A DNA stretch of 64,000 nucleotides from Mucilaginibacter inviolabilis. GTDB taxonomy: Bacteria; Bacteroidota; Bacteroidia; Sphingobacteriales; Sphingobacteriaceae. The notes under the pieces were generated by a model. That model made no database searches and had not been told where the DNA came from. It saw only the letters and a program-made list of their open reading frames with translations. The stretch spans positions 3,410,001 through 3,474,000 of the forward strand of contig NZ_JAANAT010000001.1 in NCBI RefSeq assembly GCF_011089895.1, in the 5' to 3' direction. Within the stretch, counting starts at the first letter, position 1, and each line of letters starts with the position of its first letter. The position numbers and the translations under genes are program-made. Positions 1 to 64,000 of the stretch are shown piece by piece.

Positions 1-48
1 AGCGCCTGTTATAGCAAACAGCAACAAAATAAACAGTAGATTTTTCAT
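1..48 (-). CDS. 5' end of a secreted protein gene, cut by the window edge
   Basis: On the minus strand an ATG at 48-46 opens a frame reading MKNLLFILLLFAITGA up to the window edge. Lys-Asn followed by a leucine-rich core is a typical Sec signal peptide. Nothing of the mature protein is visible, so no function can be given. Confidence 0.6.
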   Translation of the reverse strand, partial: MKNLLFILLLFAITGA

Positions 49-252
49 GCACTTTTTCACTGATAAAGTTGGGATCTTCAGGTTTTAACTCCAAAACTAT
101 AGTTTAACGCAAATCTGGCATTACACCACAACCGTTATTTTTATCCCAGCCCCTTATTGATGCACCGGCAACAAAAACTTTTTAAAGTTTTATTTTAACA
201 CTTTTCTGCTCAAAAACAGGGCAAAAACACATCAAAAACTGCTTAAAATTCA

Positions 253-320
253 CTCAAAACCATCGATTTTAACACTTTTTAACAAATTTTAGATGAGTTT
301 TGAGAGGTTTAAAAAGTGTT
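253..320. repeat. two interleaved inverted repeats
   Basis: AACACTTTTTAA at 271-282 has its exact reverse complement at 309-320. CTCAAAAC at 253-260 pairs with GTTTTGAG at 297-304. The two pairings interleave rather than nest, so both could form together only as a pseudoknot. The function is unknown. Confidence 0.5.
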
Positions 321-390
321 AATTTTCTGAATATCAAATAACTACCTGCAAAACAGTTGATTTTTGGGCTTATTTTTCCCTTAACCAAAC

Positions 391-425
391 AGCCCGGTTT
401 CTCTCTTTTTCGGAGAAACCGGGCT
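391..425. terminator. strong 13-bp hairpin
   Basis: AGCCCGGTTTCTC (391-403) pairs perfectly with GAGAAACCGGGCT (413-425) across a 9-nt loop. No clear T-run follows on either strand, so direction is uncertain. It resembles the hairpin at 63615-63651 in design (AGCCCG core, purine-rich loop). Confidence 0.5.
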
Positions 426-576
426 GCTTGTACTAAGATACAAAATCCTGACCGGTAATACAAGAAAAATCAGCATGATTACACGCTTTACCCCTTATAG
501 TTTCTGTCTGTTGGCACATCAAATCTTTTTGGGATGCCGACTATTTTATATGGTTAATTTGTTTAAATTTAGCTAT

Positions 577-951
577 ATGAAAAAAGTAACCGGCATAGGC
601 GGCATCTTCTTTAAATGTAATGATCCGCAGAAAATGAAGGACTGGTATTCTCAAAATCTGGGACTGCCTGTTGAGCAATATGGCACCATGTTTAGATGGA
701 GAGATGCAGATGATCCCGATAAAGAGGGCACTACTGTTTGGAGCCCTTTTGCAAAAGACACTAAATATTTTGAACCTTCGAAAAAGGACTTCATGATCAA
801 TTACCGGGTCGAGAACATCGAAGCGTTGGTAGAGCAGCTAAAAAATGATGGCGTAACCATTATTGATGAAATAGCTACTTATGATTACGGCAAATTTGTT
901 CACATCCTTGATCCCGAAGGAAACAGTATTGAGCTTTGGGAAGATATTTAA
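577..951 (+). CDS. VOC (glyoxalase/bleomycin-resistance) family protein
   Basis: The 124-residue product has one vicinal-oxygen-chelate module. It starts KKVTGIGGIFFKCNDPQKMKD and ends with the typical strand HILDPEGNSIELWE, where the Glu is usually a metal ligand in the family. The frame is open from 475, but the ATG at 577 gives the standard VOC N-terminus, so the upstream 34 codons are discarded. Substrate cannot be read from sequence, and many such single-domain proteins are uncharacterised. The stop codon lies one base before the convergent cupin gene's stop. Confidence 0.85.
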   Translation: MKKVTGIGGIFFKCNDPQKMKDWYSQNLGLPVEQYGTMFRWRDADDPDKEGTTVWSPFAKDTKYFEPSKKDFMINYRVENIEALVEQLKNDGVTIIDEIATYDYGKFVHILDPEGNSIELWEDI

Positions 952-952
952 T

Positions 953-1291
953 TTAGCCCATTATCGTTTCTGTTTGCTGGTGCTCAATAGTAAGGTTTAC
1001 GGATCTTTCCCCTCCGGGACGGGTACGGTGACGCATGTTCTTAGGAATGGTTAACAATTGCCCGGGTTGTAATTCGATAGTCCCGGTCTCCAGGTCGATG
1101 AGCAGGGTGCCTTCCAGTACCAGGAAAGTTTCGTCGGAGTTGGGATGCAGGTGCCAGAAATAAGGTTCGGTCATGATCCCTATCCGCACGATATGATCAT
1201 TCACGCTGCTCAGAATGGTATTAAAATAATCCTGCGGATGTTCTGCCGAGATCACTTTTGTGTCGATAACAGTTGGTTGTAAAAACTCCAT
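953..1291 (-). CDS. small cupin-domain protein
   Basis: The 112-residue single cupin barrel has motif 1 as HLHPNSDETFLVLEG, with two His and a Glu as likely metal ligands. Motif 2 is PGQLLTIPKNMRHRTRP, with the final His as fourth ligand. No signal peptide is present, so it is cytoplasmic. The ATG at 1291 (MEFLQPTV) is preferred over an upstream ATG at 1324 because the extra residues are not cupin-like. Small cupins of this kind may be isomerases, dioxygenases or sensors, and nothing here decides. It is convergent with the VOC gene. Confidence 0.85.
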   Translation of the reverse strand: MEFLQPTVIDTKVISAEHPQDYFNTILSSVNDHIVRIGIMTEPYFWHLHPNSDETFLVLEGTLLIDLETGTIELQPGQLLTIPKNMRHRTRPGGERSVNLTIEHQQTETIMG

Positions 1292-1348
1292 ATGTAATAA
1301 AACAGATTTTATACAAAAATACAATAGTAATCTAACAAGGGACCCATA

Positions 1349-3172
1349 TTATTCATCCTCCTGCGCTTCTTTTTCCCGGCTATCGCTTATCTGTAAATAT
1401 TTGTTTGCCGGGAACCAGGAATCATGCAGCGGGTAAACATGGTACTTTTTGGCTTCAATCTCAAACCAGGTCCGCAATTCTTTTACCTTTTCGGGATATT
1501 TTGCGGCCAGGTTAAAATGCTCATTAAAATCGTGCTGCATATCATATAGTTCCCAGGTATCTTTCAGGTACGATTGCCCCTGGTGATGATAAGCCTCTAC
1601 TTTCCATCCATCCTTATACAAAGCCCTGGAAGCCCCGCTTTCATAGTATTGCAGCGTGTGCCTGTCTTTAGCAGCAGGATCATTCAGCGTATATACAAAA
1701 CTTGTTCCTTCCACAGGTGCCTGTTGGTAACCATTGACCGATGCCGGAACCTTCGCCTTTATAAGCTCCATCACCGTTGGCCATACATCAATCAAGTGTA
1801 CGTATTGATTGCGGATGCCTCCGTTTTCTTTTATAAAACCCGGAGCATACAGGATCATGGGATTGTGCGTTCCCCCTTCCGCATTAGCATCACCTTTCCA
1901 GAGTTTAAAGGGAGCATTGGTGGCTTGTGTCCAGCCCAGGGGTATATCACCCTTAAAATTCTTTCTGCCTATTTGATCTATGTTTTCCAATGCCGCTTTC
2001 ACCCGCTCTTCATGGCTGGCCTTCTCCATTCCTTCGGGCACACCGGGTATGTCGGCGGTATATTTGGTAGCGCCATTATCGCCGATGATGACCATCACCA
2101 CACTGTTTTCCAATTGCCCGATTTGTTTTAAATAATTAATCACCCGGCCTATCTCGTGATCGGTTTGCGATAAAAAGCCGGCATGTGCTTCCATGGCCCG
2201 GGCCATTACCTTTTTTTCATCAGCCGAAAGACTTTCCCAGGGCGCTATTTTTTCATTACGGGGCGGCAGGGTAACGTAGGCAGGTACCACACCCAGGCGT
2301 TTTTGATTGGCCAGCACCAACTCGCGGTATTTATCCCAGCCCATATCAAATTTGCCTTTGTATTTATCTATCCATTGCTTATCCGTTTGTAAGGGCGAAT
2401 GCACCGCACCCGGTGTAAAATACAGGAAAAACGGTTTCTGCGGATTTGCTTTGTGCTGATTGCGAATATAATCAATAGCCCTGTCGGCCAGCATCGTAGT
2501 TAAATGCGTCCCTTTCCCGGTATCTACCCGCGCCCGGGTTATGCCTTCCCAAAGTACCGGGTAGTACTGATCGGTCGCCGATTCCAGGAAACCATAAAAA
2601 CGATCAAAACCGCGCCCCGTAGGCCAGCGATTGAAAGGACCAGCCGCGGTTCTGTCGGCCAATGGGGTTAAGTGCCATTTGCCTACAGCAAAAGTGTTAT
2701 AGCCGTTTTCGCGCAATACTTCGGCTATGGTGGCTTTTTCAAAGGGCATATAGCTATCGTAACCGGCCGCATCAAAAGCGGTTTCGGTAAAATGCCCCAT
2801 GTGTACAGAATGATGATTACGCCCGGTTAAAAGCGCGGCACGCGAAGGCGCACACAAGGCTGTTGTATGGAAATTGGTATATTTTAATCCGTTTTTGGCC
2901 AGGCTGTCAAACACCGGTGTTTCTGCCAACCCCCCAAAACTGCCGGCGGTACTAAAACCCACATCATCCAGCATAATAATCACGATGTTCGGCGCTTTTA
3001 CCGGTGCCTTAGGAAGGTAAGCGGTTTTGAAAAGCTTGGTGGTGGTATCATATTTTACCGGGTCCTGTTGATATTTTTTTTCGGGGCTGTGCTGGCCATA
3101 GCTTAGTAAAGGGCACAGGAGAATTACCACTGCGGTACAAACTAATTTAGGGATGTAGCTTATTGTTCTCAT
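1349..3172 (-). CDS. secreted FGly-dependent arylsulfatase
   Basis: This 607-residue type I sulfatase has a Sec signal peptide (about residues 1-26, ending SYG-Q). The formylglycine signature is CAPSRAALLTGR with the modifiable Cys at 107, and Asp69-Asp70 in MLDDVG are metal ligands. GKWH (Lys165) and GDNG supply further active-site residues. The long insert and GRGFDRFYGF segment resemble AtsA-type arylsulfatases. It would hydrolyse sulfate esters in the periplasm after maturation by a formylglycine-generating enzyme, which is not in this window. The 176-base gap to the next gene's start leaves the promoter unresolved. Substrate is unknown. Confidence 0.93.
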   Translation of the reverse strand: MRTISYIPKLVCTAVVILLCPLLSYGQHSPEKKYQQDPVKYDTTTKLFKTAYLPKAPVKAPNIVIIMLDDVGFSTAGSFGGLAETPVFDSLAKNGLKYTNFHTTALCAPSRAALLTGRNHHSVHMGHFTETAFDAAGYDSYMPFEKATIAEVLRENGYNTFAVGKWHLTPLADRTAAGPFNRWPTGRGFDRFYGFLESATDQYYPVLWEGITRARVDTGKGTHLTTMLADRAIDYIRNQHKANPQKPFFLYFTPGAVHSPLQTDKQWIDKYKGKFDMGWDKYRELVLANQKRLGVVPAYVTLPPRNEKIAPWESLSADEKKVMARAMEAHAGFLSQTDHEIGRVINYLKQIGQLENSVVMVIIGDNGATKYTADIPGVPEGMEKASHEERVKAALENIDQIGRKNFKGDIPLGWTQATNAPFKLWKGDANAEGGTHNPMILYAPGFIKENGGIRNQYVHLIDVWPTVMELIKAKVPASVNGYQQAPVEGTSFVYTLNDPAAKDRHTLQYYESGASRALYKDGWKVEAYHHQGQSYLKDTWELYDMQHDFNEHFNLAAKYPEKVKELRTWFEIEAKKYHVYPLHDSWFPANKYLQISDSREKEAQEDE

Positions 3173-3366
3173 CGGTATTTATGAGTGATACGATGAAAAC
3201 ACCGACCACAGGTTAAAGTGGGTTTACATGGTTTACACTTTTTATGGTTAACATACATTTAACAAATTGAAGGTGAATGTATTATGAAAAAAATCATCAC
3301 AATTCACCAGATTTTATGTAAACCCAGATAAAGATACTAAAACCAACTAAAGGCTAAAAAAGGGAC

Positions 3367-3440
3367 TGTCACCCTGAGCCCCGTCGAAGGGTTAAGCGCA
3401 GAGGCCCGCCCACCATGCTTCGACAGAGCTCAGCATGACA
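3367..3440 (+). repeat. dispersed 73-bp palindromic element, copy 1
   Basis: The element begins TGTCACCCTGAGC, has GTCGAAGG, a central AGCGCAGAGG, then CTTCGACAGAGCTCAGCATGACA-like arms, and ends TGACA. The two ends are imperfect reverse complements, so the transcript folds into a long hairpin. Similar copies lie at 7559-7631 (inverted) and 16650-16722. All three are intergenic. Confidence 0.85.
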
Positions 3441-3522
3441 GCCTTTTAACACGGTCGATAGTTTGCCCTATTCCATTCCCCCTTCCCCAGGGAAGGAATC
3501 GCACTATCCTTCACTTTTTAAT

Positions 3523-3572
3523 ACCGGATGCTGAATGATAAAATCTTCAGCGTTCAACATTCAGCATCCGGT
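3523..3572 (-). terminator. 15-bp perfect hairpin downstream of the CocE-type gene
   Basis: ACCGGATGCTGAATG (3523-3537) is the exact reverse complement of 3558-3572, with a 20-nt loop. It sits 16 bases past the stop of the minus-strand hydrolase gene. No good T-run follows, so it may act as an mRNA-end stabiliser rather than a classic intrinsic terminator. Confidence 0.55.
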
Positions 3573-3588
3573 GTTCGATATTTACATG

Positions 3589-5457
3589 CTATTCCATCAC
3601 CCTTACTTTCAAAAAGCTTGGGCTATCTTTTGAGGTATAAACCCGGTGGGTTGCTTTTTTAAAGTCGGTGTCTTTTGCTTTCATAATGTCCTGGAACTGC
3701 TGGGTATTCCTGTCAATCAGCGGGAACCAGGTGCTTTGTACCTGCACCATTAATCGGTGACCTTTTTTAAAGGTGTGCAGCACATCCTGCAGTTCAAAAT
3801 TAACCGGTGTTACCTGGCCTGGTACAAATGGCTCGGGTTTACTAAAATCATTGCGGTATTTGCCACGGATAGCTTCACTGCGTACCATTTGCTGATAGCC
3901 CGACAGGTAAACATCCTTGCCTGTCCACTTATTATTTCTAGTCGAATCGGGATAAACATCAATCACTTTAACTACCCAATCGGCATCGGTGCCTGTAGTG
4001 GATACTTTTAAATTGGCCCATATATTACCGGCCAATGTCACGTCCTTATCCAGCACATCAGTTGCATAGGTGAGTACATCCGGTCGTTGCGCGGCAAAAC
4101 GCTGGTCGCCGGTCATGTACTCCCGCTTCATATCCATAGTTGTGCTATTGATAAAAGGCACCGGTTTGTTTGGGTCTGATATAAACTCATCAAAGCTGCC
4201 TGCTGTAGCTGCCGGTGCATCAAAAGACAGTTTACCGCCGGGCAGTAGGTACAGTTTCTTTTCAACAGCCTCTTTTGCGGGCCAGGTATTATAGGTTTTC
4301 CATTGATTGGTACCTGTTTCAAATGCAGATACCGGCGCCAGGTTCAGATCGGTACCTTTGAGATAATGACTAAAAAAGGCAAACTCAATCTTTTCGCGAT
4401 AGAATGGCCCGGTTGGCCCACCAAAATCCACATCGCCTAAATGGTCGCCATCACCGCGGGCCCAGCCGCCATGTACCCAGGGACCCATGGTAAAGTAAAT
4501 GGGTGTTTTAGGATTTTCTTTCACCAGTGTTTTATAGGTATTGATAGCGCCGTACAAATCCTCAGCATCGTACCAACCGCCGGTAACCAGTACGGCGGTT
4601 TTAATATCATGCAGGTGGGTCAGCACGTTACGGTCTTTCCAGTGCTGGTCATAGTCGGGATGATCCAGCATCTCGTTCCACAGGCGTATAGTATCTTTAT
4701 AAAACTTATCGTTGGTATTTTTTACCGATCCCATTCTCAGGAAAAAATCATAGCCATCTTCGGTTCCGGTATTAAGCCCAGGCGACCGGCGTTGCGTAGG
4801 TTTATCATCCTGGCGATTGGTAAAAAATGGGTAAAAGCCAAAGTTAGCTACCAGCATAAAGGCGCCGTTATGAAAAGCATCATCGCGATACAGATCGGCC
4901 ATGGGAGCTTGTGGCGATGCAGCAACCAGCGCCGGATGGCGGCTCAGCAATGAGGCCGTAGTATAAAAGCCAGGATATGATATACCCCATACGCCTACTT
5001 TACCATTATTATTGGGCAGGTTTTTCAACAGCCAGTTGATGGTATCATAAGTATCCGTGCCTTCGTCAACATCGTTTTTGGTTTTATGAACCTCTTTTTC
5101 GGGTGTCATTTCTTCAAAAATACCTTCGCTCATCCAGCGGCCGCGAACGTCCTGGTAAACAAAAATAAACCCGTCATGCACAAATAACGACGATGGACCC
5201 AGACCGCCTTTATACACATCTGTTCCATACGGCGCAACGCTGTATGGTGTGCGGTCCATCATGATAGGATACTTTTTCGACTGGTCTTTGGGTACATATA
5301 CCGAGGTAAACAGCTTTTTACCATCGCGCATGGGTATCTGGTATTCGTATTTCTGATAATTAGCCTTGATGTACTCGGCATCAGGCGCCTGGGGTTGAGC
5401 GTAACCGCTGATGGCCGCTATCGTCAGCCATAAACAGATAAATAATGTTTTTTTCAT
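3589..5457 (-). CDS. secreted CocE/NonD family (PepX-type) hydrolase
   Basis: The 622-residue product has a signal peptide (residues 1-20, cleavage after GYA). An S15-type alpha/beta-hydrolase domain follows, with nucleophile Ser160 in GVWGISYPG, likely Asp297 in GGWYDAED and His329 in PWVHGGW. The C-terminal part (about 400-622) is the jelly-roll PepX_C domain, including HRLMVQVQSTWFP. The family covers cocaine esterase, glutaryl-7-ACA acylase, alpha-amino-acid ester hydrolase and X-Pro peptidase, and the specific reaction cannot be read here. Location is periplasmic or secreted. Length and catalytic triad are complete. Confidence 0.92.
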   Translation of the reverse strand: MKKTLFICLWLTIAAISGYAQPQAPDAEYIKANYQKYEYQIPMRDGKKLFTSVYVPKDQSKKYPIMMDRTPYSVAPYGTDVYKGGLGPSSLFVHDGFIFVYQDVRGRWMSEGIFEEMTPEKEVHKTKNDVDEGTDTYDTINWLLKNLPNNNGKVGVWGISYPGFYTTASLLSRHPALVAASPQAPMADLYRDDAFHNGAFMLVANFGFYPFFTNRQDDKPTQRRSPGLNTGTEDGYDFFLRMGSVKNTNDKFYKDTIRLWNEMLDHPDYDQHWKDRNVLTHLHDIKTAVLVTGGWYDAEDLYGAINTYKTLVKENPKTPIYFTMGPWVHGGWARGDGDHLGDVDFGGPTGPFYREKIEFAFFSHYLKGTDLNLAPVSAFETGTNQWKTYNTWPAKEAVEKKLYLLPGGKLSFDAPAATAGSFDEFISDPNKPVPFINSTTMDMKREYMTGDQRFAAQRPDVLTYATDVLDKDVTLAGNIWANLKVSTTGTDADWVVKVIDVYPDSTRNNKWTGKDVYLSGYQQMVRSEAIRGKYRNDFSKPEPFVPGQVTPVNFELQDVLHTFKKGHRLMVQVQSTWFPLIDRNTQQFQDIMKAKDTDFKKATHRVYTSKDSPSFLKVRVME

Positions 5458-5674
5458 TTAATAAGTCAATCAAGCGATAAATGTACCTGAATAAAATATA
5501 AGAGGCAACTGGTGGAGGGTCTTAAGTTTGGAATGAGCAGTAAGGTATTCCTCCCCTGCGGATTCTTTTCAAGAGACGCTTCATCCCCTTGGAGTTTCCT
5601 GAAAGGGACCGGGCTTTCCATTGTTGTAGCCAATAACTCAGGGTCTCTTGCAGCGGACCTTGAGTAGACAACAA

Positions 5675-6045
5675 GTTAACCCACAAAACTTACCAGCCTA
5701 AAATTTCAACAGGAGGCTCCTACGGAGCCAAAAAACATGCTTTTTAGGCCTATAAACACGTGGCCCCGCTGGGGCCGGCAATGCTTTATATGATAACCAG
5801 TTAACTTACAAAACTCCCTGACCTAAAACTTCAACAGGAGGCACCTATGAGGCCAAAAAACGTGTTTTTTAGAACTATAACACGCCCCCCTAGGGCCGAC
5901 AAAGCTTTATACTATAACCAATTAACTTACAAACTCCCCAACATAAAATTTCAACTGGAGGCACCTACGGGGCCAAAAAACGTGCCTTTTAGGCCTATAA
6001 ATACGTGGCCTGGCTGGGGCCGGCAATGCTTTATATGATAATCAG
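5675..6045. repeat. three tandem ~125-bp degenerate repeats
   Basis: Units run about 5675-5799, 5800-5920 and 5921-6045. Each reads RTTAACyyACAAAACT, then TCAAC(A/T)GGAGGC(T/A)CC, a GCCAAAAAACRTG block, a CTATAA stretch, then GGGCCGGCAATGCTTTATA-like sequence. In unit 1, GGCTCC-TAC-GGAGCC (5715-5729) and GGCCCC-GCT-GGGGCC (5762-5776) are perfect small palindromes. These are eroded in unit 2. Unit lengths are about 125, 121 and 125. Confidence 0.85.
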
Positions 6046-6215
6046 TATACCTGGTCTGCCGTTCGGCCTCAGAGAGGTCACCTGTTTATAGATAAAAATT
6101 AAAGAAATTTGGACTCCTGCGGAGTCTCCTAATCGAGAACCTGCTTTCCGGATGCTCCTTAGTTTAGATGGGGTAACTTAAATATTTAGGAGCCTCTGAG
6201 TAAACAACAAACAAA

Positions 6216-6243
6216 AAGCCCTTAGTTTTATGACCAAGGGCTT
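6216..6243 (-). terminator. intrinsic terminator of the LuxR-type gene
   Basis: AAGCCCTT (6216-6223) pairs with AAGGGCTT (6236-6243). Read on the minus strand the hairpin ends GGGCTTTTTGTTTG, giving a T-rich tail. It lies 40 bases after the stop of the minus-strand gene at 6283. Confidence 0.7.
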
Positions 6244-6282
6244 GAAGGGGGGAATAATATGGGGATAATAATAAACTTTTTA

Positions 6283-6507
6283 TTAAAATCCGCTCTCCGT
6301 AAGCAATAACGCGTGTGTTGCGCGCCTTATCAGTTGCATGGAGTTTTTAACCTCCATTTTTTCAAGCATGTGACGCCTGTGTGTCTCCACGGTGTTAATA
6401 CTGATAAATAATTTCCCAGCGATCTGCTTGGAGGAAAATCCTTCTCCAATCAAATCGAGCACTTCCATTTCTCTTTTTGTGAATGTTCTAACTTTTTCTG
6501 TGTACAT
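6283..6507 (-). CDS. single-domain LuxR-type helix-turn-helix protein
   Basis: The 74-residue protein is almost entirely a GerE/LuxR DNA-binding domain. FTKREMEVLDLIGEGFSSKQ begins helices 7-8, and SINTVETHRRHMLEKMEVKN is the recognition region. There is no receiver, PAS or autoinducer domain, and no upstream in-frame extension. Usual NarL-type regulators are about 210 residues, so this is either a genuine stand-alone effector or the C-terminal remnant of a lost response regulator. The ATG start and its own terminator suggest an expressed gene. The 332-base divergent gap contains two palindromes that could be operators. Target genes are unknown. Confidence 0.8.
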   Translation of the reverse strand: MYTEKVRTFTKREMEVLDLIGEGFSSKQIAGKLFISINTVETHRRHMLEKMEVKNSMQLIRRATHALLLTESGF

Positions 6508-6839
6508 ACGATTGTCCGTTTCAGGGAATAAAACGTTCTACCTATGTGCTGTGCTGGGCTGATTAGTATTTGTTGTCTTCCCTCGTTATAAAAAATGTGA
6601 GCTGCAAAATTGCAGTACCGGCAAGAAAAAGCAGACGGGATATTTACGCGATCGGCATCGTGATTTTACGTTGAATACATCGCGTAAAATCCATCAGGGC
6701 TGCGGGGTTTTCACGGATTGTCAGATGCACATTCTTGCGGATGCCGTTGCTATGGAATGAGCATCTGCGAAGACAATTTTAAAAATAGTTTCCCGTTAAT
6801 AATAAGCCCTTTACCAATACCAAACATCAATTTATCACA
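6508..6839. promoter_or_regulatory. divergent intergenic region with two palindromes
   Basis: This region separates the minus-strand LuxR-type gene from the plus-strand DUF6624-like gene and must hold both promoters. CTGCAA-AA-TTGCAG lies at 6602-6615. GATTTTACG at 6662-6670 pairs with CGTAAAATC at 6683-6691. Either could be a binding site for the adjacent HTH protein, but this is only a positional inference. Confidence 0.4.
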
Positions 6840-7523
6840 ATGAAAATAAAACACACCTATCCCGTCCTGATCCTGGTGCTTTTACGGTCGGTATCCATGG
6901 CACAGGTAAATTCTTTTACTATCGACAGCAGTAAATTCAACAAACCGGTAATGCTCATGCTGGATACCATTTATAAGGACGACCAGGGAGGCAGGATCAG
7001 AATGGGTGAAATTTCGAAAAGTAAGGCCAGCGAAACCCGGATCGATTCTGCAAGAAAAGCATTACGGGCCATCGATGCTAAAAATTTAGTTAAAGTAAAG
7101 GGTATCATCAACAAATATGGCTGGCTTGGCCCGCAGGATGTAGGTATGAATAGCAGCCAGGGCTTGTTTTTAGTGATACAGCATGCCGATCTTGCCACGC
7201 AGGAAGAATATCTGCCCATGGTAAGGAAAGCGGTAATGGATGGCAAAACACTCTCGAGCAATTTAGCACTGTTAGAAGACCGTGTTGCCATGCGACAGGG
7301 CAAAAAGCAGATTTACGGCAGTCAGCTATTCAACAACAAAACAACCGGCAAATTATGCTTTTATCCGATAGAAGATCCCGACCATGTGGACGAAAGACGC
7401 AAAGCTGTGGATCTGCAACCTATTGCAGCGTATGCCAAACTATTTAACTTAACCTGGGATATAACAGCCTATAAAAACTCGCTCCCTGAAATTGAAAAGG
7501 CAGCCAAAGAACAGAAATTGTAA
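6840..7523 (+). CDS. secreted DUF6624-like protein of unknown function
   Basis: The 227-residue product has a signal peptide (about 1-21, cleavage after SMA). The conserved block includes INKYGWLGPQDVG, then LVIQHADLATQEEYLPM, ALLEDRVAMRQGKKQIYGSQ and a C-terminal DERRKAVDLQPI segment. From memory this is the DUF6624 pattern (GWP..VG, QHAD, DRV, G..Q.YGTQ), which has no assigned reaction. The conserved His-Ala-Asp and Asp-Arg pairs suggest an active site, but that is inference. It is monocistronic, followed by a dispersed palindrome and a convergent thiD. Confidence 0.75.
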   Translation: MKIKHTYPVLILVLLRSVSMAQVNSFTIDSSKFNKPVMLMLDTIYKDDQGGRIRMGEISKSKASETRIDSARKALRAIDAKNLVKVKGIINKYGWLGPQDVGMNSSQGLFLVIQHADLATQEEYLPMVRKAVMDGKTLSSNLALLEDRVAMRQGKKQIYGSQLFNNKTTGKLCFYPIEDPDHVDERRKAVDLQPIAAYAKLFNLTWDITAYKNSLPEIEKAAKEQKL

Positions 7524-7558
7524 GTTAGTTGTTCCGGCACAATTTTCCTCGAAAGGGG

Positions 7559-7631
7559 TGTCATGCTGAGCCTGTCGAAGTATGGCGGGCAGGCCTCTGC
7601 GCTCTACCCTTCGACGGAGCTCAGGGTGACA
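7559..7631 (-). repeat. dispersed 73-bp palindromic element, copy 2 (inverted)
   Basis: The reverse complement begins TGTCACCCTGAGCTCCGTCG and ends GCTCAGCATGACA, matching copies at 3367 and 16650. It lies between the convergent DUF6624-like gene and thiD, 23 bases from the thiD stop, so it could serve both transcripts as an mRNA-end hairpin. Confidence 0.85.
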
Positions 7632-7653
7632 ACCGCTTTTAAGATATTATATA

Positions 7654-8490
7654 TTAAATCACCCGCTTAATTAATTCCACAGGATTAAAAAAATGATTCA
7701 GCGGGCCATTCCCCTTGCCCATTTGTCCATCTTTCCCGTTCAATATGGCCAGGTGTACGTATTGTTGCGCAAGGGTCACCGCATCTGGCAGTGATCTGCC
7801 TATAGCCAGGTAAGCGGCTATGGCCGATGACAGGGCGCATCCTGTACCACGGGTGTTTGGGGTATCGATTTTTTCAAACTTGTATTCCTGTATATTGCCG
7901 TCGTTTGTAAAATACAAGGAGGTTAATTGTGCGGCATCCAGGTGACCGCCCTTGAGCAGGACAGATCTTACTCCCAACTCCATGATCCTTTTACCGGCTA
8001 TTCGCATATCCGCTACAGTATGTACAGACATCCCGGTTAAAACCGCAGCTTCATCTAAATTAGGGGTAACAATAGTGGTTATGGGGAATAATTTTTTAAC
8101 GATGATTTCCACCGTACTATCTTCCAGGAGCCGGTGCCCGCTGGTTGATACCATGACCGGGTCAAATACCACCGGAACTTTAGGATACTGTTGTAAAGTA
8201 TTTACAATGACCTCAACCACATCAGCAGAATGCACCATGCCTATTTTGATAGCATCCGGAAAAACATCATCCAATAAGGCTTGCAACTGAGCTTCGACAA
8301 TAGTGGCGGGTATAGGATAAATGGACCTTACCCCGCAAGTATTTTGAACCGGGAGCGCAGTGAGCACCGAGGTAGCATAGCAGCCCAGTGCCGAGATGGT
8401 TTTGATATCGCCCTGCATACCGGCACCGCCGCTACCATCGAATCCTGCAATTGTTAAAACGGATGGATAGCCTTGTGTTTTTTTACTCAT
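7654..8490 (-). CDS. thiD: hydroxymethylpyrimidine/phosphomethylpyrimidine kinase ThiD
   Basis: The 278-residue ribokinase-fold kinase phosphorylates HMP and then HMP-P to HMP-PP for thiamine synthesis. GFDGSGGAGMQGD (near residue 16) binds the pyrimidine, VTPNLDEA and LLKGGH are family blocks, and RGTGCALSSAIAA holds the anion hole with Cys218. Length is normal for ThiD. No other thi gene lies nearby, so this is a detached pathway gene. Its upstream leader carries a TPP riboswitch, which independently confirms the role and predicts repression by thiamine pyrophosphate. Confidence 0.96.
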   Translation of the reverse strand: MSKKTQGYPSVLTIAGFDGSGGAGMQGDIKTISALGCYATSVLTALPVQNTCGVRSIYPIPATIVEAQLQALLDDVFPDAIKIGMVHSADVVEVIVNTLQQYPKVPVVFDPVMVSTSGHRLLEDSTVEIIVKKLFPITTIVTPNLDEAAVLTGMSVHTVADMRIAGKRIMELGVRSVLLKGGHLDAAQLTSLYFTNDGNIQEYKFEKIDTPNTRGTGCALSSAIAAYLAIGRSLPDAVTLAQQYVHLAILNGKDGQMGKGNGPLNHFFNPVELIKRVI

Positions 8491-8522
8491 CGTTGATCTT
8501 TTGATAAAAATTAGGCTTATGG

Positions 8523-8536
8523 GCTCAGGACTGAGC
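8523..8536 (-). promoter_or_regulatory. possible expression-platform hairpin
   Basis: GCTCA-GGAC-TGAGC is a 5-bp hairpin between the TPP aptamer and the thiD ATG. On the minus strand an ATTTTT stretch follows about 10 bases later. It could be the terminator or sequestering element of the riboswitch, but the stem is short. Confidence 0.35.
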
Positions 8537-8560
8537 GGTGTGGATAAAATAAATCCAAAC

Positions 8561-8630
8561 TTTTCCCTCCGCCGGTATCAGCCGGATCAGGTTCAAAGGG
8601 TTTATCTCAATTCTTTGCAGAATACCCCTA
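8561..8630 (-). ncRNA. TPP riboswitch (thi box)
   Basis: Read on the minus strand the leader has GGGGTATTCTGC, then TTGAGATAAACCC, the invariant CCTTTGAACCTGATC, and GGCTGATACCGGCGGAGGGAA. These are the hallmark segments of the TPP aptamer: CUGAGA-like P3 side, ACCUGAUC, and GCGNAGGGAA. It ends 70 bases before the thiD ATG. In Bacteroidota such elements usually reduce expression when TPP is bound. The expression platform is not clear from sequence. Confidence 0.93.
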
Positions 8631-8639
8631 AAGCCATGG

Positions 8640-8647
8640 CAAATGTA
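8640..8647 (-). promoter_or_regulatory. candidate -7 box (TACATTTG) for thiD
   Basis: On the minus strand TACATTTG matches the Bacteroidota TAnnTTTG consensus. It would place the transcription start a few bases before the riboswitch 5' end, as expected. No convincing TTTG -33 box was found at the usual distance. Confidence 0.5.
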
Positions 8648-8716
8648 GTTTTTTTCCTGATGGCATATTACCGGTTACTGCGCCAAATGAGACTATTAAA
8701 CCATATATGGCGATAA

Positions 8717-9048
8717 TATAGATATTAATATAATTAAATTTTAAATGCTTGTAGGCAATTGTTATTTATTACTTGTCTATATAGCTGTAAACCAATTAAA
8801 TCATTACGCATATAAACCCATTAATATATGCTCATCAATTTACCGGACATTAAAAAATATTTAACATTTCTTAGTTATTTAACTAAACATATTATAATGC
8901 TAAATCGTTTAATACCCTACCCTCCTTATTAATTTATCTCCAATTATCTCTTTATGCCACCAATAAAAAGCCGATATGCCTATGGATAAAACACCGCTTT
9001 TGAGCTTACAACCGATCAAAAATTTATAAACCAATTTAAAAACCGACA
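8717..9048. other. AT-rich leader region of the GH18 cluster
   Basis: This 332-base region separates the divergent thiD leader from the first GH18 gene and must contain the cluster promoter. No clear -33/-7 pair, palindrome or RNA element was recognised. The ATG of the first two GH18 genes is preceded by the same AAACCGAC. Confidence 0.5.
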
Positions 9049-9996
9049 ATGAGAAAAACATCCAATTCAATTACCAAAGCATCTATTGCTTTATTAGGCT
9101 TTTCACTGCTGTTTACAGCGGCCTGTAAAAAAGACCTTTCACCCACCCCGCAAGCCGACAACGCCTCATCAAAATTAAATACCAGCGCCATTGGCGTTAG
9201 CGGTCCTAAAGGCGTTTGCTACGTAGAGGTTAACAGTAACGATATCCGTAACGTGGGCAAGTATACCCTATCAACCGGGCAGCAGCTGTTTGATATTGCC
9301 ATTATCTTCGCGGCTAATATCAATTATAACACCACCACCAAAAAGGCCGAGTTATTTTTTAATCCGCAGGTAACTAATGTATTGAGCAACAAAGCTACTT
9401 ACATACAAACACTGCAGGCCAAAGGCATTAAAGTAATGCTTTCTATTTTGGGCAATCACCAGGGTGCGGGTATCTCTAATTTCCCGAGCCAGCAGGCTGC
9501 CCAGGATTTTGCCCAGCTGCTCAGCAACGCCGTTACCACTTACGGCCTTGACGGTATCGACTTTGACGATGAGTATGCCGATTATGGCACCAACGGAACC
9601 GGACAACCTAATTCCAGTTCATTTGTTTACCTGGTAACCGCCTTGCGTCAGCTGATGCCAAACAAACTCATTTCTTTCTATTTTTATGGCCCTGCAGCAT
9701 CGCGCTTAAGCTATAACGGTGTAACCGTAGGCTCAAAAGTTAATTACAGCTGGAATGCTATTTATGGCTCTTATTCGGTACCAAACGTTCCGGGATTAGC
9801 TAAAAGCAATTTGGGTCCTGCGGCTATCGATATCCAAAGCACCAGCTCATCAACCGCGGCTTCACTGGCTACACAAACTGTTAATAACAGCTACGGTATT
9901 TACCTGTATTATAACCTGCCTAATACAGATGTACATACTTACTTAACCAGCGTTTCCAATGCGCTATATGGTAAAGCTACCGTGAAACAGCCCTAA
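9049..9996 (+). CDS. GH18 endo-beta-N-acetylglucosaminidase-like lipoprotein (1 of 6)
   Basis: The 315-residue product has an SPII signal with lipobox LFTAAC (Cys26) followed by Lys-Lys-Asp. The catalytic motif is DGIDFDDE (Asp168, Asp171, Asp173, Glu175) in the context YGLDGIDFDDEYADYG, very close to the Endo H active-site strand. SILGNHQGAGISNF is also Endo H-like. It probably cleaves the chitobiose core of N-glycans (EC 3.2.1.96) at the outer membrane or cell surface. There is no C-terminal extension. The next gene is a close paralogue 32 bases downstream, so the pair is a recent tandem duplication and is likely cotranscribed. Confidence 0.9.
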   Translation: MRKTSNSITKASIALLGFSLLFTAACKKDLSPTPQADNASSKLNTSAIGVSGPKGVCYVEVNSNDIRNVGKYTLSTGQQLFDIAIIFAANINYNTTTKKAELFFNPQVTNVLSNKATYIQTLQAKGIKVMLSILGNHQGAGISNFPSQQAAQDFAQLLSNAVTTYGLDGIDFDDEYADYGTNGTGQPNSSSFVYLVTALRQLMPNKLISFYFYGPAASRLSYNGVTVGSKVNYSWNAIYGSYSVPNVPGLAKSNLGPAAIDIQSTSSSTAASLATQTVNNSYGIYLYYNLPNTDVHTYLTSVSNALYGKATVKQP

Positions 9997-10028
9997 AGTT
10001 TACCCTTGAAAAACTAATAGAAACCGAC

Positions 10029-11267
10029 ATGAAAACATCTATCAACTTATTCTTTAACAGGACAGCCATTGCTTTATTAAGCTTTAGCCTGATGTTTACA
10101 GCAGCCTGTAAAAAAGACCTTACTCCTACTGCAAAAACAAACACCGCTTCCTCAAAACTGGGCACCAATGCTATTGGCGTTAGTGGCCCTAAAGGCGTTT
10201 GTTATGTGGAAGTGAACAATAACGATATCCTTAATGTAGGCAATTATACCCTGTCAACCGGGGAGCAGCTTTTTGATATCGGTATCATATTCGCGGCCAA
10301 TATTAATTATAACACCACTACCCAAAAGGCCGAGTTGTTTTTTAACCCGCAGGTAACCGCTGTATTAAATAATGCAGCCACCAAAATACAGCCATTACAG
10401 GCCAAAGGGATTAAGGTAATGCTGTCCATCCTGGGCAATCACCAGGGTGCCGGTATCTCTAACTTCCCGAGTCAGCAAGCCGCGCAGGATTTTGCACAAT
10501 TATTAGCCAACGCAGTAACAACTTATGGTCTTGACGGTATTGACTTTGATGATGAATACGCCGATTATGGTACCAACAATACCGGACAACCCAACTCCAG
10601 TTCGTTTGTTTACCTGGTAACCGCACTACGCCAGCTGATGCCTAATAAGCTGATCTCCTTTTACTTTATTGGCCCTGCTGCATCAAACTTAAGTTACAAC
10701 GGTGTAACCGTAGGCTCAAAAATTGATTATAGCTGGCAAGCTTACTATGGCAGCTATGGTGCCCCTAACGTACCGGGCCTGGCTAAAAGCAATTTAGGTC
10801 CTGCTGCTATTGATATCCAAAGCACCAGCGCATCAACTGCTGCATCATTGGCTACACAAACGGTTAGTGATGGTTATGGCATCTACCTGTACTATAACCT
10901 GCCTAATGCCGATTCGCACACTTACCTGAGCAATGTATCTAACGCGCTATATGGTAAAGCAACGGTGTTTGGCAGCGGCGGCACTACACCACCGGCTACC
11001 GGTGTTACTTTTTACCAGGATATCAATTATGGTGGAACCGCCACCAGCACTATAGCCAAAGGCAATTATACCTTATCACAGTTGCAGGCTTTAGGCTTTG
11101 TGAACGACTGGGCATCATCGGTAAAAATACCTTCGGGATGGACAGTGACCATGTACAGCGATGATAATTTTACCGGTACATCCTGGACGTTAACCGCCAA
11201 CACTGCCAATTTCACCACCTTGTCGCCCAATGCTAACGATGTGGTAAGTTCTGTTAAAATTCAATAA
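10029..11267 (+). CDS. GH18 endoglycosidase-like lipoprotein with beta/gamma-crystallin domain (2 of 6)
   Basis: The 412-residue product has its lipobox Cys at 27. The catalytic domain is nearly the same as in the preceding gene, with DGIDFDDE ending at Glu176. After a GSGGTTPPATG linker, residues 326-412 form a beta/gamma-crystallin domain with repeated FYQD.NYGG and MYSDDNFTG strands. It contains two calcium-site motifs, NDWASS and NDVVSS (consensus N/D-N/D-x-x-S/T-S). The crystallin module is absent from gene 1 but present in genes 3 and 4. The likely role is N-glycan release, with the extra domain adding calcium-stabilised binding or stability; the latter is inference. Confidence 0.9.
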   Translation: MKTSINLFFNRTAIALLSFSLMFTAACKKDLTPTAKTNTASSKLGTNAIGVSGPKGVCYVEVNNNDILNVGNYTLSTGEQLFDIGIIFAANINYNTTTQKAELFFNPQVTAVLNNAATKIQPLQAKGIKVMLSILGNHQGAGISNFPSQQAAQDFAQLLANAVTTYGLDGIDFDDEYADYGTNNTGQPNSSSFVYLVTALRQLMPNKLISFYFIGPAASNLSYNGVTVGSKIDYSWQAYYGSYGAPNVPGLAKSNLGPAAIDIQSTSASTAASLATQTVSDGYGIYLYYNLPNADSHTYLSNVSNALYGKATVFGSGGTTPPATGVTFYQDINYGGTATSTIAKGNYTLSQLQALGFVNDWASSVKIPSGWTVTMYSDDNFTGTSWTLTANTANFTTLSPNANDVVSSVKIQ

Positions 11268-11281
11268 TCGAATAAGAATTA

Positions 11282-11350
11282 AGAGTCAAGAATCAAGACA
11301 TAAGTGAAATGATGTATGATCATTTTCCAGGGCTCTCGATTCTTGACTCT
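11282..11350. repeat. inverted repeat, TCAAGAATC family
   Basis: AGAGTCAAGAATC (11282-11294) is exactly reverse-complementary to 11338-11350, with a 43-base spacer. It fills the gap between GH18 genes 2 and 3. It belongs to the same arm family as elements near 18542, 25596, 36691 and 56775. Confidence 0.8.
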
Positions 11351-11387
11351 ATCAACGCTCTATTTAACTGTTATTAAAAAACCTATT

Positions 11388-12719
11388 ATGAAAAAAAATG
11401 CTTTTTTAACGAGGGTAGGGTTGCCTATGCTCTGTATGTTGGCTCTTGCCTTTACTTCGTCCTGCAAAAAGGATAGTGGAAATTCCGCCGAAAAACTACA
11501 AACACTTGGCGCCTCCAAGAATAGTTTAAAAACACAGGCGGTCACTTCCAATGCCGACTTAATTGCTTACAAAAACAGTGTACATAAAATATTTGTAGGC
11601 TTTTTGGTAGGTGATGGTGCCGATCCTGCAGCCAGTTATAACCCAGCCAATGCACCGGACAGTACCGACTTTTTGGAGTTTTTTGCCGGGAATGATGCCA
11701 CACGATCACACTGGCGCGCTGCTCAGGCCAAGGGAACCAGGATAGTGGTGTGCCACTTTCTGCAGGATGCCTATTTTGATGGCTCTTCCAAGGATCCGGC
11801 TACGCCAACTTCAACCAAGACTGTTGCCAGTTCAACCAGCACTTATGATCATTGGTCGCAGGCGATGTATAACCAGCATATTGTAGCCGACTCTTTAGAT
11901 GGGATAGACCTGGATATAGAATCCGGAACTATCGACAATAAAAATGTAACCAGCAGCAGTTACCCCAATTTATTAAAATCGGTAGCCAAATGGTTCGGGC
12001 CAAACTCTACCTCGGCAGTTACCAAAAGCATGGGCAAAAAACCGGTATTTTTTTATGATACCGACGGATCTCTGGATAATAACAGTTTAACCGGCACCAA
12101 AAGCAATTATGACTATATATTATTCCAGTCTTATACTACCGGAAGCCATTACTGGAGCAGCAGTTCCTTCCCACTATCTTCGATAGCTTCTACTTATGGA
12201 TCGGATAAAACTATTTTGCTGGTTAACGGCGATAGCTTTAAACATGCCGATGGCACTGAAGATCAATCAGGCGGCGATGCTCAGGCAACATCCGATCTAT
12301 ACAATTATGCCACTAATTGGGCCAAAACCAACAAGGTTGCCGGTGTTGGCGCATATCGTATGAGCCGCGATTATAACCACACCCCGCCATTCATCGTTTC
12401 GAGGAACGCCATTCAACTGATGAACGGCAGCGGCAGCACCACGCCAACTACAGGAGTAACTTTTTATCAGAATACCAATTATGGCGGTACGGCTACCAGC
12501 CTGATACCTAAAGGTACCTATACCTTATCCCAATTACAGGCTTATGGTTTTGTGGATAACTGGGCATCATCGGTAAAAGTGCCATCGGGATGGACAGTGA
12601 TCATGTATACCAACGATAATTTTGGTGGTACATCCTGGACACGTACAGCAAACACGCCAGATTTCACCACCTTGTCGCCAAATGCCAATGATGTGGTAAC
12701 CTCGGTTAAAATTCAGTGA
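11388..12719 (+). CDS. GH18 endoglycosidase-like lipoprotein with beta/gamma-crystallin domain (3 of 6)
   Basis: The 443-residue product has lipobox FTSSC (Cys26). The catalytic motif is DGIDLDIE (Asp171, Asp174, Asp176, Glu178), the DxxDxDxE form seen in Endo F-type enzymes rather than the Endo H-type DFDDE of genes 1-2. A C-terminal crystallin domain (about 358-443) carries DNWASS and NDVVTS calcium motifs. The frame is open from 11316, but the ATG at 11388 opens the signal peptide and is chosen. The upstream codons lie in a dispersed inverted repeat. The coding end is part of an 89-bp direct duplication continuing downstream. Confidence 0.88.
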   Translation: MKKNAFLTRVGLPMLCMLALAFTSSCKKDSGNSAEKLQTLGASKNSLKTQAVTSNADLIAYKNSVHKIFVGFLVGDGADPAASYNPANAPDSTDFLEFFAGNDATRSHWRAAQAKGTRIVVCHFLQDAYFDGSSKDPATPTSTKTVASSTSTYDHWSQAMYNQHIVADSLDGIDLDIESGTIDNKNVTSSSYPNLLKSVAKWFGPNSTSAVTKSMGKKPVFFYDTDGSLDNNSLTGTKSNYDYILFQSYTTGSHYWSSSSFPLSSIASTYGSDKTILLVNGDSFKHADGTEDQSGGDAQATSDLYNYATNWAKTNKVAGVGAYRMSRDYNHTPPFIVSRNAIQLMNGSGSTTPTTGVTFYQNTNYGGTATSLIPKGTYTLSQLQAYGFVDNWASSVKVPSGWTVIMYTNDNFGGTSWTRTANTPDFTTLSPNANDVVTSVKIQ

Positions 12720-12882
12720 TCTGAACTCTTTTTTGAGAATAAGGATCTACGAAATAAATAATTAGCTAAAGAAGGAGTCTCACCCTTCTTTGTGTTAAAA
12801 TTCAATGATCTGAACTCCTCTTTGGGAGTAAAGATCTACGAAATAAATAATGGCCAAAGAAGGAGTCTCACCCTTCTTTGGC
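12705..12882 (+). repeat. 89-bp direct duplication spanning a gene end and terminator
   Basis: The sequence from GTTAAAATTCAGTGATCTGA (12705) recurs at 12794 with few changes, including the last codons and stop of GH18 gene 3. Each copy has an AAAGAAGG/CCTTCTTT hairpin (12768-12791 and 12856-12879). In copy 2 the stem extends to 11 perfect bp (12853-12863 with 12872-12882) followed by TAATTATTCTTTT, a plausible intrinsic terminator. Confidence 0.85.
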
Positions 12883-12975
12883 TAATTATTCTTTTGGAAA
12901 AAGTTCCTATACAATCTGCCTGTTAATATTTATGAATCAATTTTATTAAACATAAACCCTTTAAAAGCCCTCATT

Positions 12976-14289
12976 ATGAAAAAAAAGTTATTCTCCCTTA
13001 AAACCGGTCTTTTTATGCTCGGCATATCGGCCCTTGCTTGTACCCAATCCTGTAAAAAAGATAATAGCGGTAACGCGGCTTCCAAATTACAAACGGCAGC
13101 AGTATCCAAAAACAACCTCAGTACGCAGGCTACTTCAAATGCCGATTTAATTGCTTATAAAAACAGCGCCCACGAGATTACAGCCGGCTTTTTCAGAACC
13201 TGGCGCGACAGAACCGTTTCCGGGAATGCCAATGACCCGATCATGACCGACCTGCCCGACAGCCTGGATATAGCTATTGTTTTTACTGATTATACCCCTC
13301 CCAGCTCCCCTTACTGGACAGCTTTAAAAAATACTTACATACCGGCCTTACACGCTAAGGGCACCAAAGTACTTTATACCGGTAGCCTCGCTATCCCTGC
13401 AGGGGTAACCCATGATGCTGCGGGTTATGCCACTACAGCAAAAATGATCATGGATAGTACCATTAATAAATATGGTTTAGATGGGTATGATATCGACATT
13501 GAAAGCAACCCGTCCGGAACTACCTTAACAGATATGGCAGGCGTTTATAATGCGCTTTCTGCCTACCTCGGTCCAAAATCCGGAACCGGCAAGCTGCTCA
13601 CCTTTGATACCAACCAAACAGGCAGCAATAGCCTTTTCCAACAGGTATATGCCGATATAAGCTACGTTTTCCTGCAGGCATATGGCAGGGGCGCAAGTAC
13701 CTTGCAAAGTACCTGGAGTACTTTTTCGTCGCGAATCAGCTCTACACAATTTGTGGTTGGGTTTTCATTTTATGAAGAAAACGGTTACCCAAGCAATTAC
13801 TGGGATGATGTTATTTATCCGCAAAATGGAACAGGTCGCGCTTATGATTATGCCCGTTGGGAACCTACCTCAGGTAAAAAAGGAGGAACCTTTGGTTACG
13901 CCATTGACCGCGATGCGCCACTTACATCACAACATGACAATACCATTAGAACACCAAATTTCAGAGTAACCAATGACCTCATCAAGATCATGAATCCCGT
14001 TGCTGGTGGCGGGACCACTACAGGTGTAGTTTTTTACCAGAATTCGAGCTATGGCGGCACGGCTACCCAAAAAATAGCCAAAGGCACTTATACCCTGGCA
14101 CAACTGCAGGCCAAAGGCTTTGTAGACAATTGGGCATCATCGGTACAAATACCATCCGGCTGGACGGTGATCATGTATGCCAATGACAATTTTGGTGGTA
14201 CCTCCTGGACGCTTACTGCCAATAACAGTTGGTTTGGTGCCCTATCGCCAAGTGCCAATGATGTAGTGACCTCTGTTAAAATTCAATAA
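12976..14289 (+). CDS. GH18 endoglycosidase-like lipoprotein with beta/gamma-crystallin domain (4 of 6)
   Basis: The 437-residue product has an N-terminal hydrophobic signal ending CTQSC. Cys26 is the likely lipidated residue, although the -3 position is unusual. The catalytic motif is DGYDIDIE (Asp169, Asp172, Asp174, Glu176), followed by SNPSGTTLTDMAGVYNAL. The C-terminal domain (about 351-437) is a beta/gamma crystallin with DNWASS and NDVVTS. The catalytic domain closely matches gene 6, which lacks the crystallin part. The gene sits behind its own terminator-like duplication, so it may have a separate promoter. Confidence 0.88.
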   Translation: MKKKLFSLKTGLFMLGISALACTQSCKKDNSGNAASKLQTAAVSKNNLSTQATSNADLIAYKNSAHEITAGFFRTWRDRTVSGNANDPIMTDLPDSLDIAIVFTDYTPPSSPYWTALKNTYIPALHAKGTKVLYTGSLAIPAGVTHDAAGYATTAKMIMDSTINKYGLDGYDIDIESNPSGTTLTDMAGVYNALSAYLGPKSGTGKLLTFDTNQTGSNSLFQQVYADISYVFLQAYGRGASTLQSTWSTFSSRISSTQFVVGFSFYEENGYPSNYWDDVIYPQNGTGRAYDYARWEPTSGKKGGTFGYAIDRDAPLTSQHDNTIRTPNFRVTNDLIKIMNPVAGGGTTTGVVFYQNSSYGGTATQKIAKGTYTLAQLQAKGFVDNWASSVQIPSGWTVIMYANDNFGGTSWTLTANNSWFGALSPSANDVVTSVKIQ

Positions 14290-14324
14290 TCAATAATTTA
14301 TTATCCGACACGGTTAAACAACTT

Positions 14325-14354
14325 ATAAGAACTCACCTTCGGGTGGGTTCTTAT
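14325..14354 (+). terminator. 13-bp hairpin with UUCG tetraloop
   Basis: ATAAGAACTCACC (14325-14337) pairs with GGTGGGTTCTTAT (14342-14354) across a TTCG loop, with one G-U pair. UUCG makes this very stable. It lies 36 bases after GH18 gene 4. No T-run follows, so it may stabilise the mRNA end rather than terminate. Confidence 0.6.
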
Positions 14355-14410
14355 GAAAACGATTAGTGCACTAAAACTCCAATTACTATTTACCCATCTA
14401 TCAAAAATCT

Positions 14411-15388
14411 ATGAAAATGAATTCAGTAAAAAAGTTAAACCAGGCTTGTAAACCAGGCCTTGTATTAGCAGGCCTGGCGTTGCTATTTTCTGCCGGTTGT
14501 AAAAAATCAGAACAGTTATCCCCGGCATCCGGTAATTCAAACACTACTGTAGCACGTGCTGTTAATTCAACGGCCGTTACTGCCGGTCCTCCTTACAAGG
14601 TTGCTTATTACGCTTTTGATAACGGCAGTGTTTCGTTACTGCAGTGTACGCAAAGCGCCAATGTGATGGTATTGTTTGAGGGTACCCCATGGCAAATTGC
14701 CGATTCAACCCATTATGATCCCAACCATAACGGCATCATGCTGAGCAACACTTACAAATCATACAAAGCCATTATGGCCGATGTAAGAACGCTGCAAGGC
14801 AGAGGCGTTAAGGTACTGATGAATATTGATGATGCGGCCTCATGGAGCACCACAACACCCTTTACCAATAGCGCCGGTACTAAATTAACCTATACTCAAT
14901 TTGCAGCGTTTGTTAAACAAATTGTAATTGACTCATTGCATCTTGACGGCATTGCTTTGGATATAGAACACGGTGCAACAGTAAATACAAACTATACCAA
15001 TATGCTGAAAGCTCTCGGCGGATACTTCGGGCCAAAATCATCAAACACCGCTACCATCTACACAGCAGCCATATACAGCGGAGCGCCAGAAGGTAATGCC
15101 ATAGGCCAAAGCGCCAGCATGGCGGCCTACTTTAATTTTGTGGAGGATATGGGCTATTTCTCTGATAACACATCAAGGTTTAATCAATGGGCCAAATACA
15201 TAGGCAATGCCAAAACAATGATTGGCGTATCATCCCAATATAACACCTTGACCAATGCCGAAGCAGCAGCCGCATGGCAGCCTAAAACAGGCGGTGCTAA
15301 AGCAGGAATTATGGTTTATGCGGCAAATGGTGCGGGTCAGGCTTATACCGATTCTGTTTTTGCCCATCTGAGCCCTATTAAACCTTAA
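14411..15388 (+). CDS. divergent GH18-like lipoprotein with altered catalytic motif (5 of 6)
   Basis: The 325-residue product has lipobox LFSAGC (Cys30). The GH18 strand reads LDGIALDIEHG: Asp179, Asp184 and Glu186 are kept, but the second Asp of DxxDxDxE is Ala182. The acid/base Glu and the Asp two residues before it are the most critical catalytic residues in GH18, so activity is possible but likely changed. The rest is only distantly like the neighbours, and no crystallin domain is present. A binding-only or altered-specificity role are both open. It is followed by a 9-bp hairpin. Confidence 0.8.
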   Translation: MKMNSVKKLNQACKPGLVLAGLALLFSAGCKKSEQLSPASGNSNTTVARAVNSTAVTAGPPYKVAYYAFDNGSVSLLQCTQSANVMVLFEGTPWQIADSTHYDPNHNGIMLSNTYKSYKAIMADVRTLQGRGVKVLMNIDDAASWSTTTPFTNSAGTKLTYTQFAAFVKQIVIDSLHLDGIALDIEHGATVNTNYTNMLKALGGYFGPKSSNTATIYTAAIYSGAPEGNAIGQSASMAAYFNFVEDMGYFSDNTSRFNQWAKYIGNAKTMIGVSSQYNTLTNAEAAAAWQPKTGGAKAGIMVYAANGAGQAYTDSVFAHLSPIKP

Positions 15389-15401
15389 TAAGCAGCTTTT
15401 A

Positions 15402-15433
15402 TATCAGGGCTCTTTTCAGAAAGTGCCCTGATA
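15402..15433 (+). terminator. hairpin after GH18 gene 5
   Basis: TATCAGGGC (15402-15410) is exactly complementary to GCCCTGATA (15425-15433), 13 bases past the stop. The following sequence is A/T rich without a T-run. Confidence 0.5.
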
Positions 15434-15489
15434 CATTATAAAACAATAAAACAAATTCACCAAATATAAACCCTTCAAAAAACCAAATT

Positions 15490-16497
15490 ATGAAAAGAAA
15501 CACATCTTCATTAAAAGCCGGTCTTTTGCTGATTGGCCTTTCAGCTCTGTTCGCAACCCAGGCTTGTAAAAAGAATTCTGGAAACACTGTCTCAAAATCA
15601 CCAACTACAGGTGCATCTAAAAATGGGCTTACAACCATGGCTTCAAACGCCGACCTGATTGCTTATAAAGCCACAAAACACGAAATTAGCGCAGGCTTTT
15701 ACCGTGTACAGGGCCCTTGTTATGGGCCTGGCGTAAATGGCTCTAACTTTTCATTGGTACCCGATAGTCTCGACGTACTTATCCTTTTTTGTTTTGACAA
15801 AACATCGCCTATTGCCAGCAGCGTCCCGGCATGGGTTAGCTCGTTACATGCCAAAGGCACCAAAGTAATTGTCACAGGCAACCTGAATATTCCGTCGGGC
15901 GTACCACATACTACCGCAGGGTACCAAACAACCGCTAAAATGATCATGGATAGTGTGGTTAACAAATACGGTTTGGATGGCTATGATATTGATGTGGAAA
16001 GCAACCCATCGGGCACAACCCTCACCGACATGGCTGGGGTTTACACTGCGCTTTCGGCTTACCTGGGTCCAAAATCGGGCACCGGAAAACTGCTTACCTT
16101 TGATACCAACCAAACCGGCACCAACAGTCTTTTCAGAAAAGTGTATACCCTGATCGACTTTGTTTGGTTACAGGCTTATGGCAGAGGCTCATCTACCTTA
16201 CAAGGCACATGGAACACGTTTAAATCTTATATTGCTTCAACTCAGTTTGTACCCGGATTTTCATTTTATGAAGAAAACGGTTACCCAAGCAATTATTGGG
16301 ATGATGTTACCTACCCGGAAAATGGTACAGGTCGAGCCTATGATTATGCCCGTTGGGAGCCAACAACTGGCAAAAAAGGCGGAGTATTTGGTTATGCTAT
16401 TGACCGCGACGCGCCGCTAACCTCGATGCATGACAACACACTCCGTGTTCCTGATTACAAAGTAACCAAAGATCTGATCAAGATCATGAACCCATAA
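15490..16497 (+). CDS. GH18 endoglycosidase-like lipoprotein (6 of 6)
   Basis: The 335-residue product has lipobox FATQAC (Cys26) followed by Lys-Lys-Asn. The catalytic motif is DGYDIDVE (Asp163, Asp166, Asp168, Glu170). It aligns almost residue for residue with gene 4 over the catalytic domain, including SNPSGTTLTDMAGVY and FSFYEENGYPSNYWDDV, but it ends at DLIKIMNP without the crystallin domain. It is therefore a tandem copy with domain loss, or gene 4 gained the module. It ends the GH18 run at a strong terminator. Confidence 0.9.
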   Translation: MKRNTSSLKAGLLLIGLSALFATQACKKNSGNTVSKSPTTGASKNGLTTMASNADLIAYKATKHEISAGFYRVQGPCYGPGVNGSNFSLVPDSLDVLILFCFDKTSPIASSVPAWVSSLHAKGTKVIVTGNLNIPSGVPHTTAGYQTTAKMIMDSVVNKYGLDGYDIDVESNPSGTTLTDMAGVYTALSAYLGPKSGTGKLLTFDTNQTGTNSLFRKVYTLIDFVWLQAYGRGSSTLQGTWNTFKSYIASTQFVPGFSFYEENGYPSNYWDDVTYPENGTGRAYDYARWEPTTGKKGGVFGYAIDRDAPLTSMHDNTLRVPDYKVTKDLIKIMNP

Positions 16498-16510
16498 TTG
16501 AGTAAGTTCA

Positions 16511-16554
16511 TAAGCTAAAAAGCTCCCCGAAAAATCGGGGAGCTTTTTAGCTTA
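16511..16554 (+). terminator. 20-bp perfect palindromic terminator
   Basis: Bases 16511-16530 and 16535-16554 are perfect reverse complements around an AAAA loop, with core GCTCCCCGA/TCGGGGAGC followed by TTTTT. It lies 13 bases past GH18 gene 6 and can work on both strands. The core is nearly repeated in the pgk terminator at 16741-16778. Confidence 0.85.
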
Positions 16555-16555
16555 T

Positions 16556-16622
16556 GGTCGGTGTTATCCCAGCACCATACTTTTCAATAAACGTAAATAG
16601 TGGTACGGTGATAACACCGACC
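16556..16622. repeat. inverted repeat GGTCGGTGTTATC
   Basis: GGTCGGTGTTATC (16556-16568) is exactly complementary to GATAACACCGACC (16610-16622), with further partial pairing inside (CAGCACCA/TGGTACGGTG). Its right end shares a 14-mer with 3199-3212. Confidence 0.7.
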
Positions 16623-16649
16623 ACAGGCTGAATGATTCCTAATGAGGGA

Positions 16650-16722
16650 TGTCACCCTGAGCCCGTCGAAGGGTAGAGCGCAGAGGTCTACACACCATGC
16701 TTCGACGGAGCTCAGCATGACA
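16650..16722 (+). repeat. dispersed 73-bp palindromic element, copy 3
   Basis: The copy begins TGTCACCCTGAGCCCGTCGA, has the central AGCGCAGAGG and ends GCTCAGCATGACA. Flanking GGGA/TCCC extends the palindrome. It lies between the GH18 run and the convergent pgk gene, flanked on both sides by related GCTCCCCGA terminators. Confidence 0.85.
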
Positions 16723-16740
16723 TCCCGCAAACCCTACAAA

Positions 16741-16778
16741 AAACAAAAGCTCCCCGAAAAATCGGAGAGCTTTTGTTT
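16741..16778 (-). terminator. pgk terminator
   Basis: Bases 16741-16757 pair with 16762-16778 with one mismatch around AAAA. On the minus strand it reads GAGAGC...TTTTGTTT. It lies 19 bases past the pgk stop. The core repeats that of 16511-16554. Confidence 0.8.
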
Positions 16779-16796
16779 TTATAAAAGATATTTTAT

Positions 16797-17987
16797 TTAG
16801 TCGTTGATAGCTTTTACGCCTGGTAATTCTTTACCTTCCATATATTCCAGCAAAGCACCGCCACCGGTTGATACATAACTCACCTCATGGGTAAGGTTAA
16901 ACTTAGCTACCGCAGCAGCCGAATCGCCACCACCTATCAGGGAGAAAGCGCCATTTTCGGTTGCTTTAACTACTGCCTCGGCAATAGCTTTGGTACCTAC
17001 TAAAAATGTTTCCATTTCAAAAACACCCATCGGGCCGTTCCATAAAATGGTTTTTGATTCTTCAACCACTTTGCTGAATAAAGCAACGGTTTCAGGACCG
17101 ATATCTAATCCCATCCAGTTGTCGGGAATTTCGCCGGTTTTAGCAACGCCGGTTTTGGCATCGTTAGCAAACGCATCGGCAATAACGTTATCAACTGGTA
17201 AATACAATTTTACGCCTTTATCTTTGGCTTTTTGTTTCAGGCTGATGGCCAGATCCAATTTATCGGCTTCAACCAGCGACGTACCGATGTTACCACCATC
17301 TGCTTTAGCAAAGGTATAAGCCATACCACCGCCGATGATCAGGTTATCCACCTTATCCAGCAGTTTTTCGATCAATTCGATCTTATCAGAAACCTTTGAA
17401 CCACCCATAATAGCAGTGAAAGGTTTAGCAGCACCGTTAAGTATCTTTTCGGCATTGTTTAATTCGGCAGCCATCAGGTAACCAAAATATTTGGCATCAG
17501 GGAAAAACTGCGCGATAACTGCTGTAGAAGCGTGCGCACGGTGAGCGGTACCAAAAGCATCGTTCACGTAGATATCACCTAATTTAGAAAGCTTTTCGGC
17601 AAAAGCTACATCACCTTTTTCTTCTTCTTTATAAAAACGCAGGTTCTCTAATAAAAGCACCTCGCCTTGTCCTAATTTTTGTGATTTTTCAAGTGCATCG
17701 GCACCAATACAATCATCAGCAAATTGTACCTGCTGACCCAGCAGATCTGATAAATGCGAAACAACATGTTTTAAAGAATCCTTTTCGTTGGGACCATCTT
17801 TTGGTCGGCCCAGGTGCGACATCAGGATAACCTTACCGCCATCTTTTAAAATCTTTTTTATAGTTGGCAAAGCAGCCGTCATCCGGTTATCATCAGTAAT
17901 GTTGTAATCCTTATCCAAAGGCACATTAAAATCAACCCTGATCAGGGCTCTTTTGCCTGCAAAACTTATTTGATCTACTGTTTTCAT
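16797..17987 (-). CDS. pgk: phosphoglycerate kinase
   Basis: The 396-residue enzyme interconverts 1,3-bisphosphoglycerate and 3-phosphoglycerate in cytoplasmic glycolysis. The N-terminal signature [29 protein letters not shown], the hinge/nucleotide part [11 protein letters not shown] and the C-terminal GGGDSAAAV are all present. The ATG at 17987 (MKTVDQISF) gives the standard start, and an upstream ATG at 18005 adds only six residues. It is the last gene of a minus-strand run that includes gap, with a GNAT gene between, and ends at its own terminator. Confidence 0.97.
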
Positions 17988-18088
17988 ATTAATTATATGG
18001 GTCATTTACTGTAAGGCGCGCAAATTCAACATTTTATTCTTAATTCTTAACGAAAAAGTAAAAAAGGTGTTTGAAAACGCCCCAAACT

Positions 18089-18523
18089 TCATCTTATTTT
18101 AACATACATCACATAATGCGGCCCAATTCCGGGCACTTCAAACTCCGGCGAAATGATCTCGAAACCGGCATTGTGATAAAACGGCACTGCCTTTTTACGC
18201 GCGTTGCACCAAACGTAATTGGCTTTTTGCCCGCGCAGATAAACCAGGGCAAAATTAACCAGCTGGTTTCCCAGTCCTTTACCTCTGTATTTTTCGGTAG
18301 TAGCCATGCCCCTCAACTGGTAAGCTTTGCCCGCAAAGCCTTCATAATTTTGAGGATGAAATGAGGCTATACAGGCCAGCTCTTCGTTCTGGTAATAACC
18401 TAAGTGAAATGCCCCTTCTATTTTATCCGTTGGGAAAATACATTCATCCAGGGTGAGTTTCCCTTCACGCAGCACTTCGTTGCGGATAGGCAATAACTCT
18501 TCTACAGTTATAAATTTGATCAT
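18089..18523 (-). CDS. GNAT family N-acetyltransferase
   Basis: The 144-residue GNAT protein has the acetyl-CoA pyrophosphate loop YRGKGLGNQL near residue 98 and the C-terminal strand AVPFYHNAGFEI. The preceding LRGMATTEKYRGKG is the usual motif A. It lies between gap and pgk on the same strand, but these families have no fixed partner, so the glycolytic setting does not define a substrate. Length is normal for a stand-alone GNAT. Confidence 0.88.
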   Translation of the reverse strand: MIKFITVEELLPIRNEVLREGKLTLDECIFPTDKIEGAFHLGYYQNEELACIASFHPQNYEGFAGKAYQLRGMATTEKYRGKGLGNQLVNFALVYLRGQKANYVWCNARKKAVPFYHNAGFEIISPEFEVPGIGPHYVMYVKIR

Positions 18524-18541
18524 AGTTTTTTATGAGAAGCA

Positions 18542-18623
18542 AGAATTAAGAGTTAGGAATCAAGAAAGAACCATTAGCGTATTAGCGATTATTTTCCATT
18601 CTTGATTCTAATATCTTGATTCT
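18542..18623. repeat. inverted repeat, TCAAGAATC family
   Basis: Arms 18542-18566 and 18599-18623 match at about 20 of 25 positions (GGAATCAAGAA with TTCTTGATTC). The element fills most of the 112-base gap between gap and the GNAT gene on the minus strand. Confidence 0.75.
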
Positions 18624-18635
18624 ATTCTTTGGGTT

Positions 18636-19640
18636 CTATTCCGTTGGCTCTAACGCAGCTATTTCCTCCACCAGATCGGCCAGGCGGCTGCTGTAGCCCA
18701 TTTCATTATCGTACCAGCCAACCACTTTCACCAGTCCGCCTACAATAGAGGTGAGCTGTGCATCGAAAATACAACTGTGCGGATTATCCAGTATATCTGT
18801 TGATACGATAGGATCTTCCGTGTATTCCAGTACATTTTTCATAGGCCCATCGGCAGCCTGTTTAAATGCAGCGTTAATTTCCTGAATAGTGGGTAGCTTT
18901 TTAAGGCTGCAGGTAAAATCTGTTAAGGAACCATTGAGCACCGGTACGCGAATACCAGCCCCACCCAAACGGCCTTCCAGATGCGGAAATATAGCGGTAA
19001 TAGCTTTGGCAGCACCTGTAGTAGTGGGTATAATAGAAGCCGAAGCTGCCCTTGCCCGGCGCAGGTCTTTATGCGGTGCATCATGCAAACTTTGGTCGCC
19101 GGTCATGGAGTGAACAGTGGTGATGTAACCATCAATAATCCCCCAGTTCTCATCCAATATTTTCACCATGGCTGCCACATTATTGGTGGTACAGGAAGCA
19201 TTTGATAATACGGGTGACCGCAAATCAACCAGACCATCGTTAACAGCCAGTACAACAGTGGGTACATTTTTATCAATTGAAGGGGCAGAGATAATTACCT
19301 GTTTGGCACCGGCCGCCAAATGCAGTTCGGCACCTTGTCGGGAGGTAAATTTTCCGGTTGATTCAATTACCAGGTCAATACCCAATGTGCCCCATGGCAA
19401 GGCTTGCGGATCGCGCTCGGCAAATACTTTTATCTGATGTCCATTAACGTAAAGATTATTGGCATCATGTTCAACCGTTCCTTTAAAGCCGCGGTGAACC
19501 GAATCATATTTAAATAAATGAGCAAGCGTTTGTGTATCCGTGAGGTCATTGATAGCCACCACCTCAATACCAGCTTTAGCTAAAATATTTCTTAAAAAAA
19601 TACGACCAATACGGCCAAATCCATTGATAGCAATCTTCAT
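18636..19640 (-). CDS. gap: type I glyceraldehyde-3-phosphate dehydrogenase
   Basis: The 334-residue enzyme makes 1,3-bisphosphoglycerate from GAP, NAD and phosphate. INGFGRIGR is the Rossmann loop, NASCTTNN holds catalytic Cys150, and TTVHSMTGDQ gives His177. WYDNEMGYSSRL is the C-terminal signature. AINDLTD after the second strand suggests NAD rather than NADP preference. It precedes the GNAT and pgk genes, so glycolytic transcription of the trio is plausible but interrupted by an inverted repeat. Confidence 0.97.
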   Translation of the reverse strand: MKIAINGFGRIGRIFLRNILAKAGIEVVAINDLTDTQTLAHLFKYDSVHRGFKGTVEHDANNLYVNGHQIKVFAERDPQALPWGTLGIDLVIESTGKFTSRQGAELHLAAGAKQVIISAPSIDKNVPTVVLAVNDGLVDLRSPVLSNASCTTNNVAAMVKILDENWGIIDGYITTVHSMTGDQSLHDAPHKDLRRARAASASIIPTTTGAAKAITAIFPHLEGRLGGAGIRVPVLNGSLTDFTCSLKKLPTIQEINAAFKQAADGPMKNVLEYTEDPIVSTDILDNPHSCIFDAQLTSIVGGLVKVVGWYDNEMGYSSRLADLVEEIAALEPTE

Positions 19641-19679
19641 TCTCTCTGTTTTAAAAACAGGTCAAAGTTAATAATTAAG

Positions 19680-19762
19680 TCATTGAGGTATTGAGTCATT
19701 GGGTCATTTTAATTACATAATGCCCTAATGACTACAAAGTAAATGACCTGATGCCTTAATGA
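19680..19762. repeat. imperfect inverted repeat rich in GTCATT
   Basis: TCATTGAGGTAT...GGTCATTT on the left is matched by AAATGACC...GCCTTAATGA on the right. It fills the gap between the WecA-type gene stop and the gap start. Confidence 0.6.
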
Positions 19763-19765
19763 ATT

Positions 19766-20869
19766 TTACACAAATAAGTTTCGTAAAGCTACCTGTTCGC
19801 GCTCTTTGGAACGGATGCAGAAAGTGATCATCCAGTTAAAAATAATGGGAATCAACAGGATCACCGAAATCAAAAAGGTATTACTCAGGTCGCTGAAAAG
19901 TAATACAAAACCTATAGCGCCCAGGTTCATACCCGCCAGCAACAGCGTGGCCTGTAAATGAGTAAGCCCCAGCTTCAGCATACGGTGGTGCATATGGTTG
20001 CGGTCGGCATCAAAGGGTGATACCCCTTTTAATATCCGCAGGGTGAATACCCGCAGCGTATCAAAAACAGGTCCTATCAATATAGCTACCGTAAGCGCAG
20101 GGGCGGTAAACAAATGCGGTACATCGGATATGCTGACCTTACTGATCTCGGTATATTTAATAGCCATTACTGCCGATACCAAACCGATGAGTAAAGCCCC
20201 CGTATCTCCCATAAATATTTTGGCCGGGGTGATGTTATAGCGTAAAAATCCCGCTACCGCCCCTACCATCGCCAGGCAAATAGCAGCCAGTTCATACTGT
20301 TTTACCGACATCAGCATCAAGGCCAGGGTACCATTAACAATCAGTCCGGTGGTGGCGGCAAGGCCATCTATCCCATCTATCAAATTAAAGGAGTTTACAA
20401 TCAGCATGATCAACAGGATAGAGAAGACAGCGCTGGGGACATAGGGCAAATTAAAAATACCGAATATGCCATACATGCTGGTGATCCGGATATCGCCCGG
20501 CAATACCAGGATGGCCGCCACAATAAACTGGATCAGGAATTTGGTACTGGAGTTTACACCCGAAAGATCGTCCTTTAAACCCATGGCAAATAAAATGATA
20601 CAGGCTATCAGCAAATAACTAATGGGCAGGGCCTTATCTATAATACTGAATAACAGGGTGGTAATAATAAAGCTTACAAATATGGCCACACCACCCAGGC
20701 GGGGTATGCCATGGTCATGCTGTTTGCGGAAATGCCCTACATCATCATATAAATGACGCGCCCGTGCCACATGTAAAATGGACGGTATGGCTAACCAAGT
20801 TATAAGAGTTGATATTACAAGTATTAAAACCTGATATCCAAAATTGTTAGGATGCAATAGTTCTATCAT
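19766..20869 (-). CDS. WecA/MraY-type undecaprenyl-phosphate sugar-1-phosphate transferase
   Basis: The 367-residue polytopic membrane protein is of glycosyltransferase family 4 (PNPT superfamily). Conserved cytoplasmic motifs are GLKDDLSGV, NSFNLIDGIDGLAA, KIFMGDTGALLIG and the WecA-type RNHMHHRML. It transfers a HexNAc-1-phosphate to undecaprenyl phosphate. It stands just outside the large plus-strand polysaccharide operon and is the only visible candidate for loading the lipid carrier. It follows a GT2 gene on the same strand. Confidence 0.92.
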   Translation of the reverse strand: MIELLHPNNFGYQVLILVISTLITWLAIPSILHVARARHLYDDVGHFRKQHDHGIPRLGGVAIFVSFIITTLLFSIIDKALPISYLLIACIILFAMGLKDDLSGVNSSTKFLIQFIVAAILVLPGDIRITSMYGIFGIFNLPYVPSAVFSILLIMLIVNSFNLIDGIDGLAATTGLIVNGTLALMLMSVKQYELAAICLAMVGAVAGFLRYNITPAKIFMGDTGALLIGLVSAVMAIKYTEISKVSISDVPHLFTAPALTVAILIGPVFDTLRVFTLRILKGVSPFDADRNHMHHRMLKLGLTHLQATLLLAGMNLGAIGFVLLFSDLSNTFLISVILLIPIIFNWMITFCIRSKEREQVALRNLFV

Positions 20870-20967
20870 GTAAGCGCTTTTATAATGTTAGCGGGGGCTA
20901 TCTTATAAAAACAGTGTAAATTATTCACTCCTTATACGAGTATCAATAATTTAAGTTTAAGTTGAAA

Positions 20968-21714
20968 TTAAAGAAATTGAACTATTTTTCGGAGGGGCTT
21001 TAAAACCAGGGTTAGTACAGGAAACGGGATTCTATTTTGACGCATAGCCAGCAAATCAAATTGCCAGGCCTTTACCCTGTTCTTTAAGTTTTTGCTACTA
21101 ATGCCACCGGCACGCATGTTAACCATTACCATTTTTAAATGATAACTCCTGATCTGATGCCGGTACATCAACCGGAGCATCAATTCATAATCAGCCGCCG
21201 ATCCATGATCAAGACTGTAGAAGCCAAATTGGTCAAATAAACTACGCCTGCAATAAAAGGTGGGATGCGGCGGCATAAATCCCAGCTTAAAAGAGTTATG
21301 GTTACATGTACCGGAGCGCCATTTACGGATAATCTGCCGGTGCTGATCAACAATATCCAGATCGCCATATAATGCTTCTATGTGGTGCTGCGCAAACGCA
21401 TCTGCTATTGAATGTAAAACATGTTCATCGGCAAAATGATCGTCGGCATTTAGCATACCCACTACATCGCCGGTGGCCAGCCGGATACCTTTATTCATGG
21501 CGTCATATATGCCCTTATCCGGTTCTGAAATTAAAATTTGGATATGCTCACGATATTCATCGATGATCTGAAGCGTATGGTCTGTGGAGCCGCCGTCAAC
21601 AATAATATACTCCAAATTGGGGTAGTTTTGGCTGATGACGGATTGGATACATTGCCTGATGGTATCCTGAGCATTATAAACTACTGTAACCAGGGAGAGC
21701 TTCAAAACGTACAA
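20968..21714 (-). CDS. family 2 glycosyltransferase (WcaE-like)
   Basis: This 248-residue GT-A enzyme has the N-terminal strand LSLVTVVYNAQDTIRQCIQS, DGGSTDHTL, the nucleotide/metal site GMLNADDHFA and the likely base region ADYELMLRL. It uses a TTG start at 21714, as no ATG or GTG lies in frame upstream. It is the first gene of the minus-strand run, divergent from the polysaccharide operon across only 93 bases, so the two directions probably share a control region. Confidence 0.88.
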   Translation of the reverse strand: MYVLKLSLVTVVYNAQDTIRQCIQSVISQNYPNLEYIIVDGGSTDHTLQIIDEYREHIQILISEPDKGIYDAMNKGIRLATGDVVGMLNADDHFADEHVLHSIADAFAQHHIEALYGDLDIVDQHRQIIRKWRSGTCNHNSFKLGFMPPHPTFYCRRSLFDQFGFYSLDHGSAADYELMLRLMYRHQIRSYHLKMVMVNMRAGGISSKNLKNRVKAWQFDLLAMRQNRIPFPVLTLVLKPLRKIVQFL

Positions 21715-21754
21715 ATGGGAAAAGAATTACCGATATATATACCCGCAAATTATG

Positions 21755-21762
21755 TATTTTTG
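21755..21762 (+). promoter_or_regulatory. weak candidate -7 box for the polysaccharide operon
   Basis: TATTTTTG fits TAnnTTTG and lies 45 bases before the Wza-type ATG in the 93-base divergent gap. No -33 TTTG was found, so this is only a candidate. Confidence 0.3.
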
Positions 21763-21807
21763 AAATCAATCCCTAATTATATAGTTATTTAGCTTCTACA
21801 CGTTTCT

Positions 21808-22599
21808 ATGCGCAATTGTACCCTTACTCTTTTATTTCTCGGGATAATTTTTGTTTTAACCTCCTGTTCCAGCAAACAATACCAATTGCTTTTTGAACAA
21901 AAAACCGCCAGCCCGGATAGCAGTTCGGTACAAAAAAATACGGCTGTAACCATGGCTACCTATCGTATAAAACCCCAGGATATACTACAGATCAGGAACC
22001 TGCAAAATGTGAAGTATATTGTGGATGATGCTCCGACTGGCAATACCACTTCCGGTGGAAGCACAGGCAACAGTACAGGGCAAACCTTCCAGGTTGATGA
22101 TGATGGTACCGTAGCCCTGCCCGTTATTGGCCATGTAGCAGTAGCTGGCCTTACCCGGTCTGAAGCGGCTAAACACATAGAAGAACTTTATCGTAAAAGC
22201 CTGCTCAAAGACCCTATCATTGAACTAAAAATTGTAAACCTGAAGGTTACATTATTGGGCGAAATTAAAGGACAGGGAAATTATCCGCTAACCAAAGACA
22301 GGACCACCCTCGTAGAGATGATTGGCGCGGCTGGTGGTCTTACAGATAAAGCCAATGAAACCAATATTCAAATTATACGGGGCGACCAGCTAAATCCGCA
22401 GGTAACAGTTATTAACCTCCGGAATATCCAATCTATCAATGATTCCCGCGCCATTCTTCAAAATGGAGATATTATTTATATTGCCCAAAACAAACGCGCT
22501 GTAAGGAACGAGAATCTGCAAAATATATCCGTGATCAGTCAACCGGTGTTGCTTTTGTTGAATACAGCTCTAATTATTTTCACGCTTTCCCATCGCTAA
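21808..22599 (+). CDS. polysaccharide export lipoprotein (Wza type)
   Basis: The 263-residue outer-membrane export protein has lipobox VLTSC (Cys20). The poly_export segment begins YRIKPQDILQIRNLQN and is split by a low-complexity Thr/Gly/Ser insert (GNTTSGGSTGNSTG). An SLBB-type domain contains VTLLGEIKGQGNYPL and MIGAAGGLTDKANE. A hydrophobic C-terminal segment (VLLLLNTALIIFTL) may be the outer-membrane helix. Its stop overlaps the next start by one base (TAATG), so it is translationally coupled to the kinase. It opens the 33-gene locus. Confidence 0.93.
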   Translation: MRNCTLTLLFLGIIFVLTSCSSKQYQLLFEQKTASPDSSSVQKNTAVTMATYRIKPQDILQIRNLQNVKYIVDDAPTGNTTSGGSTGNSTGQTFQVDDDGTVALPVIGHVAVAGLTRSEAAKHIEELYRKSLLKDPIIELKIVNLKVTLLGEIKGQGNYPLTKDRTTLVEMIGAAGGLTDKANETNIQIIRGDQLNPQVTVINLRNIQSINDSRAILQNGDIIYIAQNKRAVRNENLQNISVISQPVLLLLNTALIIFTLSHR

Positions 22600-25022
22600 T
22601 GGAAGAAACAGAAAAAATTCAGCGAAAACTGCCCAACCAGGAAATTGACTATTTTAAGATCGGTAAAATATTGTTGAGCCGCTGGTATTGGATAGCGGCT
22701 TCCGTGGGCATACTTGTGCTTATTTCTTATACTTATCTATGGTATACTCCCAAAACCTATTCATCATCAGGAACATTAAAAATTGAAGAAAAAAAATCGG
22801 AAATATCGGACCTGGTAACTGTAATGGCTGTTCCCGAACGCGGGCCATCAAAAATACAAAGTATTACCTCCGTACTGCAAAGCCGCAACCTCATCCTCAG
22901 CGCTATAAAACACCTGGATTACAGGATAAGCTTTTATATCATGGGGCGGGTACGTACTTCGGAAATCTATCCTTCAAAGCCATTGAACATTGAGCTGATC
23001 AGGTTTGATAGCTTAAATTTTTATCATGATCAAATAGGCTTTAAAGCGCTTAATAACAAATCATTTGAGCTCTCCTACAAAATTGCCGGCAAAGAGGTTC
23101 AAAATACGTTTAGATATGATACTCCCGTAAATATAGGCCCTACCAGTTTCACCATAAAATACCCGGGAATGCTGAGTAAAAACACCGTTTATCTATTTAA
23201 ATTCAATATCCCTGAAGATTATATAGACCGTGTAAAAGGAGGTTTATACACTGGCGAAACATCAAAAAACTCCAATATTATCGGCCTGCAGGAAATTGAC
23301 TCTAACCCTCAGTTTGCCGCCGATATTATCAATAGTATCATGAATGAGTATGTTTCTTTTGATCGTAATCAAAAGGCACAATCGGCTTCGCAAATGATCG
23401 ACTTTATTGATAGCCAACTGGCTTTTTTGTCAACAGAAGTTAAAGGTTCGGAAAACTCCATTGAAAAATACAAGCAAAAATCAAAGATCCTGGATGTAAG
23501 TTCGGCTTCCACCACATCGGTTACAAAAGCAGCCGAAATTGAATCAAACAAGTCGCTGTTAAAAATTCAGTTAATGGCTCTTGATCAACTCAAAGACCAG
23601 ATCACCAGGGAAAAAGACAATGTCAATTTAAATTTTACCACTGCCGGGGCCGACAATCATTTACTGCAGGCCATGGTTGAAAAACTGGATGCCCTGATAC
23701 AGGAACGGAACGCATTATTAAAAACTTATAATAATGATTCGCAACCTATCCGCGATATCAACCAGCAAGTATTACAAATAAAGCTGAATGCCCTGAATAA
23801 TATCAAGATTTTACGTTCAGGAATTGAAAAAAACATTGCTTTTTTAGACAGTCAGCTTTCGCAGATTAATCAAACTATCATGACATTGCCTGCAGCTCAA
23901 CGCGACCTGGTGAGTTTGCAGCGGGATTTTGAGATCAACGATAAGGTGTATTCATTTTTATCAGAAAAAAAGCTGGAGGCACAAATAAGCAGGGCGGGAA
24001 TATTGCCGGGGGCTACCATTATTGAACCTGCGCAGCCTAATTTTAATCCAGTAACACCAGATGAGCATAATATTCATCGCTCGGCCATTATCCTGGGTTT
24101 AGTTATTGGTTTGGGTCTTATTATTGTTGTGCGGATCATGAACCCTTACATTTACGATAAAGAAACTATCGAAAGTCTTACCTCTGTACCTATATTGGGC
24201 ATCATCCGCAAATTCCCGGAACCCATTGACGAAAACAACGGACAAATTCTGGCGCTCGTTAAACCCAAATCTATCTTTGCAGAATCGGTGCGTTCTGTTC
24301 GTACCAATTTAAGCTTCCTGGCATCCGATAAACAAAACAAAGTTATTTGTATTACATCAGAAGTAGCCGGCGAAGGAAAATCATTTGTGGCCGTTAACTT
24401 GTCCAGCACGCTTTCACTTATCGACAAAAAGGTTGTACTTATCGGGGCCGATCTTCGCCGGTCACGCATACACAAGATATTTAATGTATCTAATGATATT
24501 GGCCTGAGTAATTACCTGGCCCATCAAAAAGAGCTGGATGATATTATTTTTCATTCGGAACAGGAAAATCTTGATTTTATAATTTCCGGTCCCGTACCAC
24601 CCAACCCCTCCGAATTGCTGCATAGCGAGCGGATGAAGGTTTTAATAGCCCAGTTAAAAACCAGGTACGATATTGTGATGATTGATACTGCTCCTATAGG
24701 CCTGGTGTCTGATGCTATTCCGCTTATCCGGATGAGCGACATCAATGTTTTTGTGATTCGGTCAGGGAGGTCAAAGTTTTATGCGGCTACCGTACCACAG
24801 CGCGTAGCGCAGGAGTACCAGCTTAATAACACGGTAATAGTGCTGAATGCCTTTGAAGAAGAGCCTCTGCACTCCAGGTATTATACTACCAAATTTACCG
24901 GCGATAGTTCGGGCGTACATTATTACTATTATGCCGATTACAATGGTTATGAAGATTCGGGTTATTATTTGGATGATAACAAAACCAAATGGTGGAATAT
25001 CAGACGATGGTTTAAATATTAA
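22599..25022 (+). CDS. Wzc-type chain-length regulator and tyrosine kinase
   Basis: The 807-residue PCP/BY-kinase fusion has a Wzz-type membrane segment near residues 30-50, a periplasmic coiled-coil region (about 260-460) and a second membrane segment near 488-508. The cytoplasmic kinase follows: Walker A VAGEGKS with Lys594, Walker A' IGADLRRSR and Walker B MIDTAPIG. The tail is Tyr-rich (YYYYADYNGYEDSGYY), the usual autophosphorylation cluster. It controls polymer length and export with the preceding lipoprotein. Confidence 0.94.
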   Translation: MEETEKIQRKLPNQEIDYFKIGKILLSRWYWIAASVGILVLISYTYLWYTPKTYSSSGTLKIEEKKSEISDLVTVMAVPERGPSKIQSITSVLQSRNLILSAIKHLDYRISFYIMGRVRTSEIYPSKPLNIELIRFDSLNFYHDQIGFKALNNKSFELSYKIAGKEVQNTFRYDTPVNIGPTSFTIKYPGMLSKNTVYLFKFNIPEDYIDRVKGGLYTGETSKNSNIIGLQEIDSNPQFAADIINSIMNEYVSFDRNQKAQSASQMIDFIDSQLAFLSTEVKGSENSIEKYKQKSKILDVSSASTTSVTKAAEIESNKSLLKIQLMALDQLKDQITREKDNVNLNFTTAGADNHLLQAMVEKLDALIQERNALLKTYNNDSQPIRDINQQVLQIKLNALNNIKILRSGIEKNIAFLDSQLSQINQTIMTLPAAQRDLVSLQRDFEINDKVYSFLSEKKLEAQISRAGILPGATIIEPAQPNFNPVTPDEHNIHRSAIILGLVIGLGLIIVVRIMNPYIYDKETIESLTSVPILGIIRKFPEPIDENNGQILALVKPKSIFAESVRSVRTNLSFLASDKQNKVICITSEVAGEGKSFVAVNLSSTLSLIDKKVVLIGADLRRSRIHKIFNVSNDIGLSNYLAHQKELDDIIFHSEQENLDFIISGPVPPNPSELLHSERMKVLIAQLKTRYDIVMIDTAPIGLVSDAIPLIRMSDINVFVIRSGRSKFYAATVPQRVAQEYQLNNTVIVLNAFEEEPLHSRYYTTKFTGDSSGVHYYYYADYNGYEDSGYYLDDNKTKWWNIRRWFKY

Positions 25023-25034
25023 GTTTTTAATATA

Positions 25035-25550
25035 ATGGACCTGCTAACGAGTGACGCGAAGAACAAATGGTATCCGGTTTATACACATGCACGGGCCGAA
25101 AAAAAAGCATACGAGGCGCTTACCAATAAAGGAATTTTAGCTTATCTGCCACTATACCGGCAACTTAGGCAATGGAGTGACCGTAAAAAGTGGGTCGAGG
25201 AACCCTTTATCAAATCATACGTATTTGTTAACATCGCCGAACATGCGCAGGCCGAGGTACTGATGACTAAAGGGATATCCCGCTTTTTATATTTTTCGGG
25301 CAAACCGGCCACTATGCCCGACCGCCAGATCAATGAGCTAAAGTTATTAATGACAAGTTCAATCGACCTGGAAATTACGGAAGAAGATCTGCAGCCTGGG
25401 GAAAAGATTATTATAAAAGCGGGACCTTTAAAGGGAATGACCGGCGAGGTGGTAGTATACCGGTCGCAAAAGCAATTGATATTAAGGCTTGAAAGTATAG
25501 GGCGCTCCATTATTGTACATGTTGCAGCCTCCTATATTGAGCGCTTTTAA
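25035..25550 (+). CDS. UpxY-type NusG-like transcription antiterminator
   Basis: The 171-residue NusG paralogue begins WYPVYTHARAEKKAYEAL, the NGN domain. PFIKSYVFVNI follows, and a KOW segment with LQPGEKIIIKAGPLKGMTGEV near residues 118-140. Bacteroides UpxY proteins of this build bind RNA polymerase at the capsule leader and let it read through long operons. Its place before 31 kb of codirectional genes fits that role. The 249-base gap downstream with an inverted repeat could be the leader it acts on, but that is inference. Confidence 0.9.
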   Translation: MDLLTSDAKNKWYPVYTHARAEKKAYEALTNKGILAYLPLYRQLRQWSDRKKWVEEPFIKSYVFVNIAEHAQAEVLMTKGISRFLYFSGKPATMPDRQINELKLLMTSSIDLEITEEDLQPGEKIIIKAGPLKGMTGEVVVYRSQKQLILRLESIGRSIIVHVAASYIERF

Positions 25551-25595
25551 TCAGGATATTATTTTTAACATCAAAGAAAATACAACAAATTACGA

Positions 25596-25720
25596 GTCAG
25601 GAAATCAATAGTCAAGAATCAAGAAAAATAGTGAAAAGCGGTACCTGAATATTTCTTTTGGGGCCGGATATTATTCCATATTGAATTATTTTCTTGCTTC
25701 TAGCCCCTTGATTTCTTGAC
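25596..25720. repeat. inverted repeat between antiterminator and asnB, TCAAGAATC family
   Basis: GTCAGGAAATCAA (25596-25608) pairs with TTGATTTCTTGAC (25708-25720) with one mismatch. Inside are TAGTCAAGAATCAAGAAAA on the left and TTTTCTTGCTTCTAG on the right. It occupies half of the 249-base gap, where a pause or attenuation site for the antiterminator would be expected. Confidence 0.7.
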
Positions 25721-25799
25721 CATTTTAAATAACTGTAAATTAATAAGTTACAAAATAAAATTGTGACTTACGGGGCGAAGCTGTGAAGATATACCAACC

Positions 25800-27587
25800 A
25801 TGTGCCGGATAGCAGGAATAGTTGATAAAAGCCTATCGGCCGATGAGATACATCAAAAAATAAAAACCATGTGCCAGGTACTGCAGCATGGCGGCCCAGA
25901 TGATGAGGGTCTGTTTTTTGACGAAAGCAACAGCATTGGGCTTGGGCACCGTCGCTTATCCATCATCGACCTCAGCAGCAACGGGCACCAGCCCATGACC
26001 GATGCCGGGCAAAAGATATGGATAACCTTTAATGGCGAGCTTTATAATTACCAGGAGTTAAAAACAGAATTGTTAACGTTAGGGGCACAATTCAAATCGG
26101 TGACCGATACCGAGGTTATCTTATTATCGTACCAGCAATGGGGAACGGCCGCTTTCTCCAAATTCCGGGGAATGTTTGCTTTTGCTTTGTATGATACTGA
26201 TAAGCATCTTGTTTACCTAGTACGTGATAGCGCAGGTATCAAACCCATATATTATTATGCCCAACACGGAGCCTTAAGCTTCGCCTCAGAAATAAGAGCT
26301 TTTACTGCTGCAAATATTATTACAGAAAAAGATCCCAATTGGCCTGTAAGGTTTTTGGCCTTTGGCCATATCCCGGAACCATACACTACTTTAAAAAATG
26401 TCTTTAGTTTACCGAAGGGGCATTTCTTACGCTGGGATATTACATCATCTTCCTATAACATCAATCCGTACTATGAAACACCGGTGCGGGAACAGATTAC
26501 TGATGTAAACGAAGTCCGCGCATTGATCAAAGAAACATTGATAAAAAGTGTGAACCGGCAACTGATAGCCGACGCAACTATCGGTGTATTTTTAAGTGGA
26601 GGTATTGATTCCAGTTTACTCACCTTACTGGCAAATCTTAAAAAAGAGCAACAGTTAAAAACGGTATCCATTTACTTTAACGAGCAAAATTATAACGAAC
26701 AAAACTATCAGCGGGTAATTTTAGATAAGTTACGTGGTCAAAGCTTTTCGCACCTGGTGCAGCAACATGATTTTGATACGTTTTTGCCACAAATTATTGC
26801 CGCCATGGACATGCCAACTACCGATGGCATCAATAGCTGGTTTATTAGTAAATACGCTCATGAGGATGGCTTAAAAGCAGTGCTATCGGGTATTGGCGCA
26901 GATGAACTTTTTGGTGGTTATCCATCTTTCAAGCGGATAAAATATTTGAAGCATCTCCGAAAAATTAATCCATCATTATTTTCGGCTATTGCCAGATTTT
27001 TACCTGATCAGTACAAAAAACTGACATTTTTAGCTAACGACCATTATTTGGCAGATTACCTTCTGCTAAGAGGCTTCTTTTCTCCTTTGGAAATAGCTAA
27101 ATTTTTGGATACCGACAGTGAGCGGGTAATGGAGATACTTTTTGACACCAGCCATCCCACCAGCCCAAACAGTTACAATGAAGAACATGCCTCCTGGCTC
27201 GAAACCAATTTGTATATGCAGAATCAGTTACTCAGGGATACCGATGTGATGAGCATGAATCATGGGCTGGAAGTTAGGGTTCCTTTTTTAGATGAGGACT
27301 TTACAAGCATCATCAATCGTATTGCTCCATCTATCCGGTTTGCCAGCAACCCATCTAAAAAATTACTGATTGATAGCTTTGGAGATCTGCTGCCTCCGCA
27401 AATATGGAACCGCCCAAAAATGGGTTTTTCCTTTCCGTTGCAGCAATGGATGACGGCCCACCCGCAAATAAGTAACAGTGAATATTACAAAGGAAAAGCG
27501 GCTCAGTCAATGATTAAAAAATTTAAACATAAGGGTATGCACTGGTCAAAAGCGTTTGCACTTTATCAGATACAAGGCCATGTCTAA
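25800..27587 (+). CDS. asnB: glutamine-hydrolysing asparagine synthase-like protein
   Basis: The 595-residue class II amidotransferase has Cys2 after Met removal (MCRIAGIVDK), LHGGPDDEG-like glutaminase blocks, the PP-loop SGGIDSS at residue 266, and GADELFGGY. In polysaccharide loci AsnB-like proteins often amidate a sugar acid or amino substituent rather than making free asparagine. The location favours that, but the sequence alone does not decide. The stop overlaps the next GT4 gene by 8 bases. Confidence 0.9.
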   Translation: MCRIAGIVDKSLSADEIHQKIKTMCQVLQHGGPDDEGLFFDESNSIGLGHRRLSIIDLSSNGHQPMTDAGQKIWITFNGELYNYQELKTELLTLGAQFKSVTDTEVILLSYQQWGTAAFSKFRGMFAFALYDTDKHLVYLVRDSAGIKPIYYYAQHGALSFASEIRAFTAANIITEKDPNWPVRFLAFGHIPEPYTTLKNVFSLPKGHFLRWDITSSSYNINPYYETPVREQITDVNEVRALIKETLIKSVNRQLIADATIGVFLSGGIDSSLLTLLANLKKEQQLKTVSIYFNEQNYNEQNYQRVILDKLRGQSFSHLVQQHDFDTFLPQIIAAMDMPTTDGINSWFISKYAHEDGLKAVLSGIGADELFGGYPSFKRIKYLKHLRKINPSLFSAIARFLPDQYKKLTFLANDHYLADYLLLRGFFSPLEIAKFLDTDSERVMEILFDTSHPTSPNSYNEEHASWLETNLYMQNQLLRDTDVMSMNHGLEVRVPFLDEDFTSIINRIAPSIRFASNPSKKLLIDSFGDLLPPQIWNRPKMGFSFPLQQWMTAHPQISNSEYYKGKAAQSMIKKFKHKGMHWSKAFALYQIQGHV

Positions 27588-28701
27588 AAAAGTACTCCTG
27601 CTTACTTTACAAACGTTTAGCACTACTGGCGGCATCCAAAAAATGACTCGCACCTTAGGCTATACTTTGAACCGGATAGCGCAGAACAATAAATGGAACT
27701 TCGAATTATGGTCGGCCTATGACCATACCAGCGATCTGATGCCGGAATACCTGCCGGTCTCAAATTTTAAAGGATTTGGCATTAATAAATTAAGCTTTGC
27801 TTTAAAAACATTAAGTAAAAGGTTCTCTTTTCAGGATGTGGTTATACTAAGTCATATTAACCTGGCAGTAATTGGGTTGATCATCAAGGTCATGAATCCC
27901 AAATGTCAGGTTTGGTTGATAGCTCACGGCATTGAGGTGTGGAGACCTTTTTCATTCGTAAAAAAACGTTTCCTTAAAAACTGCGACAGAATAATTTGTG
28001 TAAGCAATTTCACCCGGCAACAAATGCTTCACTGGCACCATATTGATAAAGACATCTGTACGGTGTTGAATAATGCCATCGACCCATTGATGCAACTGCC
28101 CTTCACCTTTTCAAAGCCAACAAGTTTGCTTAATCGTTACCGGCTTAAAAATAGCTATCCCATTGTATTTACGTTAACCCGCATGGCTTCTACCGAAAAG
28201 TACAAAGGCCATGAGTTGGTGATTGAAGCTATAGGAAAGTTGAAAAACAAATTTCCGCACATCAAGTACATCTTGTCAGGAAAATATGATGAGCTGGAAG
28301 ATGTAAGGATCAATAAATTAATAGCCAATCATGATGTGAGCGATCAGATCATTTTAACAGGCTTTATTGATGAAGCCGAATTGACCGACCATTTTTTACT
28401 AGCCGATCTGTTTGTTTTACCCAGTAAAAAAGAAGGCTTTGGGATTGTGTTCATAGAAGCTATGGCCTGCGGGCTACCAGTTATCTGTGGTAATGCCGAC
28501 GGTAGTGTTGATGCCATCCGCAATGGCGAATTAGGTAAATCTGTTAACACAGATAATTCTACCGAATTATATGATTGCATTACCGAATCATTAGCTCAAC
28601 CGCTAACAGACACTCGTCGCGAGCAATTACAAAAACATAGTTTACGTTACTTTAATCAACCCGATTATGAACACAAACTGCAGGAATTATTAAGCGAATA
28701 A
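27580..28701 (+). CDS. family 4 glycosyltransferase
   Basis: The 373-residue GT-B enzyme has the N-terminal strand KVLLLTLQTFSTTGGIQKMT and the C-terminal donor site SKKEGFGIVFIEAMACGLPVI (ExxxxxxxE). The ATG at 27580, overlapping the end of asnB by 8 bases, gives the standard start. The frame continues upstream to 27556 but adds nothing GT-like. It transfers a sugar from an activated donor to the lipid-linked repeat; sugar unknown. Confidence 0.9.
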   Translation: MSKKVLLLTLQTFSTTGGIQKMTRTLGYTLNRIAQNNKWNFELWSAYDHTSDLMPEYLPVSNFKGFGINKLSFALKTLSKRFSFQDVVILSHINLAVIGLIIKVMNPKCQVWLIAHGIEVWRPFSFVKKRFLKNCDRIICVSNFTRQQMLHWHHIDKDICTVLNNAIDPLMQLPFTFSKPTSLLNRYRLKNSYPIVFTLTRMASTEKYKGHELVIEAIGKLKNKFPHIKYILSGKYDELEDVRINKLIANHDVSDQIILTGFIDEAELTDHFLLADLFVLPSKKEGFGIVFIEAMACGLPVICGNADGSVDAIRNGELGKSVNTDNSTELYDCITESLAQPLTDTRREQLQKHSLRYFNQPDYEHKLQELLSE

Positions 28702-28703
28702 GC

Positions 28704-29561
28704 ATGTTGGAAAACGAAGACTGGGACATCAAAATAACCGCACAAAACAGCATTTTCGACCTAAAGCTTAAGGATGTATGGCATTACCGCGATCTGCTAT
28801 TGTTATTGGTAAGGCGCGATTTTGTTTCATTTTATAAGCAGACCATCCTGGGCCCCATCTGGTTTTTTATACAACCGGCTATCACCATTTTATTTTACAC
28901 CCTGGTTTTTGGTAACCTGGCCGGGATACCGGTTGATGGCCTGCCAAAGCCCTTATTTTATTTGGCAGGAACCATCGTATGGAATTATTTTGCCGAATGT
29001 CTTATCAAAACATCAACCGTTTTTAGGGACAACGCTGCATTATTAGGGAAGGTTTATTTTCCCCGGCTAATTATGCCGCTGAGCATTGTATTATCCAACC
29101 TCATCAGGTTTGGTGTACAGTTTTTACTTTTTATGATCCTTTATATGGTGTATCTGTTTAAAGGGAGTGTTATTGTTCCGAATGCTTTTTTATTGCTGTT
29201 ACCTTTACTCATCATCATGATAGCAGCTCTGGGTTTAGGTCTGGGAATGATCATATCAGCGGTAACAACCAAATATCGCGACCTGGCTTTTATCGTATCA
29301 TTTGGGGTACCTTTATTAATGTATACAACAACGGTAATTTTCCCTCTGTCGGTAGCCGAAACCAGATATCCGGCTTATAGCTGGCTGGTAAAATTTAACC
29401 CGGTAACGGCTATCATTGAAACTTTCAGATATGGATTTTTGGGGCGCGGAAGTTTTAGCTGGGAGCTGATGGGCTATAGCTTAGCAACCACTATTATCAT
29501 TCTGTTGCTTGGTACTATTATATTTAACCGGGTTGAAAAAACATTTGTCGATACTGTATAA
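28704..29561 (+). CDS. polysaccharide ABC exporter permease (Wzm type)
   Basis: The 285-residue ABC-2 permease has about six membrane helices. It begins DLLLLLVRRDFVSFYKQTIL and has GPIWFFIQPA, both typical of Wzm/TagG proteins. FNPVTAIIETFRYGFLG is the C-terminal loop motif. It is followed with no gap by the ATPase gene. Together they would export a lipid-linked polysaccharide across the inner membrane. Confidence 0.93.
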   Translation: MLENEDWDIKITAQNSIFDLKLKDVWHYRDLLLLLVRRDFVSFYKQTILGPIWFFIQPAITILFYTLVFGNLAGIPVDGLPKPLFYLAGTIVWNYFAECLIKTSTVFRDNAALLGKVYFPRLIMPLSIVLSNLIRFGVQFLLFMILYMVYLFKGSVIVPNAFLLLLPLLIIMIAALGLGLGMIISAVTTKYRDLAFIVSFGVPLLMYTTTVIFPLSVAETRYPAYSWLVKFNPVTAIIETFRYGFLGRGSFSWELMGYSLATTIIILLLGTIIFNRVEKTFVDTV

Positions 29562-30836
29562 ATGAGCACCGTAATTAAAGTTGAAAATCTGTCAAAAGCC
29601 TACCAACTGGGCGATTTTGGTACCGGCACTATTTCCCGCGATCTGGAACGTTACTGGGCCAGGATACGTGGCAAAGAAGATCCTTTTTTAAAAATAGGCG
29701 AAACCAATGATCGCACAACCAAAGGCGGAAGTGATGTGGTTTGGAGTTTACGTGATATTAATTTTGATATTGAACAAGGTGATGCCGTAGGCATTATTGG
29801 CCGTAATGGTGCCGGCAAAAGCACTTTACTTAAAATATTAAGCCGGGTTACTTCGCCCACCGCCGGCTCGGTAAAGGTAAAAGGACGCATAGCCAGTTTA
29901 CTCGAAGTAGGTACCGGCTTTCATCCCGAATTAACCGGAAAGGAAAATATCTTTTTAAATGGCGCTATTCTCGGGATGCGCAAAACCGAGATCAAACGAA
30001 AGTTTGATGAAATTGTAGATTTCTCAGGTGTTGAACGCTATATTGATACACCGGTAAAAAGGTACTCATCGGGCATGTATGTGCGCCTGGCTTTCGCGGT
30101 GGCGGCGCACCTGGAATCGGAGATATTAATTATTGATGAAGTGTTAGCTGTTGGCGATGCTGAGTTCCAGAAAAAATGCCTGGGCAAAATAGGCGATGTA
30201 AGCAAAGGCGAAGGACGAACCGTTTTGTTTGTTTCGCACAACATGGGCGCCGTTCAGAAACTATGTAATAACGCTATATTGCTTCACAATGGAATAGTTA
30301 ATGCGATAGGTAACAGCCGATCTATTATCAGTTCCTACTTAACTAATTCAGCACTCAATGAATCTGTCTATGACCTAACCGATCACTTGAAAACGAATGA
30401 TCTTCCGGGTTATGCTTACCGGCTGCAAATAGAAGATACCAATGCAAATATTATCAATGAGATAGCCGCCGGACAGCCCTGGCAGGTAAGGGTTTACTTT
30501 ACAATAAATAAAAGAACCGATCATTTTATCATCGCTTTGAACCTGATGAACGCTATGGATGTAAATTTAAGAACAACATGGAGCAAAGAGACCGATCTTG
30601 AAAAAGGCAATTATGAAGCAGTTTTTACAGAAGATACATTGATGTTCTCTGCCGGCACTTATAACCTTACATTGGGTTTGTCATCCTATGAAAAATCATT
30701 TCAATATATCGAAAATGTAGCCTCCTTTACCATCTCGCAATTAGCACATGAAAGCCTGGATAAAAGCATCATACGTTTAACTGATGCCGGCATACTCATA
30801 AATCAAATGAACATTAAAATAACACACTCGGTATAA
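29562..30836 (+). CDS. polysaccharide ABC exporter ATPase with Wzt-type C-terminal domain
   Basis: The 424-residue protein has an ABC domain (1-250) with Walker A GRNGAGKST (Lys86), a signature-like YSSGMYVRLAF and Walker B ILIIDEVLAVGD. Residues about 255-424 form an extra beta domain like the Wzt carbohydrate-binding domain, which in O-antigen exporters recognises the capped chain end. Methyl or other terminal caps could come from the FkbM genes that follow. It abuts the permease gene directly. Confidence 0.93.
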   Translation: MSTVIKVENLSKAYQLGDFGTGTISRDLERYWARIRGKEDPFLKIGETNDRTTKGGSDVVWSLRDINFDIEQGDAVGIIGRNGAGKSTLLKILSRVTSPTAGSVKVKGRIASLLEVGTGFHPELTGKENIFLNGAILGMRKTEIKRKFDEIVDFSGVERYIDTPVKRYSSGMYVRLAFAVAAHLESEILIIDEVLAVGDAEFQKKCLGKIGDVSKGEGRTVLFVSHNMGAVQKLCNNAILLHNGIVNAIGNSRSIISSYLTNSALNESVYDLTDHLKTNDLPGYAYRLQIEDTNANIINEIAAGQPWQVRVYFTINKRTDHFIIALNLMNAMDVNLRTTWSKETDLEKGNYEAVFTEDTLMFSAGTYNLTLGLSSYEKSFQYIENVASFTISQLAHESLDKSIIRLTDAGILINQMNIKITHSV

Positions 30837-30838
30837 TC

Positions 30839-31606
30839 ATGTTTAACCGTCAGGAAATATTAAATACGGATGTACCCATCAAAAAGGATTTGCTCCGTAT
30901 TTTTAAGAAAACTGAAAAGCTCCTGATATTTGATATTGGCAGTTGTGAAGGTGAGGATTCAATCAGGTATGCCAAGCTTTTTCCAAACGCTTCCGTTTTT
31001 GCATTTGAACCATTACCCAAAAATCAACAGCTCATTCTGGATAATATTACACGCCATCAAGCTTCCCGGGTTCAGCTTTTTAAAATGGCTCTTTCTAAAA
31101 CAGAAGGATGGCAGGATTTTTATGTATCATCGGGACAACCAGACGGTGCAGACACTTCAAACAATTGGGACTTTGGTAACAAATCAAGTTCATTACTGGC
31201 ACCAAACCAAGTTTTAGATACTGTAAAATGGCTAAAGTTTGACACCACGATATCGGTTTACACCAACACTTTAAACAACTTCATGATTGAGCATCAAATA
31301 AAGGCAATTGACTTTATTCATATGGATGTACAGGGGGCCGAGCTTGATGTATTAACCGGGGCAGGTAAATACCTTCAGAATATAAAAGCAATCTGGCTTG
31401 AAATTGCTGAAACGCCCTTATACCGCGAGCAACCTTTACGAACTGATGTAGAAAAATTCATGAATGTTAATTCATTTAAACTCATTAAAACACAAATTGA
31501 AAATGAGGTTGGCGATCAGTTATATATAAACACCCGATACTTTAGCGAACGTAGTTTTTTAGGATTAAAAAGATTTAAACAAATACATCCTGATATACAT
31601 GCATAA
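30839..31606 (+). CDS. FkbM family methyltransferase
   Basis: The 255-residue SAM enzyme has motif I IFDIGSCEGEDSIRYAKLFP, acidic loop AFEPLPKN, and the family block IKAIDFIHMDVQGAELDVLTG. FkbM proteins methylate sugar hydroxyls. Sitting directly after the Wzt-type ATPase, it may make a methyl cap read by that exporter (inference). A second FkbM gene follows. Confidence 0.9.
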   Translation: MFNRQEILNTDVPIKKDLLRIFKKTEKLLIFDIGSCEGEDSIRYAKLFPNASVFAFEPLPKNQQLILDNITRHQASRVQLFKMALSKTEGWQDFYVSSGQPDGADTSNNWDFGNKSSSLLAPNQVLDTVKWLKFDTTISVYTNTLNNFMIEHQIKAIDFIHMDVQGAELDVLTGAGKYLQNIKAIWLEIAETPLYREQPLRTDVEKFMNVNSFKLIKTQIENEVGDQLYINTRYFSERSFLGLKRFKQIHPDIHA

Positions 31607-31623
31607 ACTTTTTAATTAATCAA

Positions 31624-32316
31624 GTGCCTTTTTTCAAAAACCGTAAAATAAAACAGTGGCGTAAATTATCCTACTCCCAATCTGGCGAGGATCTGATCAT
31701 CAGGTTTATTTTTGATGAGTTACAGATAAAAAAACCATCCTATATTGACGTGGGCGCCCATCACCCTTTCTATTTAAGTAATACGGCCTTGTTCTATGAG
31801 TCAGGAAGTAAGGGGATAAATATTGAACCCGACCCTTTACTCTTTAAACCATTTACCCAATACCGTAAAAGGGATATCAATTTAAACATCGGCATTGGTG
31901 AAAATAAGGGAGAAGCGGATTTTTACATTATTTCATCGCCTACATTAAATACGTTTTCAAAACAGGAGGCCGAAAACTATAGCAGTGAGGGCGACTATAA
32001 AATTGTGAGGGTTATTAAAACGCCCGTTAATTCCATTGCAAACGTAATACAGGAAAGCAACAACGGCGTTTTTCCGCAGCTTTTAAATCTTGACGCCGAA
32101 GGTATTGATGAATTGATTATCAGATCTATTGATTATACAAAAAGCTATCCTCTGGTGATATGTATCGAAACTATATCGTTTTCTACATCGGGGAATGGCA
32201 TTAAAAATACGGAGATCATCAATTTTATTTTAAGCATGGGATATATCCTTTATGCAGATACTTACATCAACTCCATTTTTGTTAAAAAAGATATCTGGCA
32301 CAGAAAAGTCCAATGA
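31624..32316 (+). CDS. FkbM family methyltransferase
   Basis: The 230-residue protein starts from GTG at 31624. It has YSQSGEDLIIRFIFDELQ, the SAM motif YIDVGAHHPFYLSNT, and QLLNLDAEGIDELIIRSI as the FkbM core. It is more distant from its upstream neighbour than tandem copies would be, so it probably acts on a different hydroxyl or sugar. It overlaps the fucosyltransferase start by four bases (ATGA). Confidence 0.88.
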   Translation: MPFFKNRKIKQWRKLSYSQSGEDLIIRFIFDELQIKKPSYIDVGAHHPFYLSNTALFYESGSKGINIEPDPLLFKPFTQYRKRDINLNIGIGENKGEADFYIISSPTLNTFSKQEAENYSSEGDYKIVRVIKTPVNSIANVIQESNNGVFPQLLNLDAEGIDELIIRSIDYTKSYPLVICIETISFSTSGNGIKNTEIINFILSMGYILYADTYINSIFVKKDIWHRKVQ

Positions 32317-33191
32317 TCATCAGTAAACTGCAGGGAGGATTGGGGAACCAAATGTTTCAGTACGCCGCGGCAAGAAATCTATCGCCCAATAAGCCGGTAT
32401 ACCTTGATTTATCGTTTTTAGAAAAACACACTATATCAACTGACTCGTTTACTCCAAGAGAATTTGGCTTATCTATTTTTAAAAATATTGCCGCAAGCAC
32501 CATTAGTAAATTGCGTTCCAACGTCATATTAAACCCTACATTGTTTAATCGTTTACTTAAAAAAGTACTATTCCCTAACATACACATAGTTCATGAGAAT
32601 AATCAGCAAATAAATCTGGATCAAAATATCATTGATCGCAAAGTAATTTACCTCGACGGCTATTTTCAGCACGAAGATTACTTTAAAAATATACGAAGCC
32701 AGCTATTAAAAGAATTTACTTTCCCTGCATTAATGGGTGAGGCAAAATCATATGCTGATACAATTTCGCAACTGCCCAATAGCGTAAGTATACATGTACG
32801 TCGTGCCGATTATTTAAAAGCGGCCATTGCTGCATATCATGGTGTTTTGCCCCTCTCTTATTATAAAAATGCAGTTGAGCTTATTCATAAGAGTATTTCA
32901 AATGCCCATTATTTTATTTTTTCTGACGATACGGCATGGTGCCGGAATAACTTTGATTTTTTGAGTGACACTGCAACCATAATAGATATCAATAATCAGG
33001 ATTGGATGGATATGGCTTTAATGAGCAATTGTAAACATCACATTATCGCAAACAGCTCATTTAGCTGGTGGGCTGCCTGGTTAAATCCGTCGACAAATAA
33101 AATGGTGATTGCGCCAAGAAACTGGTATGCCCATCAGGAAAAAACGGATGGTAACCATCATTTAATCCCCAAAGATTGGATAAGGGTTTAA
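32313..33191 (+). CDS. GT11 alpha-1,2-fucosyltransferase-like protein
   Basis: The 292-residue GT11 enzyme starts QGGLGNQMFQYAAA and has the GDP-fucose-binding motif HVRRADY (His151, Arg153, Arg154, Asp156). The C-terminus has NSSFSWWAAWL, also characteristic. It would add L-fucose or a related residue in alpha-1,2 linkage. No GDP-fucose synthesis genes are nearby, so the donor must come from elsewhere. Its end overlaps the next start by 16 bases. Confidence 0.92.
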   Translation: MIISKLQGGLGNQMFQYAAARNLSPNKPVYLDLSFLEKHTISTDSFTPREFGLSIFKNIAASTISKLRSNVILNPTLFNRLLKKVLFPNIHIVHENNQQINLDQNIIDRKVIYLDGYFQHEDYFKNIRSQLLKEFTFPALMGEAKSYADTISQLPNSVSIHVRRADYLKAAIAAYHGVLPLSYYKNAVELIHKSISNAHYFIFSDDTAWCRNNFDFLSDTATIIDINNQDWMDMALMSNCKHHIIANSSFSWWAAWLNPSTNKMVIAPRNWYAHQEKTDGNHHLIPKDWIRV

Positions 33192-34120
33192 CAAAAAATA
33201 ATGTTTTAATAAGCGTGTTAATGCCTGCTTATAACGCAGCGGCATTTTTGGCACAATCCATTAATTCCGTACTGGCACAATCGTATAAAGATTTAGAGCT
33301 TATCGTTATTGACGATGGCTCAACGGATAACACCGCGGCAATAGTTAAACAATGGCAAAATAATGATAAGCGCATCGTTTATCATTTCCAAAGCAATAAA
33401 GGTTTGGGGGCAGCGCGTAATAGCGGCCTTAAATTAGCTAAAGGGCAATGGGTGGCATTTTTAGACTCCGACGATCTTTGGGCAGAAGATAAACTCCGGC
33501 TTCAACTGAATGCCGCAATCGATAAAAACGCGGATGTAGTTTTTACCAACGGTTATTATTTAAATAATGATGAGTTAAAAGTGTATGAAAGTTTAACAGG
33601 ATTCTATTCCGGACATCAACTTTATAAACTGCTTTTGACTCATAACCATATACCAGTTTTGTCGGTATGTATAAAAAAAACGTTGATCGACACCATCGGG
33701 TTTATGGATACAATGCCATTAGCCTATGGAAACGAAGACTGGGATTATTGGTTAAGGGCCTGCAAAGCCAACGTCTGCTTTTTGGGTATGGAAGAGAAGC
33801 TGTTCCAATACCGTTTACATGATAACAATATGTCAAAAAACAAGTCCAGAATGCTTGGTGGCAGTTATTATGTGATCAGCAAAAACTATGACCGTTCTTT
33901 GCTAAACAATGAAGAACAGGTTTATCAAAAATCAAAGCTTTTATCGGCTATACCCTACATCACAAAACAAATATTTAAAAAGCCAGCAAAAGCAGGTATA
34001 AGGTATGCGGTTTTAATTTTTAAAATCCTTTTCATTTCCAGATCGGTTATACCGGTCTTTGTTTATAACCTGATTAAAAACGGGCTAAAGAAAACACCAC
34101 AGCTCAGCAACAATTCTTGA
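33176..34120 (+). CDS. family 2 glycosyltransferase
   Basis: The 314-residue GT-A enzyme has ISVLMPAYNAAAFLAQSINS, DDGSTDNTA, SDD in AFLDSDDLW, and a later GNEDWDYWLR base region. The likely start is TTG at 33176, inside the end of the fucosyltransferase gene, as no ATG precedes the first GT strand. The stop overlaps the next TTG start by four bases. Specificity is unknown. Confidence 0.88.
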   Translation: MDKGLTKNNVLISVLMPAYNAAAFLAQSINSVLAQSYKDLELIVIDDGSTDNTAAIVKQWQNNDKRIVYHFQSNKGLGAARNSGLKLAKGQWVAFLDSDDLWAEDKLRLQLNAAIDKNADVVFTNGYYLNNDELKVYESLTGFYSGHQLYKLLLTHNHIPVLSVCIKKTLIDTIGFMDTMPLAYGNEDWDYWLRACKANVCFLGMEEKLFQYRLHDNNMSKNKSRMLGGSYYVISKNYDRSLLNNEEQVYQKSKLLSAIPYITKQIFKKPAKAGIRYAVLIFKILFISRSVIPVFVYNLIKNGLKKTPQLSNNS

Positions 34121-34863
34121 GTAACGATAAAAAGAAATATATCGCTTACAGTTTATGGGGCGATAAGCCCATTTACAATGTGGGTATCATTAAAAATATT
34201 GAGCAGGCCAAAACCATATATCCTAACTGGCAGGTAATTGTTTATCATGATCAAACCGTACCGCAGCAAACCATCAATAACATCAAAAAATCAGGAGCTC
34301 TGCCGGTGCATGTAACAGGAGATGTTTACGGCATGTTTTGGCGATTTTTCGCAGCTGATTTAAATGACTGCAGCCATGTCATATTCAGAGACAGCGACTC
34401 CCGCTTGTCCGTCAGAGAAAAACTGGCCGTTGACGAATGGATCGATAGCGATAATACCATTCACATTATGCGGGATCACCCTTATCATCTGGATCCGGTA
34501 GATGGTATAAAACATTATATACTGGGAGGCATGTGGGGAATAAAAGGTAACTCCGTGAATATGCATACCTTGATTGCCAAATACTGTGACAAAAAAGTAT
34601 TGGGATATGGAAGCGATCAGATTTTTTTAAATGATATCTATGAGCAGTTTAAAGCCTCGGCAACCATTCACGACGAGTTTTTTTCTGGCGCCCCGTTTCC
34701 GGTCAAAAGAACAGGGTATCGCTTTATTGGCGAACGTATTGACGAACAAGAAAAACCTATGGGTGATGACTGGAAAGTGATAAAAGATTTTTACACGGCA
34801 AAAAAACCGATGAACCGGATTTTAGGAAAAATCAAAAAAGCTATTCGCAGCGCATTACGATAA
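34117..34863 (+). CDS. putative glycosyltransferase with DSD motif, family not recognised
   Basis: The 248-residue protein starts from TTG at 34117 (SNDKKKYIAYSLWGDKPIYN). HVIFRDSDSRLS holds a DSD at 92-94, the usual metal/nucleotide site of GT-A folds. YGMFWRFFAA before it and MRDHPYHLDP after it look like an enzyme core. I do not recognise the family. The position between GT2 genes with overlaps makes sugar transfer likely. It is probably cytoplasmic, without membrane segments. Confidence 0.65.
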   Translation: MSNDKKKYIAYSLWGDKPIYNVGIIKNIEQAKTIYPNWQVIVYHDQTVPQQTINNIKKSGALPVHVTGDVYGMFWRFFAADLNDCSHVIFRDSDSRLSVREKLAVDEWIDSDNTIHIMRDHPYHLDPVDGIKHYILGGMWGIKGNSVNMHTLIAKYCDKKVLGYGSDQIFLNDIYEQFKASATIHDEFFSGAPFPVKRTGYRFIGERIDEQEKPMGDDWKVIKDFYTAKKPMNRILGKIKKAIRSALR

Positions 34864-34881
34864 ATACCTTAAAGTTAACCA

Positions 34882-35757
34882 TTGACATTTTCTAAAATAT
34901 CTGTTATTACACCTTCCTATAATCAGGGTAGGTTTATTGAACAAACTATACTTTCGGTTATCGGGCAGCAATACCCCAACATAGAATATATTATTATTGA
35001 TGGCGGAAGTACCGATGAAACCCTTGATATTATCAGGAAGTACGAAAACCATATCACTTACTGGATTAGCGAAGCCGATCAGGGGCAAAGCCACGCTATC
35101 AATAAAGGTTTTGCTCAAGCTACAGGCGATATTTTATGCTGGTTAAATTCCGACGATTATTATTTGCCCGGCACCTTGCTCGAAGTAAACCAGGTATTAT
35201 CAAATAGGCGACCGGAGTTGTTGTTCGGCAATAGTATCCATTTAAATGAGGCTACCCATTTTGTACATGGCAGTTATTTCAACCCCTTAAAAAACTGGGA
35301 CATTAACCATGGCGATTATATTGTACAACCCGGCAGCTTTTGGACCAGACAGGCTTTTGAACAAACCGGAAAACTCCGGGAGGATCTGCACTTTGGTTTT
35401 GACTGGGAATGGTTTGCACGCGCGCAGGCCGGTGGCGTAAGCTTTATTCCCTCAGAAAAATATTTTTCTGTTTACCGCGTGCACAATGATCAAAAATCCA
35501 ACGATAATAATATCGATCGGTTTAAAGAGCTTATACTTATTGAGAAGCAATTAAACCCATCTAAATTTGAGTTTATTGATCGTTACCTTGGCAAACATTT
35601 GACCAACATTAACCTGCTATATAGCCTCAGTTCAAAACAGCCATTAAACGTTTTACAATACCAGCTTCTGAAAGCTTTTCACCCGGGTTTAATAAAATTG
35701 ATAGATAGAGTTAGTTTGAAAAAATATATCAAATATGTCTATCAGCATCAAAAATAA
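34882..35757 (+). CDS. family 2 glycosyltransferase
   Basis: The 291-residue protein starts from TTG at 34882. It has ISVITPSYNQGRFIEQTILS, IDGGSTDETL, LNSDDYY and GFDWEWFAR. The QGHAINKGFAQ-like segment reads QSHAINKGFAQATGD. It closely resembles the following gene over the first 100 residues, so the pair probably arose by duplication and then diverged. Confidence 0.88.
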   Translation: MTFSKISVITPSYNQGRFIEQTILSVIGQQYPNIEYIIIDGGSTDETLDIIRKYENHITYWISEADQGQSHAINKGFAQATGDILCWLNSDDYYLPGTLLEVNQVLSNRRPELLFGNSIHLNEATHFVHGSYFNPLKNWDINHGDYIVQPGSFWTRQAFEQTGKLREDLHFGFDWEWFARAQAGGVSFIPSEKYFSVYRVHNDQKSNDNNIDRFKELILIEKQLNPSKFEFIDRYLGKHLTNINLLYSLSSKQPLNVLQYQLLKAFHPGLIKLIDRVSLKKYIKYVYQHQK

Positions 35758-35765
35758 AACAATAA

Positions 35766-36689
35766 ATGCATCTGCCTGATCTGCTTCAGTACCGCGCCGA
35801 ATTAGAAAAAAATGGAGTGGCATTTCCATTGCAAACGGTATCATCTACAAAACAGGGCCTACTAAATATTTTACCCCAACCAGAAACCCACAAAACAGGC
35901 TGGCCCTGGACAGAGGAAACTCAACCGGTTCAATATGATGAAAGCATTACATGGCCAAAGCTTACTATTGTTACACCATCCTTTAACCAGGGACATTTTC
36001 TGGAAGAAACCATCAGGTCCGTACTCCTGCAAAACTATCCTAACCTGGAATACATAGTGATTGATGGAGGCAGCACAGATGGCAGCCTTGAGATACTGGA
36101 AAAATATTCGCCCTGGATAAGTTATTGGCAAAGCAAAAAAGATAAAGGGCAATCCAATGCTATTAACTTAGGTTTCAGCTTAGCAAGCGGTAAGTACTAC
36201 GCTTGGATAAACAGTGATGATTATTATCTAAAAAATACATTTCATCTGGTTAATGATATATTTTTAAAAAGTCAAACTGAATTTGTTTACGGATATACCT
36301 TTAATAAAAAGAATAACGAATTGGAATTGGTGACTGTACCACCGCTATACGATTACTTTTTAAAGATACCATCATTATTGCAACCTGCCTGCTTTTGGAG
36401 CGCAGGCATCCATCAGCCGGTTTGGGAAGAAATGTATTGTGCGCTTGACTATGAGCTTTGGTTGAGGTTGGTAAAAGGCAATAAACGCAAACGGATAAGA
36501 CAACCGCTGGCTGTAGCTAACGTTCATGACAACGCCAAGACCCATAATGAAGCAACCCAAAATAAATGGCACGAAGATCATGTAAAAATGTGGTCGGCAG
36601 AAGGCCACGGACCCGTACCGGAATGGAAACGCATTGTTTTCCTGAACCGGATAAGGCTAAAATTATACAGGTTATTGAAGATTGTTTAA
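35766..36689 (+). CDS. family 2 glycosyltransferase with N-terminal extension
   Basis: The 307-residue protein has about 55 residues before the GT core, which begins LTIVTPSFNQGHFLEETIRS. IDGGSTDGSL, WINSDDYY and CALDYELWLR follow. The N-terminal part (LPDLLQYRAELEKNG...) is not a membrane segment and may form a subunit contact. It is followed by a TCAAGAATC-family inverted repeat that separates it from the MBOAT gene. Confidence 0.87.
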   Translation: MHLPDLLQYRAELEKNGVAFPLQTVSSTKQGLLNILPQPETHKTGWPWTEETQPVQYDESITWPKLTIVTPSFNQGHFLEETIRSVLLQNYPNLEYIVIDGGSTDGSLEILEKYSPWISYWQSKKDKGQSNAINLGFSLASGKYYAWINSDDYYLKNTFHLVNDIFLKSQTEFVYGYTFNKKNNELELVTVPPLYDYFLKIPSLLQPACFWSAGIHQPVWEEMYCALDYELWLRLVKGNKRKRIRQPLAVANVHDNAKTHNEATQNKWHEDHVKMWSAEGHGPVPEWKRIVFLNRIRLKLYRLLKIV

Positions 36690-36690
36690 A

Positions 36691-36785
36691 ATGAGAAGCA
36701 AGATATGAGAGTCAAGAATCAAGAAAAAATAACAATCTGTTTTTTCGATCTGTCTTGGCTCTTGATTCTTATCTCTTGACTCTTT
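36691..36785. repeat. inverted repeat, TCAAGAATC family
   Basis: The left arm GAGAGTCAAGAATCAAGA pairs with TCTTGATTCTTGACTC-like sequence on the right, interrupted by a duplicated TCTTG/ATCTC segment. It fills the 103-base gap between the GT2 and MBOAT genes inside the operon and ends 8 bases before the MBOAT ATG. Confidence 0.78.
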
Positions 36786-36792
36786 CCTCCTA

Positions 36793-38181
36793 ATGTTATT
36801 TAACTCGCTTCTGTTTCTGATCTTTTTTCTGGTAGTAACCAGCGCGTATTATTTGCTTACACCCAAATTACGCTGGATATGGCTTTTACTGGCCAGCTGC
36901 TACTTTTACATGTATTTTAAACCTGTATATATTTTAATTATACTATTCACCATTGTAATTGATTATATAGCCGGTTTATTAATTGAAAAGGCACAAGGCA
37001 GCAACAAAAAGTTTTTTCTGCTGGCTAGTATAATAGCTAACGTTGGTGTACTGGCCGTATTCAAATATTTCGACTTTTTTGCGGGTAACATTAATTTTTT
37101 GAGTCATCATTTTAATGGTCCGCAGATACCCTTGCTGCATATTTTACTACCTATAGGATTGTCGTTTCACACTTTCCAGGCTATGAGTTATACCATTGAG
37201 GTTTACCGGGGTAACCAAAAAGCCGAAAGACATTTTGGTATTTACGCACTGTACGTGCTTTTTTATCCGCAGATGGTTGCCGGCCCAATTGAAAGGCCTC
37301 AGCATATTTTACCACAATTGCATCGCGTAAACCAATTTAATACTACAGGTTTTATTACCGGCGTATTTTTAATAGCGATAGGCCTGTTTAAAAAAATGGT
37401 GATTGCAGATCGTTTGGGCCTGTTTGTTGACCCGGTATTTAACAATCCGCATGGTCATTCGGCATTTGATCTTTTGGTGGCTGTTTATTTTTTCGCATTC
37501 CAGATCTATTGCGATTTTAGCGGATACTCAGACATTGCTGTAGGTGCTGCCCTAACCCTGGGTATTGAATTAATGCGGAACTTTAATATGCCTTATCTAT
37601 CCAAAAACATTGCGGAGTTTTGGCAGCGCTGGCATATCTCCTTATCTACCTGGTTTCGCGATTATGTTTACATCCCGCTTGGCGGCAGCCGGGTAACTTT
37701 CATGGTCACCTGTATCAATATACTTGTTGTATTTATCATCAGCGGTTTATGGCATGGCGCCAATTGGAAATACCTGGTGTGGGGCCTGGTACATGGCCTG
37801 TTGCTCATTGGCTATCAGCTATTGAAAAAAATCAACATTCAGGTAAAGGGGTTTAGTTATCTCAAATGGATACTCACCTTTAACCTGGTTTGCCTGGCAT
37901 GGATATTTTTCAGAGCGAATACGGTTACCGAAGGTTTTTTCATTTTGAACAAAATCCTTACTCTGCCTTCCTTCCATTATACCGCAGCTTCTATTATGCC
38001 ATGGAACGAAATCTTTTATTGCATTTTCATTATCCTGGCTTTGTTAGCGGGCGAATGGTATCTGCAGCGTAAAGCCATGTGGTCAAAACGTGGCATGTTA
38101 TTGACTACGGCTATTTTATTTATTGCCTGCTATTTTCTGGGCATATTTAATGAGGCTCAATTTATTTATTTTCAGTTCTGA
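36793..38181 (+). CDS. MBOAT family polysaccharide O-acyltransferase (AlgI-like)
   Basis: The 462-residue polytopic protein has about ten membrane helices, with the active-site motif GLWHGANWKYLVWG (His321) and RWHISLSTWFRDYVYIPLGG. MBOAT proteins of this type move acyl groups across the membrane for O-acetylation of exported glycans. Its stop overlaps the next ATG by one base, and that gene is the expected SGNH partner. Confidence 0.93.
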   Translation: MLFNSLLFLIFFLVVTSAYYLLTPKLRWIWLLLASCYFYMYFKPVYILIILFTIVIDYIAGLLIEKAQGSNKKFFLLASIIANVGVLAVFKYFDFFAGNINFLSHHFNGPQIPLLHILLPIGLSFHTFQAMSYTIEVYRGNQKAERHFGIYALYVLFYPQMVAGPIERPQHILPQLHRVNQFNTTGFITGVFLIAIGLFKKMVIADRLGLFVDPVFNNPHGHSAFDLLVAVYFFAFQIYCDFSGYSDIAVGAALTLGIELMRNFNMPYLSKNIAEFWQRWHISLSTWFRDYVYIPLGGSRVTFMVTCINILVVFIISGLWHGANWKYLVWGLVHGLLLIGYQLLKKINIQVKGFSYLKWILTFNLVCLAWIFFRANTVTEGFFILNKILTLPSFHYTAASIMPWNEIFYCIFIILALLAGEWYLQRKAMWSKRGMLLTTAILFIACYFLGIFNEAQFIYFQF

Positions 38182-39242
38182 TGAAGAAGATCACTGGTAT
38201 ACTGGTTTTAGTTTTTAGCACGATCATACTATTAACGGCCATGAACCAGTCGTTCATTAACCGGATTAAACAGGACAGGTATTTTGATCATTTAAATACT
38301 GATCATACTCCCAGGTCATTATACCAGCGCATCTTTGTAAGATCAGACCGCTGGGCATACGGAGACCTTTACGGCTTATGCTATTTACCTCAATACCGGT
38401 TTAGATTGGAACCCTTTAAAAAATACAATTCCACCAACAGAAAGAACTTACAAAAACAGGTGCTTTATATTATTGGCGATAGTTTTTTGGCTGATAAAAC
38501 ATTAACCAATGCCTTTGATAGTTTTGATAATGTCGTTTTCTTAGACAGAAGATTCCCCCTCGGTCCTATTCAGCTAGACACCACCCAACAAAATTTACTG
38601 ATCATGGAATTTGCCGAGCGTAACCTCAACGGCTATGTTATGAACAAAACCGATGAAATAAAAGCAAATACCCCGGTGCCTGCTTCTCTCCTAAACAGAT
38701 TAGGAAACATCATTTTTAATAAAGACCTGAGCCGGAACCTGGAGCTTTTGCTATTTGACGATAAGTTATTTACCCCGATAAAGGAATTAAAAGCTTCGCT
38801 CAACTATAATTTATTTGGCCGGGTATCAAAAGAGGTTGCAGTGAGTACAGATAAAAAACGGTTATTATTAAACATCACCGTTGATACGAGCGATATACAT
38901 TCGGCTTTCAGATATAAAACTGCGCAGCAAATTGATACAATAACAGCAAACCTTAAGGAAGCCAGGAACTACTACGAAGCTATCGGGTTTAAAAAGGTAT
39001 TTTTAAGTGTTATCCCTAACCCGGTGTCCATCTATGATGAAAACCGGATGCCTTATAACCACTTGCTGGAACGAGTAGAGCAACAAACCAATCTATCTGT
39101 CATCAGCATCTATAAAACATTTAAATCTGATCAGCATAATCTATACTTTTTAAGTGACGCGCACTGGGACCCACTGGGTTTTGATATTTGGGTACAACAA
39201 GTAAATAGAACTTTAAAATTCACTAATTCAATAAATCAATAA
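38181..39242 (+). CDS. SGNH-type partner of the MBOAT acyltransferase
   Basis: The 353-residue protein has one N-terminal membrane anchor (residues 5-21) and an extracytoplasmic SGNH domain. Block I is LYIIGDSFL with Ser101, and the C-terminal block is SDAHWDPLGFDIW with Asp326 and His328. This matches AlgJ/AlgX/PatB-type proteins that place the acyl group on the polymer. Coupling by the TGATG overlap with the MBOAT gene supports joint action. It has weak overall similarity to known members, so the exact subfamily is unsure. Confidence 0.8.
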   Translation: MKKITGILVLVFSTIILLTAMNQSFINRIKQDRYFDHLNTDHTPRSLYQRIFVRSDRWAYGDLYGLCYLPQYRFRLEPFKKYNSTNRKNLQKQVLYIIGDSFLADKTLTNAFDSFDNVVFLDRRFPLGPIQLDTTQQNLLIMEFAERNLNGYVMNKTDEIKANTPVPASLLNRLGNIIFNKDLSRNLELLLFDDKLFTPIKELKASLNYNLFGRVSKEVAVSTDKKRLLLNITVDTSDIHSAFRYKTAQQIDTITANLKEARNYYEAIGFKKVFLSVIPNPVSIYDENRMPYNHLLERVEQQTNLSVISIYKTFKSDQHNLYFLSDAHWDPLGFDIWVQQVNRTLKFTNSINQ

Positions 39243-39260
39243 TTCAATCATTATTATCGG

Positions 39261-40475
39261 ATGACCATTGGTTTAGTTACGCCCTATTACCCGGATAAAC
39301 AAACTTTTAACAGTGGCATAGCTAATCATTTTTCCATTTTGGCCAATGCATTAGCGCAACAAGGACATCGGGTAGTGATTTTGCATATACGATCTTCTTA
39401 CGGCGATGGTGATAACATTCAGCATCAACAAATTAATCCTTTAATTACGTTGTTAACTTACCCTATAACGTTACCACCTTATCTCAAAAAGCTTTTCAGA
39501 AACAAATGGGCCGTGCTTGACTTTCTGCTTAAACTGCGGTGTATGCTGGTTACTTATAAAAAGCTGAACAGGGTTATCAAACAGTATGGGCTTGATGTGA
39601 TTGAAACAACCAATTATTACTCACTGTGCTATTTTAATCTTTTAACAAGAAAACCTTCAATACCTGTTATTGTGCGGGTGAGTACCACCTTTTTACAAAT
39701 CATGGAGGAGTATTATCCGTTTAAATCACGGCTTCAAAAAAGGCTGGGGTACATGGAGATAGCAATGCTAAAAAAAAGCAATTACCTGGTTACCCATACC
39801 TATCATCATGCGGCTGAAATGGAACGGTTATATGGTATTAATACCAATAAGTTCCATATCATTCCACATGGTATTCCGTTACCCATTTTATCATCGTCTA
39901 AAACCTTAAATAAGGATCAGGTTGAAGTATTGTTTGTAGGCCGATTTGAATACAGAAAAGGCATCGATTTATTGTTAGCAGCCATACCTCAGGTATTGGA
40001 AAAATATGAAAAAGTAGTTTTTAAACTGATTGGTATTGATAACGAGAATTCTTACGAAAAAGCCTTCCGGAATCTGCATCCGGTTGATATTACAACTAAA
40101 GTAATATTTTGTGGTTCAACTAATCAGGAGGATACGAACAAGGCTTATGCCGGCTGCAATATTTTTGTGGCGCCATCACGATATGAGTCGTTCGGGTTGA
40201 TATATATTGAAGCAATGGGCTACGGGAAACCCGTTATCGGACTTAAAGCAGGAGGGACAATGGATATTATCAAAGATAAGTACAATGGTTTATTGGCCGA
40301 ACCGGAGAATGTATCAAGTCTTGTCCATCAACTTTTCGCGCTTATAGAAGATCCAGATCTGAGAAAAGAATTAGGTACGAATGCACGAAAAACAGTTGAG
40401 GATAAATTTTCAGATGAGCAACTGGCGTCAAACTCCCTCACTTACTACCAGGAGGTGATCAACAAGTTTAACTAA
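39261..40475 (+). CDS. family 4 glycosyltransferase
   Basis: This 404-residue GT-B enzyme has the N-terminal TIGLVTPYYPDKQTFNSGI, the hinge EVLFVGRFEYRKGIDLLL and the donor site APSRYESFGLIYIEAMGYGK. Length and both domains are complete. It overlaps the following GT2 by one base. Confidence 0.92.
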   Translation: MTIGLVTPYYPDKQTFNSGIANHFSILANALAQQGHRVVILHIRSSYGDGDNIQHQQINPLITLLTYPITLPPYLKKLFRNKWAVLDFLLKLRCMLVTYKKLNRVIKQYGLDVIETTNYYSLCYFNLLTRKPSIPVIVRVSTTFLQIMEEYYPFKSRLQKRLGYMEIAMLKKSNYLVTHTYHHAAEMERLYGINTNKFHIIPHGIPLPILSSSKTLNKDQVEVLFVGRFEYRKGIDLLLAAIPQVLEKYEKVVFKLIGIDNENSYEKAFRNLHPVDITTKVIFCGSTNQEDTNKAYAGCNIFVAPSRYESFGLIYIEAMGYGKPVIGLKAGGTMDIIKDKYNGLLAEPENVSSLVHQLFALIEDPDLRKELGTNARKTVEDKFSDEQLASNSLTYYQEVINKFN

Positions 40476-41386
40476 TGGATATCTCGGTTATTATCTGCAC
40501 TTATAATCCCAATTTAAAAAGACTGAGTCAAACGCTTTCATCGTTGCAAAAACAATCGTTGGATACTTCATCATGGGAACTCATCATTGTAGATAACAAC
40601 TCTTCTAACAAATTTAGGGATCATCTTGATCTTGGTTTTTTTCCTAATTCCAGGATTGTCCATGAACAACAACAAGGCCTTACCTATGCCCGGCTTAAAG
40701 GATTTGATGTGGCCAAAGGGGAGATCGTAATTATGGTTGATGACGATAATGTGCTCCAAAGTGATTATCTGCAAAAAACTATTAATCTATTTAAAGATCA
40801 TCCGCAAATAGGTTCCGCAGGTGGGAAATCATTACCTGAATTTGAATGTGTGCCCCCTGCCTGGTTAACGGAGTTTTACGGCAACCTGGCTCTACGTGAT
40901 CTGGGCAATGAGGTTATCATTGACAAATGGGAAAATACCTATCCCAACGCTGCCCCTATTGGCGCCGGCATGGCTATCAGAAAGGTTGCCCTCCAATCAT
41001 ACATCGATACCATGCGTTCTGACAAAAGTATCATAACCGACCGGACTGACACCTCCTTAACATCGGGCGGAGATAATGAGATCAATATTCAGATTTTAAA
41101 ATGGGGCTGGACAATTGGGTATTTTCCAGAATTGGTGCTATTGCACATTATACCTAAAGAAAGAATGGAGGTTCATTACCTGGCGAGGCTGCTTCGGGAT
41201 ACCAACAGGTCATGGGTTCAGTTACTTGAAAAATATCACATCAACCCATGGAAAAATATCAATAAACAAACACAGTTACCCAGAAAAATAAAAGCTTATA
41301 TCAGCTATAAAGCCTGGAAAAACAAAGTTAATTTTATTAAATGGCAAGGAGCCTGCGGCATATTTGAAGGGAGGGTAAAATTATAA
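40475..41386 (+). CDS. family 2 glycosyltransferase
   Basis: The 303-residue GT-A enzyme has ISVIICTYNPNLKRLSQTLS, IVDNNSSNKF, VDDDNVL, and a late GGDNEINIQILKWG base region. The PEFECVPPAWLTEFYGNLAL segment is characteristic of GT2 proteins from cell-surface polysaccharide loci. It overlaps genes on both sides by one base, so it is tightly coupled. Confidence 0.9.
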   Translation: MDISVIICTYNPNLKRLSQTLSSLQKQSLDTSSWELIIVDNNSSNKFRDHLDLGFFPNSRIVHEQQQGLTYARLKGFDVAKGEIVIMVDDDNVLQSDYLQKTINLFKDHPQIGSAGGKSLPEFECVPPAWLTEFYGNLALRDLGNEVIIDKWENTYPNAAPIGAGMAIRKVALQSYIDTMRSDKSIITDRTDTSLTSGGDNEINIQILKWGWTIGYFPELVLLHIIPKERMEVHYLARLLRDTNRSWVQLLEKYHINPWKNINKQTQLPRKIKAYISYKAWKNKVNFIKWQGACGIFEGRVKL

Positions 41387-42297
41387 TGCTACAGCAAATG
41401 ATTAATATCTTTTACAGGCATCCTCTATCCCAGCTAAAAAGATATAGGCGTTTTGGTGGATATTTTAGCTATCGGGCCATGATACGCGGTAGTCGGCAAA
41501 TGCGGGAAGCATCCCTGCAACTGCCCCCTATTCAGTGTTTTGCTCATGGTTTGCCGGTTTATTTTTTAACCGGTAAAAACTACCTCTATCAAACTTTATT
41601 TTGTATCCGGTCGCTCGTAAAGCTCAGCAACGAGGAGTTTCATTTTATATTGGTGGATGATGGCAGCTTTGATAGTACCCTTGTTGCACAGATTCAAAAA
41701 CAACTGCCGGGTTGTACCATTGTGCTGCAGACTGAAGTGGATAAAAATCTGCAGCAATATTTACCCCCTCATCAGTATCCCCATTTACATCAAAAAAGGA
41801 AAGTATACCCGCATTTAAAAAAGTTAACAGATATTCATACCCTCACTGGCTCAAATTGGAAATTGGTATTGGACTCCGACATGTTGTTTTGGGATACCCC
41901 TCATGAGATCATTCAGTGGTTACAAAAACCAGAACAGCCCATACATATGGTAGATTGTGTAGAAAGCTATGGCTATTCCAAACAGCTCATGGAAAAACTG
42001 AGCGGGCACCCTATCCCTTCTTTACTTAATGTAGGTGCTATAGGATTAAACAGTGCAGAAATAAACTGGTCGGCATTAGATAACTGGGTGAATACTCTGG
42101 AAGAAAAAGAGGGATCCAGTTACTACCTGGAACAAGCTTTAACCGCTATGCTCATCGGTGAGCAAAAATCAATTGTTTTGGATAAAGATAAATATAAGGT
42201 AAACCCTTCTCTGAGAGACACTACTGCTCTCCATCATTATGTAGATCTTTCTAAAAAATATTATTATACGCAGGCCTGGAAAAAACTAATCAGCTAA
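41386..42297 (+). CDS. putative GT-A type glycosyltransferase (paralogue A)
   Basis: The 303-residue protein has a conserved LTGKNYLYQTLFCIRSL segment near residue 61, then KLVLDSDMLFWDTP with DSD at 163-165, and LNVGAIGLNS. The following gene has the same layout, with DSD at the same residue numbers. I do not recognise a named family, though the DSD motif and gene order indicate nucleotide-sugar use. There are no membrane helices. It is coupled by one-base overlap to the GT2 before it. Confidence 0.68.
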   Translation: MLQQMINIFYRHPLSQLKRYRRFGGYFSYRAMIRGSRQMREASLQLPPIQCFAHGLPVYFLTGKNYLYQTLFCIRSLVKLSNEEFHFILVDDGSFDSTLVAQIQKQLPGCTIVLQTEVDKNLQQYLPPHQYPHLHQKRKVYPHLKKLTDIHTLTGSNWKLVLDSDMLFWDTPHEIIQWLQKPEQPIHMVDCVESYGYSKQLMEKLSGHPIPSLLNVGAIGLNSAEINWSALDNWVNTLEEKEGSSYYLEQALTAMLIGEQKSIVLDKDKYKVNPSLRDTTALHHYVDLSKKYYYTQAWKKLIS

Positions 42298-43227
42298 ATG
42301 GGTATCGGGCAATTGATTTACAGGATATTTTTTAAACCGACCTTACAAATCAGGTACCATATCCATCACTTTGGGTTAACCGGCTGGTACAAGCTACAAC
42401 GGGGTGAGCAGCAAATGAAAAAGGCGGCTAAAAGTATTTATCCCATCCCGCTGACAAAAGATTATTTAATAGAAGTTAATTATTTAACCGGTGCTAAATA
42501 CTGGCATCAAACTATTTTCTGCGCTCATTCACTGGCCAGAGTTTTGCAGGGCAGGGTTAAAATAAATATATATTCCGACGGCACATTACATCATTCGCAT
42601 GAAGCTATTATGGTACGCGCCTTTCCTGGTATCGCCTTTATTTCAGAGAAAAGTGTTGATGAGCATCTTGACCGGTTTCTTCCCATTGCCCAATTTCCAA
42701 CGCTGAATTATTTAAGAAAATGGCACCCGTTTTTCAGGCGCTTAATAGATATTCATGCTACAACATCCTGGGCTATCCATCTGGATAGCGACATGCTTTT
42801 TTTTAATCATCCGCAACAGATCATAGATGCATATCAACGTAAAACCGCTATTTACATGCAGGAGCATCTGGATAGTTCCTATTTTGTTGATGACGAAAAA
42901 ACGCTGAAAAACAAACATGATATCAACTGTCTGGGTAACGTGAATGGGGGGATCATTGCCTATAACGGTGATACTGATTACACGGATTTGGAGGAAAAAG
43001 CAAAAATCTTATTAAGCCACTATCCTGATGCAGGTCCGGCACAGGTTGAACAAACTTTAATGAGTTATTTATTATTCAAACAAAGCGCCACTCCGCTCGA
43101 TAAACAGCTTCATCCCATATTTTACGACAGTAAAATTGAGGTGGAGGATTTACAAATTGTGCGTCATTATATTTTTAAAGCCAAGCTGCCCTACTTTACC
43201 GCCGAATGGAAAAAAGTACTCCTTTAG
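42298..43227 (+). CDS. putative GT-A type glycosyltransferase (paralogue B)
   Basis: The 309-residue protein is a diverged tandem copy of the previous gene: YLTGAKYWHQTIFCAHSLA, HLDSDMLFFNHP with DSD at 163-165, and NVNGGIIAYNG. The ATG follows the previous stop directly. Low overall identity suggests the copies now add different sugars. The end overlaps the next gene by 22 bases. Confidence 0.68.
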   Translation: MGIGQLIYRIFFKPTLQIRYHIHHFGLTGWYKLQRGEQQMKKAAKSIYPIPLTKDYLIEVNYLTGAKYWHQTIFCAHSLARVLQGRVKINIYSDGTLHHSHEAIMVRAFPGIAFISEKSVDEHLDRFLPIAQFPTLNYLRKWHPFFRRLIDIHATTSWAIHLDSDMLFFNHPQQIIDAYQRKTAIYMQEHLDSSYFVDDEKTLKNKHDINCLGNVNGGIIAYNGDTDYTDLEEKAKILLSHYPDAGPAQVEQTLMSYLLFKQSATPLDKQLHPIFYDSKIEVEDLQIVRHYIFKAKLPYFTAEWKKVLL

Positions 43228-44165
43228 TTTCTGTTTGCATGCCGGCTTATAACGCAGGTGAGTATATTGCCGATACGGTAAAATCAATTACCGATCAATC
43301 GTATGCCAACTGGGAGCTCATTATAGTGAATGATGGATCAACGGATGATACCGCTGCTATTGTTAATCAATTAACAGATTCCCGGATCAAAGTATTTCAC
43401 CAGGAAAATAAAGGGCAATGTGCTGCCGCAAATCAGGCGTTCCGGTTGTCAAAAGGCAAGCTGATTAAATTTATGGATGCCGATGACCTGTTATCGCCCA
43501 ACTATATCTACAACCAGGTATCGATGATTAATGGTGATGACGATGTTATTGCTTTTGCAGCCTGGGGAAGGTTTTATAGCAATTCATTAGCAACCTTTCA
43601 CTTAGACGATAGCTTTTTAACGAGTTCTATGAAACCGGCCGAATGGCTCATTGCCTCCATGACGGATAAACAGGTAATGCTGCAATGTGCCTTATGGCTT
43701 ATTCCACGAAAAATATTAGATGTTTCCGGCCTATGGGATGAAACGCTCTCGCTGATCAATGATTTTGAATTTTTCATCCGCGTATTGTTATGTGCACATG
43801 AGTTGCGGTTTACTAATGATGCTGTTTTATATTACCGGAGCGGACTTGCTCAATCCCTGTCAGCTACAACTTCGGCAAAAGGTGCCGAATCGGCTTATCA
43901 TTCGGTAAATCTGGGTACACAGTATCTTTTAAAACAGGAAACCAGTAACCGGGTAAAAAAAATTGCAGCCGATTGTTTTCAGCGATTGGTTTATACTTTT
44001 TACCCTCAGCATAAAGCCATCGTTCACAAAGCCGCCTTAAAAGTAAAGGAGCTTGGCGGCTCATCTATTGCTTTCCCTGCGGGTGGTTATACAAAAATAC
44101 TGGCATCTATATTAGGGTGGAAAACTACTCAATATCTTAAATTCATATTTAAAAAACGTGCTTAG
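43206..44165 (+). CDS. family 2 glycosyltransferase
   Basis: The 319-residue GT-A enzyme has VSVCMPAYNAGEYIADTVKS, NDGSTDDTA, FMDADDLLSP and LINDFEFFIRVL. The ATG lies within the previous gene's end (22-base overlap). Its own end overlaps the next GTG start by 8 bases. Confidence 0.9.
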   Translation: MEKSTPLVSVCMPAYNAGEYIADTVKSITDQSYANWELIIVNDGSTDDTAAIVNQLTDSRIKVFHQENKGQCAAANQAFRLSKGKLIKFMDADDLLSPNYIYNQVSMINGDDDVIAFAAWGRFYSNSLATFHLDDSFLTSSMKPAEWLIASMTDKQVMLQCALWLIPRKILDVSGLWDETLSLINDFEFFIRVLLCAHELRFTNDAVLYYRSGLAQSLSATTSAKGAESAYHSVNLGTQYLLKQETSNRVKKIAADCFQRLVYTFYPQHKAIVHKAALKVKELGGSSIAFPAGGYTKILASILGWKTTQYLKFIFKKRA

Positions 44166-45156
44166 TTGCCGGGTTTATTTGTTTACTTATAAAAGGAATC
44201 ATCTGCTACCCAGAGCTGTTGAAAGCCTCATCAATCAAACTTTTCAAAACTGGGTTTGCGAACTGCACAATGATTGCCCGGATGATCCGTTTCCGGCTGC
44301 TTACATACAGTCATTAAACGATCCCAGGTTTATTTTAAAAAACCATACAGTTAATATGGGCGCGGTTGCCGGTTTTAATCTTGCTTTTGCGGGTTGTACA
44401 GAACAGTATGCCAGTATCCTGGAAGATGACAATTGGTGGGAGCCCAATTTTTTGGAAGAAATGATTGCGCTGATGGAAAACAACCCAGCTGTAAATATAT
44501 CATGGAGCAACATGAATTTATGGCAGGAGAAAGCGGGGAATGAATGGCAAAATACAGGCAATACCATTTGGCCTGCCGGTGCATATACAACAACATTTTC
44601 CTGGCCTGCACAACAACAGGTAACCAGTGCCCTTCATTCAACCGGAGCCATGTTGTATCGGGGGAAATACGCTCATCATTACCTAGCGCCACATGAAACG
44701 TTGTTAAATGCTATTGAACTGGTGCGCGAAAGAGCATTTGAGCATCCTATCATTTTAAATAACAAGCCTCTGGCCAATTTTGCCATCACCATAAGCACCA
44801 ACCGTTCTGCCGATCCATACCCCTGGATCGCATCGCAGGTGATGTTACTGGCCAGTTATATAAAGGCTTCTGGTAATGATGTTGCGATTATAAAGGAAAC
44901 ATTATCCTATCATCGCCAACTAAAACCCAACCCTGTAGCCAGTTTCTTTTTAGCCGATCTTTTTCTGCTGAAAAACAGGTCGCTCTACAAGTATTTCAGC
45001 TTATCAGATTGGATGGTGATTGGTAAATGGCTCGTCAGAAACGGGCATAAACTAAACTATATTAAAACCTACCTGGCATCGCAAAAAGAAACATATCATT
45101 TTTTACTAAAGCATACCCGGTCACGTTTTCAGGAATCAAAACAAAACCTACATTGA
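44158..45156 (+). CDS. family 2 glycosyltransferase-like protein
   Basis: The 332-residue protein starts from GTG at 44158. It has CRVYLFTYKRNHLLPRAVES, then HNDCPDDPF in place of the usual DDGS, and SILEDDNWWEPNF as the metal site. The core is GT2-like but variant, so donor use may differ. The C-terminal third is predicted helical and not recognised. Confidence 0.78.
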   Translation: MLSCRVYLFTYKRNHLLPRAVESLINQTFQNWVCELHNDCPDDPFPAAYIQSLNDPRFILKNHTVNMGAVAGFNLAFAGCTEQYASILEDDNWWEPNFLEEMIALMENNPAVNISWSNMNLWQEKAGNEWQNTGNTIWPAGAYTTTFSWPAQQQVTSALHSTGAMLYRGKYAHHYLAPHETLLNAIELVRERAFEHPIILNNKPLANFAITISTNRSADPYPWIASQVMLLASYIKASGNDVAIIKETLSYHRQLKPNPVASFFLADLFLLKNRSLYKYFSLSDWMVIGKWLVRNGHKLNYIKTYLASQKETYHFLLKHTRSRFQESKQNLH

Positions 45157-45157
45157 A

Positions 45158-46183
45158 TTGAAAATAGCCCTTATCGTAAACCCTTTGATACCAGTACCTC
45201 CGGAACAATATGGTGGTATAGAACGCGTGGTATATGTACTGACTGTGGAGTTGATGAAAATGGGGCACGATGTAACGTTGTATGCCAATCCGGATTCTCA
45301 GCCAGGCTGCAGACTTATAGGTTACCGGGAGTCTGAAAATTACGGATTAAAAGATTTTACAAAAATCAATCTGCTAACCTCTTCCCTTCTTTTTAAAAAT
45401 TTCGACGTTGTACACACTTTCGGCCGGATGAGTAATATAGCGTCGCTCATGCCTTTTAAACAGCCCAAAATCGTTTCGTACCAGTTGCCGCCCACGCTAT
45501 CGCAGGTAAAAAAAGCGGTAAAAATCGCTGCAAAAAACTCACTTTATTTTACGGCCTGCAGCCATTTTATTGCCGGACAGATCAATCATATCGGTCAGGT
45601 AACTGCCATTTACAACAGTGTGGATATGGACGATTATCTATTTAACGCCGAAGTTAATGCAGATGCGCCACTGGTATTTTTAGGGCGGATACAACAGGAA
45701 AAAGGAACAGCCATAGCTATTGAAATAGCGCTTAAAACAAACAAAAAACTGATCATAGCTGGTAATATTCCAGACGAGCCAATTCACCAGCAATACTTTA
45801 ATGAACAGATACGGCCATTTATTGATCAGGACCAGATCAAATACATCGGTCCGGTTAATAATATTCAAAAAAACGAGTTATTAGGTAAGGCCTGCGCCAT
45901 GCTGATGCCGGTTACCTGGGATGAGCCTTTTGGCATTGTTATGGCCGAAGCCCTGGCCTGCGGTACACCCGTAATTGGATTTAACAGGGGCGCAATACCC
46001 GAAGTGGTCACCAACGGATCAACCGGTTTTGTATGCAACAATATCAACGAAATGATGGAAGGGGTGAATAATATATCAGCATTAAGCCGATCACAATGCC
46101 GCCAGGTGGCCGAAGAAAAGTTCAGCTCGGCAGTAATGGCTAAGCGGTATGAAGAATTGTATAGATTGGTGTCAAGTAGCTAG
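45158..46183 (+). CDS. family 4 glycosyltransferase
   Basis: The 341-residue GT-B enzyme starts from TTG at 45158 (KIALIVNPLIPVPPEQYGG). It has PLVFLGRIQQEKGTAIAIEI and the donor site TWDEPFGIVMAEALACGTPVIG. It ends in a Ser-rich tail at a stop that lies at the edge of a repeat-derived spacer. Confidence 0.9.
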   Translation: MKIALIVNPLIPVPPEQYGGIERVVYVLTVELMKMGHDVTLYANPDSQPGCRLIGYRESENYGLKDFTKINLLTSSLLFKNFDVVHTFGRMSNIASLMPFKQPKIVSYQLPPTLSQVKKAVKIAAKNSLYFTACSHFIAGQINHIGQVTAIYNSVDMDDYLFNAEVNADAPLVFLGRIQQEKGTAIAIEIALKTNKKLIIAGNIPDEPIHQQYFNEQIRPFIDQDQIKYIGPVNNIQKNELLGKACAMLMPVTWDEPFGIVMAEALACGTPVIGFNRGAIPEVVTNGSTGFVCNNINEMMEGVNNISALSRSQCRQVAEEKFSSAVMAKRYEELYRLVSSS

Positions 46184-46238
46184 TATCAAGTATCACGACA
46201 ATTAAAATAAATCCGCAATCGAACATCTCAAATCCGAA
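46184..46238. repeat. repeat-like spacer ending in CAAATCCGAAAT
   Basis: The spacer reads ATCCGCAATCGAACATCTCAAATCC-like short motifs. Its last bases TCCGAAAT run into the ATA codon of the next gene. A near-identical TCCGAAATcAAAAAC junction occurs at 47515-47529. Confidence 0.5.
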
Positions 46239-47465
46239 ATAAAAAACATCACCTTCCTTACTACCGGGCAGCCAAGTACCAATCCCAGGTTGGTTAAGGA
46301 AGTTGAAACATTAATTAAGCTGGGTTACCAGGTTAAGGTTATCTGCTGCTTTTATCAGGAATGGGCGCGGGAGTTTGATCAGGAGATCGTCAACAGAAAC
46401 AAAGATGTATACATTTATTGCGGCGGTGATCCTGTGAACGAAAAATTAAGCTATTATAAAACACGTTTGCGGCAAAAAACAAGTTGGCGTCTTTTTAACT
46501 ATACCAAAGCTTTTGGCATATCCGAAAATGCCATATCCCGTACGCATACAGAAGCGCTGGCTACGGCCAGATCTATAAAAACCGATCTGTATATCGCCCA
46601 CAATCTTGGTGCATTGCCGGCGGCTGTTATGGCGGCAAAATTTAACGGTGCAAAAGTGGGGTATGATGCTGAGGATATGCATTCGGGACAGTTCAAAACC
46701 AAGACTGAAAAAGGCTATCTGCTGAATAAATTTATTGAAGAAAAATACTTCCCTCATACAAATTATTTTACGGCGGCAAGTCCGCTTATTGCGCAGCATT
46801 ACAAACAAGCTTATCCCTACTTGAATCCTATAGTGATCAATAATGTTTTCCCCAGGATTGATCTTCCGGTTGAATCAAAAATCCATGTAACGCAGCCTTT
46901 AAAACTCTTTTGGTTTTCACAAACCATAGGAGTTGAGCGGGGAATCGAAAACATCATCGGGGCCATGACGCTTATTACAAAACAAGCAGAATTACACTTA
47001 CTGGGAAATTGCTCTGACGAGGATAAGCTGATGATCACGGACCTCGCAAAATACAATCATCTTGCTACTGATCAAATTCATTTTCACCAGCCTATTGCCC
47101 CGGATGAGCTTTTTAAATTTGCTGCCCGATTTGATATCGGCATGGCTACAGAAACTGCCCCTAACCTAAACAGGGATATTTGCCTTACTAATAAAATTTT
47201 CACTTATATACAAACCGGTCTGGCTATCATTGCCAGCGACACACAGGCCCAGCGCCTTTTCCTGGAACAATATCCAGCCACAGGGAGCTTATATCAAAAA
47301 GAAGATATCACCTCCCTGGCCAATTGTATATTGGAATATGCCCAAAACCCGGAAAAGTTACTGCAAACAAAACAAATGAACTATCAGTTGGGACAAACAC
47401 AGCTGAACTGGGAAAATGAAAGTAAAATATTTAGGCGCATAATAGAGAGTCAAGAATCAGGATAA
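46239..47465 (+). CDS. family 4 glycosyltransferase with ATA at the start position
   Basis: The frame encodes 408 residues if read from ATA at 46239: (I)KNITFLTTGQPSTNPRLVKE, a normal GT4 N-terminus. The first standard start is TTG at 46290, which would remove the first beta strand and the substrate loop. No ATG, GTG or TTG lies between the upstream stop (46203) and 46290. ATA probably replaces an ancestral ATG. The C-terminal domain has KLFWFSQTIGVERGIENI and MATETAPNLNRDICLTNKIF. The last codons (ESQESG) are encoded by a TCAAGAATC-type repeat. Confidence 0.82.
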   Translation: MKNITFLTTGQPSTNPRLVKEVETLIKLGYQVKVICCFYQEWAREFDQEIVNRNKDVYIYCGGDPVNEKLSYYKTRLRQKTSWRLFNYTKAFGISENAISRTHTEALATARSIKTDLYIAHNLGALPAAVMAAKFNGAKVGYDAEDMHSGQFKTKTEKGYLLNKFIEEKYFPHTNYFTAASPLIAQHYKQAYPYLNPIVINNVFPRIDLPVESKIHVTQPLKLFWFSQTIGVERGIENIIGAMTLITKQAELHLLGNCSDEDKLMITDLAKYNHLATDQIHFHQPIAPDELFKFAARFDIGMATETAPNLNRDICLTNKIFTYIQTGLAIIASDTQAQRLFLEQYPATGSLYQKEDITSLANCILEYAQNPEKLLQTKQMNYQLGQTQLNWENESKIFRRIIESQESG

Positions 47466-47520
47466 TAAAAGTGCGTTCTAAAATCAAAATAAATCCTATA
47501 TCAAAAATTCGAATTCCGAA
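47466..47520. repeat. repeat-like spacer before the ATC-start gene
   Basis: The spacer contains AAATCAAAATAAATCC, ATCAAAAATTCG and AATTCCGAAATC, short periodic motifs like those at 46205-46240. It is open in the frame of the following gene from 47482 but offers no ATG, GTG or TTG. Confidence 0.45.
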
Positions 47521-48837
47521 ATCAAAAACCTCCTCATCATATCTCCTTATTTTCCACCGGTAAACGCGGCTGACATGCAGCGGGTACGTATGAGCCTGCC
47601 TTATTTTGCAGGTGAAGGCTGGAATGCAGAGGTGGTGATGGTGGATGAGCATTATGCGGATATTCAGATGGACCCCTTGCTGCTTCAAAGTATCCCTAAT
47701 GATATCCCAGTACACCGCGTCAAAGCATTGAATAAACAATGGACATCTAAACTGGGCCTGGGGAGTATCGCTTTACGATCGCTTTGGTTCTATCGCCATA
47801 AAGTTAACCGGCTTTTGAAGGACGGAAAATTCGACCTCATCTATTTTTCAACCACTCAATTCCCGGTTTGTATTTTAGGCGCCTATTGGAAAAAAAAGTA
47901 TGGTATCCCTTATGTTATCGATATGCAGGATCCCTGGCATTCTGACTACTACCGAAACAAACCACGGGTGCAGCAGCCATCTAAATACTGGTTCTCGTAC
48001 CGTTTAAACAAATACCTGGAACCTATCGCTATAAAAAATGCCGATGGGTTAATCAGTGTTTCCGAAGGTTATATCGATGCTTTGAAAAACAGGTATCCCC
48101 TTATAAAAAATAAGCCGTCGGCAGTAATCACTTTTGGTGCGTTTGAACCAGACTTGTCCATCGCCCGTGAAAATCAAACAAAATTTGCGAACTTATTAGA
48201 GGCCGGTTTTATCAATATTGTATATACTGGTCGCGGTGGCGCAGATATGCACAAAGCCATGATACCCGTATTTGAAGCGCTTAAAAAGGGGTTATCTGAT
48301 CCAGAAAACACCTTTTTTACTCGGTTGAAATTTTACTTTATAGGAACCAGCTATGCACAGGCAGGTCAGGGTAAACTAACCATATTGCCTCTTGCTCAAC
48401 AATACGGAGTAGCAGACCATGTTGTGGAAATAACCGATCGTATCAGTTATTATCATACCCTGCTTACCTTGCAGCAAGCCAGCGCGCTTTTTATTCCAGG
48501 CTCGGACGATCCTCAATATACGGCATCAAAAATTTATCCGTATCTGCTTACTCAAAAACCGTTGCTGGCTATTTTTAACGGAAAAAGCTCTGCAATGCCA
48601 ATACTCAAAGCATATGGAGTAAACCATGTGTATGATTATGAAAATGTAACGGCAACAAATATTAACGAGTTTTTTTCACAACTCAATAACGGCGATCCCG
48701 AACCACCTTTGTATAATCGGGAAACGATCAACAAATATTCGGCACAACAAATGACAATGAATCAGTGCCGGCTTTTTAATCAGGTTTTAATTGAGAGACA
48801 TGAATCAAGAGTTGAGAATCAAGACATAAAAAGTTGA
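47521..48837 (+). CDS. family 4-like glycosyltransferase with ATC at the start position
   Basis: Read from ATC at 47521 the protein has 438 residues and begins (I)KNLLIISPYFPPVNAADMQR, a standard GT4 start. The first standard codon is ATG at 47575, which would delete the first strand and the PPVNAAD loop. Later blocks include DMQDPWHSDYYRNKPR, INIVYTGRGGADMHKAM and ASALFIPGSDDPQYTASKIY. The C-terminal tail (HESRVENQDIKS) is encoded by a TCAAGAATC-type repeat. As with the gene before, initiation needs an unusual codon or a shortened protein. Confidence 0.8.
   Translation: MKNLLIISPYFPPVNAADMQRVRMSLPYFAGEGWNAEVVMVDEHYADIQMDPLLLQSIPNDIPVHRVKALNKQWTSKLGLGSIALRSLWFYRHKVNRLLKDGKFDLIYFSTTQFPVCILGAYWKKKYGIPYVIDMQDPWHSDYYRNKPRVQQPSKYWFSYRLNKYLEPIAIKNADGLISVSEGYIDALKNRYPLIKNKPSAVITFGAFEPDLSIARENQTKFANLLEAGFINIVYTGRGGADMHKAMIPVFEALKKGLSDPENTFFTRLKFYFIGTSYAQAGQGKLTILPLAQQYGVADHVVEITDRISYYHTLLTLQQASALFIPGSDDPQYTASKIYPYLLTQKPLLAIFNGKSSAMPILKAYGVNHVYDYENVTATNINEFFSQLNNGDPEPPLYNRETINKYSAQQMTMNQCRLFNQVLIERHESRVENQDIKS
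48800..48835. repeat. TCAAGAATC-type repeat half inside a coding end
   Basis: GAATCAAGAGTTGAGAATCAAGACA forms the last codons of the GT4 gene ending at 48837. The matching right arm is not seen, so this is a half element that extended the reading frame. Confidence 0.5.
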
Positions 48838-48899
48838 AGTTTAAATATGTCAACAATAAGTAAACGATTTTTTATTTTCCTCCCGACTTTTCACAAACT

Positions 48900-50060
48900 A
48901 TGCGCTTAGCCATTATAACCACCCACCCAGTACAATACTATGCCCCTGTTTTTAAATTGCTGGCTGAAAGCCGGAGCATAGAGATCAGGGTATTTTATAC
49001 CTGGGGCGAAAAAGCCATGGAAAAATTTGATCCCGGTTTTGGGCAAAAAGTTGACTGGGATATCCCGCTGCTGCAAGGGTATAATTTTGAATGGGTAACC
49101 AACACCGCATCAGACCCTGGTACACATCATCGTAACGGGATCATTAATCCCGGCTTGATCAATCAGATAAACCAATGGCAGCCCAATGCTTTATTGGTAT
49201 TTGGCTGGGCCTTCAACAGTCACTTAAAAGCTATTCGTTATTATCACCATAAACTACCCGTATATTTCAGGGGCGACTCCACCCTGCTCGATATAAAACC
49301 GGGTATCCGTGCGTTTTTAAGATCTGTTTTTTTAAAATGGGTTTACCGGCACGTTGATCATGCTTTTTATGTGGGGGTCAACAGCAAAACTTATTTTAAA
49401 AAATACGGACTAACTGATCAGCAATTAACCTTTGCTCCGCACGCCATAGATAACGAAAGATTTAACATCAACAGAAATCAGGAAGCTTTAAAGCTAAGGC
49501 AAAGCCTGGGTGTTACCGAAGAGGATACCCTGATACTTTTTGCAGGCAAGTTTGAGGATAAAAAATCACCACAATTACTCATCGACGCTTTTTTGGCTTT
49601 AAATAAACCAGCTGCTCATTTATTACTGGTGGGAAGCGGTATTTTAGAGATTCCCTTAAAAACAAGAGCCAGCATGAATAAGCGGATTCATTTTATGGAT
49701 TTCCAAAATCAATCAATCATGCCGGTGGTATATCTGGCGGCTGATCTTTTTTGCCTGCCATCCAAAGGTCCCGGCGAAACATGGGGACTTGCTGTAAACG
49801 AGGCCATGGCAGCTGGTACACCCGTGCTAGTATCTAATAAAGCAGGTTGTGCTGCCGATCTGGTTATACCAGGAATAACCGGTGATATTTTTGATTCGGA
49901 AAATTTATCGGATATTACCCAAAAGCTTGGCGCGCTTTTGAAAGACAAATCCAGATTGAATACTTTAGGCCTCAATGCTCAACATAAAATTGCCGACTGG
50001 AGCTTTGACAAGCAGGTAACTGCCATTTTAAATACCGTAAAGCATAACTATGCGAACTAA
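48900..50060 (+). CDS. family 4 glycosyltransferase
   Basis: The 386-residue GT-B enzyme has MRLAIITTHPVQYYAPVF, the hinge LILFAGKFEDKKSPQLLI and the donor site GPGETWGLAVNEAMAAGTPVLV. THPVQYYAP is typical of GT4 proteins in surface polysaccharide loci. Its last 11 bases overlap the ATG of the interrupted Wzy-like gene. Confidence 0.92.
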   Translation: MRLAIITTHPVQYYAPVFKLLAESRSIEIRVFYTWGEKAMEKFDPGFGQKVDWDIPLLQGYNFEWVTNTASDPGTHHRNGIINPGLINQINQWQPNALLVFGWAFNSHLKAIRYYHHKLPVYFRGDSTLLDIKPGIRAFLRSVFLKWVYRHVDHAFYVGVNSKTYFKKYGLTDQQLTFAPHAIDNERFNINRNQEALKLRQSLGVTEEDTLILFAGKFEDKKSPQLLIDAFLALNKPAAHLLLVGSGILEIPLKTRASMNKRIHFMDFQNQSIMPVVYLAADLFCLPSKGPGETWGLAVNEAMAAGTPVLVSNKAGCAADLVIPGITGDIFDSENLSDITQKLGALLKDKSRLNTLGLNAQHKIADWSFDKQVTAILNTVKHNYAN

Positions 50061-50169
50061 TCAAGCTCCGTTGGAGCGGTTTTTCATATTATTTTTACCC
50101 TGGGGGCTCTCCCTTTTATTTAAAAGCGACCCTGTGCTCTCTTATTTTATTGCCTGACTAGGTTCGTTT
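50050..50169 (+). pseudogene. severed N-terminal part of the Wzy-like polymerase gene
   Basis: An ATG at 50050, overlapping the previous gene by 11 bases, opens a frame of 35 sense codons (RTNQAPLERFFILFLPWGLS, then a second hydrophobic run ending SYFIA). It then meets TGA at 50155-50157. The same frame continues without a break as LGSFLIFWLTLSGWVKP into the polymerase. A TGG-to-TGA change at codon 36 inside a membrane helix is the simplest reading. The overlap and membrane helix show this is the true gene start. Confidence 0.75.
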
Positions 50170-51456
50170 TTGATATTCTGGCTTACATTAAGCGGATGGG
50201 TAAAACCCATACCTGCCGACAGAAGCATTGCAGGCCAGCTCATGCGCCCTATTTTTTTAGTCCAGATCATTTTTGCCGGATACATGGCCTGTACTTCCAT
50301 TTTTTATTTTATGGATGTAATGGGGTATGAAAACTTTGTAAAACCAGGCTATATTTTAGTCGACCATGAAAAACTGCTGCTCACGGCGCAATGCCAGCGC
50401 TATTATTGTTTGGGCCATGCTTCTCTTGTTTTAGGGATGCTCATCTTTATGGATTATCCGGCCCAAAAGATTTATCAGGCAGATACACAAAAACTGGCTA
50501 ATCTGCTCATGTTATTTGCTATGATTAGTTTTCCTGTATCTGTTTTGTTTTTAAAAGTACCGGGGCTATCACAGTTCTCCTATCAGTTTAATTCGCTCAG
50601 CTTCATTGCAGGTACATTGGCTTTGGCATTTGCCATCCCGCTCAAAAAAATTGGCAACACGCTGATATGCATCGGTTTTTACTGTTTTAATTTTTATCAG
50701 TCGCTCATCTCGGGCTTTAAAGAGCCTATTATCGTAAGCGTAATGGTATTAGGAATATTCCTGTATCCCAATTATAAAAAGGCAGTTACCTTTACTTTCA
50801 TCCCCCTATTACTGTTGTTATTTATTTTTTTGCCTACCTACAATCGTGTTTTCAGGCAAAATGCATGGGCAGGTAACAGCAATGCCAGCGAAGCCAGTCA
50901 ATTAGCTTTAGATGCTACCCTAAACAATGATGGCGAAGGTGATGATTCCAACTGGTCGTTTTTAGTGAATCGCCTAAGCGAAATAGATATGTTTACCCGT
51001 TTTGTACAATCAACCCCCAAACAGGTAGATTATTATGGTTTTACATTGCTTAAACAATCCGGCACGGCTATTATTCCACGGATATTCTGGCCCTCTAAAC
51101 CCATTACCGAAGAAATGATTATGGAACGGGTTTACAATGCCGGGGTTATTAACCGTTTTTCCAATGTATCGGCTAAACCTGCATTTATTGTGGATGCCTA
51201 TCTTTCGGGAGGAGCTTTAGGTATCATTTTATGTTTATTTGCCTACGGCGCCATCGCTCAGTTGATAGCGCTGCAGGCCGAGAAACTCTTTGGCGGATAT
51301 ATCCTGGGCACAGCGCTCATTTTTAGCGGCTTGTTTCAAATAATGTGGCGCGGACTTAGTTTTGAGTTTTTAATTAACAGTGTATTCTGGAGTTATATTA
51401 CCATGCTGATCATTCATAAAATACTTACAGCAACCCATATCCTTCAAAAGGTTTGA
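50170..51456 (+). CDS. Wzy-like polysaccharide polymerase, main part behind an in-frame stop
   Basis: From TTG at 50170 the frame encodes 428 residues with about ten membrane segments and a large extracytoplasmic loop (about residues 230-330: NRVFRQNAWAGNSNASE to GTAIIPRIFWPSKP). The PRIFWPSKP segment and topology suit O-antigen polymerase-like proteins. I recall an NCBI family label 'exosortase Y-associated Wzy-like protein', and an exosortase is four genes downstream, but the match is unverified. The first 40 codons of the full frame are upstream, cut by TGA at 50155. The end overlaps the next TTG start by four bases. Confidence 0.75.
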   Translation: MIFWLTLSGWVKPIPADRSIAGQLMRPIFLVQIIFAGYMACTSIFYFMDVMGYENFVKPGYILVDHEKLLLTAQCQRYYCLGHASLVLGMLIFMDYPAQKIYQADTQKLANLLMLFAMISFPVSVLFLKVPGLSQFSYQFNSLSFIAGTLALAFAIPLKKIGNTLICIGFYCFNFYQSLISGFKEPIIVSVMVLGIFLYPNYKKAVTFTFIPLLLLLFIFLPTYNRVFRQNAWAGNSNASEASQLALDATLNNDGEGDDSNWSFLVNRLSEIDMFTRFVQSTPKQVDYYGFTLLKQSGTAIIPRIFWPSKPITEEMIMERVYNAGVINRFSNVSAKPAFIVDAYLSGGALGIILCLFAYGAIAQLIALQAEKLFGGYILGTALIFSGLFQIMWRGLSFEFLINSVFWSYITMLIIHKILTATHILQKV

Positions 51457-52589
51457 AAATTTTACAAATCTCGGCTTCTTACAAACCCGCGTTTATTTAT
51501 GGTGGCCCCATTATGTCGGTATCCATGCTGTGCGAGCAATTGACAAAAGCGGGTTGCGACATCATGGTGTATACCACAACGGCTAATGGGTCAAATGAAC
51601 TACCTGTAACACCAAACCAGCCTGTAAACATAGATGGAGTAACCGTTACCTATTTTAAACGGATTACTAAAGATCATACCCATTTTTCACCCGCCTTATT
51701 AAAGTCGGCTTGGCAAAACGTTAAGAAATACGATGTAGTACATATTCAAGCCTGGTGGAATTTGGTTTCGGTTTTATCATGCCTTATAGCAGTATGGCGC
51801 AAAGTGCCCGTTGTGGTTTCGGCCAGGGGCACGTTAAGTCCTTATTCTTTTAAAAACAAAAACGGGATGATAAAATCCCTCATCCATCGTTTGCTTACCA
51901 GGCCTTTATTAAAAAGATGTCATATCCACACTACTTCAGAATATGAACAGAACTCGGTTAATAGCATCGTCAGGTATAAAAGCATCACCACCATTTACAA
52001 TTTTGTAAAACTACCTGATAATACATCTCCGGAGGAGATCCTTATTGCTGACCCAATCAAATTAATTTTCCTTTCCAGAATAGAAGAGAAAAAGGGCCTG
52101 GATATTTTGCTGAATGCGCTTGGCATGATAAAAATCCCCTTCCATCTTACTATTGCTGGCACGGGTAATAGTATTTACATCGATCAATTGAAAGCATTAG
52201 CTATTCAAAAAAACATTGATGATCACATTACCTGGACAGGCTTCATTAACGATTCCAAATTTGAATTGCTCGGGCAGCATCACCTTTTTGTGCTACCTTC
52301 ACATGATGAAAATTTTGGCAATACGGTGATTGAAAGCCTGAGTGCAGGTACGGCAGTACTCATCAGCGAAACTGTTGGCCTGGCAGATTATGTAAAAAAC
52401 AAACAGCTTGGCTGGTTATGCCTGCCCAATCCACAATCCATAAAAGAGGCCATCGGCCGTATCGCGCAACAACATACCGATCTGCTTCGTATCAGAAACT
52501 CGGCCGGGGCAATCATACGTGATGACTTTAACGAAAGCCGCTTAGTAAACCAATACCTGAACATGTATCAGCAAATTATATCAGCATGA
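51453..52589 (+). CDS. family 4 glycosyltransferase
   Basis: The 378-residue GT-B enzyme starts from TTG at 51453 (KILQISASYKPAFIYGGPIM). It has LIFLSRIEEKKGLDILLNAL and the donor site SHDENFGNTVIESLSAGTAVLI. It overlaps neighbours by four bases at both ends. Confidence 0.92.
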   Translation: MKILQISASYKPAFIYGGPIMSVSMLCEQLTKAGCDIMVYTTTANGSNELPVTPNQPVNIDGVTVTYFKRITKDHTHFSPALLKSAWQNVKKYDVVHIQAWWNLVSVLSCLIAVWRKVPVVVSARGTLSPYSFKNKNGMIKSLIHRLLTRPLLKRCHIHTTSEYEQNSVNSIVRYKSITTIYNFVKLPDNTSPEEILIADPIKLIFLSRIEEKKGLDILLNALGMIKIPFHLTIAGTGNSIYIDQLKALAIQKNIDDHITWTGFINDSKFELLGQHHLFVLPSHDENFGNTVIESLSAGTAVLISETVGLADYVKNKQLGWLCLPNPQSIKEAIGRIAQQHTDLLRIRNSAGAIIRDDFNESRLVNQYLNMYQQIISA

Positions 52590-53209
52590 CAACGTACCAA
52601 GACTACGGATATCCGAACGATAACCCCTGCCACGCGTTTGATTATATGTTGGCTCCCCTGCTTTCATTGCTCCATAAAACAAATAACTCCTGCATCCTGG
52701 ATTTAGGCTGCGGTAATGGTTATTTTGTAAATTACCTGATTTCGCAAGGATTTAACGCTTATGGTATCGATGCTTCAGAACAAGGCATTACGATAGCCAA
52801 TAAAACAAATCCGGGGCGCTTTTTTATACAGGATCTGTCAAGCGGCGGCTTACCACAGCAAATAAGCCATTTACCTTTTGATACTATTGTTTCAACAGAA
52901 GTTATCGAGCACCTTTATGATCCATATCTGTTCATCAGCCTTTGTAGAGATATATTAAGTAAAACCAATGGCGAGCTTATTTTATCAACTCCTTATCATG
53001 GCTATTTAAAAAATTTATTTATCAGTTTATTTAATAAATGGGATACACATATAAGTCCGCTATGGCAGGGCGGGCATATTAAATTCTGGTCGTTTAAAAC
53101 ATTATCTGCCATATTGCAGGAACATGATTTTAAAGTAACGGACTTTAAAGGCAGCGGACGAATACCTTATTTCTGGAAATCAATGATCGTAAAAGCAAAT
53201 CTTAGATGA
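52586..53209 (+). CDS. class I SAM-dependent methyltransferase
   Basis: The 207-residue protein has motif I CILDLGCGNGYFVNYLI, IDASEQGITIA as the acidic loop and VSTEVIEHLYDP, a UbiG/Coq3-like layout. Target is unknown; within this operon a sugar or lipid-linked intermediate is likely. It overlaps both neighbours by four bases. Confidence 0.88.
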   Translation: MTTYQDYGYPNDNPCHAFDYMLAPLLSLLHKTNNSCILDLGCGNGYFVNYLISQGFNAYGIDASEQGITIANKTNPGRFFIQDLSSGGLPQQISHLPFDTIVSTEVIEHLYDPYLFISLCRDILSKTNGELILSTPYHGYLKNLFISLFNKWDTHISPLWQGGHIKFWSFKTLSAILQEHDFKVTDFKGSGRIPYFWKSMIVKANLR

Positions 53210-54072
53210 GCGAAAGTATTGACATTGTTATCTTAACGTTTAACGAGGAAAAAAACATTGAGGCCTGCCTGCAAAGCGTATCGAAGTTAAACGCAAAAAT
53301 ATTTATTGTCGACTCAGGTTCTACCGATCGTACTTTAGCTATATGTGAACCCTATAACACCCATGTTTTTCATCATCCATTTGAGAATTATGCCTCCCAA
53401 CGAAATTGGGCCCTGCAAAATTTACCATTGGAAGCCGAATGGACACTTAACATCGATGCTGATCATCGGGTTACCGAAGCCCTGGCAAATGAACTGACCG
53501 ATTTATTTAGTCACGATATAGATACCGGGGTCAATGGTTTTTTAATAAGCCGCCAAACCTTATTTATGGATAAATGGATAAAGCATGGCGGTCATTATCC
53601 AACATATCACGCCAATTTGTTTCGCAAAGGTTTTGGCCATTGCGAAGAGAAACTGTACGATCAGCATTTTGTGGTCACCGGTAAAACAAACATTCTTAAA
53701 AACGATATTATAGATATTATTACCGATTCGGTTAATACTTTTATTGTAAGACACAACCATTGGGCTACGCTCGAGGCCCAATACCTGTTTGCCCAACAAA
53801 CACAGACCACCGGGAACAATACCTCATTAATTAAACCCAAACTATTGGGCAACCCGATGGAGAGAAGGCGGTATATGAAAAAACAATATGAATCGCTCCC
53901 ACTGTTTATAAGACCGGTTTTTTATTTTATGATCAGATATTTTATCAGATTGGGTTTTTTAGATGGTACCAGGGGATTTATATTTCATTTTTTACAGGGC
54001 TTTTGGTTCAGATTTTTAATTGATGTTAAGCTTTATGAACTTAGGCGGTCAAAAAAACAGCAAACACTTTGA
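53206..54072 (+). CDS. family 2 glycosyltransferase (WaaE/LgtF type)
   Basis: The 288-residue GT2 has the short N-terminal strand IDIVILTFNEEKNIEACLQS, VDSGSTDRTL, NWALQNLPLEAEW and LNIDADHRV. This spacing matches WaaE/LgtF-type beta-glucosyl- or heptose-region transferases. The C-terminus has YFIRLGFLDGTRGFIFHFLQ, a membrane-associated amphipathic part usual in the group. Confidence 0.9.
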   Translation: MSESIDIVILTFNEEKNIEACLQSVSKLNAKIFIVDSGSTDRTLAICEPYNTHVFHHPFENYASQRNWALQNLPLEAEWTLNIDADHRVTEALANELTDLFSHDIDTGVNGFLISRQTLFMDKWIKHGGHYPTYHANLFRKGFGHCEEKLYDQHFVVTGKTNILKNDIIDIITDSVNTFIVRHNHWATLEAQYLFAQQTQTTGNNTSLIKPKLLGNPMERRRYMKKQYESLPLFIRPVFYFMIRYFIRLGFLDGTRGFIFHFLQGFWFRFLIDVKLYELRRSKKQQTL

Positions 54073-54088
54073 GCGTTAGTTATTGAAC

Positions 54089-54631
54089 ATGAAAAACCCG
54101 GCAATCAAATTTATAGTTACCTTTCTTTTTCTGTTCCTGCTGTTTTATTACTTCAATTTACTGTTTCTGGGCATTACCAGTCCCGGAAATTATTACAGCC
54201 ACTTTTTAGCGATAAATTTTAATTATATACAATGGTTGCGCTCACTTTTACTATCAGGCAGCGCCTTAATACTTAGGGCATTTGGTTTTGATGTAATTTA
54301 CAACCATATCGATTTGTTGGTAGCGGGTAAAGGTACTATCAGATTAGCTTATGATTGCCTGGGCCTAGGGGTGATGAGCTTCTTTACAGCCTTTGTAATT
54401 GCCTATCCTAAAAAACTAAGCTCAAAGCTTTGGTTTCTGATTTCAGGACTATTAGGTATCCAGTTTTTAAACATTATCCGCTTTGTGCTGTTAGCCTTGT
54501 TTTGGAGTAAAAAAACAAACCAGGTAATTGATCATCATACTATCTTTAATATTATTATCTACATACTGATTATGATCTGTCTTTATTTTTGGGTTAAAAG
54601 TAAAGACCGTACCATTAACCATCATGCATAA
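54089..54631 (+). CDS. exosortase family protein
   Basis: The 180-residue polytopic protein starts from ATG at 54089 and has five to six membrane helices. It carries the exosortase/archaeosortase Cys-Arg-His set: YDCLGLGVMS (Cys90), LNIIRFVLL (Arg131) and DHHTIFN (His149 or His150). These enzymes cleave a C-terminal tripartite signal and attach the protein to a carrier or glycan. Its place at the end of a polysaccharide locus, near a Wzy-like gene and GTs, agrees with the Bacteroidota XrtY-type setting as I recall it. No PEP-CTERM-like target is visible in this window. The end overlaps the acyltransferase start by 8 bases. Confidence 0.85.
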   Translation: MKNPAIKFIVTFLFLFLLFYYFNLLFLGITSPGNYYSHFLAINFNYIQWLRSLLLSGSALILRAFGFDVIYNHIDLLVAGKGTIRLAYDCLGLGVMSFFTAFVIAYPKKLSSKLWFLISGLLGIQFLNIIRFVLLALFWSKKTNQVIDHHTIFNIIIYILIMICLYFWVKSKDRTINHHA

Positions 54632-55184
54632 AACCGATCTATCTACCTATAACAATCATCCTTTTCATCCGGGGGGCAATGCTGTAAAAAGGTTATTGTG
54701 GTTTTATGTAAATGCTTTATTCTTTAAAACCAGCTTGTTACCCATCAGCGGGTTTAAGGTGTTTTTACTCCGGATATTTGGTGCAAAAGTTGGTAAAAAC
54801 GTAACTATTAAACCTTGTGTAAATATCAAATATCCCTGGCACCTGAGCATCGGCGATCAAAGCTGGATAGGTGAAAAGGCATGGATAGATAGTTTGGTTA
54901 CCATCAGCATCGGCGCCCATGTATGCCTGTCGCAGGGTGCTGTGTTACTCACCGGTAGTCATGATTATAAAAAAACAAGTTTTAACCTCATAACCCAATC
55001 ACTTATTATTGAAGATGGCGCCTGGATAGGTGCCGGCGCTATAGTAAATCTGGGCATTACAATTGCCAGTCACGCGGTACTAACCAGTGGCTCTGTGGCT
55101 ACCAAAAACCTCGAAGCGTACAGTATATACCAGGGGAACCCTGCCGTAAAGATCCGCGACCGTATTATCACACATCAACCCTAA
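54624..55184 (+). CDS. WcaF-type hexapeptide acetyltransferase
   Basis: The 186-residue left-handed beta-helix protein has KRLLWFYVNALFFKTSLLPI, then GAKVGKNVTIKP and repeated hexapeptides (HLSIGDQSWIGEKAWID, GAWIGAGAIVNLGITI), ending with SIYQGNPAVKIRDR. It resembles WcaF-type O-acetyltransferases of colanic-acid loci. It probably acetylates a sugar hydroxyl before polymer export, in addition to the MBOAT system. Confidence 0.92.
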   Translation: MHKTDLSTYNNHPFHPGGNAVKRLLWFYVNALFFKTSLLPISGFKVFLLRIFGAKVGKNVTIKPCVNIKYPWHLSIGDQSWIGEKAWIDSLVTISIGAHVCLSQGAVLLTGSHDYKKTSFNLITQSLIIEDGAWIGAGAIVNLGITIASHAVLTSGSVATKNLEAYSIYQGNPAVKIRDRIITHQP

Positions 55185-55191
55185 ACTTAAT

Positions 55192-56763
55192 ATGCCAGCA
55201 CAAAAGTCTCACATCCACCAAATTATTTTAGCTGCCCTGGGTATCCTCGTCCTTATTTTGGGTACGATGATATACCTGTATCCTACTTCAATTTTTCCCG
55301 ATTCATGCTGGGGTTTCCAGGTATTACGCGCCATGCAAATGGGTGGTGGTTTTAATATGGCCATCAAGCCCGATCATGCCGACGTTGCTAAAAATTCAAG
55401 CGAATTTTTAACCTGGTGGTCGCCGGGACAATACCTTGTACCCTATATTTTTAAGTTGATACTGGGTATTAATACCGGCAAAGCGGCTGCAGTTACGGTT
55501 ACATTATTCACTTTATCTGGTTTAGCTGGCTTTTACCTGTTATTCAAAAAGGTGGGTTTTACGCCTTTGGTTGCCGCTTTCAGCGTGTTGATTATTGCCT
55601 GCCAGCAGGCTTTCATCGTTCCTTATGTTTTTTATAACGGTGGGGAAGTTTTGCTTTTCGGCTTCGCCGGATGGTTCCTGTATGGCTGTGCTGCTATTGA
55701 TAAACCTGGGTGGAAAATAGTAGTTTTTCTGCTGCTCTCCGGCTGGATAGGCTTTTGCTGTAAATCGTCCTTTTTATGGATTTATGGGGCGGGTTGTATT
55801 TATCTATGGATAACCTTATCCTTGGGTCAAACCAATATATGGGGATGGATAAAAAAAGGATTTTGGATAGGCATTCCAGCCGTACTATCGCTAGCAATGA
55901 TTTATAAATTTTATTTATCAAGGGGCGCTACACCTGCCTCCGGAGCAGGAAGCATTAAACTGGCCTGGGAAACTTTTAGCTTCCCGATGGCCGCGCCTAT
56001 ATTAGCGGGCTTCTCGGTTGATGATATCATGAATGGGTTGATATATCATGACGATACACCTATAGTAAACCATTTCTGGGCGGTACTTATAGTAGTATTA
56101 GCCGCCTTATTAAGTATTTTACTGGTAAGCAGGATAGTGCGTAAAGCTCCCGGTAAAAAGTACGCTTTGCTGCTTGTTGTTTTTTATTCCGTTGCCATAT
56201 TGTTCTTTGGATACAACTTTTTGAAGCAAGCTTACATCTCTTATGAAGCCAGGCACCTGCGCTTAATTGGACTGTTAGTTATGCCGGGAGTAGTATATTT
56301 AGTAAGCCAGAGCGGCATATTTTACAAAGCTGCGTTTGGCTTTATTTGTATGGTGATTGCCTTTTTTAGCTTTCGCTATTTTGTACCGGGTTATCTGCAA
56401 AATAAAAATGTGAATGCCAGGGGTACATCGGGTTTGGCCCAAATGTTTATTGACCAGCCCTCCTTAAACTACATTATGGATCTCGACAAAAAGAATAACA
56501 ACGCCCTTTTTGTATTTACCAGCCCGGATCTGGGGCTGGAAATTAACCATAACCGTTTTATTACTTTAGAGGCTATCGACTCAGATATCAAAATTGATTA
56601 TGATAACTACGTACATTACGGCCATGCAGGGCCTATTTTTATCCTCTTACCGGCAAGTTACATGGGCCCGAAATCAAACATTATACGCAAGTGTTTCCCG
56701 GGCTATACGGGCTTTAAAATGGATATGCTGAGTAATGATTATGTGCTGTATTCGGCGAAGTAA
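55192..56763 (+). CDS. polytopic membrane protein, possible GT-C glycosyltransferase
   Basis: The 523-residue protein has about ten to eleven membrane helices. The first periplasmic loop has the acidic PDSCWGFQVLRAM, and a late segment reads YEARHLRLIGLLVMP, both reminiscent of ArnT/PMT-like GT-C enzymes that use lipid-linked sugars. I do not recognise a named family. It is the last gene of the locus and could add a final side sugar on the periplasmic face (inference). Confidence 0.65.
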   Translation: MPAQKSHIHQIILAALGILVLILGTMIYLYPTSIFPDSCWGFQVLRAMQMGGGFNMAIKPDHADVAKNSSEFLTWWSPGQYLVPYIFKLILGINTGKAAAVTVTLFTLSGLAGFYLLFKKVGFTPLVAAFSVLIIACQQAFIVPYVFYNGGEVLLFGFAGWFLYGCAAIDKPGWKIVVFLLLSGWIGFCCKSSFLWIYGAGCIYLWITLSLGQTNIWGWIKKGFWIGIPAVLSLAMIYKFYLSRGATPASGAGSIKLAWETFSFPMAAPILAGFSVDDIMNGLIYHDDTPIVNHFWAVLIVVLAALLSILLVSRIVRKAPGKKYALLLVVFYSVAILFFGYNFLKQAYISYEARHLRLIGLLVMPGVVYLVSQSGIFYKAAFGFICMVIAFFSFRYFVPGYLQNKNVNARGTSGLAQMFIDQPSLNYIMDLDKKNNNALFVFTSPDLGLEINHNRFITLEAIDSDIKIDYDNYVHYGHAGPIFILLPASYMGPKSNIIRKCFPGYTGFKMDMLSNDYVLYSAK

Positions 56764-56774
56764 AAGAGAAGCAA

Positions 56775-56910
56775 GAAATAAGAGTCAGGAATCAGGATAA
56801 AGCACATTGCTCCAGGTAGTCTAGAAACTCCAGACATAGTAATCCGAAGTCAGAGACTTCGGACAGCCCTTTCCTGATTCTTGGTTCTTATCTCTTGACT
56901 CTTAATTCTA
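56775..56910. repeat. nested inverted repeats closing the polysaccharide locus
   Basis: Outer arms contain AAATAAGAGTCAGGAATCAGGA on the left and TCCTGATTCTTGGTTCTTATCTCTTGACTC on the right. A perfect inner hairpin TCCGAAGTC (56843-56851) pairs with GACTTCGGA (56855-56863). The structure lies between convergent genes and could terminate both directions. Confidence 0.78.
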
Positions 56911-57912
56911 AGCGCCTTTATTGATTTCCGTCCAGAGAAGATCTTTCAGTTCTGTGAGGTTTTTTTGCGCTACGGAGGATATAAATAAGGAAGGAACGCC
57001 CTCAGGGAGTTCTTTTTTCATTTCGGCCTGCAACTCATCGTCAAGCATATCCATTTTAGTAACTGCTAAAACGCGGGGTTTGTGCATCAACTCTGAGTTG
57101 TATTGCTGCAGCTCATTCAGTAAAATCTCGTATTCTTCTTTAATGCTGCGGTTAGTGTCGGCAGGTACCATAAATAATAGTACCGAGTTACGTTCAATGT
57201 GTCTCAGGAATCTGAAACCTAAACCTTTGCCTTGTGATGCCCCCTCGATGATCCCAGGGATATCGGCCATGACAAATGAGCGGTTATTACGGTACGATAC
57301 GATACCCAGGTTAGGCACCAGGGTAGTAAAGGCGTAGTCGGCAATCTCGGGCTTGGCAGCAGATACTACCGAAAGCAGGGTTGATTTACCCGCATTAGGG
57401 AAACCTACCAAACCTACATCGGCCAATATTTTCAGCTCCAATATATTCCACTCTTCCCTGCCATCTTCGCCGGGTTGGGCAAAGCGGGGCGTTTGCTGGG
57501 TAGCAGTTTTAAAGTGCCAGTTGCCTAAGCCACCGCGACCGCCGGGTGTTAATATTTTTGTTTCGCCATCCTGGGTGATCTCGAAAATGATCTCACCTGT
57601 TTCGGCATTTTTTACGGTTGTACCCAGGGGCACTTCCAATATCTCGTCGCGCCCGGTTTTTCCACTTCTTAAAGAGCTACCTCCAGAATCACCGTCGCCG
57701 GCAATTACGTGCTTACGGTATTTGAGGTGAAGCATTGTCCAGAGCTGTGCGTTGCCTTTGATGATCACATGACCGCCTCTGCCGCCATCGCCACCATCCG
57801 GGCCACCTTTGGATGTTAATATATCACGGTGTAAATGAGCAGAGCCCGCCCCTCCGTGGCCAGAGCGGCAACAGATTTTCACATAATCAACAAAATTAGA
57901 ACCCTGCGACAT
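56908..57912 (-). CDS. obgE: Obg/CgtA GTPase
   Basis: The 334-residue protein has the glycine-rich Obg fold ([18 protein letters not shown]) and a G domain with P-loop GFPNAGKS (Lys176), [10 protein letters not shown] as G3 and TKMD as G4. It acts in ribosome maturation and stress control. It has no extended C-terminal domain, as usual in Bacteroidota. Gene order obgE-adk on this strand suggests a housekeeping unit, though an inverted repeat separates them. Confidence 0.96.
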
Positions 57913-57935
57913 TGTATTTTGATTTTTAGCCGGGA

Positions 57936-58021
57936 AGTCCGAAAGTCAGTAAAGTCCGAAAGGCTAAGAATTTTGACTTTCTCAACTTCCGGACTTTACT
58001 GACTTACCCGACTTGCGGACT
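57936..58021. repeat. inverted repeat built on AGTCCGAAAGTCAG
   Basis: AAGTCAGTAAAGTCCGAAAG-like sequence near 57943-57962 is matched by CTTCCGGACTTTACTGACTT near 57986-58005, with outer AAGTCCG/CGGACT continuing the stem. It fills the gap between adk and obgE. Confidence 0.75.
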
Positions 58022-58031
58022 GTCTTTTTAC

Positions 58032-58604
58032 TTAATAATTTTCGATAACAGTATCAATTGCACCATATATCTGGTCAATTGAGCCTATACCATTTATGCT
58101 GGTAAACTTAGCCTGGTTTTTATAAAAATTAGCAACCGGTGCTGTTTTATCATTATACTCTTTGATACGTTTGCGGATAACTTCTGGATTGGCATCATCC
58201 GGACGACCAGATTCTTTACCGCGTAATAAAAGGCGGTGTTCCAGTTCGTCGTCATTTACCTCCAGGGCTATCATACCAGATATGGCCGATTCTTTCGATT
58301 TCAGCAGTTGATCTAACGCTTCGGCTTGTGCCACGGTACGCGGGAAGCCATCAAATATAAAACCTTCGGCATCTTTATTGGCATCCAGCTTATTGCTGAT
58401 CATACCTATAACTACCTCGTCCGGAACCAGCATCCCCTCATCCATCAGTTTCTTTGCTTCTAAGCCAAGCGTTGTTCCTTGTGCAATTTCGCCGCGTAAA
58501 AGGTCGCCTGTTGAAAGGTGTATTAAACCGTGTTTTTCAATAAGCTTTTGCGACTGAGTCCCTTTCCCTGCTCCGGGAGGGCCAAACAATACCAGATTTA
58601 GCAT
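58032..58604 (-). CDS. adk: adenylate kinase
   Basis: The 190-residue enzyme has the P-loop LVLFGPPGAGKGTQ, DGFPRTVAQAEALD, and GRPDDANPEVIRKR in place of the long zinc LID, so it is the short form. It interconverts ATP, AMP and ADP in the cytoplasm. It lies just downstream of tRNA-Arg on the same strand. Confidence 0.97.
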   Translation of the reverse strand: MLNLVLFGPPGAGKGTQSQKLIEKHGLIHLSTGDLLRGEIAQGTTLGLEAKKLMDEGMLVPDEVVIGMISNKLDANKDAEGFIFDGFPRTVAQAEALDQLLKSKESAISGMIALEVNDDELEHRLLLRGKESGRPDDANPEVIRKRIKEYNDKTAPVANFYKNQAKFTSINGIGSIDQIYGAIDTVIENY

Positions 58605-58620
58605 GCTCTATACAAATTAA

Positions 58621-58649
58621 AAGCCTTTCGGTACTACACAGAAAGGCTT
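58621..58649 (-). terminator. terminator after tRNA-Arg
   Basis: AAGCCTTTC (58621-58629) pairs with GAAAGGCTT (58641-58649). On the minus strand the stem is followed by TTAATTT. It lies 7 bases past the tRNA CCA. Confidence 0.8.
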
Positions 58650-58656
58650 AACGTTA

Positions 58657-58733
58657 TGGTGCACTTGAAGGGAGTCGAACCCCTAACCTCCTGATCCGTA
58701 GTCAGGTGCTCTATCCAATTGAGCTACAAGTGC
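58657..58733 (-). tRNA. tRNA-Arg (anticodon ACG)
   Basis: The gene is 77 nt including encoded CCA. Acceptor GCACTTG pairs with CAAGTGC and the discriminator is A. The D arm is GAGC/GCTC-type, the anticodon stem CCTGA/TCAGG encloses a loop with ACG (plus bases 58697-58699), and the T loop is GTTCGACTC. ACG is read as ICG after A34 deamination. Confidence 0.97.
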
Positions 58734-58891
58734 TTTTTGAAACGGAATGCAAAAATAGAATTTTTAACCATCCGTTGCAAACTTTTTTAAAATAACTTTC
58801 CGATTTATTTTTTATAAGTAGCCAAATAGCTGATTTGATGCTTACTAAGCTATTTCATTTTTTTAACCTGCGGCTCAGCATCAGTCAAAAA

Positions 58892-59353
58892 CTACTTTAC
58901 TATCTCGGCAATAGCTGCAAAATCGGGCAGTTGACCTGCATCTTCCAGCACTTCTGCATAAATAATATTCTGCTCTTCATCAATTACAAAAGCCGAGCGT
59001 TTGGATACACCTTTCAGGCCCAGTGCAAATTCTTCGTACAAAGCGCCATAAGCAGAGGATACTTCTTTGTTAAAATCAGACAGCAGATCAAACTGATAAT
59101 TATTTTCGGCCTTGAATTTAGCCAGCGTAAAAGGCGAATCGACAGATATACCCAATACCACCGCATTCAATCCGTCGTAATACCCAAAGCTATCGCGCAT
59201 GGTGCACAGTTGTGTGGTGCAAACACCGGTAAAAGCTAAAGGAAAGAAATGGATAACTACTTTTTTGCCTTTAAAATCAGACAATGATACCGCGTTTACG
59301 TCGGTTGAAAATAAGGTGAATTGAGGTGCCGTCTGGCCTGCTTTTAGTGTCAT
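58892..59353 (-). CDS. peroxiredoxin (AhpE/BCP-like)
   Basis: The 153-residue AhpC/TSA protein has peroxidatic Cys45 in PLAFTGVCTTQLC and a second Cys50. KKVVIHFFP, GISVDSPFTLAKF and SAFVIDEEQNI complete the thioredoxin-like fold. Cys45 fits the AhpE numbering. The CxxxxC spacing is as in Bcp-type enzymes, so a resolving role for Cys50 is possible. It reduces peroxides in the cytoplasm. Divergent from the metallo-beta-lactamase gene. Confidence 0.92.
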   Translation of the reverse strand: MTLKAGQTAPQFTLFSTDVNAVSLSDFKGKKVVIHFFPLAFTGVCTTQLCTMRDSFGYYDGLNAVVLGISVDSPFTLAKFKAENNYQFDLLSDFNKEVSSAYGALYEEFALGLKGVSKRSAFVIDEEQNIIYAEVLEDAGQLPDFAAIAEIVK

Positions 59354-59442
59354 AGTTAATTTTTTATTACAAATAAAAAAAAATTAACGGCTTTATTAGT
59401 AATCAACAGGTAATTAATTCGTTCTTCATGTAATTTTGAATC

Positions 59443-60165
59443 ATGAAATATATATTGTTCGCTTTATTCCTGCTATCGTCCGTTTTCGCCAAAGCGCAAA
59501 GCAGGCCTTTCCATATTAGTACAAAACATTTAACAGGTAATGTATACGTATATATTTCATACGGATTGCCAGATGATAAAACACCCTTCCCGGCCAATGG
59601 CCTGTATATTGTAACACCAGGGGGCATCATACTGATTGATACCCCCTGGGATGAAGATCAGACCCGGCAACTGATAGATACCATCAAACAACGCTATCAT
59701 CAAAAGATAGTGCTCTGCGTAGCAACTCACTTCCATACCGACCGTACCGCAGGGCTCGACGTATTAAAAAAGAATGGCACTAAAACCTATACCACCGTAT
59801 TAACCAAACAACTGGCCAAACAACATAACGATAAACAACCCGAGTTTACTTTTACTAAAGACACCGTTTTTAATGTAGGCGGTGTAAAAGTGCAAACGTA
59901 TTTCCCGGGCGAAGGCCATACTAAGGACAATATTGTGATATGGCTGCCTCAAACCAAAGTATTATTTGGCGGCTGCCTCATCAAAAGCATGGATACCAAC
60001 GAAAAGGGTTACACAGTAGATGGCAATATTGCTGAATGGCCATTGAGCGTAACCCGGGTTAAAAACCGTTTTCATGATATCAAATACCTTATCCCCGGAC
60101 ATCAGGGCTGGCAGGGCGATACTTTAATGCTGAACCATACCATAGATATAGCCAGGCAGAAGTAA
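59443..60165 (+). CDS. subclass B1 metallo-beta-lactamase
   Basis: The 240-residue protein has a signal peptide (about 1-18) and a periplasmic MBL fold. Zinc ligands match subclass B1: His96, His98 and Asp100 in THFHTDRTAG, His159 in GEGHTKDN, Cys178 in FGGCLIKS and His220 in PGHQGW. This is the BlaB/CcrA-like arrangement and predicts hydrolysis of penicillins and carbapenems. No mobile element is adjacent, so it looks like a resident chromosomal gene. Confidence 0.93.
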   Translation: MKYILFALFLLSSVFAKAQSRPFHISTKHLTGNVYVYISYGLPDDKTPFPANGLYIVTPGGIILIDTPWDEDQTRQLIDTIKQRYHQKIVLCVATHFHTDRTAGLDVLKKNGTKTYTTVLTKQLAKQHNDKQPEFTFTKDTVFNVGGVKVQTYFPGEGHTKDNIVIWLPQTKVLFGGCLIKSMDTNEKGYTVDGNIAEWPLSVTRVKNRFHDIKYLIPGHQGWQGDTLMLNHTIDIARQK

Positions 60166-60185
60166 TTGTTTTTCTTGAAGAGAGG

Positions 60186-60839
60186 TTATTTATTAAAGGA
60201 ACATAAACGCTTTCTGCCTACAAACCTAATCACAGAGCCTTTTCCCTGATGATATTTGCCGGCATCCAAAAAAATTTCTTGTTCCTCTAAAAATAATATA
60301 TCATAATCTTCAAAATCGGCTATCATTTCTGCTTTGGAAAACAGCATATCCACCTCATTTGGTCCGCCAACTTTAGGATTGATTTTTTTTAAATGCAGAT
60401 GTTCCTTACTAAATGCCTCGAAAATAACCACTCCGCCTGGTTTCAGATAGCTATTTAATCTTTTATGAATTGCCGATTTTTTATTGGCCGCAAAATGAGC
60501 ATATATGAGTCCAATGGCATCAAATGAAGCTATTTCAAACTCCAGTTGTTCCAGGTCGCCAACCAGGTATTTCATAATAACATGATGCTCTTTAGCCAAC
60601 TGCAAGGCCTTTGTTTTCCCTTCTGTACTCAGATCAAAGGAGGTTACCTCCCAGCCCATCGTTGCGGCAAAAACACCATTACGTCCCTCTCCATCGGCAG
60701 GCATTAATATAGATCCCTGTGTAAACTTCAGCAGCCATTCTTTAAAGAATACATTAGGAGCGGTTCCATAAACATAGTGTTCGTCTTTATACCGCTCATC
60801 CCACATATTTTTGTATTGTTCGTCCCACGATTTTTCCAT
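60186..60839 (-). CDS. class I SAM-dependent methyltransferase (TehB/TPMT-like)
   Basis: The 217-residue protein starts WDERYKDEHYVYGTAPNVFF, a TehB-like N-terminus. Motif I is PADGEGRNGVFAATMGWEV, and LKPGGVVIFEAFSKEH is the post-motif strand. Substrate cannot be told from sequence. It converges on the metallo-beta-lactamase gene with a 20-base gap. Confidence 0.88.
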   Translation of the reverse strand: MEKSWDEQYKNMWDERYKDEHYVYGTAPNVFFKEWLLKFTQGSILMPADGEGRNGVFAATMGWEVTSFDLSTEGKTKALQLAKEHHVIMKYLVGDLEQLEFEIASFDAIGLIYAHFAANKKSAIHKRLNSYLKPGGVVIFEAFSKEHLHLKKINPKVGGPNEVDMLFSKAEMIADFEDYDILFLEEQEIFLDAGKYHQGKGSVIRFVGRKRLCSFNK

Positions 60840-60936
60840 AGCTATTTATTAATTTTTCAGAGAATCAGTTTTTATACTACAAAGGTATTTTGAATAGCAA
60901 GACTGCCGATAGGATAAAAACGGAGTTGTATAGGAC

Positions 60937-61779
60937 TTACCCCAAATTATGGCGGAATGCCTCGGGCGAGTGCCCGGTATGTTTTTTAAAAAACCGGATA
61001 AAATAAGAAACATCCTCATAACCAAGTTGCCGGGCTATTTGAGTCACCTGGTTTGATGTGGCCAACAGATATCGTTTAGCCTCAAGTATGATATACTCAT
61101 TGATTAGTCCGGAGCAGGTTTTGCCAACCGCTGTTTTAGTAATGGCATTAAGCTGGTAAACCGAAAGATTCATCATGGCTGCATATTGGGCTACTTCTTT
61201 CTGCTCAAGCGCATGTGTTCTTAAAAGCTCTAAGAATACGTCGAGCTGCTCCTGTACATACAGATTAGCATGATCAGCAGCAGTATGATATTCACGTGCC
61301 AGCCCAATAAAAAAAATATCCAGGTTGGCTTTAATTATCTCCTGGTATCCTTGCTGTTTAGCGGTGTATTCCTCAAAAATACCACTTAGTGCCGAGAGTA
61401 ATTTCTGAAACCGGGTCTCATTAAGTTGGTAATGACTGATATTACCCGCCTTGCGCAACAGGCTGTGCCGGAGAGCGTAAAAGTTGGCGCTGAATTGCAG
61501 GAGATAGCCCTCGCTCCCTGCCTTGAGTACCAACCGGTGTACCTGCCCCGGGCGCATCAGGAATACCGTATGACCGGCAACGGTATAAGGAACAAAATCG
61601 ATATCATGCTCGCCCGTTCCATTTTTCAAGGCAAGAATAAAAAAGAAATCATGCCGATGCAACTCCTGTACCATATCTTCACCAGCCAGCATATCACGAA
61701 CATTACGAATGCTGAAGCTCTCCGAAAGCTCGGGCTCTTTTCGAGTTGGGTTGATATGCCTTATTGGTATTTTATTCAT
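60937..61779 (-). CDS. AraC family transcriptional regulator
   Basis: The 280-residue protein has an N-terminal cupin-like sensing domain (ELHRHDFFFILAL, HTVFLMRPGQVHRL). The C-terminal double HTH (about 180-280) includes QIARQLGYEDVSYFIRFFKK and HTGHSPEAFR. It is divergent from the Crp-type gene, with a palindrome between. Ligand unknown. Confidence 0.93.
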   Translation of the reverse strand: MNKIPIRHINPTRKEPELSESFSIRNVRDMLAGEDMVQELHRHDFFFILALKNGTGEHDIDFVPYTVAGHTVFLMRPGQVHRLVLKAGSEGYLLQFSANFYALRHSLLRKAGNISHYQLNETRFQKLLSALSGIFEEYTAKQQGYQEIIKANLDIFFIGLAREYHTAADHANLYVQEQLDVFLELLRTHALEQKEVAQYAAMMNLSVYQLNAITKTAVGKTCSGLINEYIILEAKRYLLATSNQVTQIARQLGYEDVSYFIRFFKKHTGHSPEAFRHNLG

Positions 61780-61816
61780 TCGCTTTACAGGTACAGCTAT
61801 ACGTAATTATTTAGCT

Positions 61817-61830
61817 AATGTAATTACATT
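61817..61830. promoter_or_regulatory. 14-bp perfect palindrome between two regulator genes
   Basis: AATGTAATTACATT is a perfect palindrome 38 bases before the AraC-type start and 151 before the Crp-type start. Its symmetry suits a homodimeric regulator. Which protein binds is unknown. Confidence 0.45.
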
Positions 61831-61980
61831 TTGTATATGAAGTTGCCTGCTGGTAATGGCAGGTTTATATACAATATCAGATTACCTCCTGCAAAGTTTT
61901 ACTCCTAGAGAGCACTCTTTAATTTAATGACATTGGCAGTATACTACCCACCCTATATTTTCCCTATTTTTGATTTTCAT

Positions 61981-62559
61981 ATGCACGCCGGATTTGAAGC
62001 TTACCTTAAGGAGAATATGCAGCTGCCTGATGACGAGTTCAGGCTGATGTGCTCTTTTGCTGTTGAAAGAAAATTGCACAGAAAACAGATGTTGCTGCAG
62101 GAGGGCGAGATATGCCGCTTCAAGATATTTGTGTGCAAAGGCCTGATACGCACCTACCGTACCAGCGAAGATGGCACAGAACACATTATCCAGTTTTCGC
62201 CAGAGAATTTTTGGGTTACCGAACCAGATAGTTTACATAACGGCACTCCTTCCCGTTATTATATTGATGTACTGGAAGACAGCGAGATTATCTTTTGGAC
62301 CAAAAGAGACTTTGATTTTCTGTATGCACAAGTACCTCGTTTAAAAAATTTCACAGAGCGGCTCATTTCCCGCAACGTTACTTTGGGCCGTGATCGCATA
62401 TTTAGCACCATCAGTGCTACACCCGAAGAAAAATACGATGAGTTTGTACAAACCTATCCCAGCGTATTTGCGCGTGTACCCTTGCATATGATTGCCTCGT
62501 ATCTAGGGCTTTCGCTCAAAACCCTTAGCCGCGTGCGGCACGCCCAGCTCAAACGATAA
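61981..62559 (+). CDS. Crp/Fnr family transcriptional regulator
   Basis: The 192-residue protein has a cyclic-nucleotide-type beta-roll (LLQEGEICRFKIFVCKGLIR, IIQFSPENFWV) and a C-terminal HTH (LHMIASYLGLSLKTLSRVR). The ATG at 61981 is preferred to 61927 because it begins the family-typical helix AGFEAYLKEN. No Fe-S cysteines are present. Such short Crp-like proteins are common in Bacteroidota. It is followed by a terminator. Confidence 0.9.
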   Translation: MHAGFEAYLKENMQLPDDEFRLMCSFAVERKLHRKQMLLQEGEICRFKIFVCKGLIRTYRTSEDGTEHIIQFSPENFWVTEPDSLHNGTPSRYYIDVLEDSEIIFWTKRDFDFLYAQVPRLKNFTERLISRNVTLGRDRIFSTISATPEEKYDEFVQTYPSVFARVPLHMIASYLGLSLKTLSRVRHAQLKR

Positions 62560-62612
62560 ATGAAAAACAGCGTCAAATGTCCTCTTTTCCCGAAGCGGCA
62601 TTGACCAATTTT

Positions 62613-62639
62613 GAATCGTTAAAACGATTCATTTTTTTT
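62613..62639 (+). terminator. terminator of the Crp-type gene
   Basis: GAATCGTT (62613-62620) pairs with AACGATTC (62623-62630), followed by ATTTTTTTTA. A T-run after a tight stem makes a good intrinsic terminator. It separates this gene from the SDR gene at 62661. Confidence 0.85.
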
Positions 62640-62660
62640 ATTTATCTAATTCAAACAAAC

Positions 62661-63554
62661 ATGCGTGTATTTGTAACAGGCGCTACAGGTTTTGTAGGTT
62701 CAGCCGTTGTTCAGGAATTAATAAGCGCGGGGCACCAGGTGCTTGGGCTCACGCGTTCAGATGCAGGTGCAAAATCTCTTATTGCCGCCGGCGCCGAGGT
62801 GCACCGGGGAGATCTGACCGATCTCGAAAGTATACGGTCGGGAGCAGCCATGGCTGATGGGGTAATCCATACTGGCTTTATCCATGATTTTGCACAATTT
62901 AAGGCCAGCTGCGAAACAGACCGCCAGGTGATACAAACGATGGGCGCAGCTCTTGCAGGATCCAATCGTCCACTTATTATTACCTCGGGCACCGGATTAC
63001 TGAGAGGTAACCCCAAAGCTACCGAAGATATTATACCCGATTTTGGCGCCGCATCTTTCCCCCGTGTAGCTACGGAGGAAGCAACAATGGCCGTAGCGGC
63101 CCAGGGTGTACATACAATAGTATTACGCTTACCACCTACCGTACATGGTGATGGCGACCATGGCTTTGTGCCGGTATTGATTGGCCTTGCCCGCGAAAAA
63201 GGAGTTTCGGCCTATGTAGGCGAGGGACTTAACCACTGGGCGGCCGTGCACCGCCTCGATGCAGCCCGCTTGTATAGGCTTGCCCTGGAAAAAGGAACTG
63301 CAGGTGCCAGGTATCATGCGGCTGCCGAAGAAGGTGTACCTTTCCGCGACATCGCAGCTGTGATTGGCCGGCAACTGAATGTGCCTGTTGCGAGCAAATC
63401 CCACGAAGAAGCTGCCGATCATTTTGGCTGGTTCGGGCATTTCGCCGGCATGGACAATTTAGTTTCCAGCGCCCAAACCCGCGAACAACTGGGCTGGCAG
63501 CCAAAGGGCATCGGCCTTATCCAGGATCTGGAACAGGGAACATATTTCGGATAG
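62661..63554 (+). CDS. NAD(P)-dependent SDR-family protein
   Basis: The 297-residue extended-SDR protein starts MRVFVTGATGFVGSAV (GxxGxxG). LVIQTMGAALAGSNRPLIITSG-like strands follow, without a clear YxxxK. The ATG at 62661 is chosen over 62577 because the earlier codons cover the upstream terminator. Possible roles include epimerase or reductase chemistry. The likely regulator is the AraC/Crp pair, by position only. Confidence 0.88.
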   Translation: MRVFVTGATGFVGSAVVQELISAGHQVLGLTRSDAGAKSLIAAGAEVHRGDLTDLESIRSGAAMADGVIHTGFIHDFAQFKASCETDRQVIQTMGAALAGSNRPLIITSGTGLLRGNPKATEDIIPDFGAASFPRVATEEATMAVAAQGVHTIVLRLPPTVHGDGDHGFVPVLIGLAREKGVSAYVGEGLNHWAAVHRLDAARLYRLALEKGTAGARYHAAAEEGVPFRDIAAVIGRQLNVPVASKSHEEAADHFGWFGHFAGMDNLVSSAQTREQLGWQPKGIGLIQDLEQGTYFG

Positions 63555-63614
63555 CGAACAAGCTGGGATTAAACTTTTATCCCTCTCAAAAAATCGGTAT
63601 ATTTGTAACAACGG

Positions 63615-63651
63615 CAGCCCGATTCTCTTCAACAAAAAGAGAATCGGGCTG
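63615..63651. terminator. 15-bp perfect hairpin after the SDR gene
   Basis: CAGCCCGATTCTCTT (63615-63629) is the exact complement of 63637-63651 with a CAACAAA loop, followed by TTTAG. It ends the SDR transcript. A similar AGCCCG hairpin lies at 391-425. Confidence 0.8.
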
Positions 63652-63736
63652 TTTAGTTAAGAAAAAAAGAGCTTTAAAAACCAACCGTTTGGTATCGTGT
63701 ACTTTTTCTCAAAATCACTAATTCAATAATTGAAAT

Positions 63737-64000
63737 ATGAAGGCAGTTGTTATCACCCAGCCCGGTCCACCATCCGTTTTGCAGATCGCCGAAAAACCGA
63801 AACCAACCTACGCCCCGAATGAGGTACTGGTAAAAGTAATGGCTGCCGGGGTTAATCGCCCGGATGTAAAGCAGCGTGAGGGTAAATACCCACCTCCACA
63901 AGACGCGGTGCAGGATATCCCTGGTCTGGAAATAGCGGGCACCATAGTGGAAATCGGCACAGCCGTTACCCAATGGAAAATTGGTGATAAAGTGTGCGCC
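63737..64000 (+). CDS. zinc-independent quinone oxidoreductase (MDR family), N-terminal part
   Basis: The gene is cut by the right window edge after 88 codons. It reads MKAVVITQPGPPSVLQIAEK, then VKVMAAGVNRPDVKQREG, PGLEIAGTIVEIG and KIGDKVCA, the GroES-like part of QOR/PIG3-type MDR enzymes (NRPD motif). Full length would be about 325 residues. It probably reduces quinones or enones with NADPH. Confidence 0.9.
   Translation, partial: MKAVVITQPGPPSVLQIAEKPKPTYAPNEVLVKVMAAGVNRPDVKQREGKYPPPQDAVQDIPGLEIAGTIVEIGTAVTQWKIGDKVCA

Follow-up and report, generated by a model that had tools for sequence, protein, structure and literature searches.

In Porphyromonas gingivalis HG66, the wbpB gene carries a nonsense mutation, and a lost sugar was tied to that mutation by experiment (PMC4031482). 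The Mucilaginibacter polymerase gene described here resembles this case: in both, one premature stop interrupts a polysaccharide gene of a Bacteroidota strain, and relatives have intact copies. However, the sugar loss in HG66 was shown experimentally, whereas loss of the Mucilaginibacter polymerase is predicted from the sequence. Another comparable system is UGA read-through by a variant tRNA-Trp(CCA), and the paper describing it names the Hirsh UGA suppressor of tRNA-Trp as G24A (PMC13092985). Here, too, an in-frame UGA stands where relatives have UGG, and the tRNA-Trp carries A24. The third point of reference is NF046084, the family of exosortase Y (XrtY)-associated Wzy-like polymerases. The gene shares with this family a full-length profile match and the expected neighbors, XYAG1 and XrtY. 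However, the family members surveyed are mostly intact, and the Mucilaginibacter gene has a nonsense codon at an invariant Trp. The literature collection searched contained no paper that treats exosortase together with Mucilaginibacter, Sphingobacteriaceae, or Wzy in Bacteroidetes.

The window, a stretch of 64,000 nucleotides, comes from a 7.15-Mb genome in 13 contigs of Mucilaginibacter, a soil bacterium. The polymerase gene is part of an XrtY exopolysaccharide locus. The species is close to M. lappiensis, and M. lappiensis ATCC BAA-1855 is the nearest relative among the compared genomes. The genes of interest lie on the forward strand. Upstream of the polymerase is a GT4-type glycosyltransferase (48900 to 50060). 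Downstream are the XrtY-associated glycosyltransferase XYAG1 (NF046085; 51453 to 52589), exosortase Y (NF046083; 54083 to 54631), which is the sole XrtY of the genome, and a WcaF-type acetyltransferase (54624 to 55184). Both XYAG1 and exosortase Y score above their cutoffs, as expected for the neighborhood of an NF046084 gene. The locus also encodes many glycosyltransferases, a Wzz-type chain-length/kinase protein, an MBOAT acyltransferase, and an ABC-2 exporter with a Wzt_C ATPase. No second copy of the NF046084 family was found elsewhere in the genome, which has two unrelated Wzy_C genes far from the XrtY locus.

The polymerase frame runs from the ATG at 50050 to a final stop at 51454 to 51456 (gene, 50050 to 51456) and contains one internal stop in 468 codons, a TGA at codon 36 (50155 to 50157). 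The sequence-only reading had given the same frame and the same TGA, and all of its positions hold. It was also right that the ATG overlaps the upstream glycosyltransferase gene by 11 bases. From base composition, we estimate the chance of 432 open codons beyond the TGA at about 1e-11. The two remaining forward frames have 30 and 21 stops in that stretch, so the continuity of the polymerase frame is not due to chance. The read-through protein matches NF046084 over positions 3 to 471 of 472 with 753 bits, against a curated cutoff of 420 bits. Codons 1 to 35 (50050 to 50154) encode the family N terminus, that is, helix 1 and the start of helix 2, and this 35-residue piece alone matches profile positions 2 to 35 (E = 2.3e-6). 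The gene is therefore a broken member of the NF046084 family, with the TGA at codon 36 where a member would have an uninterrupted frame.

A Pfam search with the 428-residue frame that follows the TGA found no match at E values up to 1, including to the classical Wzy/WaaL family, Wzy_C (PF04932). Foldseek found no match to the polymerase model at E values up to 0.001. In a structure comparison, WaaL (7tpg_B) aligned over 266 residues with a Z score of 5.7 and an rmsd of 6.2, amid unrelated rows of similar Z. The top ranks of the fold search were complex I and other membrane proteins, probably because of common helix packing, and the Src kinase matches in a profile search of PDB sequences were set aside as chance matches. 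The name "Wzy-like" follows the annotation, and polymerization of lipid-linked repeat units is a putative function.

We then asked what codon 36 had been. In a codon alignment, it is TGG in 47 of 47 orthologues, including that of M. lappiensis, whose protein is 97% identical. In an alignment of 18 proteins with identities down to 60%, every sequence has W36; this set consists of 17 relatives and the window's own protein, with its codon read as Trp, and partly overlaps the 47 orthologues. All 47 orthologues also start upstream and have the N-terminal helix. These results indicate that the change from TGG to TGA, as proposed earlier from the letters of the window, arose on this genome's own branch. 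They also reject a natural later start, which the earlier reading had named as one finding that would overturn it. The AlphaFold model of the polymerase has helices at residues 8 to 23 and 28 to 47, and Trp36 lies with high confidence midway along the second membrane helix (pLDDT 92 for block 31 to 40), in agreement with the continuous helix that had been proposed around the stop. A second G-to-A change, at 50160, lies 3 bases past the nonsense change. It is synonymous (CTG to CTA) and absent from the nearest relatives, and its closeness to the TGA is probably a coincidence.

We consider a recent point mutation at the invariant Trp36 codon, one that probably abolishes or greatly reduces the polymerase, to be the best explanation, with a probability of roughly 0.7. 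The age of the stop can be judged from the rest of the gene. Compared with M. lappiensis, the polymerase has a dN of 0.015, a dS of 0.454, and a dN/dS of 0.033, the lowest among 17 genes compared in the region. Seven of the 44 polarized base changes on the genome's own branch are missense, compared with 4 of 23 on the M. lappiensis branch; slightly different outgroup rules were used for the two branches, so this is a rough comparison only. There is no missense excess in these counts, and thus no sign in the sequence of relaxed constraint on the own branch. No second lesion was found in the polymerase gene. An old pseudogene is therefore rejected. Set against the divergence from M. lappiensis, the stop is very recent, unless it is a base-call error. 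In collinear orthologues of 51 matching M. lappiensis open reading frames, the polymerase TGA is the only in-frame stop. A short open reading frame with two stops, on the strand opposite to the gene at 7654 to 8490, was taken as spurious.

If the true base is G, the gene is intact and the A is an assembly or base-call error. The polymerase gene cannot be told from a working one by its conservation, which would fit such an error equally well, as it would fit a full-length product made by leakage. The TGA is seen without a second lesion and in one genome only, and the relatives have a CCTGG motif at the site; CCTGG motifs are miscalled by some long-read methods. The whole genome shows the same base at 50157, but it is the same assembly and gives no independent evidence. 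However, the contigs that carry the rRNA operons are only 5.0 and 5.8 kb long, which points to a short-read assembly, and such assemblies seldom contain single-base substitution errors. Orthologues across the window lack the flagged frameshifts that uncorrected long reads would give, and the remaining CCWGG sites of the polymerase gene are kept. An error at this base is thus unlikely.

Translation might instead restart after the TGA. An open frame of 428 amino acids begins at TTG 50170 (50170 to 51456), 12 bases past the TGA and within reach of a terminating ribosome. It covers profile positions 41 to 471 with 697 bits, which is still above the NF046084 cutoff, so a working polymerase of 428 residues could be imagined. 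However, all of the orthologues use the upstream start, and in relatives the TTG simply encodes an internal Leu, with CTG or CTT in its place in some. The 20 bases upstream of the TTG are 10% A, whereas 44 plus-strand gene starts average 39%, so the site is weakly placed for reinitiation. Judged by the model, helix 1 and half of helix 2 would be missing from the shortened product. Reinitiation should also free codons 1 to 35 from constraint. These differ from M. lappiensis by 2 nonsynonymous and 4 synonymous codons, too few to tell, and both replacements (L22 and S26) also occur in the intact orthologue of another genome (G077). We regard a working polymerase made by restart as quite improbable.

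We give the same low weight to decoding of the TGA as tryptophan, by near-cognate tRNA-Trp(CCA), at a level sufficient for some full-length polymerase. The base after the TGA is C, and TGA followed by C is reported to be a weak terminator in Escherichia coli. The sole tRNA-Trp(CCA) of the genome (G000:C1:3286138-3286209) carries A24 in its D stem, paired with U11, which is the Hirsh UGA suppressor state. However, at least 33 further genomes of the family have the identical 72-base tRNA-Trp, so A24 is a family trait and not an adaptation of the strain. The tRNA also differs from the variant described in PMC13092985 in having a 5-bp anticodon stem with G27-U43 as the top pair, besides being common across the family, and conserved UGA sites are not known in Mucilaginibacter. 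TGA still terminates 10 of the 56 genes in the window, and an in-frame TGA at codon 36 is found in 0 of 47 orthologues, which argues against a conserved recoding site. The region from 50121 to 50200 is predicted to fold, and a role for this fold has no support from shuffle tests or conservation. Some basal UGA leakage may occur at codon 36. It would be a long shot, in our view, that the A24 tRNA-Trp(CCA) of Sphingobacteriaceae leaks UGA-C enough to make nonsense mutations at Trp codons partly silent, with the polymerase still produced in smaller and perhaps adjustable amounts. Given the family-wide A24, UGA leakage in Sphingobacteriaceae nevertheless seems worth measuring.

A programmed sense codon, either selenocysteine or a reassigned TGA, would account for the continuous frame and for nothing else. 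The relatives have Trp and not Cys at the site, and TGA serves as a normal stop in the window, as noted above. The genome has no tRNA-Sec above the gathering score and no SelB above the curated cutoff, and none of its ARAGORN-confirmed tRNA genes has a UCA anticodon. Both forms of programmed decoding are rejected, their likelihood being close to nil. The stop is best read as a well-defined, ordinary nonsense mutation that probably removes function from this one genome's copy, and nothing points to special decoding. Of the four consequences that had been proposed, loss of the full-length polymerase is the best supported, and reinitiation and read-through found no positive support.

With the nonsense mutation as the preferred reading, the following course is proposed. 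In the XrtY-associated Wzy-like polymerase gene, a point mutation turned the invariant TGG into TGA, probably too recently for further decay of the gene. Most ribosomes would stop after 35 residues, full-length polymerase would be scarce or absent, and the polysaccharide linked to XrtY would remain short or unpolymerized. The sequenced isolate most likely lacks this polymer or makes far less of it. The TTG start of XYAG1 overlaps the stop codon of the polymerase (51453 to 51456), so loss of polymerase translation could also lower expression of this coupled downstream gene by polarity.

This reading explains the annotation oddity at the polymerase gene. It also offers a probable null allele, of natural origin, for an uncharacterized XrtY-associated polymerase, which can be compared with M. 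lappiensis, and a naturally occurring site well suited to measurements of UGA leakage in Bacteroidota. If the change is a plain nonsense mutation, nothing general changes. Comparable polymerase losses appear, from the sequences, to recur in the genus. A polymerase match is absent from 45 of 149 congeneric genomes, and two further lesions, judged to be independent, are a TAA replacing the conserved E225 (G106) and a frame-shifted copy (G027). Several genomes have XrtY-associated Wzy-like genes in tandem, in two or three copies (G134:C40:102203-106966; also G159, G178, and G201).

Two further features of the genome were noted. The window contains six related lipoprotein-like genes in tandem (9049 to 16497), several with a repeated C-terminal domain, and their order and similarity are unlike those in M. 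lappiensis. In addition, a tRNA-Leu(TAA)/tRNA-Gly(GCC) pair occurs twice, with equal scores and 15,014 bases apart (G000:C4:204690-204987 and 219704-220001), which suggests a duplicated or inserted segment.
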